Part shown: piece by piece, positions 1 to 40,370 of the stretch
Layout of the letters: each line of letters starts with the position of its first letter
How positions within the stretch are numbered: the stretch's first letter is position 1
Assembly: GCA_003252135.1 (NCBI GenBank)
Contig: QKDK01000071.1
Location: 1-40,370, forward strand
DNA: 40,370 bases
Direction of reading: 5' to 3'
Source of the DNA: Clostridia bacterium
GTDB taxonomy: Bacteria > Bacillota > Clostridia > Lachnospirales > Lachnospiraceae
Made by a program: the position numbers and the translations under genes
The notes under the pieces: model-generated
What the model was told of the DNA's origin: nothing
Database searches by the model: none
Seen by the model: the letters and a program-made list of their open reading frames with translations, nothing else

Positions 1-92
1 CTGTATAAAAGAATCTGTCTTCAGATGAGGAGCAGTCATGACTTGTCGTGACTCCAAGCAGTCTGATAAATGAACCGGAAAGGAAGGGTACT
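1..92. other. Unassigned leading sequence
   Basis: No gene could be assigned here. One plus-strand frame is open from the window edge to a TGA near position 49-51, so the stretch could hold the last codons of an upstream gene, but the 16 residues match nothing I recognise. The segment from about 80 to 88 carries the purine-rich ribosome site for the next gene. Confidence 0.4.
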
Positions 93-332
93 ATGCGACT
101 GGATAAATACTTAAAAGTATCACGTCTGATCAAGCGCAGAACCATTGCAAATGAAGCCTGTGATGCAGGCAGGGTCTCAATCAACGGAAGGCCGGCAAAG
201 GCATCTGCCGAGGTCAAAATCGGTGATGTGCTTGAAATCGGATTCGGCGGTAAAGCAGTTAAGGTCGAAGTGATTGCGATTCAGGAGACAACAAAGAAAG
301 ATGATGCGAAAGAAATGTTCAAATATCTGTAG
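93..332 (+). CDS. rqcP: S4-domain RNA-binding protein RqcP (YabO family)
   Basis: A 79-residue protein that is essentially a single S4 RNA-binding domain, beginning MRLDKYLKVSRLIKRRT and continuing with the typical GRVSINGRPAKAS segment. Its size and sequence match Bacillus YabO/RqcP, which stabilises P-site tRNA on stalled 50S subunits while RqcH adds alanine tails (family knowledge). The in-frame ATG at 48 would add 15 residues outside the family. The ATG at 93 has a good AAGGAAGGG site just upstream and starts exactly where the family starts, so I use it. In many Clostridia this gene is followed by yabP/yabQ sporulation genes; here a terminator and then a convergent glycan operon follow, so the usual downstream neighbourhood is absent. 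Confidence 0.9.
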   Translation: MRLDKYLKVSRLIKRRTIANEACDAGRVSINGRPAKASAEVKIGDVLEIGFGGKAVKVEVIAIQETTKKDDAKEMFKYL

Positions 333-378
333 TGATTTTATATTCAGACAGACAATGCAGAAATAAGAGTCTGTGCTA

Positions 379-435
379 ATAAAGAACAGCGTGCAAATGG
401 TTTATACTAAAATGCACGCTGTTCTTTATATTTTG
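379..435. terminator. Bidirectional intrinsic terminator between convergent genes
   Basis: A perfect 17-bp inverted repeat (379-395 pairing with 413-429) with a 17-nt loop lies between the convergent rqcP and fucosidase genes. A T-rich run follows the plus-strand stem (TTCTTTATATTTT), and the reverse strand also leaves the stem through GTTCTTTATT. It probably ends both transcripts. Confidence 0.85.
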
Positions 436-481
436 CCGTATGCTTGCTCACTACGAATAATGTACGCAAAAGCTGGCGAGC

Positions 482-1921
482 TTAAGCAAAGGTTATCTTC
501 AGTGCATATGCGTGGTCACCGGGCTTTATATCAGGCAGTGCGACCTCAAGAGCATAATCATTCTGTGTGAAGACAAGGGATTTATCACAGCCGAGCAGCT
601 GTACAACAGCTGCTTTTTTTGCTGTGTTTTTCAGGGAAAGAGTACGGATATTTAACTTCTGGTCTGCCGGCCAGCCAAGAGCAATGGCATATATTGTATC
701 ATCTTTTCTCGTGAAGCGGAAATCCTGTGATGAAAAATCTGTATTTCTGATATCAGATGCCAGACCTTCCACAAGCTGGTTCTTGATCCGGTTGATATCA
801 TAATTATCATCCTTAACACTTGTCGGCCCTTCCGCTGCTGTATCATATGGTCTGGTGCCATAGACAGCTTCACCGTTAACTCTAAGCCAGTCTCCGATTT
901 CGGTCAGGATGCGTTTCGCATCTTCGTGAAAGCTTCCGTCGGCATTCGGTCCAACATTAAGCAGCAGATTGCCATTCTTGGCCACAACATCACACAACTG
1001 ATGTATGATTTTGACTGCCGGTTTATATTTTGGATTTTGCACCATGCACCATGTGATATTGTCCTCCAGCCGGTCATCTGTCTGCCATACATATGGTTTG
1101 GCTTCTGAAAATCTGCCGCATTCAATGTCGAGAACTCCAATATCTGCAGGAAAGTCTTCCTGTTTATAGGTAATGATACCGTCTCTTTTTCCGAAAGTGT
1201 TGTAATAGTAATCAGCCATATCAAAACGGTACTGTTCACCGATGATATTGGTACGACTGTCAAAGTATACTGCGTCCGGATGATATTGATCGATCACTTC
1301 GAGAACCTTCGCCTTCCAGACTTCATTGAATCTGTCATCTGGCAGTCTGTACGGAGCATAACGGTTTGTCTCTAAAGGAAGAGCAGGTCCGTAGTACAGT
1401 TCGTTAGCGGGATCATAGACATCTGCTTCATTGTCCGTTGACATGAACCAGCCCCATAGCCACTGATGATGGAAGGTTGCCAGATATTTTATCCCGTATT
1501 TACGAAATTCTTTTTCGCATTCTCCGACAACATCTTTTTTCGGACCGTAGTTTACGCTGTTGACAGGGTTCACTTTGCTGTCCCACATGGAAAAATTATC
1601 AGCATGTTCACTGACGGGACCTGCGTATTTTGCACCTGAGGCAACGCAAAGCTCTGCCCATTCCTTCGCATCGAACTTTTCGCCGGTGAACATCGGGAAA
1701 AAGTCCTTGTATCCAAAGTCGTGCAGGGAGCCATAGGTCTTTATATGATGCTGGCTCTGGGAAAGACCTTTCGCGTACATGTTCCTGGAGTACCATTCAT
1801 TTTCAAAGGAAGGAACACTGTAAGGCCCCCAATGAAAGAACAGACCGAATTTTGCATCTTTGAACCACTCAGGTGCGTCCTGGTGAACCTTATCCCATAT
1901 GATTGTATCTGATTTGCTCAT
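482..1921 (-). CDS. GH29 alpha-L-fucosidase
   Basis: A 479-residue glycoside hydrolase family 29 protein, expected to release terminal L-fucose from oligosaccharides with retention of configuration. The N-terminus has the family signature KFGLFFHWGPYSVPSF followed by EWYSRNMY. A substrate-site loop reads SEHADNFSMWDSK (about 105-116), where many relatives have HHDGF. The segment HPDAVYFDSR places the expected nucleophile at D221. There is no signal peptide, so it is probably cytoplasmic and acts on imported oligosaccharides. The upstream in-frame ATG at 1936 is not used: a GGAGG site lies between it and the ATG at 1921, correctly spaced for the latter. It is the last gene of the minus-strand operon, 23 nt after the acetylesterase, and ends at a strong terminator. 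GH29 is firm; linkage preference cannot be read. Confidence 0.9.
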   Translation of the reverse strand: MSKSDTIIWDKVHQDAPEWFKDAKFGLFFHWGPYSVPSFENEWYSRNMYAKGLSQSQHHIKTYGSLHDFGYKDFFPMFTGEKFDAKEWAELCVASGAKYAGPVSEHADNFSMWDSKVNPVNSVNYGPKKDVVGECEKEFRKYGIKYLATFHHQWLWGWFMSTDNEADVYDPANELYYGPALPLETNRYAPYRLPDDRFNEVWKAKVLEVIDQYHPDAVYFDSRTNIIGEQYRFDMADYYYNTFGKRDGIITYKQEDFPADIGVLDIECGRFSEAKPYVWQTDDRLEDNITWCMVQNPKYKPAVKIIHQLCDVVAKNGNLLLNVGPNADGSFHEDAKRILTEIGDWLRVNGEAVYGTRPYDTAAEGPTSVKDDNYDINRIKNQLVEGLASDIRNTDFSSQDFRFTRKDDTIYAIALGWPADQKLNIRTLSLKNTAKKAAVVQLLGCDKSLVFTQNDYALEVALPDIKPGDHAYALKITFA

Positions 1922-1944
1922 AAAGCCTCCGTTCATATTTTTTG

Positions 1945-3342
1945 TTATTCGAGTGTCACTGGGAAGTTATAGAAGGATAACGGCGGAAGATAGGTGACTT
2001 CATCGACCGGCGGCAGAACAGAAGGAACTGCTTCGCTGCAAAAGGAAAGAAATGCGCTGCCCTTTAGTTCTCTTGAAAGGTTAAATACTATGGTATTTCC
2101 GGTGCTTCTTGGGTCTGTGAAGTTCTCCGGTAAAAGATCACCTGCTTCATCCCTCAGCGTAAAACCAATGACGGATGCATCCGGTGTGAATATGGCAAAA
2201 TTGCGCTGTACATTGCTAAAGGTCAGTGTCAGAATCTTTCTCCTGCAGACGGCAGATATTATATCAGGTGCGAACTGTGCCGGGGCTTGATACAGTACAT
2301 GGGAGCAAAGCTTAGCCATTTTCTCACCAAGCTGTATGTTGCCATGCGCATTGTTATGTATGCCATCTGAAAGAGGAATGTTCATGGTAGGCAGGATATA
2401 GACGCCAGGTATGCTGGATGCGGCTATGCGCTGTGCTTCGCGGACCATTCCGTAGCTTTCATCATTTTTCGATGCAAGCTCTCTGTTCAGCTGAAAAGTA
2501 AAAAAAGGGATGTCATATCCCAGCGCTTTCCTTGTCTCTTCGACAACATGACGGAAACTGTCGAGGTATATGTCTGCTCTTTCGGGAATGGTATCAGAGC
2601 ATCCCTGATACCAGAGGATACCTGCTGCCTTTTTGCCGCAGCTTTTTGTTTTATCGATCATATTATGAAAAAGGTCACCGTTCACTCTTGTATCCCAGCG
2701 GGATATCGGCTGACCGCCCATGGCTGTTGAGATCAGACCGACGGGGGAATGACTTACTCTGTGAAGCGCCTTGCCAAAGGCAAGATAGGGAGACACACCG
2801 GAGATGCCCATCTCTGCATTGAGGGCGTCTGCACCAAAGGTAGATTCGTTGACAGGATGAGAAGCAAGATCCCAGCACTGCCTGTTCCTGAATAAATGCA
2901 CCTGTTCACTTGGCGGATCAAAGGCGCTGTCTCTTCCGTAGCCGGCAGAGTTTGACTGACCGGCGATTACGAACAGATCGCCGACACCAAGATGAAGCCT
3001 TACATCACCGCGGAAGATCCAGGCGTAGGTCTTGTCTGTGCTTTTTGTATCAAGACCGGTCTCAATTCTATACAGCCCTCCTGCAGGCAGGTTCAGCGTC
3101 ATTTCAAATGTTCCGCATGACGCATCCTGACCTTGCATATAAGGCATGGCTGTCCAGGGAATGAGCTGACTGTTATCGTCCTCGCTCATGACTCTGATGA
3201 TCGGGACTGCAAGGGCGATTCCGATATTAATGGCAGCTTCAGGCGCGTTATAGGTTCCTGAAAGCGTAATACGGGCCAGACCGGCTTCCTGTTGGAATAT
3301 CTGCCAGTCCTGCGGTCCCTTTGTGATAAAAACTCCGTGCAT
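1945..3342 (-). CDS. SASA-family acetylesterase (sialate O-acetylesterase-like)
   Basis: A 465-residue SGNH-fold carbohydrate esterase of the SASA (DUF303) family. After an N-terminal beta-rich region of about 120 residues, block I reads FVIAGQSNSAGYG with nucleophile S130; further blocks are GLISTAMGGQPISRW, GILWYQGCSD and the His block DGIHNNAHG (D326, H329). It has no signal peptide. The family includes sialate 9-O-acetylesterases and plant-polysaccharide acetylesterases, so the name should not be read as proof of sialic acid: no sialidase or sialate catabolic gene is present, and the neighbouring rhamnosidases and galactosidases favour an acetylated plant glycan (inference). The ribosome site is AGGAAAGAAGGA. 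The gene sits between the binding lipoprotein and the fucosidase in one operon. Confidence 0.82.
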   Translation of the reverse strand: MHGVFITKGPQDWQIFQQEAGLARITLSGTYNAPEAAINIGIALAVPIIRVMSEDDNSQLIPWTAMPYMQGQDASCGTFEMTLNLPAGGLYRIETGLDTKSTDKTYAWIFRGDVRLHLGVGDLFVIAGQSNSAGYGRDSAFDPPSEQVHLFRNRQCWDLASHPVNESTFGADALNAEMGISGVSPYLAFGKALHRVSHSPVGLISTAMGGQPISRWDTRVNGDLFHNMIDKTKSCGKKAAGILWYQGCSDTIPERADIYLDSFRHVVEETRKALGYDIPFFTFQLNRELASKNDESYGMVREAQRIAASSIPGVYILPTMNIPLSDGIHNNAHGNIQLGEKMAKLCSHVLYQAPAQFAPDIISAVCRRKILTLTFSNVQRNFAIFTPDASVIGFTLRDEAGDLLPENFTDPRSTGNTIVFNLSRELKGSAFLSFCSEAVPSVLPPVDEVTYLPPLSFYNFPVTLE

Positions 3343-3395
3343 TTTTCCTTCTTTCCTGCGTTAAGTTCGCATTACCCATTGAGTCAGGTAAGATT

Positions 3396-5015
3396 TTATT
3401 CTTTGAATTTTGCATTCTGGGCTTCCAGATAATCAGAAAGTCCGCTTGCATAATAATTATCAAGGATGTCATTCCACATGGTCAGCGGATCATCTGTTCC
3501 GATAATGACCCGGATAAAATCATTTTCTATATTCTCTGCATTGAACAGGTCTGTCTGATCCTTTGGAATCAGCATAAAATCATTCGCTCTTAAGATAGGA
3601 ATCGTATTCTGCTCATTCCAGTCCAGTGCCTGTTCGGCCATGGATACTGCAGTTTCTCCGTATCGCAGGTTGGTCATTTCACTTGGCGTAAAATCACTCC
3701 TGTCACCGCCCCAGGATGCCAGTGAGGTGAACAACAGCAAAGAAGGGTACTTTTCCTGCAGTGTGGCTACAAGGCTGCCTTCCTCAACATCAAGCAGGCA
3801 GTGGTAGGTGCCATCCTCGTAAGTGTAATCAACACCTTCCAGTCCGTACTTGACAAGTGCCATTCCCTCTTCAGAAAGCAGGAATTCCATCAGATACAGA
3901 ATCCGCTCCATCTTTTCGTCATCAACAGAAGAAGAGAATAAAGTCTCAGACCAGAAAGGATTGCTTGTATTGCTGTAACAATTGCCATCCTCTGCCGGGA
4001 ATATATTCAGAACAGAAACACATTCTTCAAAGGGTTTATCCTGATGCATATCCCATTGTCTCTCGAGCTCTAATAGCGCAGAAGGAGAGGATTTGTATTC
4101 AAGTGCACCTAGGCTGCCGCGTACAAAATCATCGACAGCATCGGTCGATTTTTTAATATAAAAGTCTGGGTCAAGTCCGCCTTCCTCATACATTTTACGA
4201 TAGGCGGTCACGACCTTCTTAAAGTTTTCTGTCAGATAGGAAGGAATAAAGCCATTATCTGTCTGAATCCATGTATTGATATTGCACTCCGGTGCTATAC
4301 CAAGAATTACCCACTTGCCAAGCACGGAGCGGGAGTTGACATTATAACCGATGGTATCGTCAATACCGTTGCCATCCGGGTCACTTTTGGCAAAGGCACA
4401 TATCATCTGAATAAAATCATCCAGGGAAGAGGGTTTCGCAATGCCCAGAGCATCCATCCAGTCCTTTCGCACCAGCATGGCGGCATCGGAAGAACCAAGA
4501 ATTTCATCAACAAAAGAAATACGCGGAAGCACATAGTGCCTGCCGTCATCAAAGCGAAGATAATCATATTGATCGAGCAGTGCTTCAATGGCAGGATATG
4601 CTGACAGGTCTTCGGGTATGCTCCGTAAGGAACCGTTCTGGATCAGTGTTCCAAGGCCTGCTGAATCATTGCTGTCATTGGAAGAAATTGTTAGATTTGC
4701 AAACATATCCGGAAGACTTTTTGTTGCGGCAAGAACCTTATAGCTGTCCTTGTAATCATTCCAGTTTACAGAGATGGGTTCAATGGTGATATTGAACAGG
4801 TCTTCTATGTATTCCAGAATTCCGTCTTTCTCAGATTCGTTGACGAGCTTCTGAATATTCCAGTAACTGATACTGATCGTGAGATGATCCTCGAAGTTAA
4901 AGCTTTGCGTAATGTTTTTATCTGATTCCTGTACTGCGATCGTTTCACAGGAGGTCAGAAGCAGGGAAAGCAGAAGAAATAAACAAAGGAAACGCTTCAT
5001 ACCGGCATGTCTCAC
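3396..5015 (-). CDS. Extracellular solute-binding lipoprotein (sugar ABC transporter, LplA type)
   Basis: A 539-residue lipoprotein with a short basic N-terminus, hydrophobic core and lipobox LLTSC, so lipidation at C23 is expected. The mature part resembles large LplA/YtcQ-type binding proteins: DLFNITIEPISVNWNDY, then a domain with MLVRKDWMDALGIAKPSSLDDF and SDPDGNGIDDTIGYN. The last two are typical of oligosaccharide-binding proteins of this class, the DGNGxxDT loop being a calcium-like site. An internal start at 5000 (MKRFLCLF) would also give a good signal peptide, and neither start has a strong ribosome site, so the start is uncertain by five residues. It follows the two-component genes in the operon but has no permease beside it on this strand; the divergent operon supplies a permease pair and a second binding protein. 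Confidence 0.85.
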   Translation of the reverse strand: MRHAGMKRFLCLFLLLSLLLTSCETIAVQESDKNITQSFNFEDHLTISISYWNIQKLVNESEKDGILEYIEDLFNITIEPISVNWNDYKDSYKVLAATKSLPDMFANLTISSNDSNDSAGLGTLIQNGSLRSIPEDLSAYPAIEALLDQYDYLRFDDGRHYVLPRISFVDEILGSSDAAMLVRKDWMDALGIAKPSSLDDFIQMICAFAKSDPDGNGIDDTIGYNVNSRSVLGKWVILGIAPECNINTWIQTDNGFIPSYLTENFKKVVTAYRKMYEEGGLDPDFYIKKSTDAVDDFVRGSLGALEYKSSPSALLELERQWDMHQDKPFEECVSVLNIFPAEDGNCYSNTSNPFWSETLFSSSVDDEKMERILYLMEFLLSEEGMALVKYGLEGVDYTYEDGTYHCLLDVEEGSLVATLQEKYPSLLLFTSLASWGGDRSDFTPSEMTNLRYGETAVSMAEQALDWNEQNTIPILRANDFMLIPKDQTDLFNAENIENDFIRVIIGTDDPLTMWNDILDNYYASGLSDYLEAQNAKFKE

Positions 5016-5030
5016 TTTCTTTCTAAAGGT

Positions 5031-5086
5031 TGGGTTGATCAGGTGTCATTTCTATAAGTGGGTTGATCAGGTGTCATTTCTATAAG
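5031..5086. repeat. Perfect 28-bp tandem duplication spanning a stop codon
   Basis: Two identical, directly adjacent 28-bp copies lie at 5031-5058 and 5059-5086. On the minus strand the first-read copy (5059-5086) contains the last codons (YRNDT) and TGA stop of the response regulator, and the second copy repeats them downstream as non-coding sequence. Perfect identity indicates a recent slippage-type duplication. Confidence 0.95.
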
Positions 5087-5819
5087 CGGTCGGTGTGATA
5101 CCGATGGTTCGTTTAAATACCTTTGCAAAATAAAAGTAATCCTTATAGCCAACGACAACAGAAATCTGAGCTACCGGAAGGTCTGTTGTTTTCAAAAGCT
5201 CCATGGACTGCTGAATCCGGAGATTTGTCAGATATGTACTGAAGGGTTCTCCGACTTCCTGTGAAAAGAGCTGACTGGCATAATTCTGGTTGATATTGCA
5301 TAGGTCGGCAAGGTTCTGGATGGACAGATCTTTTTGATAATTCTCATGCAGATAGGTCAGCATTTTGTTGACCATTTTGTTGCCGACCTGCAGGGGAGCT
5401 GTGGAAGCGGGAAGCTCTTCTGATTTTTGGACTGTTTCGGCCTTTTTTGTTTCGATCAGCCGGCAGGCTTTTTCCATGGCATCTAGAAGCTCACTTCTGG
5501 AAAAAGGTTTCAGACAGTAACCGATTGCATTGTAAAGCATGGCTTTTTGTGCATATGCAAATTCTGCATGTCCGCTGATCACTATGAAGACGGTAGGTAA
5601 TTCCTCCATCTGCGCTGCTTTTAGCAGTTCGAGACCTCCCATGCCAGGAATCTGAATATCAACAAAAGCAAGATCCGGCTGCTGCTCTTTAATCAGAGAT
5701 AGACCACTGATACCATCATATGCTTCGCCGATGATCTCAAAATACAATTGCCCTTTGATCGTAGCAAGCAGACTTTTTACGACCCATTTTTCATCATCAA
5801 TGATCACTGCCCGGTACAT
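5067..5819 (-). CDS. YesN-type response regulator (receiver plus AraC-type HTH)
   Basis: A 250-residue response regulator. Residues 1-120 form a receiver domain with acidic pocket D8/D9, phospho-acceptor D54 (FVDIQIPGMGG), S82 and K104 (YCLKPF). Residues of about 150-250 form an AraC-type double helix-turn-helix (NLADLCNINQNYASQLFSQEVG; AQISVVVGYKDYFYFAKVFKRTIGITP). It should be phosphorylated by the adjacent kinase and activate local glycan genes. The start is set by an AAAGGAGG site inside the end of the kinase gene, which overlaps this gene by 23 nt, implying coupled translation. Its last codons lie in a 28-bp tandem duplication. Candidate binding motifs are in the divergent region 7708-7804. 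Confidence 0.93.
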   Translation of the reverse strand: MYRAVIIDDEKWVVKSLLATIKGQLYFEIIGEAYDGISGLSLIKEQQPDLAFVDIQIPGMGGLELLKAAQMEELPTVFIVISGHAEFAYAQKAMLYNAIGYCLKPFSRSELLDAMEKACRLIETKKAETVQKSEELPASTAPLQVGNKMVNKMLTYLHENYQKDLSIQNLADLCNINQNYASQLFSQEVGEPFSTYLTNLRIQQSMELLKTTDLPVAQISVVVGYKDYFYFAKVFKRTIGITPTAYRNDT

Positions 5820-7635
5820 TGATTGCTTCCTCCTTTGTTCGATATGGAATCCTCATCTGAACATTGGTTCCGACAGCTTCATCAGAATCAACGTTCAGGC
5901 TGTACTCCTCGCCGTAATACAGATAGATCCTGCTGTTCACATTGCAGAGCCCGACACTTTCTGTATTTCTGTTCTCTATCGCATCAAAATCCTGATTGAT
6001 GAACTGGGATTTATTCGTTGTGGTATCCCGCAGCAATTGCCTTATTTCTTCAAGTTTATCCCGGCTCATGCCTATACCGGTATCATAGACCCAAAGGACC
6101 AGGGTATTGTCTCGTTTATCAAGTAGAGCACCAATCTGAAGATGCCCCTTATGCATTGATTTTTCGAGACCGTGCGTAATGGCATTTTCTACAAGCGGCT
6201 GTATGACCATCTTGGGAAGCATAGCGTCAAGTGCTTCATCAGAAACATTAAATTCAACAGTGAATCGGTCTTCGAACCGCAGCATCTGAATCATGACATA
6301 GGATCTTACCATATCAAGCTCTTCCCGTACGTTTACCATATCAGCACCCTTGATACTGTACCTGAAGATCATGGACAGGGCCTGAGTTACATCAATGACC
6401 CGTTCCGATTCGCCTGAGGCAGCCATGCCGCAGATCAGGGTCAGCGTATTATATAGAAAATGCGGATTGATCTGACTTCGCAGATAAGCAATTTCAGTGG
6501 AGCGGTTGACCATTTCCAGCTCATACATCTTTGTATAGGAATCAAAGATCGCATGATTCAGGCGGGCTGTCTCATCGAGCATATCGTTAAAGGAGGTAAC
6601 GATGGCATAGACCTCTTTGCAGCGGTAAGCATCTGCGGATATGGTGATTCGTTCATTCATAGCCTTTCGCTTACCGGAGCCGATAGCATTCATAATTCTT
6701 GTCAGCTGCCCCAGTGATGCCATGGCCGGCTTCAAAAACAGCAGAAAGAGAATCACAGATATAAGAAAAGCAAGGATAATAAAAATTACCTGACTGTACA
6801 TGATCCGTGACATATCCGTAACGTAATCACCGCGGTTGAACAGCGTATACAGAAAGGCATCTGAAGAAGGCAGTTCATACTTCCTGCATTCGTAATTGAT
6901 CTCTTCATGCGTGACACTGAAGATGTCTGATGTAACAGATTCCTGTACGCTCTTGTACAGCAAGTCATCACCGGACAGGAGATTACCGTCAGAATCCGAC
7001 ATCAGCAGCTGGATATCCATACCGGTGGTGTCTTGATCTGTATTGCCCAGAATGACTGCTGTATCGAGTGCGATGAAAAGAACACCAAGAAACTGTGTCA
7101 GATTCGAGGTCTGATAGATCGGAACAGCAGCGATCTGTGCTTCATAGCTTTCTTCTCTGATATACAGGATCTGTTTTCCAAGAAATACAATGGGCTGATT
7201 GCTGGTCGGAACCAGGTCAAATAGTTCATTAAAAATAGAAATATCACTGTTTATATTAGCGTTGTTGCCATTCTTACCTACAATTGCAATGTCCAGTATG
7301 CAGGAATTCAGCTTCTGATTGCTGACAAGAAGGCTGTATATATTATTATAGGATTCGAACTTTACTGATTTATCGGTTGCGTCTGTCTCCATCAGATAAT
7401 CCTGTACGATCTGGGTATAAGCGAGGCTCTGAGCAATATTACCGATGTTCTCATAGGTCTGTTCTACGTCCAGAACGACTCGTGAAGAGTATGATGTCAG
7501 GTTATTCTCCATCGTTTTCTGCTGCATTTTCGTAAGTGCATTCATAGTCAGGAACAGAACAAAAAGGATGCAGACGAACATGACTAAAAAAGATAACATC
7601 AGATAATTTTTTAGGGACATACGTTTTTCGAGCAC
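5797..7635 (-). CDS. YesM-type sensor histidine kinase
   Basis: A 612-residue membrane kinase of the His_kinase/HATPase_c (LytS/YesM) class. TM1 lies near residues 12-31, followed by an extracellular sensing domain of about 240 residues, TM2 near 283-301, a HAMP-like linker, then the kinase core with LRSQINPHFLYNTL (phospho-acceptor H392), the N box VENAITHG and the G box DTGIGMS. I place the start at the GTG at 7635, which has a GGAGG exactly 7 nt upstream (7643-7647); the longer frame from 7677 would add 14 residues and put this ribosome site inside the gene. It is the first gene of the minus operon and is coupled to the response regulator. The ligand, probably an imported oligosaccharide or its bound lipoprotein, is unknown. 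Confidence 0.92.
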   Translation of the reverse strand: MLEKRMSLKNYLMLSFLVMFVCILFVLFLTMNALTKMQQKTMENNLTSYSSRVVLDVEQTYENIGNIAQSLAYTQIVQDYLMETDATDKSVKFESYNNIYSLLVSNQKLNSCILDIAIVGKNGNNANINSDISIFNELFDLVPTSNQPIVFLGKQILYIREESYEAQIAAVPIYQTSNLTQFLGVLFIALDTAVILGNTDQDTTGMDIQLLMSDSDGNLLSGDDLLYKSVQESVTSDIFSVTHEEINYECRKYELPSSDAFLYTLFNRGDYVTDMSRIMYSQVIFIILAFLISVILFLLFLKPAMASLGQLTRIMNAIGSGKRKAMNERITISADAYRCKEVYAIVTSFNDMLDETARLNHAIFDSYTKMYELEMVNRSTEIAYLRSQINPHFLYNTLTLICGMAASGESERVIDVTQALSMIFRYSIKGADMVNVREELDMVRSYVMIQMLRFEDRFTVEFNVSDEALDAMLPKMVIQPLVENAITHGLEKSMHKGHLQIGALLDKRDNTLVLWVYDTGIGMSRDKLEEIRQLLRDTTTNKSQFINQDFDAIENRNTESVGLCNVNSRIYLYYGEEYSLNVDSDEAVGTNVQMRIPYRTKEEAINVPGSDH

Positions 7636-7707
7636 TGTTTTTCCTCCGACTATGCAATAGCAGCTTCCTGATAGCATTGTACAACGTATTTTCTTGAACG
7701 GCTATGG

Positions 7708-7829
7708 AATATTCTACGATAAATATGTAATATTCTTATAATTTTCCATGTAAAACTGAGAATTCTAATTAATTTGCATAAAATGAATAAGCATTCTGCA
7801 TTCTAAGTTTATACATAATGCCATATAAT
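7708..7829. promoter_or_regulatory. Divergent control region with five ATTCT motifs and a TATAAT box
   Basis: This region lies between the divergent kinase and permease genes. ATTCT occurs in one orientation at 7711, 7732, 7762, 7793 and 7800. The first two are inside an 8-bp direct repeat AATATTCT (7708-7715, 7729-7736) exactly 21 bp apart, and the next steps are 30 and 31 bp, close to whole helical turns. A TATAAT box for the plus strand lies at 7824-7829 with no good -35, which would suit an activator-dependent promoter. AraC-type regulators such as the neighbouring YesN-like protein commonly bind direct repeats about two turns apart. The region is AT-rich, so chance is possible. Confidence 0.35.
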
Positions 7830-7940
7830 GAACCCATCGCCTGGTGAGTGATTGTTACTATTGCTGGTGATGAGCGAAACATTCATATTATTATATCAGA
7901 TATTAAAAGGAGAAACAAACAGAAGAAGGGGAGAAAACGA

Positions 7941-8909
7941 ATGAAGAAAGACAAAGCGAAGAATAATGAAACAATTAAGCTTTCTTTTTCCGAACGGTTT
8001 CATCGTTATATGAAGTTGTTATGGAAGCAGCGGGTGCTGATCGCGCTGATCATACCGGCCGTTGCAGTGGTCATTATATTCAAGTATTTTCCGATGTACG
8101 GCATTATGATAGCCTTTAAGAACTACAAACCCAAAGCAGGTATCACAGGCAGTCCATGGCTTGATCCGCTGTTCAAGAATTTTATCAGGTTCTTCCGCAA
8201 CACCAACAGCTGGCCTACCATCTGGAATACTCTGAAGGTCGGTGTAATGACAATGATATTCACCTTCCCGGCACCGATAATCTTTGCGCTGCTGCTGAAT
8301 GAAGTAAGGGGAAAGATATTTAAACGTTCGGTGCAGACAATTTCCTATATACCGCATTTTATATCGATCGTAGTTATCTGCTCCATGCTGAACGGATTTG
8401 GTTCTCTTGACGGACTCTTCAATATTATCAGAGAATTTTTTGGAATGGAAGCTGTTGATATGAATAACGGGTCTGCTTACTTTCTTGCAGAATATATTGG
8501 CTCTGCAATATGGCAGGGTATTGGATGGGGATCTATCATTTATCTGTCCGCCTTATCCAATGTGGATACCTCTCTGTATGATGTGGCCAACATAGATGGT
8601 GCAAATCGCTGGCAGAAGATCAAAGCAATAGCCTGGCCTGCGATACTGCCGACAACGACAGTGCTATTGATCATGAATGTCGGGAATGTCATGGGAGCTG
8701 ACTTCACCAAGATCCTCCTGATGCAGAATGATACGAACCGGTCACAGCTCGAAGTTATAAGCACCTTTGTATATCATCAGGGTATAGAACAGGGAAATTT
8801 CGAATATTCCACGGCAGTCAATCTGTTTGTTTCCGTTGTGTGCTTTATCCTGGTATTTGGGACTAACCTGATTGTCAGACGCATTGATTCCGAGAACAGT
8901 CTCTGGTAA
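7941..8909 (+). CDS. Sugar ABC transporter permease (LplB type)
   Basis: A 322-residue inner-membrane permease of the MalF/LplB type. TM1 lies near residues 32-50 (VLIALIIPAVAVVIIF), followed by KYFPMYGIMIAFKNYKP, a hallmark of the LplB subgroup, and further TM segments. The EAA loop that contacts the ATPase is at about 213-236 (YDVANIDGANRWQKIKAIAW). The frame is open further upstream, but the ATG at 7941 has a GGGGAG site 7 nt upstream and starts at the usual place. It pairs with the next gene to form a heterodimeric channel for an oligosaccharide; no ATPase gene is present in the window. Confidence 0.92.
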   Translation: MKKDKAKNNETIKLSFSERFHRYMKLLWKQRVLIALIIPAVAVVIIFKYFPMYGIMIAFKNYKPKAGITGSPWLDPLFKNFIRFFRNTNSWPTIWNTLKVGVMTMIFTFPAPIIFALLLNEVRGKIFKRSVQTISYIPHFISIVVICSMLNGFGSLDGLFNIIREFFGMEAVDMNNGSAYFLAEYIGSAIWQGIGWGSIIYLSALSNVDTSLYDVANIDGANRWQKIKAIAWPAILPTTTVLLIMNVGNVMGADFTKILLMQNDTNRSQLEVISTFVYHQGIEQGNFEYSTAVNLFVSVVCFILVFGTNLIVRRIDSENSLW

Positions 8910-8990
8910 TTATTATGCAGGATCTGCGTCGGCATAAATTATAAGAATGTAAAATCACAAACTGGCAACATGCAGAATATGAGGTGAAGG

Positions 8991-9896
8991 ATGCAAAAAG
9001 CAACGGCTAAAAAAGTTAAAAATAAAATTTATATCGGCAGCAGAACATTTGATGTCATTCTGATACTGTTCATGCTTGGCTTCTGTGTCATTATGCTGTA
9101 TCCGTTTTTAAATGTTATAGCAATTTCGCTCTCCAGCAGAAGGATGATCAGTTCGGGAATGGTAAGCTGGTTCCCAAGAGAGTTCACAACAGTCGGTTAC
9201 TCTTTATTGTTCGAAGAAGCTTCCATCTGGAGAGGATATGCCAATACATTCATCATAGCAATCGGTGCAACAGCAGTGAATCTGGTACTGACATCAACAC
9301 TTGCATACACCATGTCGATCAACGATTTTGTATTGAAAAAGCAGCTGTCCGTGTTCCTGCTGGTCACAATGTTCTTCAGCGGCGGTACAGTACCGACTTA
9401 TCTTCTGATTCAAAAGCTGAACCTGATGAACAACTGGTGGTCACTGATCCTACCGAATGCAGTGTCAGCTTATAATGTTTTCGTTTACAGAGCTTTTTAT
9501 AAGGGAATCTCATCAGAGATCAGAGAAGCTTCAAGAATAGACGGTGCCGGAGAGATAAAAATACTTACAAGGATCTATCTGCCGCTGTCGAAAGCACTAT
9601 ATGCCACCTTTGGACTTTTTGCAATGGTCAATGTCTGGAATAGTTACTACGAAGCACTCCTTTATATAAAGGACGGCAGCAAACAGCCGATCCAGATGAT
9701 CTTGCGCAAGATAGTTTTCACAAGCGGATTAAGCGATATGACCGGAACAACTGAAATGCTCAATAATGGAGAGCTCAGTGCACTGAACGTACAGTATGCC
9801 TGTATCATTGCGACCATAGGTCCTATTCTGCTGGTCTATCCGTTCATACAGAAATATTTTGCACAGGGCATGCAGTTAGGAGCTGTCAAAGGGTAA
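8991..9896 (+). CDS. Sugar ABC transporter permease (LplC/YtcP type)
   Basis: A 301-residue permease of the MalG/LplC type. It has an N-terminal TM near residues 22-42, the motif PFLNVIAISLSS typical of YtcP-like proteins, a GGTVPTYLLI segment, and an EAA loop at about 178-198 (REASRIDGAGEIKILTRIYL). The C-terminus QKYFAQGMQLGAVKG is the subgroup's usual end. The ribosome site GAGGTGAAGG lies directly before ATG. It follows the first permease by 81 nt and precedes a binding lipoprotein by 71 nt, giving the order permease, permease, binding protein in one operon. Confidence 0.93.
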   Translation: MQKATAKKVKNKIYIGSRTFDVILILFMLGFCVIMLYPFLNVIAISLSSRRMISSGMVSWFPREFTTVGYSLLFEEASIWRGYANTFIIAIGATAVNLVLTSTLAYTMSINDFVLKKQLSVFLLVTMFFSGGTVPTYLLIQKLNLMNNWWSLILPNAVSAYNVFVYRAFYKGISSEIREASRIDGAGEIKILTRIYLPLSKALYATFGLFAMVNVWNSYYEALLYIKDGSKQPIQMILRKIVFTSGLSDMTGTTEMLNNGELSALNVQYACIIATIGPILLVYPFIQKYFAQGMQLGAVKG

Positions 9897-9967
9897 GGGA
9901 TATGGTTACAGCGGGTACTATGAACCGATGTGATAAATGGTCAGAAAAACTATAAGGAGGGTAACAA

Positions 9968-11770
9968 ATGAAAAGAATGAAACATTCCATAGTTATGTTA
10001 TTGGTACTTGCTATGACGATCAGCGCGTTCAGCGGCTGCGGCAGCAGTAGTAATAATACAGCTAACAGTGGGGCGGACACAACAGCAGCAACAGCAACAA
10101 CAGCAGCAACAGCAACGCCTGCACCAACTTCAGCAGCAACAGACAGCAACGCAGGAACAGATACAACGGCACCGGAAGAGGGTACTGCAGCTGCCAACGG
10201 CATCGTGCTTCCTGAACTTACAGACGGTACACTGTCACTGACAGTAAGCATCGCAGATTTCAATCAGAGTTCAGACGGTACCAAAATGCAGCAGTTATGG
10301 CAGGAGAAGATGGAAAAATATCTTGGCTGCAAGCTTGATATTACATGGCAGCGCACCCCATGGGCTGACTTTAGAACCAATGAGCTTGTTGTTCTTCAGT
10401 CAGGCGAAGTACCGGATGTGTCCAGTTATTCACAGGGAACAGCAATCAATGAGTACGGTGATGACGGAATCGTATTAAATATTGCAGACTATAAGGATTA
10501 TCTGTATTACTATCCTGAATATGTTAATGATACCAACGGCGGTGAAGCTTTTGCGTATAACGCAGACGGATCCATGTACTACTTTATGGATGGCTTCGAC
10601 AATACACAGGATATTCAGGGCGCACAGTCCTTTACGGGATTTGCATACCGTTTTGATGTACTGCAGGCAAACAACCTGACACCGGCTACAACACTTGATG
10701 AGTTCACAACACTTTGTGCATCACTTCAGGGCCTGATCGACAGCGGTGCATCCGATGCACAGTATGTTATGATGAACAGTACAAAAGACTATGCTTTCTA
10801 CCGTGGATTCGTAGGAATCTATCACACATGGGATACTCTTTACTGGAATGGTTCTGAATGGGCATTCGGACCTGTTGAAGATAATTTCAGAGAAATGCTT
10901 GCATACCTGAACACCTTATGGAATGCAGGATATATCGATCCTGAGATGGGAACAGCAGATTACAATGCAGGAACAACAAAAGCATCAACAGGCGTAGCGC
11001 TTGTTTGTCCGAACCTCTGGGCAGGAAGTGTTGCAGGATGGAATACAGCAACAACAATAGAAGGACTTCAGTGGGGACTTGCCTATCTTCCTGAGAACAC
11101 AAAATACGGTACAGCATGGAAATGGGGCTCAAAACAGGACGGAAAATCTCTGAATGCTCAGATGGGAATCTACATTTCAGCTGACGTTGCAAATCCGGAA
11201 TATGTTGTCGCTATGATCGATTATCAGTATTCTGATGAGATGGTAGAGATGATGAACTGGGGCGTTGAAGGTGAAACATATACTGCATCAGCAGATGGAA
11301 ATACTTTCTCAGATGCGATCATGAGTGCTGCCAGCCCTGCAACAGAAGTTGCTAACTATGGTATTATGTCATCTTCCGTATGCCGTTCCGGTATTCCTTT
11401 CACTCCGCTTGATTTTTCAGCAATGACTTCTGTATCATCAATTCCTGAGCCTTGGTGGAATGCAACAAATGGTTTCTATGAAGGAAAATACTGGATCGAA
11501 TCAGATGCAAACGGCGGAGCAGATTCTGTATCTCCTTATGACAGACCACCGGTACTTCGTTTGACCGCAGATGAATCAACTGCTAAATCACAGCTTGCTT
11601 CTGCATGTGAGACTTATGCAAGAGAGTATGCATATAAGTTCATCACAGGTGAAATGGATATCAACAATGACAGCGACTGGAATACTTACGTAGATGGTGT
11701 AAAGAGCCAGGCTGAAGAAGATTTTGATTCAACACTTGAAATGCTGAATGCAAATTCAGTGACCAACTAA
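9968..11770 (+). CDS. Extracellular solute-binding lipoprotein, second copy
   Basis: A 600-residue binding lipoprotein. The signal peptide ends in FSGC (C24), followed by a Ser/Thr/Ala/Pro linker of about 50 residues built from ACA/GCA-rich codons, then a large binding domain. That domain starts with LTVSIADFNQSSDGTKMQQLW and contains aromatic-rich stretches (DTLYWNGSEWAFGP, YGTAWKWGSKQDGK) suited to stacking on sugars. The AAGGAGGG site sits 7 nt before ATG. It is the natural partner of the two preceding permeases. A strong hairpin directly downstream suggests this message is largely terminated before the rhamnosidase gene. The ligand cannot be read from sequence. Confidence 0.9.
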   Translation: MKRMKHSIVMLLVLAMTISAFSGCGSSSNNTANSGADTTAATATTAATATPAPTSAATDSNAGTDTTAPEEGTAAANGIVLPELTDGTLSLTVSIADFNQSSDGTKMQQLWQEKMEKYLGCKLDITWQRTPWADFRTNELVVLQSGEVPDVSSYSQGTAINEYGDDGIVLNIADYKDYLYYYPEYVNDTNGGEAFAYNADGSMYYFMDGFDNTQDIQGAQSFTGFAYRFDVLQANNLTPATTLDEFTTLCASLQGLIDSGASDAQYVMMNSTKDYAFYRGFVGIYHTWDTLYWNGSEWAFGPVEDNFREMLAYLNTLWNAGYIDPEMGTADYNAGTTKASTGVALVCPNLWAGSVAGWNTATTIEGLQWGLAYLPENTKYGTAWKWGSKQDGKSLNAQMGIYISADVANPEYVVAMIDYQYSDEMVEMMNWGVEGETYTASADGNTFSDAIMSAASPATEVANYGIMSSSVCRSGIPFTPLDFSAMTSVSSIPEPWWNATNGFYEGKYWIESDANGGADSVSPYDRPPVLRLTADESTAKSQLASACETYAREYAYKFITGEMDINNDSDWNTYVDGVKSQAEEDFDSTLEMLNANSVTN

Positions 11771-11791
11771 GCGTTAATAATTGTATGGATT

Positions 11792-11868
11792 GCTTTTGGG
11801 TAAGACATCATTAAGGGACAGATGTTCCTGGGACTTTGGAATGAATGTCTTACCCAAAAGCTTTTTTA
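11792..11868 (+). terminator. Intrinsic terminator with a long loop
   Basis: A perfect 17-bp stem (11792-11808 with 11845-11861) is followed by TTTTTTATA. The 36-nt loop contains a smaller possible hairpin (AGGGACA with TGTTCCT, one G-U pair). It lies just after the binding lipoprotein gene and before the GH78 gene, so it probably separates transporter from enzyme expression. Confidence 0.8.
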
Positions 11869-11978
11869 TAAAGATCAGAACCATGGTAAAATCTGGTTTG
11901 CCCATTTTGCTTAAAACAGGGTGAGAAAAGTCATCACATGAAAGGGTTTTAAAACTCACAAATAGGATGGATGATAGT

Positions 11979-14570
11979 ATGAAGATAACGAATTTACGAA
12001 CAGAGTACCTGATAGAACCTGTCGGGGTCGACAGCAGACAGCCGCGATTTGGCTGGAATGCCGAAACAAAGGCAAAGAACTGGATTCAGGAAGCATATCG
12101 TCTCAGGGTCGGAAAAAGCAGAGAGGCTCTTGTCAGAGATGAAACTATTTTTGATACAGGGCGTGTAATGAGCAAAGATATGCAGCACATACCTTATTGC
12201 GGCGAGGAACTGGTATCGGATACGGATTATTACTGGACAGTATATGTGTGGGGGAACAACGGGGAAGAACCAAAAGTAAGTGAAACAGCTTTTTTTCGCA
12301 CAGGCTTACTAGAAGCCGCGGACTGGCAGGGTAAATGGATAGGTGAGACAAAAGATCACTGCAGCCATATATTCCGCAGGACCATGCAGTTGGAAAAGAA
12401 AGTAATAAGAGCAAGCCTTTTTGTCTGCGGGCTTGGACATTTTGAATGCGAAATTAATGGGAAAAAGGTTTCCGACCATGTGTTGGAACCCGGCTGGACC
12501 AATTATGATAAAACCTGTCTGTATGCATCTTATGATATTGCAGACTATCTTGTAACAGGAAACAACGCCATCGGATTTATACTGGGAGACGGCATGTTCA
12601 ATCTTCCCGGAGGAAGGTATGTATATTATGAGCGCAGCTACGGTAAAATGAAGCTGCTGATGCAGATGAACATTACTTATTCGGACGGAACAAAGGAAAG
12701 CTTTATCACCGATGAAAACTTTCATATGGCAGTGAGTCCGCTGACTTTCTGCTGTATTTATGGAGGTGAGGACTATGACAGCAGACTGCTGCCGGCAGGT
12801 TATTCAAAAGCTGATTTTATAGAACATGAAGGTTTTTCACCTGCCGTTATAACAGAACCGCCAAAAGGAAAACTGAAGGCACAGATGCAGCCGCCGGTCA
12901 AAGTAATGCAGACTTATGCTCCGGTAAAAATCATGGAGACCGGTCCCGATGTGTATTTATATGATTTCGGTGTCAATTTTTCCGGCTGGGTGAGAATACA
13001 TATAAAGTCACGCGGAGATCAGAGCGGCACAAAGATCACGCTTACACCGGGTGAGATTTTAGATAAGAACAATGTTCCGGACCAAAAGGTAACGGGACGC
13101 GGATATCACTGGGAATATACCATGAATGAAACAAATGAGCAGGAATATGCCCCAAGATTCACGTATACTGGTTTTCGGTATCTGCAGGTCGAAGGAGCAC
13201 TGCCGTTACAGTTTTCACTGAACAACAAGAGTCAGCCGGTACTGGACAGTGTGCAGGGTGAATTTATCTATCCGAATCTTGGAGCAAAAGGTGATTTTCA
13301 TTGTTCCGAGCAGCTTTTTAATGATATACACAAAATCATCCTGCAGGCTGTCCTCAGTAATACCAAAAGCTATCTGACCGACTGTCCGCATCGCGAGAAG
13401 CTTCCGTGGCTCGAGCAGAGCTACCTGATCGGACCGTCCATGATGGCGAACTTTGACTATCAGAGCCTGTATGAAAAGATCGAACAGGATATGACGGATG
13501 CACAGCGTGAAACAGGACTGGTTCCCGATATTTCGCCTGAATATATTGTCTTTGGCTATCATAAAGGCTTTGTCGACTCACCGGAGTGGGGCAGTGCCTG
13601 TATTATCAATCCCTGGCTGCTGTATAAGAAGTATGGCAATACCCGGCTGTTTGCTCAATACTATGATGTAATGAAAAAATACCTTGATTATCTTTCGGGA
13701 ATGACACATCACCATATACTGCACCACGGTCTCGGCGACTGGCTGGACATCGGTCCTTGTAAACCGCATTCCCAGAACACGCCGGTTCCTGTTATTGCGA
13801 CCGCAATCTATTATTATGATCTTTGTATTATGGAAAAAGTTGCGGGGATGCTGGGAAAGCATGAGGATGCTAAAGGGTTTGCGGCATTGAAAACAGAAGT
13901 GTTCAGAGAATATAATCTGCAGTTCTTCGATGATCAAACCTTCCGATATGCGACCGGAAGTCAGGCCGCGCAGGCAATGAGCCTGATGGCCGGACTTGTC
14001 CCGGAGGAATATGAGGAAAAGGTACTGAATTATCTTGTCCGGGATATTAAGGGACGCGGTTATGCAATTACGGCAGGTGATATAGGACATCCTTTTGTGA
14101 CCGCAGCTTTGATGACCTATGGAAGGTCTGATATTTTATATGAAATGACAAAGATCACAGACCGTCCGGGGTATGGATACCAGGTCATGCACGGTGCAAC
14201 AACACTGGCAGAAGAATGGGACGGCCCGGACCAAGAGAATCCGCACGGCTCACAGAATCATCTGATGCTCGGCAGCATCGATGCATGGTTCTACAACGGA
14301 CTTGCCGGTATTGGCACCTTTTGGACAGAATCAGAGTTTGATGAAATCATCATCAGACCTTATTTTGCACAGGATGTTAGTGAAGCTTATGCAAAAATTC
14401 CTCATCCTTACGGAGAAGCATCGATTCATTGGATAAAACAGGAGGAGATGGTGCTGGTCGAAGTGCAGATACCGCCGAATGCAAGAGCAAGACTGATCTG
14501 CGATCATGATAAAAGCATGAGAACATTTGGTTCCGGGTATCATGAATTTGAATATACTGTCCCGGTCTGA
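11979..14570 (+). CDS. GH78 alpha-L-rhamnosidase
   Basis: An 863-residue GH78 protein, expected to remove terminal alpha-L-rhamnose with inversion. The N-terminal fibronectin-like part begins MKITNLRTEYLIEPVGVD; a beta-sandwich follows at about 115-290 (FVCGLGHFECEINGKKV, EPGWTNYDKT), then the (alpha/alpha)6 catalytic barrel. The catalytic-entry motif reads DCPHREKLPWLEQ (468-480), a variant of the canonical DCPxRxERLGWTGD; downstream are GLVPDISPEY, DSPEWGSA (E536), GLGDWLDIGP (D587) and TLAEEWDGP (E745/E746, region of the general base). ATG 11979 is chosen over 11967 because the family starts there and the GGATGG purines serve it better. There is no signal peptide, so it is probably cytoplasmic. 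Confidence 0.92.
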   Translation: MKITNLRTEYLIEPVGVDSRQPRFGWNAETKAKNWIQEAYRLRVGKSREALVRDETIFDTGRVMSKDMQHIPYCGEELVSDTDYYWTVYVWGNNGEEPKVSETAFFRTGLLEAADWQGKWIGETKDHCSHIFRRTMQLEKKVIRASLFVCGLGHFECEINGKKVSDHVLEPGWTNYDKTCLYASYDIADYLVTGNNAIGFILGDGMFNLPGGRYVYYERSYGKMKLLMQMNITYSDGTKESFITDENFHMAVSPLTFCCIYGGEDYDSRLLPAGYSKADFIEHEGFSPAVITEPPKGKLKAQMQPPVKVMQTYAPVKIMETGPDVYLYDFGVNFSGWVRIHIKSRGDQSGTKITLTPGEILDKNNVPDQKVTGRGYHWEYTMNETNEQEYAPRFTYTGFRYLQVEGALPLQFSLNNKSQPVLDSVQGEFIYPNLGAKGDFHCSEQLFNDIHKIILQAVLSNTKSYLTDCPHREKLPWLEQSYLIGPSMMANFDYQSLYEKIEQDMTDAQRETGLVPDISPEYIVFGYHKGFVDSPEWGSACIINPWLLYKKYGNTRLFAQYYDVMKKYLDYLSGMTHHHILHHGLGDWLDIGPCKPHSQNTPVPVIATAIYYYDLCIMEKVAGMLGKHEDAKGFAALKTEVFREYNLQFFDDQTFRYATGSQAAQAMSLMAGLVPEEYEEKVLNYLVRDIKGRGYAITAGDIGHPFVTAALMTYGRSDILYEMTKITDRPGYGYQVMHGATTLAEEWDGPDQENPHGSQNHLMLGSIDAWFYNGLAGIGTFWTESEFDEIIIRPYFAQDVSEAYAKIPHPYGEASIHWIKQEEMVLVEVQIPPNARARLICDHDKSMRTFGSGYHEFEYTVPV

Positions 14571-14632
14571 TAAATAATGTCAGAATATAAAAGTATCACG
14601 CTGCAGACAGGCCAAATGAAGGAGGTTCCAAG

Positions 14633-15655
14633 ATGATTTCAATCACAGATACAAGAATCAATCAATATATGACACCATACCGCTATGGTGCACCGGTGCT
14701 GACCGGCTCAGGGAAAGAAGGCGCTTTTGATGCCAAAGGGGTTGATATACCGTTTGTGTTCTGGCATAACGATCGATTCTACATGCTTTATACCGGGTTT
14801 GACGGCATTGGGTATCAGTCAGCTCTCGCCACCAGCGATGATCTGCTGCACTGGGAGCATAAGGGAATCATTCTGTGCCGTGAAGAGGGTTCTGGCAGAT
14901 GGGATGCCATCGGCGGGGCTGCAACATGGATGATCAAGGAAAGTGACAACTTTCAGGATCTGCCGCAGTTGAAAAAAATAAATGGTAAATACTGGATGGT
15001 GTATCATTCCTATCCAAAAAACGGTTATGAAGCCGGTCCTGCAGAAATCGGTCTAGCCTGGTGCGAGTCAGAAGATTTGATGACATGGAAACGCCTTGAT
15101 GCTCCTGTATTCTCCTGGAAGGATGGAGAGCCCTGGGAAATGGGCGGGCTGTACAAGGCCTGCATTGTACATTTTAATGACAACTGGTATATGTTCTATA
15201 ATGCTAAGAACCAGGAAGCCAGATGGATCGAGCAGACGGGAATGGCAGTATCAAAAGATCTGTTCCAATGGGAACGCTGCGATAAAAATCCGGTTCTTCG
15301 TATAGGAGAAAAGACATGGGATGGAAGATTTGTTTCAGATCCTTATATTCTGAAGGACAAAGATATGTATGTAAATTTTTATTTTGGCTATGACAATGGA
15401 CATGCACAGGAAGGACTTGCACTCTCTAAAAACCTGACAGACTGGGAGAAGGTAGATCTGCCCATTCTGACAAGCGGAATATCCGGCAGCCTTGATCAGA
15501 ATCATGCACATAAAGCGTCTATTGTTATGTACAATGGGACACTGTATCATTTTTACTGTGCTACCAGACCAAACAGACCTGGGGATCTGACAAGTGTTTT
15601 TGAAGAGTTCAGAACGATTACCGTGGCAGCAAGCAGGCCGTTCAATTTACGTTGA
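14633..15655 (+). CDS. Five-bladed beta-propeller glycosidase (GH43/32/130-like clan)
   Basis: A 340-residue protein with repeated blade motifs: FVFWHNDRFYMLYTGFDG, IGLAWCESEDLMTWKR, WYMFYNAKNQ, GMAVSKDLFQWERC, MYVNFYFGYDNGH and GLALSKNLTDWEK. The pattern of short strands ending in D-L-x-x-W is the hallmark of the GH43/62/32/68/117/130 fold. Candidate acidic catalytic residues are D33 or D38 (AFDAKGVDIP), E169 (PWEMGGLYKA) and D236 (VSDPYIL). I cannot assign it to a numbered family. It has no signal peptide. The AAGGAGG site is ideal, and the gene lies between a rhamnosidase and a GH106-like gene, suggesting it removes another side-chain sugar from the same glycan. Confidence 0.75.
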   Translation: MISITDTRINQYMTPYRYGAPVLTGSGKEGAFDAKGVDIPFVFWHNDRFYMLYTGFDGIGYQSALATSDDLLHWEHKGIILCREEGSGRWDAIGGAATWMIKESDNFQDLPQLKKINGKYWMVYHSYPKNGYEAGPAEIGLAWCESEDLMTWKRLDAPVFSWKDGEPWEMGGLYKACIVHFNDNWYMFYNAKNQEARWIEQTGMAVSKDLFQWERCDKNPVLRIGEKTWDGRFVSDPYILKDKDMYVNFYFGYDNGHAQEGLALSKNLTDWEKVDLPILTSGISGSLDQNHAHKASIVMYNGTLYHFYCATRPNRPGDLTSVFEEFRTITVAASRPFNLR

Positions 15656-15743
15656 GAAAGAGCGCTCAACGTGTTTTCGCCTGCGAAATCCTCGGCTCAA
15701 ACTAAGATTATGCGCAGAGAACATGCGCAGAATAGGGGAAGTT

Positions 15744-18365
15744 ATGAAGTGTGTTGAACAGTTACTGTCCGGAAAGGGGTCGAACCATATCCTTCCTTTC
15801 CTGTGGATGCACGGAGAATCCAAGGATATTCTCAGAGAAGAAGTGGAGAGAATTGCGGAGTGCAAAATTAAGGAAATCTGTCTTGAATCACGACCTTATC
15901 CCGGATATTGTACAGACCGCTGGTTCGACGATCTGGGTTTTCTTATAGAGGAAGCAAAGAAGAACGATATGAAGCTCTGGATCCTGGATGATGATAAATT
16001 TCCGACAGGGCATGCAAACGGAGGATTTGCTAAGCATCCTGAACTTGCGAAGGTCTACCTTGCAGAACGCCACATGGATATCATTGGGCCGGCCAGAGAC
16101 GGGGCCGTGCTGGTGTCTCCATTTCTTGGAAAAGATGGAAAGCTTATCTCAATTCTTGCTTTTCCAAAGCCAGACACGGATACACTTGATGTTTCTGAGC
16201 AGGGAGTGATCGATCTGACAGACCGGTATTATGATGATTTTGTACATTTTGATCTTCCTGAAGGGAGATACCGGTTGTTCGTGCTCTTTACAACAAGGCA
16301 GGGCGGCGGACGACAGGAGTATATGAATCTGATCGATGCTGCTTCTGTCCGCGTATTGATCGATGAAGTATATGAGACACATTATAAAAAATTTGGACAT
16401 GAATTCGGGAAAACAATTCTCGGATTTTTTACCGATGAGCCTGAGCTTGGCAATACAGCGGGATATTCTTTTACAGACATGCTGGGAAAGGGGAATGTCA
16501 GACTGCCCTGGAGCGATGAACTAAAGTGTATACTGGAGGAAAAATGGGGTGCTGACCTTGCCATTCATCTGATTTCTCTCTGGTATAGTACAGGAAGCAA
16601 AACAGGAGTATTGCGCAGTGAATACATGGATGCAGTTACTTCACTGGTGGACCGCTGTTTTGCAGGTCAGATCGGTACATGGTGCAGCAATCATAAAGTG
16701 GAGTACATCGGTCATATTATAGAGGATGATAACGCGCATGCAAGACTCGGATGCAGTATCGGACATTATTTCAGAGCTCAGAAGGGGCAGCATATGTCTG
16801 GTATTGATGTCGTGCACCATCAGATCGTTCCCGGGTTCACTGAACGAATCCATCAATGGATCGCCGGTGATGCAGACGGTGAATTTTTCCACTTTGGACT
16901 TGCAAAGCTCGGAAGTTCTCTGGCTCATATTGATGTGGAAAAGAAGGGAAGAGCGTTATGCGAGATTTTTGGAAATTATGGATGGGCAGAAGGTGTTTCT
17001 CTGATGAAATGGCTCACAGACCACATGCTGGTTCGCGGAATCAATGAATTCGTTCCGCATGCTTTTTCTCCGCTGTTTCCGGACAGAGACTGCCCGCCGC
17101 ATTTTTATGCCAGAGGAAATAACCCGCAGTTCCGTGCTTTTTCGGCACTCATGAAATATATGAATCGTATGGCACATCTGCTAAGCGATGGTGTGCATGT
17201 TGCGGATGCACTGCTGCTCTATCACGCAGAAGCAGAATGGAGCGGTGGAAAGACACAGCTTTTTCAGGTGCCGATGCGAGCTCTTCTGGAGGAACAGCTC
17301 GATGCCGATGTGATTTCTGCTGATCTGCTGCTGGAAGGCAATGTATCTGTTAAAAACGGAAGATGGCTGGCCAACAAGGAAAGCTATGGCTGTCTGATTC
17401 TTCCGTATGCTGATTATATTCCTGTAAAAGCAGTGGCAGCAGTGATCGAAGGCGCTAAAAATGGTGGGAAAGTCTATATGACAGACAGACTTCCGCTTGC
17501 AGATACAGCATTCCAGGCATTGCCAAAGGCATTTTTACAGGCAGTTACTGTTGTTCCGTTAAATCAGCTGACCGAGACAATAAGGAAGCAGCAGCTGACC
17601 GAGATGAAATGCAGTACAAAGCATAAGGATCTTCGTTTTTACTGTTACATCAAAGAAGGCTGCAAAGTTTATTATTTCTTCAATGAAAGTATTACAGAAG
17701 TCATAAATACCAGCATCACGATACAGCACGGAAGATATACCATGGTAACCGAATATAATGCTATGGATAATACTGCCGAAAGCTTTCGTGTAGAAAATCA
17801 GCAGCTAACGCTTCAACTGCATCCTGGTGAAGCTAAGATATTTCTTTTTGATGAAAATATATGCAGTGAACAGCAGATTAATATATATAAGCAGAACTGC
17901 ACGGTGCAAAAGAAAAGAGAATGCAAGGAGACGACACAGCTTGACCTCGACTGGAAAGTGTCCATATCTGCAGCCGGAAAGGATATGTTTTTTACAGAAA
18001 AGCTGAGAATTCCTGCTGAAGGTACTCTGCCGAATATGAATAGCAAAGGATACTTCACTAATTTTTCAGGAACCTTCCGGTATGAAGGAAATATGCTGCT
18101 TGATAAAGGGAAAGAGGATATTTACAGACTTACTCTTCCAAGGATCGGTGATACGGCAGAAGTCTTCATCAACGGATTATCTGCGGGAATGATCCTGCAG
18201 AACCACGGAATGCTGAATATAACTGATTTTCTGATATCAGGGAATAATCATATTACGATCGATGTGACCAATACCTTGGTATGGATGATCAAAGACGGAG
18301 CTTCCACACATCTTCAGGTCGATGCTACAGGACTTCTAAAAGCACCTGTCCTGCAGATATACTGA
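15744..18365 (+). CDS. Large GH106-like glycosidase with C-terminal jelly-roll domain
   Basis: An 873-residue protein. The N-terminal TIM-barrel-like part has ICLESRPYPGYC, the motif MKLWILDDDKFPTGHANGGF (76-95) and GFFTDEPELGN (D230/E231, likely active-site acids), all resembling the GH106 alpha-L-rhamnosidase and related glycosyl hydrolase families. The last 150 or so residues form a jelly-roll carbohydrate-binding-like domain (FSGTFRYEG, AEVFINGLSAG, NHITIDVTNTLVWMI). The frame is open back to 15594, overlapping the previous gene, but only the ATG at 15744 has a good AGGGGA site and starts at the conserved MKCVEQLLSGKG. No signal peptide is seen. The stop codon is the first base triplet of a 29-bp tandem repeat. 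Substrate could be rhamnoside or another deoxy- or uronyl linkage. Confidence 0.7.
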   Translation: MKCVEQLLSGKGSNHILPFLWMHGESKDILREEVERIAECKIKEICLESRPYPGYCTDRWFDDLGFLIEEAKKNDMKLWILDDDKFPTGHANGGFAKHPELAKVYLAERHMDIIGPARDGAVLVSPFLGKDGKLISILAFPKPDTDTLDVSEQGVIDLTDRYYDDFVHFDLPEGRYRLFVLFTTRQGGGRQEYMNLIDAASVRVLIDEVYETHYKKFGHEFGKTILGFFTDEPELGNTAGYSFTDMLGKGNVRLPWSDELKCILEEKWGADLAIHLISLWYSTGSKTGVLRSEYMDAVTSLVDRCFAGQIGTWCSNHKVEYIGHIIEDDNAHARLGCSIGHYFRAQKGQHMSGIDVVHHQIVPGFTERIHQWIAGDADGEFFHFGLAKLGSSLAHIDVEKKGRALCEIFGNYGWAEGVSLMKWLTDHMLVRGINEFVPHAFSPLFPDRDCPPHFYARGNNPQFRAFSALMKYMNRMAHLLSDGVHVADALLLYHAEAEWSGGKTQLFQVPMRALLEEQLDADVISADLLLEGNVSVKNGRWLANKESYGCLILPYADYIPVKAVAAVIEGAKNGGKVYMTDRLPLADTAFQALPKAFLQAVTVVPLNQLTETIRKQQLTEMKCSTKHKDLRFYCYIKEGCKVYYFFNESITEVINTSITIQHGRYTMVTEYNAMDNTAESFRVENQQLTLQLHPGEAKIFLFDENICSEQQINIYKQNCTVQKKRECKETTQLDLDWKVSISAAGKDMFFTEKLRIPAEGTLPNMNSKGYFTNFSGTFRYEGNMLLDKGKEDIYRLTLPRIGDTAEVFINGLSAGMILQNHGMLNITDFLISGNNHITIDVTNTLVWMIKDGASTHLQVDATGLLKAPVLQIY

Positions 18366-18449
18366 TGTGCAGAAATTAAATACAGAAACACTGATTTGCA
18401 GAAATCAATTACAAAAACACTGATGTTCAGAAATTAAATGCAGATATAA
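18363..18449. repeat. Three imperfect 29-bp tandem repeats starting at a stop codon
   Basis: The copies are 18363-18391, 18392-18420 and 18421-18449, with about 4-5 mismatches between copies. Each begins TGAT, and the first TGA is the actual stop codon of the GH106-like gene. The third copy has diverged at its 3' end to make TATAAT (18445-18450), but no matching -35 box is evident. Confidence 0.9.
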
Positions 18450-18578
18450 TAGTATGAGAAAATTATTAAAATAAGCGGGTGGTGTCGGAAACAGTAATTC
18501 ATGTAAACAGGCAAAGAGTACAGAGTCGATCCTCTATGCAGGAATGGCTCTGGGGACGAAAAAGAGCAGGAGGCAGAA

Positions 18579-20588
18579 ATGTTAAAAGGTGCAGATAAAG
18601 TATTATACGGCGGTGATTATAACCCGGATCAGTGGGATGATGCGACCATTGAGGAAGATATGAGAATGTTCAAAAAAGCAGGAATCGATATTGTGACACT
18701 TCCTGTATTCTCCTGGGCAAAACTTGAGCCGGAGGAAGGTGTATATGAGTTTGCCTGGCTGGATAAAATTCTCGATAAGATCTGGGAGAACGGCATCCGG
18801 GTCTGTCTTGCAACACCGACAACGGCGCAGCCGGCCTGGCTTTCGACAAGATACCCGGAGGTTCTTCCGGTAGACATCGCCGGAAGAAAAAGAACACACG
18901 GCATGCGGGTCTTCTTTTGTGTGAACAGTTTAAAATACCGGGAACGTGCCGCAGCCATCGCAGAAGAGATGGCGAAGCGATACAGCAGTCATAAAGCACT
19001 TGCTGCCTGGCATGTATCCAATGAATACGGCACCTATTGTTACTGCCCGACCTGTCAGGCAAGATTCCGTAACTGGTTGAAAAAACGATATAAGACAGTT
19101 GAAAATCTGAATGAGCGCTGGAGCCTTGCGTTCTGGGGACGCCTTGTTACGAGCTTCGAGGAAGTAACGCTTCCGACTGAGCAAAATGACGATTACCGGT
19201 TCAATCCGCCGATACAGCTTGATTATATGAGGTTTGTGACCGATTCTACGGCGGAGTGCTTTGAGAATGAGTATAAGATACTTAAAAAATACAGTCCGGA
19301 TGTTCCGATTTCGACTAACATTTCCGGTTTTATCAAAAAGCTTGACCAGTTCGAAATGTTAAAACACATGGATATTGCCGGCTGGGACAATTATCCATGG
19401 CCGACCGACGATAAGAGCCTGGTTGCTTTAAAGCATGATATCATGCGAGGCTTAAAGGGAGGAGCCTCCTACATGCTGACCGAGCAATCTCCGAATCAGC
19501 AGAACTGGCAGCCCTACAATAAGCTAAAGCGACCTGGCGAAGTCCGTGTTATGAGCTATCAGGCTATGGCACATGGTGCGGATACCTGTATGTTCTTCCA
19601 GATGCGTCAATCCACAGGCGGACAAGAGAAATTTCACGGAGCGATCATTTCCCATGCGGGTCACGAAAATACCAGAATCTTTCGTGAGTGCGCACAGATC
19701 GGCAGTGAGCTGCGGTCAATCAAAGACGCATTTTTAGAAGGCCGCATTCAGTCAAAGGTAGGTTTTTTGATGGATTGGAACAGCTGGTGGGCGTTGGAGC
19801 TTTCGAGCGGTCCAAGCAAGGATATGAACTATCTTGCAACTCTGCAGAAATACTATAAGGCTTTTTATGAGATGAATATCCCTGTGGACATCCTTAGTGT
19901 CGAAGCGGACTTAAGCGGATATTCTGTCATCGCAGCACCGATGCTATACATGATGAAGCCAGGTGTTGCAGAAAAAATCGAAAATTTCGTGGCAGACGGC
20001 GGTTGTTTTATCGCAACGACCATGACAGGACTTGCCGATGAGAATGACCGCTGCATTTACGGTGAATATCCGGGGCAGTTACGAGATATTCTTGGAATCT
20101 GGGTGGAAGAGACCGATGCTTTATTCCCTGCCGAGAACAACACTATGGTAATGGAAGCCTCCAGTGGATTTGCAAAGAAGGAATATTCCTGTGAATTTCT
20201 GTGTGACCTTCTGCACACCAGAGGTGCGGCTGTGCTTGCAACGTATGGCAAAGATTTTTATGAAGGAATGGCTTGTGTTACGGTCAATCAATATAAGCAG
20301 GGAAAGGCCTATTATATAGGAACTGAGCCATCAGAAGAATTTTTGGCAGAGTTCGCAGACCGCATCTGCAGAGAAAATGAACTGTCTCCGCTCTATACTG
20401 CGGATAAGGGAATTGAAATCACCAATCGAATATCAAAAAAAGCCAGCGTCGTATTTGTCATAAATCATAATCATACAGCTGCCGGTGTTGATTTTAGAAA
20501 TGATCGTCTTACAAATCTGATGACAGGGGAAGTAATAAGCGGTAAAATAATTCTGTCAGCCAGGGATGTATTGGTTTTAATGAGATAA
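18579..20588 (+). CDS. GH42 beta-galactosidase (first of a tandem pair)
   Basis: A 669-residue GH42 protein expected to hydrolyse terminal beta-galactosides, in this context possibly arabinogalactan-derived. The family start YGGDYNPDQW is followed by a TIM barrel with acid/base E149 in WHVSNEYG and nucleophile E302 in MLTEQSP, then the trimerisation domain (about 390-600) and a small C-terminal beta domain. The four Cys of the GH42 zinc cluster are present (C114, C154, C156, C159). The ribosome site is AGCAGGAGG. There is no signal peptide, so it is cytoplasmic. It is 213 nt after the GH106-like gene and followed 88 nt later by a paralogue. Confidence 0.95.
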   Translation: MLKGADKVLYGGDYNPDQWDDATIEEDMRMFKKAGIDIVTLPVFSWAKLEPEEGVYEFAWLDKILDKIWENGIRVCLATPTTAQPAWLSTRYPEVLPVDIAGRKRTHGMRVFFCVNSLKYRERAAAIAEEMAKRYSSHKALAAWHVSNEYGTYCYCPTCQARFRNWLKKRYKTVENLNERWSLAFWGRLVTSFEEVTLPTEQNDDYRFNPPIQLDYMRFVTDSTAECFENEYKILKKYSPDVPISTNISGFIKKLDQFEMLKHMDIAGWDNYPWPTDDKSLVALKHDIMRGLKGGASYMLTEQSPNQQNWQPYNKLKRPGEVRVMSYQAMAHGADTCMFFQMRQSTGGQEKFHGAIISHAGHENTRIFRECAQIGSELRSIKDAFLEGRIQSKVGFLMDWNSWWALELSSGPSKDMNYLATLQKYYKAFYEMNIPVDILSVEADLSGYSVIAAPMLYMMKPGVAEKIENFVADGGCFIATTMTGLADENDRCIYGEYPGQLRDILGIWVEETDALFPAENNTMVMEASSGFAKKEYSCEFLCDLLHTRGAAVLATYGKDFYEGMACVTVNQYKQGKAYYIGTEPSEEFLAEFADRICRENELSPLYTADKGIEITNRISKKASVVFVINHNHTAAGVDFRNDRLTNLMTGEVISGKIILSARDVLVLMR

Positions 20589-20676
20589 TACAACGGTCTG
20601 ACCCGGACTAAGTCAGCAGACAGCTGGCGGTCATGACCGGAGGTATTCTCCGGTGAATGGGAAAGGAGACGAACAG

Positions 20677-22761
20677 ATGAAATTATTTCCGAATGTAAAA
20701 GGACTACTGCATGGTGGAGATTATAATCCGGAACAGTGGCTGGACCGCCCGGATATATTAGAGGAAGATATCCGGCTTATGAAGGAAGCCGGCATGAATA
20801 CAGCGACCCTAGGTGTATTCTCCTGGGCAATGTATGAACCAAAGGAAGGTGAATTTCACTTTGAATGGCTGGAAGCCATTATTAATAACCTTTATGAAAA
20901 CGGTATATATACCGTGCTGGCTACACCGACCGGTGCAAGACCTGCCTGGATGGATGCTGCCTATCAAGAAGTCATGCGTGTGGCAGGCAACGGAGTCAGA
21001 AATCATCATGGTGTCAGACATAACCACTGCATGTCGTCGCCGATTTACAGAGAAAAGACAGCCGTTATGGACACGAAGCTGGCAGAACGTTTCGGGAATC
21101 ATCCTGGTGTTATTTTGTGGCACATATCCAATGAATTCGGCGGGGAATGCTACTGTGACCTTTGCCAGAATAAATTCCGCATCTGGCTGAAGGATCGCTA
21201 TCACAATGATATCAGTGAGCTCAATAAGGCCTGGTGGACGACCTTCTGGAGTCATAATTATACGAGCTTTGACCAGATAGAAGCACCGATGCCGAACGGA
21301 GAAATGAGTGTAGCTGGTCTGCGTCTTGACTGGCGCAGGTTCACGACCTATAACATGACCGATTTTATGAAATTTGAAATCAGTGTCTTACGTAAAAATG
21401 GGAATACGATACCGGTAACAACGAACTTTATGCGCATGTATCGGGGACTGGACTATGAAGTAATGGCTAAGGAACTCGATGTGATTGCCTGGGACAGCTA
21501 TCCTGCCTGGGGCAATGATGAAGAGACCTTATACAGATCATCGCTTGATGTTGCCTTTGATCATTCAATGATGCGTTCTTTCCTGCCGGGGAAGCCTTTC
21601 ATGCTGATGGAGAGCACACCGAGTCTTGTGAACTGGCATCCCTTCAATAAGCTGAAAAGACCGGGCATTCATAAGCTATCATCTCTGCAGGCCCTGGCGA
21701 ACGGTTCCGATACCGTTCAGTATTTTCAATGGAGGAAGGGACGAGGTTCTTTTGAACAGTATCACGGAGCAGTCATGGATCACCTTGGCAGAAGCGATAC
21801 CAGGACCTATCTTGAAGTGAAGGAACTGGGTGAAATACTAAATAAACTGGAACCCTTGACAGGTTCAGTGATTAAAGCAGAGACAGCACTTTTATTTGAT
21901 TGGAACACAAGATGGGCGGTAGAAGATCTGCCTGGGCTGTCTTCTTTGAAAAAATATGACGAGACCTGCAAGGAACAGTACAGAATCCTGCAAAAGCTTG
22001 GTGTTGAGACAGATGTAATTACACCATCTGTTGATTTTTCAGGGTATAAGGTATTGGTTGCTCCGATGCTTTATCTGCTTCGACAAGGACTTGCGGACAG
22101 GCTGAAGCTTTTTGTTGATAACGGGGGAATCCTGCTATGCACATACCTGACTGGTTACGTAGATAATTCTACGCTATGCTATCTCGGCGGTTTTCCGGGG
22201 GACGGTCTGATGGAGCTCTTTGGTCTGTACGCAGAGGAAATCGATACTCTGTATCCCAAAGATATAAATGGGGTTTCCTTTGAGGATACCTTCCTTGAGG
22301 AGGTGGCAGCAGCACAGGTGCAATACGGGTCGTCATACGGCAGGGCAATTGAAAAAACAGCAAAAATCACAGACTTTTGTGAGGTCCTAAAAGTACAGGA
22401 TGCGGAAATTATTGGGAATTATACCAATGATTTTTATAAGGGTACACCCGTCGTTACCAGAAATCATTACGGCGCAGGGGATGCTTATTATATCGGTGCG
22501 AGGCTTTGCGAAAGCGGAATGGAAGCAATCTATCAGGCAGCTCTTGCAACGGCAGGAGTAACAAGAGTACAGATGCAGGAAGGTGTGGAATTCCATAGAA
22601 GAACAAAGGATAATAAACAGTTTGATTTTTATATGAATGAGACAGAAAACGAGGTCACAGTTGTTCCGGCAGCGGGCGGCAGAAATCTTCTGAATGGGGA
22701 AGAAGCTAAGGATAGACTTATCCTGCAGCCATTTGAAACAGCAGTGCTCGAACACATCTAA
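20677..22761 (+). CDS. GH42 beta-galactosidase (second of a tandem pair)
   Basis: A 694-residue GH42 paralogue of the preceding gene. It starts MKLFPNVKGLLHGGDYNPEQW, with acid/base E153 in WHISNEFGG, nucleophile E312 in LMESTPSLVNW and zinc-cluster cysteines C118, C158, C160 and C163. An earlier in-frame start at 20653 is rejected because the AAAGGAG site sits inside it, 8 nt before the ATG at 20677. The two enzymes differ in the loop around the first zinc Cys (HNHCMSSP here, FFCVNSLKY in the other) and after the nucleophile, so they may prefer different linkages or chain lengths. A 7-bp hairpin at 20636-20654 precedes the gene. Confidence 0.95.
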   Translation: MKLFPNVKGLLHGGDYNPEQWLDRPDILEEDIRLMKEAGMNTATLGVFSWAMYEPKEGEFHFEWLEAIINNLYENGIYTVLATPTGARPAWMDAAYQEVMRVAGNGVRNHHGVRHNHCMSSPIYREKTAVMDTKLAERFGNHPGVILWHISNEFGGECYCDLCQNKFRIWLKDRYHNDISELNKAWWTTFWSHNYTSFDQIEAPMPNGEMSVAGLRLDWRRFTTYNMTDFMKFEISVLRKNGNTIPVTTNFMRMYRGLDYEVMAKELDVIAWDSYPAWGNDEETLYRSSLDVAFDHSMMRSFLPGKPFMLMESTPSLVNWHPFNKLKRPGIHKLSSLQALANGSDTVQYFQWRKGRGSFEQYHGAVMDHLGRSDTRTYLEVKELGEILNKLEPLTGSVIKAETALLFDWNTRWAVEDLPGLSSLKKYDETCKEQYRILQKLGVETDVITPSVDFSGYKVLVAPMLYLLRQGLADRLKLFVDNGGILLCTYLTGYVDNSTLCYLGGFPGDGLMELFGLYAEEIDTLYPKDINGVSFEDTFLEEVAAAQVQYGSSYGRAIEKTAKITDFCEVLKVQDAEIIGNYTNDFYKGTPVVTRNHYGAGDAYYIGARLCESGMEAIYQAALATAGVTRVQMQEGVEFHRRTKDNKQFDFYMNETENEVTVVPAAGGRNLLNGEEAKDRLILQPFETAVLEHI

Positions 22762-22772
22762 GGAGGTACACA

Positions 22773-23810
22773 ATGAATAGTAGGGAACGTTTTTTTGCAA
22801 CGGTGAACAGGCAGCCCATTGACCGTCCGGCCGCCTGGCTTGGCATGCCGGATATCAAGGCACAGCCGGCACTTTTTGACCACTATGGTGTTACGAACAT
22901 GCATGAGTTAAAACTGGCAGTCGGGGATGATTTTTACGCTGTTGAGGTTCCCTATCATTCACCGGATGCCACAGCGATCTACGCTGCTTTTAACTGGTAT
23001 GGTGATTTTGTGGTCGATGCAGAAGAACGTACACTTACGGCAGACGGTTGCTTCAAGGAAGCGGAAGAGATCGAGGATCTTGCTTTCTTTGAGTGGCCGG
23101 ACCCTGCACGCTACATTGATGTGGAAGAATGTAAAAGACGGGTGCTGGAAGCACCGGAAGATAAGGTGAAGCTTGGAATCATGTGGTCCGCACACTTTCA
23201 GGATGCCTGTGCTTCTTTTGGTATGGAGACGGCCATGATGAATATGATCGCAAATCCGGAAATCTACGAAGCGGTGAATGATAAAATCGTAGACTTTTAC
23301 CTGAAGGCAAATGAAATCTTTTATGAAGCGACAAAAGGAAGACTGGATGCCGTTCTGATCGGCAATGACATGGGAAGTCAGAGAGGCTTGATGCTGTCTC
23401 CTGCCATGGTTCGTGAATTCATTATGCCGGGATGCAAAAAATTAGTGGAGCAGGCGCACAGCTATGGGCTGAAGGTAATCTACCATTCCTGTGGCTCCAT
23501 CGTGGATGTTATACCGGACCTGATCGAAGCGGGCGTTGATATCATTCATCCGATCCAGGCACTGGCAGCAGGAATGGAACCAAAGACTTTGCATGAAAGA
23601 TTCGGAGAACAGGTTTCTTTCTGCGGCGGAGTGGATACACAGGAACTTTTAGTGCATGGAAGCGAAGAGGAAGTGAAGGAAAAGGTGAAGGAACTACGCA
23701 GTATCTTCCCGACTGGCCTGATTATATCACCGAGTCATGAAGCACTGATGGAGGATGTTCCGCCGGCGAATGTGAAGGCTTTGTTTGATGAGGCGCAGAA
23801 GGTGCAGTAG
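22773..23810 (+). CDS. UroD-superfamily protein, probably a corrinoid-type methyltransferase
   Basis: A 345-residue TIM-barrel protein of the uroporphyrinogen decarboxylase superfamily. It lacks the N-terminal arginine motif of true UroD (RPAAWLGMPDI stands in its place) but has H238-S-C240 (VIYHSCGSI) and C284 (SFCGGVDT), matching the His-X-Cys...Cys zinc site of MtaA/CmuA-type methyltransferases (family knowledge). Haem synthesis is therefore unlikely. It starts 12 nt after the second GH42 gene with a perfect AAGGAGG site, so it is co-transcribed with glycosidases. A role in removing methyl groups from O-methylated sugars is possible but is inference: no corrinoid protein is in the window. 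Confidence 0.8.
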   Translation: MNSRERFFATVNRQPIDRPAAWLGMPDIKAQPALFDHYGVTNMHELKLAVGDDFYAVEVPYHSPDATAIYAAFNWYGDFVVDAEERTLTADGCFKEAEEIEDLAFFEWPDPARYIDVEECKRRVLEAPEDKVKLGIMWSAHFQDACASFGMETAMMNMIANPEIYEAVNDKIVDFYLKANEIFYEATKGRLDAVLIGNDMGSQRGLMLSPAMVREFIMPGCKKLVEQAHSYGLKVIYHSCGSIVDVIPDLIEAGVDIIHPIQALAAGMEPKTLHERFGEQVSFCGGVDTQELLVHGSEEEVKEKVKELRSIFPTGLIISPSHEALMEDVPPANVKALFDEAQKVQ

Positions 23811-24240
23811 GAGGCGGTTGTTGAAGGTTCGCTTTTACGCAGGGGACGTGCGGTCGTATGAAAGAAGAAACGTACTTCGATTTCAATGCATAAGATATTC
23901 TAATTCTTGCAGGATTTATTTAGAACATATCCAAAAGCAGATAACTCGCTGCGCTCAGACAGATCTGCTTTTGGATATTGCATAAATCCTTCAAGAAAGA
24001 ATATCTAACGCATTTACATAGGCGCACTTATCTTTCTTTCATACGACTGTACTGTAACTGCGGTATCAGGAATTGAAAACCGGAGATGAATAGATTAAAA
24101 AAGAAGGGTAAAACAAGGATAAAACAAAACTTTTCTATCACTGGTCACGGATATTGGCTCGTAGTGAAGCTGTGACGCATTGATTTTTAGCAAAATTGCA
24201 GCATTGATGAGTTTATTCAATTTGCAGATTGGAGCAGAGC
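23811..24240. other. 430-bp non-coding gap holding a long palindromic element
   Basis: No credible gene is present. The centre is occupied by the palindromic element annotated separately (23853-24047). The last part, about 24050-24230, shows no clear terminator or gene; the dehydrogenase ribosome site begins at 24231. Confidence 0.7.
23853..24047. repeat. About 195-bp imperfect palindromic element (MITE- or REP-like)
   Basis: The outer arms are perfect over 14 bp (23853-23866 with 24034-24047, GTCGTATGAAAGAA). The inner arms are perfect over 16 bp (23927-23942 with 23963-23978, ATATCCAAAAGCAGAT) around a 20-nt loop. Between them the arms remain similar, sharing AGATATTCT and AGGATTTAT blocks, so almost the whole unit folds as one hairpin. 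A short CGCAG/CTGCG match may extend the ends to 23838 and 24062. No coding capacity or obvious target-site duplication was seen. It could be a non-autonomous mobile element or a very large intercistronic hairpin. Confidence 0.75.
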
Positions 24241-25284
24241 ATGGAAGGCAGGATGAAGGTTGCGGTCATGACGGGACCGATGAAGATGGAATGGATAGAA
24301 AAAGACATTCCGCAGATTACGGAGAAGGAAGTTCTGATTAGGCTGGAGTACGTAGGGGTATGTGGTTCGGATCTTCATTTTTACAAAGAAGGGCGTCTGG
24401 CAAACTGGGTGCCGGACGGACCATTGGTCCTTGGACATGAACCGAGCGGCGTTATTGTTGAAGCCGGAAGCATGGTCACTGACCTTAAAGTAGGCGACCG
24501 TGTGGCAATTGAACCGGGGGTTCCCTGCGGTGAATGCGAGGAATGCAGAAAAGGCTTGTACAACCTTTGCAAAAGTGTAAAGTTCATGGCGATTCCAAAG
24601 GAAAAGGATGGAGTCTTCTCAGAATACTGCGCTCACGATGCCAGCATGTGCTTTAAGCTTCCGGAGAATGTATCGACGCTTGAAGGTGCTCTGATGGAGC
24701 CGCTGGCTGTCGGTATGCATGCCTGCGAGCTGTCAGGTGCGAAGCTTGGGGAAAAGGCTGTGGTTTTAGGATGCGGATGCATCGGTCTTGTAACCATTAT
24801 GTCGCTTCGGGCTCGCGGTGTCAGTGAAATCTATGCAGTGGATGTGCTGGATAAGCGGCTTCAAAAGGCAAAAGAAGTCGGAGCGACCAGAGTATTCAAC
24901 GGAAAGACAGAGGATATCGAAGCATTTGTAAAGACCTTACCCGGCGAAGGGGTTGATCAGGTCTATGAATGTGCCGGGAACCGGCACACGACCCTGCAGA
25001 CCTGCCGACTGATCAAGCGAGGCGGCAAAGTAACACTTGTCGGTGTATCGCCGGAACCTGTCCTTGAACTTGACATTGCGACCCTAAATGCCATGGAAGG
25101 CACGATCTACAGTGTTTACCGCTACCGTAATCTGTATCCGTCAGCAATTTTGGCGGTCAACAGCAAAAGGATACCGCTGAAATCCATCGTGTCTCACACG
25201 TATGATTTTTCAGAGGTCATTGAAGCAGTGGATTATAATGTGAATCATAAGGATGAAGTCATAAAGGCTGTGATCAGGTTCTAG
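24241..25284 (+). CDS. Zinc-dependent medium-chain alcohol/polyol dehydrogenase
   Basis: A 347-residue sorbitol/threonine-dehydrogenase-like MDR enzyme. Catalytic-zinc residues are C41 (GVCGSDLHF), H66/E67 (LGHEPSG) and E153; structural-zinc cysteines are C96, C99, C102 and C110 (PCGECEECRKGLYNLC). The Rossmann motif is GCGCIG (177-182), with D201 at the end of the next strand favouring NAD. It probably oxidises a secondary alcohol of a polyol, sugar or sugar acid. The frame extends to a TTG at 24229, but the ATG at 24241 has GGAG 6 nt upstream; ATG 24253 is a possible alternative. It follows the palindromic element, so it may not be co-transcribed with the GH42/UroD genes. Tandem 9-bp repeats follow its stop codon. 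Confidence 0.9.
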   Translation: MEGRMKVAVMTGPMKMEWIEKDIPQITEKEVLIRLEYVGVCGSDLHFYKEGRLANWVPDGPLVLGHEPSGVIVEAGSMVTDLKVGDRVAIEPGVPCGECEECRKGLYNLCKSVKFMAIPKEKDGVFSEYCAHDASMCFKLPENVSTLEGALMEPLAVGMHACELSGAKLGEKAVVLGCGCIGLVTIMSLRARGVSEIYAVDVLDKRLQKAKEVGATRVFNGKTEDIEAFVKTLPGEGVDQVYECAGNRHTTLQTCRLIKRGGKVTLVGVSPEPVLELDIATLNAMEGTIYSVYRYRNLYPSAILAVNSKRIPLKSIVSHTYDFSEVIEAVDYNVNHKDEVIKAVIRF

Positions 25285-25338
25285 TCAGGTTAGTTTGGTT
25301 AGTCTGGTTAGTCTGGTTAGTCTGGTTAGTCTGGCTGG
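25282..25338. repeat. 9-bp tandem repeats after a stop codon, with repeated in-frame TAG
   Basis: Immediately after the dehydrogenase stop TAG (25282-25284) six 9-bp units follow (25285-25338): TCAGGTTAG, TTTGGTTAG, three of TCTGGTTAG, and TCTGGCTGG. Because the unit is three codons long, five additional TAG stops lie in frame behind the true stop. The run fills most of the gap between two convergent genes. Confidence 0.95.
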
Positions 25339-25353
25339 CACATTAAAATACCA

Positions 25354-26919
25354 TTACCGTTTCTGACTGTTCATGTAGATTTCGTAAGCTTTCATGCGGT
25401 ATTTTAAATTTTCTGCATCCATTTGAGGCGGAAGGGGTGCCTGATTTTTATAAGCATCAACATGCTTTGCCAGTGCCTTTTTTGCTGACTTCAAATTTTG
25501 CTCGTTGAGCCCTATAAGTTTGAATATTTTTCTGAAAAATCTCATCAGAAATTCAAAGGGCTCTGAAAAGCTGTGTATCTTCCAATCATAAGAAGCTATG
25601 TCATATGTATTACCGCAGAATTTACATTTGCCCTCGGCAGTAAAATCAATCGGCATTCCGCAGCCTCTGCAATAGTGGGACTCTACTTTTAAAGCATGCC
25701 GGTATTTGGCATTGAGGTTCTTGCACAGAGTGACCTGATGCAATCCGGTTGCTTCTTTTACCTGTCTGTCTTCTGTCAAATATAGATAATTGACAGTCGT
25801 CCATAGTGTTATATACTGTTTTTCGGAATCAGTCCAGAATTTTGAAATATTTATAGACTGCATATTTGAAGTCCAGTCAAACACCTGTGAATCATGCAGC
25901 TGCAGATAACTCAATTCTTTTGTATCTTTTTGCCACTTGTTATAACAGTCAGCTTCCATGAAAACTTTCATTTTAGCGGGTTCAGTCTGATAACAGCCAT
26001 ACATCAGGCCAAGCAGATATTCAGCACGGTCGGCAACCTTTTGCGGACTTGCCAGAGTGTCAAAGGATGTCAGTTTTCTGTATGGAATATTCATCAGTAA
26101 GGTCATTACAACCGTAATTACAGCCACTAAGATCCAGAAAATCATGGCAAAGTTTGTGAGATACTTTAATACGATCAGTTTGTCAGCAAAAAAACTGGCA
26201 GGTATCATTCCTATTACTAAAAAACTGCCTAGTTTTCCAATGGTAGAGTATTTCTGCAGATCAGTTTTTGTCTGGATTATTTTATCGTTCGTTACACTGA
26301 TTTTACTAAGCATCCAGTCGAAACTGTCTGCACTGTATTTTGCACCGCAATTTTTACAGATATAGATCTCACCGTCTAGTTGAATGGGAGTTCCGCAGCC
26401 CTCACAGGTAAACTCCTTTGATCGAGCTGCATCAGGATTTCGAATGAGCTGCATCGAAAGTGCAGCCTTTTTGTAATCCTTCTCATATAATATAAGCCCG
26501 GTCGTGTTATCGATAATCTGTTCCCTATAGTATCCTTTGTCACTATCATCCGTTATGGCGTATTTTCCGAATTTAGTGATAAAATGTACGTTTGAAGTAT
26601 CGTCTCTGCTGTTTTTGTGAGGAACAAAGGAGATTTCCTTTCGGAGCCCCAAACGATTCAATGCCTTAATTTTTAACGAAGTTTCATTTATGAACAAATC
26701 AGTCAAATATGACATGGCAGTACGTATGGTAAGACTTTGAAATACATGAAAAAAACTGTTTCTGAGTTTTGCTGCTTTTTCAGTCCGGATTGGCTTATCC
26801 TGCTCCGCAGCATTTTCCTTTGGTTCGACCATTTTCAGATTTGATGCTTTTAGTTGAACAATACAAAGAACAGTTATCGAAATAGCGAAAACGAGCAGAT
26901 ACATTATTCCTGTTGACAT
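25354..26919 (-). CDS. Membrane protein with two zinc ribbons and a Tim44-like domain
   Basis: A 521-residue protein. An N-terminal TM (about 2-21, STGIMYLLVFAISITVLCIV) is followed by a cytoplasmic region, a first zinc ribbon (CEGCG...CKNCG), two further hydrophobic segments (LGSFLVIGMIPASFF; FAMIFWILVAVITVVMTLLM), a Tim44-like region (about 300-400, YLLGLMYGCYQTEPAKM...TLWTTVNYLYL) and a second zinc ribbon (CRGCGMPI...CKFCGNTYD). Both ribbons are followed by a similar S-x-D-W segment, suggesting internal duplication. I know no function; such proteins may scaffold membrane complexes. The ATG at 26919 has AAGGAG 8 nt upstream, whereas the open frame from 26961 lacks one. It is a single gene, apparently unrelated to glycan use. 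Confidence 0.8.
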   Translation of the reverse strand: MSTGIMYLLVFAISITVLCIVQLKASNLKMVEPKENAAEQDKPIRTEKAAKLRNSFFHVFQSLTIRTAMSYLTDLFINETSLKIKALNRLGLRKEISFVPHKNSRDDTSNVHFITKFGKYAITDDSDKGYYREQIIDNTTGLILYEKDYKKAALSMQLIRNPDAARSKEFTCEGCGTPIQLDGEIYICKNCGAKYSADSFDWMLSKISVTNDKIIQTKTDLQKYSTIGKLGSFLVIGMIPASFFADKLIVLKYLTNFAMIFWILVAVITVVMTLLMNIPYRKLTSFDTLASPQKVADRAEYLLGLMYGCYQTEPAKMKVFMEADCYNKWQKDTKELSYLQLHDSQVFDWTSNMQSINISKFWTDSEKQYITLWTTVNYLYLTEDRQVKEATGLHQVTLCKNLNAKYRHALKVESHYCRGCGMPIDFTAEGKCKFCGNTYDIASYDWKIHSFSEPFEFLMRFFRKIFKLIGLNEQNLKSAKKALAKHVDAYKNQAPLPPQMDAENLKYRMKAYEIYMNSQKR

Positions 26920-26988
26920 AGAATTTTCTCCTTCTTTGACATAACTAGTTGAGTATAGCAAGTCACTTACACGTGAAAGCCGAAAAAT

Positions 26989-27017
26989 ATAGTACCATTT
27001 TTCGACACAATATTCAA
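26989..27017 (-). promoter_or_regulatory. Candidate sigma-A promoter for the zinc-ribbon gene
   Basis: On the minus strand, TTGAAT (27017-27012) and TACTAT (26994-26989) are separated by 17 bp. The leader to the start codon at 26919 would be about 60 nt. No experimental support can be read from sequence. Confidence 0.4.
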
Positions 27018-27109
27018 GTTATTTTACGGATAATTCTTTGCAAACAACCTACGAGATAATTTATCCGGATGGTTCATCTTTAGTGAAACAGTGATGTAAA
27101 AGCACTACG

Positions 27110-27147
27110 ACAAAACACCCGGTGTCAGCACACACCGGGTGTTTTGT
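27110..27147. terminator. Intrinsic terminator downstream of the GH5 gene
   Basis: A perfect 16-bp inverted repeat (27110-27125 with 27132-27147) with a 6-nt loop. The stem ends contain AAAAC/GTTTT, so either strand exits through a short T run. It lies 39 bp after the GH5 stop on the minus strand. Confidence 0.85.
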
Positions 27148-27185
27148 ATAAAAGGAGTTATGAAAAGTATCAACTGTTACCAGCG

Positions 27186-29096
27186 TTAATTAGCAGGAGC
27201 ATAAGTGAAGGTTATCTCCAGTGTTTTGATCAGACCAAGAGTAGTCTTGTCAAAAAGTAATGCAGTTGCATTATCGAGCGTACCGTCTGTTGTTCTGGCG
27301 CCAGTAGACGGAGAACCTACCCACTCGTTATATAGATTGACTCTTGTGCAGATCTGATTATCTGATGTGGTATAAGGTTTACCAGCCAGTGTATAGGGTT
27401 CACCATTTACCAGAACTTCTGTTATATCTACGACATATCCGGGGAACAGAGTCTCTCCGTTTGCAATACCAAGGGCAGAGAACGCAACACTATTTGCTGT
27501 CCCGTTACCGGTTCCTGTGAAGTCAAGTGCTACTGTATAGGTCCCCTCACCGGTAATCTCGGTATCGGTCGTTACAAGTCCGCCTGTTTTTGCTGTTGGA
27601 TCATAGGTATCTCCCACACTGTACATAATGCCCCAGTCACTGCTGTTGAACATGATCCATGCAATGGCCTGGTCATCGGGAAGGACGAAAGGCACATCAG
27701 CAGCAACTGCATTTTCATAGGAAAGATCCATCGAAGCTTTTGCATTTGAAACAACTTCTTCGTCTGTAAATGCAGACTGTGCTGCATAGCTGCGATTCAG
27801 GAACAATGAAGCCACATCGGCATCAAAAAATCCCAGATCGCGGCGGATGAATAAGCTGCTGCAATCCCAAAGCATCGGGCAATAATTATAGTAATCACAA
27901 TTATCAAGGAAATTGGTAAAGAAATCAGTTGTATTCTCTTTTGCACTGCCGTCTGCTGCAAGTGCAACGGCATATTCACCTATCACAACACCGTAGCCCT
28001 GATCTACAAAAGAGGCCATGGAAGAAAGAAGACTGTTCTGCTCATCATAATTAGCGACACTTCCCCAGGTTGCAAGGCTTTCATTTCCGCAGTATCCCCA
28101 TGGAGTATAATAATGAACCGAAACAAGAAGCTTGTTTTCTTGTGTATCAGTCGGCATTACAAACTGGCTGGAAGTTGTTTTGGCAATATCAGTGTTATAT
28201 CCGGCAATCAGAAGGAAACGCTTTTCGTTATTACCGCCGGTGCTTCTGATCAGGTCTACAAAGGTCTGATTGATCTGATTCATCAGAGTATAGCATTCGC
28301 TTTCAGAGAGTGTACCGGAATCTGCGGCAAAATCAGTGTCATTCAGACGACTTCCCAGTTCTTCGTTAGCTGATTCAAAGATCAGTTTGCTGGAGTAATC
28401 TTTATAGGCATCAGCAATCTGTGTCCACATGGCAACATACTGATCCATGGCAGCTGTTCTTATTTCTTCTGTTGCAGAACCGAATCTTCCCCACCAGCCG
28501 CCATCCCAGTGATCGTTCACGATGACGTACATATCAGCATTCAGTGCGTATTGAATGATCTCGCCAACACGGTCAAGATAATCCTGACGGATGGTATAAT
28601 CGCCGTTTTCAAAATCCATGGTGTTCGTCCAGGCAACCGGAATACGGAGAGTATCAAAGCCGGCAGCTTTCATGCTGTCGATGATTTCCTGTGTTGTGAC
28701 CGGCTGTCCCCAGTAGGTCTCATAAGAAGATACGTCCGCATCGAGGCCGAGTGAGGAATGCCCCCAGGCTTCCATGGTATTTCCAAGGTTAATTCCGTTG
28801 CCCATCAGCTTTGTCAGCTCAACGGCTGTCAGATCAAAACCGGTATCTGCCGGTACTGGAGTTACTGTAGGCGTAGCTGCTGTGTTATCGGCAGGCAAGG
28901 TAGGCGTGGTCTCTGCTGAAGTATCAGCGACAGCGGTAGGAGTTGCTGCATCATTTCCTTCAGTTTTATTTCCGCATCCGGAAAATCCGGATAAAAGGAG
29001 CAGGCTTAAAAGAGTCATGGCAATAATTCTGGAGCTTTTTCTTTTTATTCTGTTTGCTCCGAACACAGTTTTAAAGTTTTCGTTTTTTGATTTCAT
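27186..29096 (-). CDS. Surface GH5 endo-glycanase lipoprotein (cellulase/xyloglucanase-like)
   Basis: A 636-residue lipoprotein. A long basic N-terminus, a hydrophobic core and lipobox FSGC (C41) are followed by a Thr/Ala/Pro-rich linker (about 50-85) and a GH5 catalytic domain (about 90-430). Motifs are GINLGNTMEAWG, FDTLRIPVAW, IVNDHWDGGWWG, acid/base E245 in FESANEELG, VSVHYYTPW and nucleophile E374 in VVIGEYA. A C-terminal beta-rich domain (about 480-636) looks carbohydrate-binding. The opening motif resembles subfamily GH5_4, so beta-1,4-glucan or xyloglucan is the likely substrate (inference). The start has AGGAGGT 4 nt upstream. A TATAAT box lies at 29125-29120 on the minus strand without a clear -35. 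Confidence 0.9.
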   Translation of the reverse strand: MKSKNENFKTVFGANRIKRKSSRIIAMTLLSLLLLSGFSGCGNKTEGNDAATPTAVADTSAETTPTLPADNTAATPTVTPVPADTGFDLTAVELTKLMGNGINLGNTMEAWGHSSLGLDADVSSYETYWGQPVTTQEIIDSMKAAGFDTLRIPVAWTNTMDFENGDYTIRQDYLDRVGEIIQYALNADMYVIVNDHWDGGWWGRFGSATEEIRTAAMDQYVAMWTQIADAYKDYSSKLIFESANEELGSRLNDTDFAADSGTLSESECYTLMNQINQTFVDLIRSTGGNNEKRFLLIAGYNTDIAKTTSSQFVMPTDTQENKLLVSVHYYTPWGYCGNESLATWGSVANYDEQNSLLSSMASFVDQGYGVVIGEYAVALAADGSAKENTTDFFTNFLDNCDYYNYCPMLWDCSSLFIRRDLGFFDADVASLFLNRSYAAQSAFTDEEVVSNAKASMDLSYENAVAADVPFVLPDDQAIAWIMFNSSDWGIMYSVGDTYDPTAKTGGLVTTDTEITGEGTYTVALDFTGTGNGTANSVAFSALGIANGETLFPGYVVDITEVLVNGEPYTLAGKPYTTSDNQICTRVNLYNEWVGSPSTGARTTDGTLDNATALLFDKTTLGLIKTLEITFTYAPAN

Positions 29097-29229
29097 ATGT
29101 ACCTCCTGTATTATTACGTATTATATGACAGGGGCGGACAGATGGATACAGAAGAAATTAGGGATAAATTCATTAAATTTTCTACTTTTTAAAGAATATG
29201 GAACTTATTATGGAATAGACGCACATAAA

Positions 29230-29266
29230 TTGACAAAAGAGGGAAAAACAGATAGTATCATACTAT
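29230..29266 (+). promoter_or_regulatory. Promoter for the DUF1349 gene with an overlapping palindrome
   Basis: A consensus -35 TTGACA (29230-29235), a 17-bp spacer and -10 TAGTAT (29253-29258). The -10 box lies within a 15-bp perfect palindrome, ATAGTATCATACTAT (29252-29266), placed where a repressor would block transcription start. The transcript leader would be about 75 nt. Confidence 0.55.
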
Positions 29267-29340
29267 ATATACCAAGAAAATGTAACCTGTTAACAGTAGC
29301 TTATCTGCTTAAGTCGCGTAATGGAGAGAGGGAGAGAATA

Positions 29341-29919
29341 ATGCACAAAGAGTTTTGTTTACTGGATTCACCGGCACCGGTGATTTTTGAAAAAACAGAT
29401 GACAGAATATTAATGAAAGCTGACAAAGGAACCAATTTATTCAATGATTGCTGCAATGGGTACAAATGCAGCAGTTTTCCGTATTATTACACAGAACAGA
29501 CCGGGGATTTTCTGATTCGCTGCAGGATCACACCGGAATTTATCGGACTGTATGACCTCGGATGTATTGTTGCGTTTGATAATGAAGATAAATATATAAA
29601 ATTTGCTTATGAGAACTCTGACGCAGGTCATCCTGCCATGGTCTCTGTCGTTACGAACGGGGTGTCGGATGACTGTAACGGAGAGCCCATGACAGGCGGG
29701 GTCTGGATGCAGATGATCAGAAGAGGCAACGAATTTGCTCTGCACTATTCAAAAGATAAAGTGAAATGGGTTCTGGTACGTATCTTCAGACTGCCGATGA
29801 GTGAAACAATAAAGGTCGGGATATCTGCACAATCTCCAATCGGACCATGCTGTGAAGTTATCTTTGAAGGTCTGGAGCTATTGCCGAATCCATATAAATA
29901 TATCCGCAAACCGGAATAA
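29341..29919 (+). CDS. DUF1349 concanavalin-like protein
   Basis: A 192-residue single-domain protein of the DUF1349 family (regulation-of-enolase-like, concanavalin/lectin fold). Recognisable segments are YYTEQTGDFLIRCRITPEF, YDLGCIVAFDNEDKYIKFAYE, GGVWMQMIRRGNEFALHYSKD and ETIKVGISAQSP. The family is thought to bind carbohydrate or act as a glycosidase-like module, but no activity can be stated. The open frame extends upstream antisense to the GH5 gene, but the ATG at 29341 has a GGGAGAG site 4 nt away and begins where the domain begins. It converges with the DUF6273 lipoprotein, with only 4 bp between the two stop codons. Confidence 0.8.
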   Translation: MHKEFCLLDSPAPVIFEKTDDRILMKADKGTNLFNDCCNGYKCSSFPYYYTEQTGDFLIRCRITPEFIGLYDLGCIVAFDNEDKYIKFAYENSDAGHPAMVSVVTNGVSDDCNGEPMTGGVWMQMIRRGNEFALHYSKDKVKWVLVRIFRLPMSETIKVGISAQSPIGPCCEVIFEGLELLPNPYKYIRKPE

Positions 29920-29923
29920 TGAA

Positions 29924-31954
29924 TTAATCCGGCAGATTCACGCTCTCGGGGGCTGCAGGGATCAGTAACAGTTCTCCGTCCTGTGAGACGCTCCACGCGT
30001 CATTTGTACAGGTGACCTGAAAAATCAACTGATGGTAAGCCCATTCATTGTATTCACTTCTGTTAAAGGATAACTCTACCACATAAGTTTCCTCTGTGCT
30101 CAAAAAGGCATAGACGGCAGGTGTAGTTGTAACAAAATCAAGGTAGAGAGCAAGCTCATCATCAGGAAGGGTTTCTGCAGATGAATAAGCAATTCTGTAC
30201 ACATCTTCATAGTTCAGAAGATGCTCCTCTGCATACGCTGCGATGTATTCTGCATACATCTGCTCGTATTCCTCTCTGGTGATCTGTTTTCTGGTGCCCC
30301 GCAGGACGAACTGCCACTTCATATCAGCACCGGAGGGTACATAGTAGGTGTAATCAGGAGAATCAAAAGCATTCGTTGTGTAGTTAGATATAAGCAGGTC
30401 TGCAGATTGGCGCAGCTTATCCATATCTGTGGATGAATCAATCAGACCTGCGCTCATTGCCGCATGCAGCAGGTATTCTTCCGGACTTATATTTATACCT
30501 GACAGGTCATATCTGTCTGACAGAGATGTCACGCTGCTTGCTCTGATTTCAGCATCAAGTTTTAAAAATGCCAGATAATCCTCCGTAGTTTCCTGAATGT
30601 TATTATGAATGAGCAGATCACTGATGACAGCAGCAAGATTTAGTTTTGAATCCGGTTCCTCAGATGCAGAACCGGGGGTGTCTTGTGCAGTCTGCGTACT
30701 CTCATCAAGACGAATGACTAGTGCCGGACGCACTGCATAATTGGGCGAGCTGACAGCTGCTTCGTCAATTTTGCCATAAGGGAAAATGGTAAGACCGGAT
30801 GCTTCATATGTATCGTTGGGACCAGAAGTCTGATAAGTTGAACTAAGTGAGCGCAGCCACCAGTAACTATTCCTGATGCAGCTGCCATTGATAAAAGATG
30901 TCCTTGCTCCCCTTACTAAAGCATACTCAGTATTGTATGCAACTCTGCCGCTTCCGTCACCCTGCGCTGTTTGGCTGTAACAAAAACCATACGCCGTATT
31001 CCCGGCATCATCATAGGATAAAAGGAAAATCTTATCCACAGAAGGCGACTCACCTGTAATACCGTAATGACCTTCGGTGTTATTCTCCAGTTCTTTCTCC
31101 AGAATGCATTCTTCTTCCGCAGAAGTAAATGCGGCTGACAAAAAGCCTGCACCTGCAGCAGAATAATCAATGCCGGACATATTCTGGGTCTCGTCATATC
31201 CGTTCAGCCAGGAGCGTAAAGAGCAGTCCTTCCAGCTGACATCATCCTGCATAACATGGTAGGCCTGAGCATCAAGTGACAACTCTGCGAGCAGGAACAG
31301 TTCAGAACCGTTTTGCGACAGAACACGCCACTGAACAGGTTCAAATATAAAGTAAGCATAGTCATTCACCGTCCAGTCAAAGAACATGCTGCTGTTCTGT
31401 GCGAAGCTTTCATTACCTTCGTACTCAGCATTCATCACATAAGGAAGATCGTTCTTTGAAAGACGTTTATATCTGTTTTTGTTAATCTGTGCTGTGCCGT
31501 TGGAATCATAGTCCGCATTAATGATTTCGGCAGTCAAAGCTTCACCTGTCAATAATGTCTGTGGGTAACTTCCAAACCAAACATACTTACAAGTATTATC
31601 TGTCCAGGTCACACCTTCTGGCAGATCTATGATGGATGTCTGAACCGGCATAAAGTCCTGTGCTGTCAAAGACGCAGGTGTGGGAGATGCTGCAGGAGCC
31701 TCGTTAAGCTGAATGGCAGGAGTACTTGTTAAAACAGGACTTATATAGGGTTCCTGTTCTGTTGATGCCGCTTCGTTTTCAGGTGAAGAGCTCACATCAG
31801 ATGCAGCATCAGGTGTTAGTTCCGTGTCTGCTGTGTTCTGCGGCATGGATTCAATATTGTTCTGACTTAATACAAACGGAACACATCCTGAAACTACCAG
31901 ACTGATTCCCATTACCAATATAATACAGATGATCTTTTGATGATAAAATCTCAT
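29924..31954 (-). CDS. DUF6273-domain lipoprotein of unknown function
   Basis: A 676-residue lipoprotein with lipobox VVSGC (C24), a Glu/Pro/Ser/Thr-rich linker to about residue 100, and a DUF6273 domain (about 115-410). The domain has VWFGSYPQT, FEPVQWRVLS, DCSLRSWLN, IFLLSYDDAG, YWWLRS and a terminal AVRPALVIRL, the standard layout of this family. A helical segment (about 430-520) and a beta-rich region ending in NLPD follow. DUF6273 domains are common in Lachnospiraceae surface proteins; no enzymatic role is known to me. The ATG at 31954 has GGAGG 5 nt upstream; the frame from 31975 would place that site inside the gene. Confidence 0.8.
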   Translation of the reverse strand: MRFYHQKIICIILVMGISLVVSGCVPFVLSQNNIESMPQNTADTELTPDAASDVSSSPENEAASTEQEPYISPVLTSTPAIQLNEAPAASPTPASLTAQDFMPVQTSIIDLPEGVTWTDNTCKYVWFGSYPQTLLTGEALTAEIINADYDSNGTAQINKNRYKRLSKNDLPYVMNAEYEGNESFAQNSSMFFDWTVNDYAYFIFEPVQWRVLSQNGSELFLLAELSLDAQAYHVMQDDVSWKDCSLRSWLNGYDETQNMSGIDYSAAGAGFLSAAFTSAEEECILEKELENNTEGHYGITGESPSVDKIFLLSYDDAGNTAYGFCYSQTAQGDGSGRVAYNTEYALVRGARTSFINGSCIRNSYWWLRSLSSTYQTSGPNDTYEASGLTIFPYGKIDEAAVSSPNYAVRPALVIRLDESTQTAQDTPGSASEEPDSKLNLAAVISDLLIHNNIQETTEDYLAFLKLDAEIRASSVTSLSDRYDLSGINISPEEYLLHAAMSAGLIDSSTDMDKLRQSADLLISNYTTNAFDSPDYTYYVPSGADMKWQFVLRGTRKQITREEYEQMYAEYIAAYAEEHLLNYEDVYRIAYSSAETLPDDELALYLDFVTTTPAVYAFLSTEETYVVELSFNRSEYNEWAYHQLIFQVTCTNDAWSVSQDGELLLIPAAPESVNLPD

Positions 31955-32007
31955 TGCAGCCTCCGTTTTCCACACGATTCCAACAGAACCATATATTGTA
32001 TAAATTT

Positions 32008-32036
32008 ATGGTATAGCACCTGGTGAAATAAGTCAA
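32008..32036 (-). promoter_or_regulatory. Candidate promoter for the DUF6273 lipoprotein
   Basis: On the minus strand, TTGACT (32036-32031) and TACCAT (32013-32008) are separated by 17 bp. The start codon lies at 31954. A second TACAAT (32000-31995) has no matching -35. Confidence 0.4.
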
Positions 32037-32108
32037 ATTAAGTTTCTGCAACAAATGTATGTCGAAATATGTCAAAACAGATGCAATAGAACGAATCTGT
32101 GATATCCC

Positions 32109-32146
32109 TGTTACGGAGTTGTTAAGCCTGCTGTAACAATTTTTTT
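32109..32146 (+). terminator. Weak plus-strand terminator-like hairpin
   Basis: The stem is 32109-32116 with 32131-32138 (8 bp, one G-U), followed by AT and a run of T to 32146. It points along the plus strand, where the nearest gene is the DUF1349 gene ending at 29919. It could stop read-through antisense to the DUF6273 gene, or be fortuitous. Confidence 0.35.
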
Positions 32147-32158
32147 CCAATATATCTG

Positions 32159-32959
32159 TCAGCGTTTTGGCACATTCAGAATTTCTCTTGCCTCTGCGGG
32201 TGTTGCCGTATCAAAGTCCATGCTTCTGATCAGGTTCGTCAGTTTTTCGACCAGTTCATAATTCACGACGGCATTTTGTGTTTCAGAAAGATAATAACTG
32301 TCTTCAAAACCGATGCGTACTATGCCTGCACCCATGGCAATGGCAGCAGCTAAAAAGTTCCAGTTATCACGGCCGTAATGGGTAACGCCCCATCTGGCAT
32401 CCTTTGGAACAAAGGAACGAAATACGGCCAGGCTTTCCATGGTCGGCTGCATGCAGCCCTTATGACCAAATACAAGGTTATAAAAAATAGGTCTTCTGTA
32501 GGGCATTTCTGCTGCCACAGATTCGATATTCAGAATCATGGAGGTATCAAAGACCTCTACCTCCGGGATGATGCCGCGCTTATAGACTTCTCTGGAGCAG
32601 TAACGGATGTCATCAAAGGAATTCAGGTAGATATCTTCCCAGAGATTGGTGCTTCCGCCGTTCAAGGAAGCAGTTTCTGTCCTTTTATATTGCAGCGGAT
32701 TGCATCTTTCTTTTATACTCATATTCGAAATGCCGCCTGTAGATGCCTGTACGACAACATCTGTTTTAATCAGAATTTTGTCAAAGCATTCTGACATATA
32801 AGAGATGTCTTGTGTCAGAAAACCATCCGGCTTTCTGCAGTGCAGGTGGCACATGGAAGCACCTGCCTTTACACACTGTTCAACGTCGGCAGCAAGTGCA
32901 TCGGCATCAACTGGTGTCCCTGCTTTTACAGGAGCTAATGAAATAATAACTTTTCTCAT
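32159..32959 (-). CDS. BKACE family beta-keto acid cleavage enzyme (DUF849)
   Basis: A 266-residue TIM-barrel protein of the Kce/BKACE family, which converts a beta-keto acid plus acetyl-CoA into acetoacetate plus a new acyl-CoA. Zinc ligands are visible as H38 and H40 (CHLHCRKPDG) and E219; catalytic R215 and D220 occur in IVRIGFEDSYY with the same R-x3-E-D spacing as Kce. Other signatures are QASTGG, SLNGGSTN and FGHKGCM. The substrate is unknown because pocket residues vary between subfamilies. The ATG at 32959 with AGAGGA upstream gives the normal family start; the long open frame to 33100 runs into the kinase gene. It is the last gene of a minus-strand operon with a four-carbon acid-sugar kinase. 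Confidence 0.87.
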   Translation of the reverse strand: MRKVIISLAPVKAGTPVDADALAADVEQCVKAGASMCHLHCRKPDGFLTQDISYMSECFDKILIKTDVVVQASTGGISNMSIKERCNPLQYKRTETASLNGGSTNLWEDIYLNSFDDIRYCSREVYKRGIIPEVEVFDTSMILNIESVAAEMPYRRPIFYNLVFGHKGCMQPTMESLAVFRSFVPKDARWGVTHYGRDNWNFLAAAIAMGAGIVRIGFEDSYYLSETQNAVVNYELVEKLTNLIRSMDFDTATPAEAREILNVPKR

Positions 32960-33053
32960 AACGTGTCCTCTTTCTGCTACTGGAAGCTGCCCTGTAATAA
33001 ATACAGTGTTTAACAATGTTTTTTTATACGAAAAACCGGTATATCCGTCATTT

Positions 33054-34475
33054 TTATGGCCCCATGAGATCATCCACGATCTGCAGGAGAGTTGTTGCAT
33101 CCCCTACATTTCCGGGAAATATCACATAAGGAAGGCCAGGGAACTTACTTTCCGGCCCGGTCCTCCACACAGGAATTCCCTTGGCGATCTGCCCAAGAAC
33201 TTCTGCTCTTTTTACACCAAGTCCTTTGGTTCCGACATCGCTTGAAGTAATGCCCCCTTTTGCTATGATGAACCCGGGACAAACCGTCAGGTCACTAACT
33301 ATACTTGTCAGTGCGTTTGAAATATCAACAGAGGCAGAAAGAAGAGCATCCTTGTCCAGGCCGTCAGGAGTCATCAGCTTTCTGGAGGTATAGATGATCA
33401 CGGTATAGCCGTTCGGAATTTCTTTTTCGGCAATCTGCCGTATTCTGTCTGCTTCTTTCTTTAATCCGCCTGGTCTGGTACAGGAACTGACATCAAACTC
33501 GAGGAACAGAAGGTTATTCTTTGATTTCATCAGTTCATTGAGCTGCTGTGTTGTTTTTTTTACATGGGAGCCGACAATAACAAGACCGCTGTTCATCATG
33601 CCATCGGGAAATAGTGCCTTTTTATTAAGCAGCGGCTGATCTGATATATTACCAATGACTTTTGGCAGTGCGGCTGCAGAACGCGCAATAAAATTATGTC
33701 CCTGTTTCATGGCACGGATCCAGGCGGTGCAAAAGACCTTCAGATCAGTATAGGAAACCGCATCCACAATGATCTTTGCAAAGTTGTCAGCCTGCATGAG
33801 CTGGTTTGTGATTCTGTCAGCATTACAGGCACGAAGGTCGGCGATCGATATGCAGATACAGTCTTTGGCAGGATAGCTGCCTTTTGATTTTTCCTCCACA
33901 TAAGCAGGAAGGAAAGAGTTTTCATAACCAAAAGTCTTATCCTTTGCAAATTCTGTTTCTGCTGCAAGGGTCAGCTGATCTCCTTCCTTTACATAGTGGA
34001 TGGAATCGATGGTATAGCGTCCGCCTTCAGGAAAAAATGGACAGATGATTTCCCCGTGAAAATGTGTACCTGTTTCATTTTCCAGTGTTTCGCAAAGCGT
34101 TTTTGTTTCAAGCGGGTAATGACCGCGAAGTGTTGAGTCAGATCTGGAGATCAGAACGTATTCTTTGCCAAGATCTGCTGAGACATGACCGATACGGCGT
34201 GCTATCTCCTGATGTACACAAAAGGTCTGTTCAGAGGTCAGGCCTCTGGAATTTGTTAATATAAAAATAAGCGGCGAGACATTTGTAAAACCTTCCCGTA
34301 TGGATGATTCTTCCCAGTCTGTATATACGCTGACGTCATGGACTGTCTGAACACCAGTTGGATCGTCATCAAGTGCTATGATCTTTCTTTGAAACCCCAT
34401 AAGTTCATCCTGCAGAAGTCTGTCAGCCAGAGCAGTGTTCTCCGGTGGCTGCTGTACCAGAAATTCTAAATTCAT
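33054..34475 (-). CDS. Four-carbon acid-sugar kinase family protein (DUF1537)
   Basis: A 473-residue kinase of the DUF1537/OtnK-DtnK family, which phosphorylates four-carbon sugar acids such as threonate or 3-oxo-tetronate with ATP (family knowledge). The N-terminal sugar-binding domain opens with IALDDDPTGVQTVHDV, followed by LISRSDSTLRGHYPLE. The C-terminal nucleotide domain has AKGGITSSDVGTKGLG and the ending VIFPGNVGD. Both halves are complete. The start is set by GGAGGT 4 nt before the ATG at 34475. Usual partners such as the dehydrogenase LtnD and the aldolase-like OtnC are absent; a BKACE follows instead, 94 nt downstream. Confidence 0.88.
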   Translation of the reverse strand: MNLEFLVQQPPENTALADRLLQDELMGFQRKIIALDDDPTGVQTVHDVSVYTDWEESSIREGFTNVSPLIFILTNSRGLTSEQTFCVHQEIARRIGHVSADLGKEYVLISRSDSTLRGHYPLETKTLCETLENETGTHFHGEIICPFFPEGGRYTIDSIHYVKEGDQLTLAAETEFAKDKTFGYENSFLPAYVEEKSKGSYPAKDCICISIADLRACNADRITNQLMQADNFAKIIVDAVSYTDLKVFCTAWIRAMKQGHNFIARSAAALPKVIGNISDQPLLNKKALFPDGMMNSGLVIVGSHVKKTTQQLNELMKSKNNLLFLEFDVSSCTRPGGLKKEADRIRQIAEKEIPNGYTVIIYTSRKLMTPDGLDKDALLSASVDISNALTSIVSDLTVCPGFIIAKGGITSSDVGTKGLGVKRAEVLGQIAKGIPVWRTGPESKFPGLPYVIFPGNVGDATTLLQIVDDLMGP

Positions 34476-34553
34476 AACTACCTCCATCGTGCCGTAATGC
34501 GCAGGTACTCTGTGCATCCGTTAAAATTGGTGACAGGAATGGAATTAACCACC

Positions 34554-35273
34554 CTATAATACCTGTTTCCAGAAGACATAATGTTCCGCCAGCGTCTCCT
34601 CGACATCTTCCAGCTTTTTACTCTTTATTATGTTGACAAGTCGGGTATGCAGCTCGATGAAATCACTGATATTGCCGGATTCAAGCACCATATCGATGGC
34701 ATCTGCCCTCGATGCGATAGTGATTCGGTCTACATAGCTGTACATGCAGAGCAGAAGTTCATTGTTCATGGCTCTGACAATATCCATGTGAAATTCCACA
34801 TCGGCACGCAAAATACGCTCTGTCTTCGGTTCTTTGGCAGTGATCTCATCGGTCAGCTTCAGCAGGCTTTTTTCCAGCTTTACAAATTCGTCAGGGGTAA
34901 ATTCCTGCATGACATGATGCAGAATGCCGGTATCCAGAACCTTGCGCATCTGCAGGAGTTCCGCGGAGGAGCTTTTCTGAAGCAGGATGCCGTATAGCAT
35001 GGGGTCGAGCATTTTCTGATTGAAGGTGTCATTAATGTAGGTGCCATCAGCGCGTTTGATGTATACAACACCGTAGGCCTCCAGGATTTTTACTGCCTCT
35101 CTGACCGAGTTGCGCCCGACCTGAAAGGAGTTGCTAAGTTCAAGCTCTGTCGGCAGTCTGCTGCCCGGAAGCAGTTCACCGGCGATAATAGCTTCCGTGA
35201 TCTGATCTATAATTCGGCTGACGATGGTCCCGTTCTGTAAAGACCGGTTCATGATAGGTGTTTTTGATGGCAT
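34554..35273 (-). CDS. FadR-subfamily GntR transcriptional regulator
   Basis: A 239-residue regulator. A winged HTH at about 14-80 (LLPGSRLPTELELSNSFQVGRNSVREAVKILEAYGVVYIKR) precedes an FCD ligand-binding domain of about 95-235, whose likely metal-binding residues include D and H positions in ADVEFHMDIV and ELHTRLV. It probably represses this operon until a sugar acid or related metabolite binds, as in UxuR/LldR/GntR relatives (inference). The ATG at 35273 has AAAGGAG 6 nt upstream. It starts 26 nt after the GH127 gene and is followed 78 nt later by the kinase. No operator palindrome was found with confidence. Confidence 0.9.
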   Translation of the reverse strand: MPSKTPIMNRSLQNGTIVSRIIDQITEAIIAGELLPGSRLPTELELSNSFQVGRNSVREAVKILEAYGVVYIKRADGTYINDTFNQKMLDPMLYGILLQKSSSAELLQMRKVLDTGILHHVMQEFTPDEFVKLEKSLLKLTDEITAKEPKTERILRADVEFHMDIVRAMNNELLLCMYSYVDRITIASRADAIDMVLESGNISDFIELHTRLVNIIKSKKLEDVEETLAEHYVFWKQVL

Positions 35274-35299
35274 GAAGATCTCCTTTCTGATGCGGCGGG

Positions 35300-37273
35300 T
35301 CAACGGTATGCGACAGGCAGCCAGATCCTCATTTCACCGTATCCGCGGTTGTCCCATGCAAAGTAAGGGATCAGGCGGATCTGAACAGCGGTAAGCTCTG
35401 TGAACTGCAATGTCTGATATAAAGCGTTTCTGTCATAATTTTTTCTTGAAATGGCAAAAGCATTTCCTTTCAGAACCGGAATCGTACGTTCAAGGATGAA
35501 CAGAGAATCCATTTCAAAAGAGGCATGCAGGTCAAGCAAAATGTCATCCAGGGAAGCGATCTCGCAGTCATCTGTTTCCATGCAGTAGACCAGCGGGCCG
35601 CGTTCTACGGCAGCCTGGACAGAGTTTTCTTCCGAAAGACTGTGTGCAATGGTATATCGAACCGGCATGTCCAGTGTCAGTACAAGGGTATCCGCTGCGG
35701 TCAGATTCTCCCACAGGTAATAGCTTTCTGCCATTTCTGCAGTGATGATCACATTCTTTCTGCCGTCTGTGATGGAACCGGAAACTGCCCATTTTGGAAT
35801 ACGGAGATTCAGGTCAAAGGCTGTGGGAGCAGTGTTGTTGTCCATGTCGCCAGCATCTTCTATTGTAAATGTAATGGTGCCGTCATATGGGTAGGATGTG
35901 CTTTGCACCAGTGTAAATGGTTTACCGCCTTCTGGCTGTATGACAGAACGGTTCGCACCGTACATGCCGGTCCATACGGTATTACCGGAAGTAAGATAAG
36001 CATATTCGGAAGCTTCGGCAAGTGTTCTGGCAAGGTTTGGCGGGCAGCAGTAACTTATGATGTATTCTTCTCTTGTCAGTGACCAGATCAGTTCATAAGG
36101 AAGCTCCTTTGCACGGCGCAGCATATTTTCATAGAAATATTTATTGCCGTCAAGGCTGATGGCTGCAGGCAGGAGATTCAGCATGGTACGTTCGATCAGG
36201 TCAAAATATTCGGCCTTTGGCTCGATCTGGAACATACGGTATGCCCACAGCACACTGCCGACAGAAGCACAGGTCTCGTTATAAGCGGTGATGTTCGGCA
36301 GCTGGTATTCGTATCCATATGCCTGATGGACCAGCTGATGATGAAAGAAGTTGCCGTAAGGGGATGCCCCGTTATAGAGTGCACCGCAGCCGCCGGTCAG
36401 GTATATTTTCTGATCGACAAGGTTGCGCCATACACTGTGGAGCACCTCCAGATACTCGCTGTCCCCTTCTTCCAGATACAGATCTGCCACACCGGCATAA
36501 AGATAATTGGCCCGTACTGCATGTCCAATGATCCTTCGGTGTTTTTTCAGAGGAAGTCTGTCCTGGTTGTCATCAAGACCGTTTGCGACAGAATCTCTCG
36601 CCTCGATGGAAAGTCTAGCCAGTGTCAGGTATTTTTCGTCACCGGTGGTCCTGTACAGCTCTATAAGTCCCATATAATGTGACGGACAGACAGCTGTTTT
36701 GACCTCACCTTTTTTCATATTGTCCTCATACATCTGTTCCAGATATCCGGCGGCTTTTTTAGCAACGGTCAGGAACTTATCCTTCCCTGTCAGGCGAAAA
36801 TACAGACTGGCAGCGGTGAACAGATGACCGAAATTATAGACTTCAAAATCATTGATGTCACCTAGCCGCAAAATGCCATTGTTCTGGCGTTCTCCGAGGA
36901 TCTGCTTGGTCGATATATAACCGTCACAAAGCTGTGCTCTGGATATCAGATCCACATAGGAATCAAGCTGTTCAAACATCTTCTTATCATTTGTTTTAGC
37001 TGCATAATACATGGCAGCTTCCATCCATTTGTAGAAGTCACCGTCGCCAAAGTTCGTACCGCCGAACTCACCTTGTGCTTCACCGGCACAGATGCGGAAG
37101 TTTTCAACAACATGGCTGATTTCAACCGATTCGAACTTGGCCTGCAGGTGCGGGATGGTCCTGCTGCCGTTCACATCACAGATTTCCTTCCAGAAACCAT
37201 CTGTCCACTGTGTTGCGGAAAAAGGAAGGGGCGAAACCTTTTTGAATTTAGATTTTGCAGTATCAGTCAGCAT
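35300..37273 (-). CDS. GH127-family (DUF1680) beta-L-arabinofuranosidase-like enzyme
   Basis: A 657-residue (alpha/alpha)6-barrel protein with a C-terminal beta-sandwich. The zinc and nucleophile residues of GH127 are present: E333 and C335 in YNETCASVG, and C409/C410 in SYCCPPN. The residue 16 before E333, where HypBA1 has its acid/base Glu322, is Q317 (VHQAYGYEYQLPN) by spacing, although E322 is nearby. It may therefore have shifted chemistry or specificity. There is no signal peptide. The ribosome site AAGGAG lies within the end of the racemase gene, whose TAA directly abuts this ATG, so the two are translationally linked. It presumably releases L-arabinose or a related sugar inside the cell. 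Confidence 0.87.
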   Translation of the reverse strand: MLTDTAKSKFKKVSPLPFSATQWTDGFWKEICDVNGSRTIPHLQAKFESVEISHVVENFRICAGEAQGEFGGTNFGDGDFYKWMEAAMYYAAKTNDKKMFEQLDSYVDLISRAQLCDGYISTKQILGERQNNGILRLGDINDFEVYNFGHLFTAASLYFRLTGKDKFLTVAKKAAGYLEQMYEDNMKKGEVKTAVCPSHYMGLIELYRTTGDEKYLTLARLSIEARDSVANGLDDNQDRLPLKKHRRIIGHAVRANYLYAGVADLYLEEGDSEYLEVLHSVWRNLVDQKIYLTGGCGALYNGASPYGNFFHHQLVHQAYGYEYQLPNITAYNETCASVGSVLWAYRMFQIEPKAEYFDLIERTMLNLLPAAISLDGNKYFYENMLRRAKELPYELIWSLTREEYIISYCCPPNLARTLAEASEYAYLTSGNTVWTGMYGANRSVIQPEGGKPFTLVQSTSYPYDGTITFTIEDAGDMDNNTAPTAFDLNLRIPKWAVSGSITDGRKNVIITAEMAESYYLWENLTAADTLVLTLDMPVRYTIAHSLSEENSVQAAVERGPLVYCMETDDCEIASLDDILLDLHASFEMDSLFILERTIPVLKGNAFAISRKNYDRNALYQTLQFTELTAVQIRLIPYFAWDNRGYGEMRIWLPVAYR

Positions 37274-37942
37274 TTACAGTACTCCTTTTCTTAATAATGC
37301 CTGCTTCAGGGCAGCAGCTCCAAAGCGGGGACTGGACAATGTAGGTATATTCACTGCCTGTTCGATCACTGTTTCAGCATAAGCCATGGAGCCCTGGCAG
37401 AGCAGTATAATATCTGCCTTTCCGATGAATTCTTTTGCCTTGCTGACCAAAAGGGATTTGAACACTTCCTGGTCGGCACCAAATGCATCAACAAGACCGT
37501 CAAGCAATGTGATTTCTCTGCCCATCTCTCTTGCGACTCTGCGAAGAGTGTTCTTTGTCGGTTCCAGCGTGGTCGAAAGAGTGGCGAGAGCTGCAATTGT
37601 TTTTCCTTTTCGGACTGCTTCACGGCACATCTCCTCATCCACACGGACAACAGGTACACCCATGTAATCCGCAGCATTCTGTATGGCATCCGCTGTTTCT
37701 CCGACGGAAGAGCAAAGATTCAGGATGGCATCGGCATCTGCCGCAATTGCCTGCATATACAAAGCATAAAGCCTGGCAGCTGCCTTTCCGGTTACATATC
37801 CATGCTCTCTTGCCTCACCAAGAATTGTAGCATCTGCATAATTCATTAAAACTGCGTCTGCACCGATTTCTTTTTTTACCTCTCGTTCAACAAATTCAAT
37901 TAATTCAGGTGTTGTTCCTGTATAGACCATTCCGATTTTCAT
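37274..37942 (-). CDS. Asp/Glu/hydantoin racemase-superfamily protein
   Basis: A 222-residue protein with the two-Cys active site of the Asp/Glu racemase fold: C77 in LNLCSSVGETADA and C182 in LLCQGSMAYAE, plus the N-terminal strand MKIGMVYTGTTPEL. The family includes racemases, maleate isomerase and arylmalonate decarboxylases, so the substrate cannot be named. In this operon an acidic sugar-derived compound is likely (inference). Its ribosome site is poor: AAAGGA lies 12 nt from ATG, while a small upstream ORF stops 3 nt before the start, suggesting coupled translation. The TAA abuts the GH127 start. Confidence 0.78.
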   Translation of the reverse strand: MKIGMVYTGTTPELIEFVEREVKKEIGADAVLMNYADATILGEAREHGYVTGKAAARLYALYMQAIAADADAILNLCSSVGETADAIQNAADYMGVPVVRVDEEMCREAVRKGKTIAALATLSTTLEPTKNTLRRVAREMGREITLLDGLVDAFGADQEVFKSLLVSKAKEFIGKADIILLCQGSMAYAETVIEQAVNIPTLSSPRFGAAALKQALLRKGVL

Positions 37943-37945
37943 AAT

Positions 37946-38128
37946 TTACATGATTCCTTTCACATACTTACGTATTTCAATCATTCTTGGATTTTTTTCT
38001 GATGCGCTGGCTGATATGCTGTCATATGCGCTGGCTGATGCAGCTGCTTGTCTGACATGCAAAAATTTAACAATCCAATGTATAACGTAGGATGTTAAGC
38101 CGCATAACAGATCCTTTAGCAGTATCAT
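37946..38128 (-). CDS. Possible small leader ORF upstream of the racemase
   Basis: A 60-codon frame with a hydrophobic amphipathic N-terminus (MILLKDLLCGLTSYVIHWIV), a Ser/Ala repeat (SASAYDSISASAS, encoded by a 14-bp DNA repeat) and a basic tail (IEIRKYVKGIM). AAAGG lies 8 nt before ATG. Its stop is 3 nt before the racemase ATG, which lacks a well-placed ribosome site of its own. No homologue is known to me; it may be a coupled leader or simply fortuitous. Confidence 0.3.
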   Translation of the reverse strand: MILLKDLLCGLTSYVIHWIVKFLHVRQAAASASAYDSISASASEKNPRMIEIRKYVKGIM

Positions 38129-38329
38129 CTCATAAACCTTTTCGTTTGTAAAGAGTTTTGTATAAATTTCATCTAAAATGTTTAACTATAAATTAAATTA
38201 TTTATTTATATTTACAATTTTCATTTAGTAAGCTATGATACTTTTGAATATTATCTCCGCTTTGATCAATGGCAAAATGTGTTGACCGGCTATGGAAAAT
38301 ATACAAAATGAAAAAAACAGAAGATATAT

Positions 38330-38357
38330 TTGCATACCGGAATTTACTGTGTAAAAT
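38330..38357 (+). promoter_or_regulatory. Candidate promoter for the second GH78 gene
   Basis: TTGCAT (38330-38335), a 16-bp spacer and TAAAAT (38352-38357), with the start codon at 38409. The surrounding DNA is AT-rich, which raises the chance of a false match. Confidence 0.4.
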
Positions 38358-38408
38358 AATATGGGCAGGTATCTTGCTGCAAAAGATAAAAAGAAATGGA
38401 GGCTGACT

Positions 38409-40370
38409 ATGATTACAATAGGAAGAATTTACACGAATTATTTGAAAAAGCCGATGGGCGTTATTGGGAAACCCCAGTTTTCATGGGTGATCGAAGGGAG
38501 CTCTGTTAATGTTATGCAAAAGAGCTACCAGCTGCAGGTCAGTCTGTGCGATGATTTTAGCACGCTTGTTTATGACAGCGGGATCGTGCTTTCTGAGGCA
38601 TCAGCGCAGGTCACAGCGGATACTTTGGTTCTTGAGACTGCGCACCGCTATTTTGTAAGAGTCATGGTAACCTCGATGGCAGGAGAAACAACAGAATGGG
38701 GAGTATCGGAATTTATCAGCGGTGTTTTGCAGGAAACAGAATGGAAAGCCAGGTTCATTACGGGGGAAACACCTGAAGAAGCTGATATGTCATCCGCAAA
38801 ATATCTGCGCAGGATTCTGCCGCTTCGGAAAAAGGTAAAAGAAGCCATTGCCTATACCACAGCTCTTGGCCTTTATGAATTTACGATCAACGGAACGAAA
38901 GCAGGGACAGATGAACTGGCACCCGGCTGGACTTCTTACCATAAGCATCTGCTTTATCAGACCAACGACATTACCAGTCTTCTTACCAGAGGGTACAATG
39001 TACTCGCGGCTGAAGTCGGTGCAGGCTGGTACAAGGGAAAGATGGGGTTTGTCGGCAATCGTAACAATTACGGAGACCGTACCGGTTTTCTGGCACAGCT
39101 TTATGTTACCTATGAAGATGACAGCCGCGATATTTTTATTACCGACGAGAGCTGGTTCTATGATAAGAGCCCGATCGTATTCTCGGAAATATATGACGGT
39201 GAGATTTATGATGCCGCACTGGAACAGGAAGACATTTTCAGCCCGGAATTTTACGATTATGACCTGGAGGAGGTCATGCTGCTGGATGTACCGTATACGG
39301 CCCTGACTCCGCAGGAAGGCAGCAGGGTGAGGAAGATCGACAGGATGCCGGCAAAAAGCATATTTACAACACCTCAGGGAGATACAGTGCTCGATTTTGG
39401 GCAGAATATGACAGGAACTGTGGAAATCACCTTTGAGAGCGTGCCGGGAAAAACACTGAACCTTCATTGCTTTGAAGTTCTGGACGCCAGAGGTAATGTA
39501 TATCTTGATAACCTTCGTTCTGCAAAGCAGCAGGTACTCTATCACTGCAGCAAGGATGGCAGAGTCACGTACAGTCCTAAATTTACCTTTTATGGTTTCC
39601 GTTATATAAAAGTTGACGAATTCCCGGACGGCGCTCCTAAAGCCGCTGATTTTACAGCATACACGCTGCATTCCGATATGGAGCAGACCGGTACCTTTGA
39701 ATGCTCCAATCCTGACTTAAACCAGCTCCAGCATAATATCCTCTGGGGCTTAAAAGGTAATTTTGTCGACATCCCTTCCGACTGTCCGCAGAGAAATGAA
39801 AGACTTGGCTGGACAGGTGATGCGCAGATTTTCTGCCGCACGGCGAGCTACCTGATGAACACCTATCAGTTCTTTGCAAAGTGGATGAAGGATGTGGCAG
39901 CGGATCAGGCAGCAGACGGCGGTGTAGCACATGTCGTTCCTGATATTGTGACCGGAAGCAGTGACAGTGACTGGCTGGTCGGACAGGGTACAATGTCAGC
40001 GGCAGCCTGGGCGGATGTGGCAGTCATAAATCCGTGGACGCTGTATCTTACCTTTGGAGACAAAAAAATCCTGGCAGATCAGTATGACAGCATGAAGGGC
40101 TGGATTGATTTTATGACCGCGCATGCAGTGGACGGTGTGTGGACTTATATGCTGCAGTTCGGTGACTGGGTAGCCCTGGATGCAGAAGAAGGAAGCTATT
40201 TTGGTGCCACACCGACGGATCTTACCTGTGCTGCTTATTATGCCTACTCGAGCGGTCTGTTTGCAAAGATCGCCAAAATTCTTGGAAAAGATGCAGATGC
40301 AGTCTCGTATCAGGCACTTCATGAAAGTGTCGTGGATGCATTTCACAGACATTACTTTACAATAGACGGC
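38409..40370 (+). CDS. GH78 alpha-L-rhamnosidase, 3' end cut by window
   Basis: This frame is open from the ATG at 38409 to the window edge (654 codons, no stop). The order of domains is GH78: N-terminal fibronectin-like region, beta-sandwich (TALGLYEFTINGTKAG, ELAPGWTSYHKHLLYQT), a second sandwich (VLDFGQNMTGTVEI, FTFYGFRYIKV), then the catalytic barrel with the canonical motif DCPQRNERLGWTGDAQ (D458, R462, E464, W468, D471). The last visible part includes GVWTYMLQFGDWVALD. It has no signal peptide. The ribosome site is GGAGG 6 nt before ATG. About 200-300 residues with the general-base region are missing. Unlike the GH78 at 11979, its catalytic motif is standard, so the two are not recent duplicates. 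Confidence 0.93.
   Translation, partial: MITIGRIYTNYLKKPMGVIGKPQFSWVIEGSSVNVMQKSYQLQVSLCDDFSTLVYDSGIVLSEASAQVTADTLVLETAHRYFVRVMVTSMAGETTEWGVSEFISGVLQETEWKARFITGETPEEADMSSAKYLRRILPLRKKVKEAIAYTTALGLYEFTINGTKAGTDELAPGWTSYHKHLLYQTNDITSLLTRGYNVLAAEVGAGWYKGKMGFVGNRNNYGDRTGFLAQLYVTYEDDSRDIFITDESWFYDKSPIVFSEIYDGEIYDAALEQEDIFSPEFYDYDLEEVMLLDVPYTALTPQEGSRVRKIDRMPAKSIFTTPQGDTVLDFGQNMTGTVEITFESVPGKTLNLHCFEVLDARGNVYLDNLRSAKQQVLYHCSKDGRVTYSPKFTFYGFRYIKVDEFPDGAPKAADFTAYTLHSDMEQTGTFECSNPDLNQLQHNILWGLKGNFVDIPSDCPQRNERLGWTGDAQIFCRTASYLMNTYQFFAKWMKDVAADQAADGGVAHVVPDIVTGSSDSDWLVGQGTMSAAAWADVAVINPWTLYLTFGDKKILADQYDSMKGWIDFMTAHAVDGVWTYMLQFGDWVALDAEEGSYFGATPTDLTCAAYYAYSSGLFAKIAKILGKDADAVSYQALHESVVDAFHRHYFTIDG

Follow-up and report, generated by a model that had tools for sequence, protein, structure and literature searches.

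A five-gene operon from a Lachnospiraceae bacterium as a candidate catabolic module for aceric acid

Which compound is degraded by an operon that brings together a family GH127 glycoside hydrolase, a racemase-fold protein (RAC), a DUF1537 acid-sugar kinase (KIN) and an enzyme with the fold of the β-keto acid cleavage enzymes (BKACE), all accompanied by a FadR-type regulator? The set occupies the minus strand, from 37942 to 32159, of the whole analysed stretch of 40,370 nucleotides (hereafter the window), originating from a genome that is 80% complete. A first-pass annotation had described the five genes as co-oriented; they indeed lie in one orientation with tight spacing and Pfam domain matches, are real, and form what looks like one operon. 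The features are as follows:

37274..37942, minus strand: RAC, Asp/Glu/hydantoin racemase-fold protein, 222 aa (PF01177)
35300..37273, minus strand: GH127 of the BT1003 (aceric acid hydrolase) type, 657 aa (NCBIfam AcerHdlse and PDB 5mqo matches, insertion)
34554..35273, minus strand: FadR/GntR-FCD transcriptional regulator (PF00392 and PF07729; orthologue equally placed in the related locus L002)
33054..34517, minus strand: KIN, DUF1537 acid-sugar kinase, 487 aa (PF07005 and PF17042)
32159..32959, minus strand: BKACE-fold metal enzyme, 266 aa from the ATG at 32959 (PF05853, catalytic residues, separate clade)
37943..38408, no strand: divergent promoter region (alignment with L002; promoter-like scan)
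38409..40370, plus strand: divergent GH78-type α-L-rhamnosidase, truncated by the contig end (PF17389, PF08531 and PF05592, searched from base 38412)

The reading frame of the regulator is open from a TTG at 35303, its first ATG being at 35273, and its GntR and FCD domains score 60.1 and 49.9 bits, respectively, in Pfam; it would likely be the sensor-repressor of the operon. The same divergent pair of operon and rhamnosidase is found in L002 (1224 bits), in which both a promoter-like TTTACA-17-GATGAT (38152-38124, minus strand) and, downstream of it, the 22-bp block AACATCCTACGTTATACATTGG are kept—the latter identical and, judging from the sequence, a candidate for the operator. The FadR-like operator TNGTNNNACNA was dropped, since its 7 sites in the window compare with 7.65 expected. 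A zinc alcohol dehydrogenase is encoded elsewhere in the window (24229-25284), on the opposite strand and 7 kb from the operon.

The GH127 enzyme hints at the substrate. The first-pass annotation was right in taking it for a GH127-like glycosidase, but missed that its type is that of aceric acid hydrolase. Aceric acid—3-C-carboxy-5-deoxy-L-xylose—is a rare plant-wall sugar of the pectin rhamnogalacturonan-II (RG-II), which also contains apiose. In addition to the domain PF07944 (302.5 bits in Pfam), the protein matches the NCBIfam model AcerHdlse (NF049879) with 721 bits; because this lies below the equivalog cut-off of 950, it is not classed as a member of that family and is regarded as BT1003-like only. 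There is a gap in the AcerHdlse scores, 5 of the 391 genomes of the class exceeding 700 bits and the next best reaching 530. The best structure match is PDB 5mqo (514 bits, the next one 315), which we take to be the structure of BT1003. A 14-residue insertion and the motif VHQ..G.EYQLPN, present in all seven high-scoring GH127 proteins aligned and in none of the three lower-scoring ones, have similar counterparts in 5mqo and are missing from 4qjy. Sections of two articles (PMC5698469, PMC10850190) name BT1003 as the aceric acid hydrolase acting in the degradation of RG-II. The GH127 subtype, the insertion and the catalytic Glu/Cys region are common to it and to the window enzyme, whereas BT1003, from RG-II degradation by Bacteroides, is a single enzyme and the window holds a putative catabolic operon. 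Aceric acid is moderately supported as the operon substrate.

The gene set, which the first-pass annotation had suggested looking for in other genomes, recurs in other loci at 41-88% identity, and therefore by more than chance. RAC, GH127, KIN and BKACE co-occur in three lineages, one of them with a different gene order: RAC-GH127-FadR-KIN-BKACE in L002, RAC-GH127-KIN-BKACE in L013-L015 (L012 stopping after KIN) and KIN-RAC-BKACE-GH127 in L063. In L012-L015, the set directly follows genes for an isomerase, a split transketolase and an FGGY kinase, probably an apiose operon, and the operon has rhamnosidase-like genes nearby in the window, L002, L013 and L063. Among the 391 genomes of the class, a strong apiosidase (PF13204, E 1e-80) was counted in 4 of the 5 with an aceric-type GH127 versus 21 of the 386 without it, and RAC of at least 230 bits in 3 of the 5 versus 1 of the 386 others, both thresholds (1e-80, 230 bits) being the analyst's choice; at the searches' own limits, the counts are 3/5 versus 4/386 for RAC and 2/5 versus 38/386 for BKACE, and all of them ignore relatedness, three of the five genomes belonging to one genus. 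The set in the window is probably an aceric acid breakdown module shared with several other bacteria of the same class.

The alternative that the GH127 enzyme acts on another furanoside, e.g. β-L-arabinofuranose, with the acid-sugar genes serving a different substrate and merely sharing the locus, draws on the AcerHdlse cut-off not being reached and on the fact that nearly all the characterised enzymes compared in a part of PMC10850190 are arabinofuranosidases; the BT1003-type insertion, the score gap and the four genes being together in three lineages despite one differing order make it rather improbable.

A point against the aceric acid module is the genome with the highest-scoring GH127 (G193), which has no RAC, kinase or BKACE match within 20 kb around the GH127 gene, and neither RAC at 1e-30 nor a DUF1537 kinase at the level of the genome. 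Further BKACE loci amount to 0 of 32 in its family, an empty answer that is uninformative, and to 1 of 13 in the family of G251, namely G251 itself. One control genome, presumably that of Bacteroides ihuae, passes the AcerHdlse cut-off, and B. ihuae is absent from the list of control genomes with BKACE or a DUF1537 kinase, so that its aceric acid route would differ. In the plasmid collection, RAC-like places occur in 44 records, kinase-like ones in 9 and BKACE-like ones in 631, the best places all being below 60% identity, and no BKACE match was present in the six plasmid regions inspected.

Concerning the kinase, both DUF1537 domains are recognised by Pfam—PF07005 (SBD_N) with 158.3 and PF17042 (NBD_C) with 124.2 bits—and the protein counts as a DUF1537 kinase; against the NCBIfam models of 3-oxo-tetronate kinase and D-threonate kinase it scores 38.9 and 48 bits, below the respective cut-offs of 350 and 450. 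The OiaK model is not among its NCBIfam matches and yields 18.5 bits for the relative L003. The window copies are the sole DUF1537 kinase and the sole BKACE found in the 80%-complete host genome. Rarity of the kinase–BKACE pairing had been named in the first-pass annotation as an argument against a joint pathway, and here the outcome is mixed: BKACE adjoins the kinase in 4 of its 15 relatives (L002, L013-L015), one contig ends just after the kinase (L012), and the other ten relatives adjoin a dehydrogenase instead, with no BKACE in the flanks examined. The pairing is seen only with the BT1003-type GH127, plus in L064, a short contig with no GH127 on it. The suggestion of an undescribed sugar-acid pathway holds up, the kinase–BKACE pairing recurring with the same GH127 and RAC.

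It appears that the operon may be a catabolic module for aceric acid, a reading given a probability of about 0.5. Judging from its type, GH127 would free aceric acid from imported oligosaccharides, and RAC would then shift the carbonyl from C1 to C2 via an enediol. The ketose formed, HOCH2-CO-C(OH)(COOH)-CH(OH)-CH3, would be a one-carbon homologue of 3-oxo-isoapionate and, because the carboxylate is on C3, already a 3-oxo acid; no LtnD/DenD-type dehydrogenase would therefore be needed, which would explain why the operon has none. The DUF1537 kinase would, in the manner of OtnK and OiaK, phosphorylate the primary hydroxyl adjoining the ketone, and the BKACE-fold zinc enzyme would act as a CoA-independent β-keto acid decarboxylase or lyase, filling the place of OtnC or of the class II aldolase in related modules. 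Decarboxylation would give a 5-deoxy-pentulose 1-phosphate, to be split by an aldolase to DHAP and acetaldehyde, the carbon balance being C6 to C3 + C2 + CO2. One candidate for this last step, L-rhamnulose-1-phosphate aldolase (RhaD), was set aside, having no match in the genome at its 80% completeness, a result that also counts against the scheme. This detailed scheme—RAC as isomerase, a 3-oxo acid, the DUF1537 kinase and a CoA-independent BKACE-fold enzyme, together with a kinase-free parallel route elsewhere—is offered tentatively, at odds well short of even.

As far as RAC is concerned, it matches PF01177 (Asp_Glu_race) with 45.8 bits (cut-off 31), and its AlphaFold model (pLDDT 88) resembles hydantoin, allantoin and Asp racemases, among them the hydantoin racemase 2eq5 (Foldseek E 4.4e-9). 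The cysteine pair C77/C182, previously described as looking intact, is indeed found complete in the window as well as in L002; only Cys77 is conserved, however, Cys182 being replaced by Ala in four of the six aligned sequences (L012-L015; the window among the six) and also in L100 and L101, which rules out a conserved catalytic Cys pair. RAC is proposed to be a carbonyl (aldose-ketose) isomerase. In favour of this was counted the annotation of Escherichia coli ygbJKLM: a putative L-threonate dehydrogenase, 3-oxo-tetronate kinase, 3-oxo-tetronate 4-phosphate decarboxylase and 2-oxo-tetronate isomerase. In L106, L107 and L123, where no OtnI-type isomerase was recognised, a RAC-type protein accompanies a dehydrogenase, a DUF1537 kinase and a class II aldolase; the RAC operon of L122 has a TRAP transporter, a kind commonly carrying organic acids. 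RAC and a xylose-isomerase-like protein occur together in L100, L101 and L122 (that of L100 scoring 20 bits only against NCBIfam IolO), so that RAC there may not be the isomerase, and the kinase-free variant in other genomes—RAC, xylose-isomerase-like protein, split transketolase and transaldolase—makes an isomerase role of RAC less certain.

The BKACE-fold protein matches PF05853 with 213.6 bits in Pfam. Its listed reading frame (from 33100) overlaps the kinase gene; the likely start, as predicted from the sequence, is the ATG at 32959 with GAGGA upstream, a choice reproducing the residue numbers H38, H40, R215, E219 and D220 given in the first-pass annotation for catalytic residues seen as intact. 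That view is confirmed, since H46, H48, S82, E143, R226, E230 and D231 (CcaKce numbering) are all present, and every one of the 34 rows in the alignment with 2y7d, the window included and two loci entered twice, has equivalents of the Zn ligands (H46, H48, E230). The GAE(V/T)T loop after strand 1, whose Glu14 has a role in canonical BKACE, is missing from the window, L002, L013, L063 and L064 (the same genes as L018 and L019, respectively), L020 and L021, and present in 25 of 25 sequences of L022-L046. The window enzyme thus shares with canonical BKACE the family match, the Zn ligands and the catalytic Glu and Arg, and differs in that its first loop is short and lacks Glu14, Asn232 is replaced by Ser, its gene neighbours are of the sugar-acid kind and its clade is split from the other sampled Clostridial BKACEs with support 1.0. 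Sister BKACEs adjoin a lyxose-isomerase-like cupin (L064, L065). A BKACE fold with other chemistry, flavophos BsfD, is described in part of a preprint (PMC12871164), and a cis-epoxysuccinate hydrolase is among the PDB matches. The enzyme is proposed to be a β-keto acid decarboxylase or lyase. The exchange of Tyr for Phe at the CcaKce Tyr145 position, an idea from a portion of the same preprint, was dropped as a non-canonical mark, Phe occurring in the window and also in 29 of 29 Clostridial homologues (L018-L046); the structure model (mean pLDDT 62.5) was set aside.

The production of acyl-CoA and acetoacetate from a sugar-derived acid and acetyl-CoA by a canonical BKACE, as suggested in the first-pass annotation, would agree with the PF05853 score and with the Zn ligands, E143, R226 and D231. 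It is nevertheless unlikely, given the separate clade without the Glu14 loop, the BKACE folds with other chemistry and, should the substrate derive from aceric acid, the quaternary carbon beside the carboxylate, because of which the standard Claisen step would be blocked. Moreover, no CoA enzyme is among the sister-clade neighbours identified (not all were), which include a sugar isomerase, ribulokinase, transketolase and carboxylate transporters.

Even with aceric acid as the substrate, BKACE might cut the bond linking the ketone to the quaternary carbon in a retro-Claisen reaction that uses water or CoA, the products being phosphoglycolate (or its CoA ester) and 2,3-dihydroxybutanoate, while RAC would epimerise the latter at the α-carbon. 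RAC does have a racemase fold, and the metal and base residues of BKACE are kept, which counts against a purely CoA-independent reading; cutting beside the ketone of β-keto acids is what BKACE does according to passages of PMC12871164 and PMC11961710. However, the second RAC cysteine is not conserved, and RAC-type proteins are seen in operons in which BKACE was not detected (L100, L101, L106, L107, L122 and L123), so that RAC is not tied to a BKACE product; this course of the reaction has but a small chance.

With regard to the known modules, the aceric acid operon proposed here resembles E. coli ygbJKLM in the DUF1537 kinase, the proposed 3-oxo acid intermediate and the isomerase-like and lyase-like partners, and differs from it by having no dehydrogenase, by RAC replacing the OtnI-type isomerase and the BKACE fold replacing OtnC, and by including a glycoside hydrolase. 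In agreement with the first-pass annotation, no LtnD/OtnC/DenD-type partner is encoded among the genes of 32159-37942, nor is any dehydrogenase or OtnI-type isomerase (OtnC looked for in the window only). The D-apiose catabolism via 3-oxo-isoapionate is alike in dealing with a branched RG-II sugar, the proposed intermediate being one CH2 apart. There, the DUF1537 kinase OiaK is followed by a RuBisCO-like decarboxylase or a transcarboxylase, whereas the window operon has no RuBisCO-like protein or oxidoisomerase and has the BKACE fold instead. For the D-apiose route, decarboxylation of the 4-phosphate is reported in a part of PMC6302742. An ordinary tetronate (threonate/erythronate) module, its kinase acting on 3-oxo-tetronate and the other genes being hitch-hikers, is highly improbable: although the nearest other kinases adjoin a hydroxyisobutyrate-type dehydrogenase in 10/10 and a class II aldolase in 8/10 loci, as in known modules, neither is present in the window operon or detected by phmmer in L002, L012-L015 and L063.

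Gut bacteria feed on RG-II, and the enzymes depolymerising it are described in the part of PMC12282258 referred to here; no bacterial breakdown route for aceric acid was found in the searchable literature. The scheme, if true, would be the first candidate pathway for aceric acid; two enzyme activities would be new, and so would two routes, the kinase-free one (RAC, xylose-isomerase-like protein, split transketolase, transaldolase) serving the same sugar in other Clostridia. The four-gene set makes the fate of aceric acid directly testable, and with the pathway a BKACE subclade would gain an activity, as would the proteins of racemase fold that accompany DUF1537 kinases in Deinococcus, Rhodococcus and Clostridia.

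The operon comprises five genes:

37942-37274, minus strand, racemase-fold protein (RAC; Asp/Glu/hydantoin type), first of the five
37273-35300, minus strand, GH127, directly abutting RAC
about 35273-34554, minus strand, FadR/GntR regulator
34517-33054, minus strand, DUF1537 acid-sugar kinase (KIN)
32959-32159, minus strand, BKACE-fold metal enzyme, 94 bases from KIN

A GH78-type rhamnosidase, truncated by the contig end, lies on the far side of a divergent region of 466 bases. The set appears to be an acid-sugar catabolic operon with, probably, a new substrate and new enzyme roles; the substrate would be aceric acid, which RAC would isomerise, KIN phosphorylate and the BKACE-fold enzyme decarboxylate or cleave; all these steps, that of the GH127 included, are proposed from family and context. 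In the literature searched, covering few subscription papers, no paper was found on aceric acid catabolism (an absence that is no proof of novelty), on DUF1537 together with BKACE, or on a four-carbon acid sugar kinase together with a racemase.

The window GH127 scores 721 bits against the NCBIfam model AcerHdlse and, because the curated cut-off of 950 is not reached, is designated BT1003-like rather than filed as a family member. Its nearest solved structure by sequence is 5mqo (514 bits, all others reaching at most 315), which we take to be BT1003. BT1003 reportedly hydrolyses aceric acid (3-C-carboxy-5-deoxy-L-xylose) in the depolymerisation of rhamnogalacturonan-II (RG-II), as an exception among arabinofuranosidases (PMC5698469, PMC10850190). 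Five of the 391 genomes of class Clostridia (G handles) possess a copy above 700 bits (G193 806, G322 793, G149 780, G251 770, G000 721), the next score being 530; two further copies in the window's genome score 468 and 453 bits. In the alignment, an insertion of about 14 residues is common to seven high-scoring sequences, as is the stretch VHQA(Y/F)G(Y/H)EYQLPN, which is replaced in three lower-scoring ones by GE(A/S)F..DYDLPND or a near variant. No signal peptide is evident on reading the N terminus, and the window GH127 is therefore probably cytoplasmic.

Aceric acid has an aldehyde at C1, a hydroxylated C2 and a carboxylate on the quaternary C3. A carbonyl shift from C1 to C2 would yield a 3-oxo acid at once, and the dehydrogenase of tetronate modules could therefore be absent; the place of RAC in acid-sugar operons suggests that it would be the carbonyl isomerase. 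The ygbJKLM genes of E. coli are annotated, as putative, dehydrogenase, kinase, decarboxylase and isomerase. A precedent for decarboxylating a phosphorylated 3-oxo acid is 3-oxo-isoapionate 4-phosphate (PMC6302742), on which RuBisCO-like proteins act.

The first-pass annotation had placed kinase and BKACE in one pathway, and their pairing holds for some of the 15 loci (L handles, from other genomes) obtained with the kinase query in one scan of genome contigs. L002, from Clostridia isolate SZUA-610, exhibits the gene order of the window and also keeps the divergent GH78; L013, L014 and L015 have RAC-GH127-KIN-BKACE, with FadR missing from the order, and L012 matches these as far as KIN, its contig ending 239 bases from that gene. 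The pairing does not extend to the remaining 10 loci, where no BKACE match was found and a hydroxyisobutyrate-type dehydrogenase (10/10) and mostly a class II aldolase (8/10) accompany the kinase, the former adjoining it. Around the kinase of L003-L010 and L016 lies a Clostridial module of SIS-type regulator, class II aldolase, hydroxyisobutyrate-type dehydrogenase, DUF1537 kinase and PanB-like protein, the last without a match in L005, which is cut upstream, while L004 stops before its possible position.

A BKACE match at 1e-30 occurs in 40 of the 391 genomes. That of G251 (57% identity) belongs to locus L063, ordered KIN-RAC-BKACE-GH127, its RAC being interrupted by an assembly gap; that of G277 (40%) lies in L064 with KIN, ribulokinase and a lyxose-isomerase-like cupin. 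The BKACEs linked to aceric-type GH127 group as a single clade (support 1.0); its neighbours are those of L064, L065 and L068, and the 25 other Clostridial sequences sampled fall elsewhere in the tree. In the kinase tree, a single clade is not clear, the L063 kinase being located outside with no clear support value in the rerooted tree.

Of the catalytic residues of BKACE, initially read as intact, the metal and base residues are kept, so that the window enzyme may use CoA chemistry, a point against the proposed route. An argument from the catalytic Tyr failed its control and was dropped. The sister-clade BKACEs of L064 and L065 adjoin a lyxose-isomerase-like cupin, the combination of isomerase and BKACE being seen again. 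At L065:3938-8095 and L068:4755-13650, the neighbours of sister BKACEs are carboxylate transporters of the tripartite/TRAP kind together with sugar enzymes (a cupin isomerase; two ADH-like genes and a split transketolase), possibly another sugar-acid use of the fold.

RAC-type proteins also occur with a hydroxyisobutyrate-type dehydrogenase, DUF1537 kinase and class II aldolase in L106:7263-11983 (Deinococcus), L107:4854-7859 (Rhodococcus; dehydrogenase annotated only further off) and L123:5538-9341 (a Clostridia genome), and with the aldolase and a more distant DUF1537 kinase in L125 and, by phmmer, L126. This position suggests a carbonyl isomerase, possibly, in L106, L107 and L123, a non-OtnI isomerase of acid-sugar modules. 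The alignments reveal a single conserved Cys in RAC, which is easier to reconcile with proton transfer by one base than with a two-base racemase. A point against the proposal is a kinase-free operon (L100:4411-11605, L101:9348-16522, L122:9707-17913) in which RAC is grouped with a xylose-isomerase-like protein, a transaldolase, a split transketolase and FadR; the corresponding genomes, G322, G149 and G383, yielded no DUF1537 kinase. Aceric-type GH127 is present in L100 and L101 and was not seen in 20 kb of L122, whose operon includes a TRAP transporter. If the xylose-isomerase-like protein is an isomerase, RAC has another role there; if it is a decarboxylase, RAC remains the isomerase. Also counting against the proposal, G193, with the best-scoring GH127, has no partner gene matched nearby.

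In L012-L015, the set comes straight after a sugar isomerase (in L013 sulfoquinovose-isomerase-like, 119 bits), split transketolase and FGGY kinase, presumably the D-apiose operon layout; the L013 FGGY protein also exceeds the cut-off of a glycerol-kinase subfamily. RG-II contains both apiose and aceric acid (PMC12168206). At thresholds chosen within this analysis, with tests that ignore relatedness (G149, G193 and G322 belong to one genus), the aceric-GH127 genomes are enriched in apiosidase (PF13204, E 1e-80 or better; 4/5 vs 21/386 others, Fisher p 6e-5), RAC of at least 230 bits (3/5 vs 1/386, p 4e-6) and BKACE of at least 200 bits (2/5 vs 1/386, p 4e-4); the fifth genome, G251, has a PF13204 match of 53 bits only. 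With the limit set by the searches themselves (1e-30), RAC is present in 3/5 vs 4/386 and BKACE in 2/5 vs 38/386.

Aligned with L002:4049-4476, the divergent promoter region (37943-38408) shows a conserved promoter-like site; a block of 22 identical bp is a candidate for the operator bound by the FadR-family regulator. Elsewhere, the 40-kb contig encodes GH29, GH78, a GH43/GH32-like protein, GH106, two GH42 and GH5, as well as an acetylesterase-like SASA protein, a zinc alcohol dehydrogenase, and a two-component system accompanied by ABC permeases and binding-protein-like genes. The two GH42 genes are followed by a URO-D-family protein (22773-23810), situated within a glycosidase cluster, and by the zinc alcohol dehydrogenase (24229-25284). 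The operon is followed directly, on its own strand, by a DUF6273 protein (29924-31975) whose N terminus resembles that of a lipoprotein.
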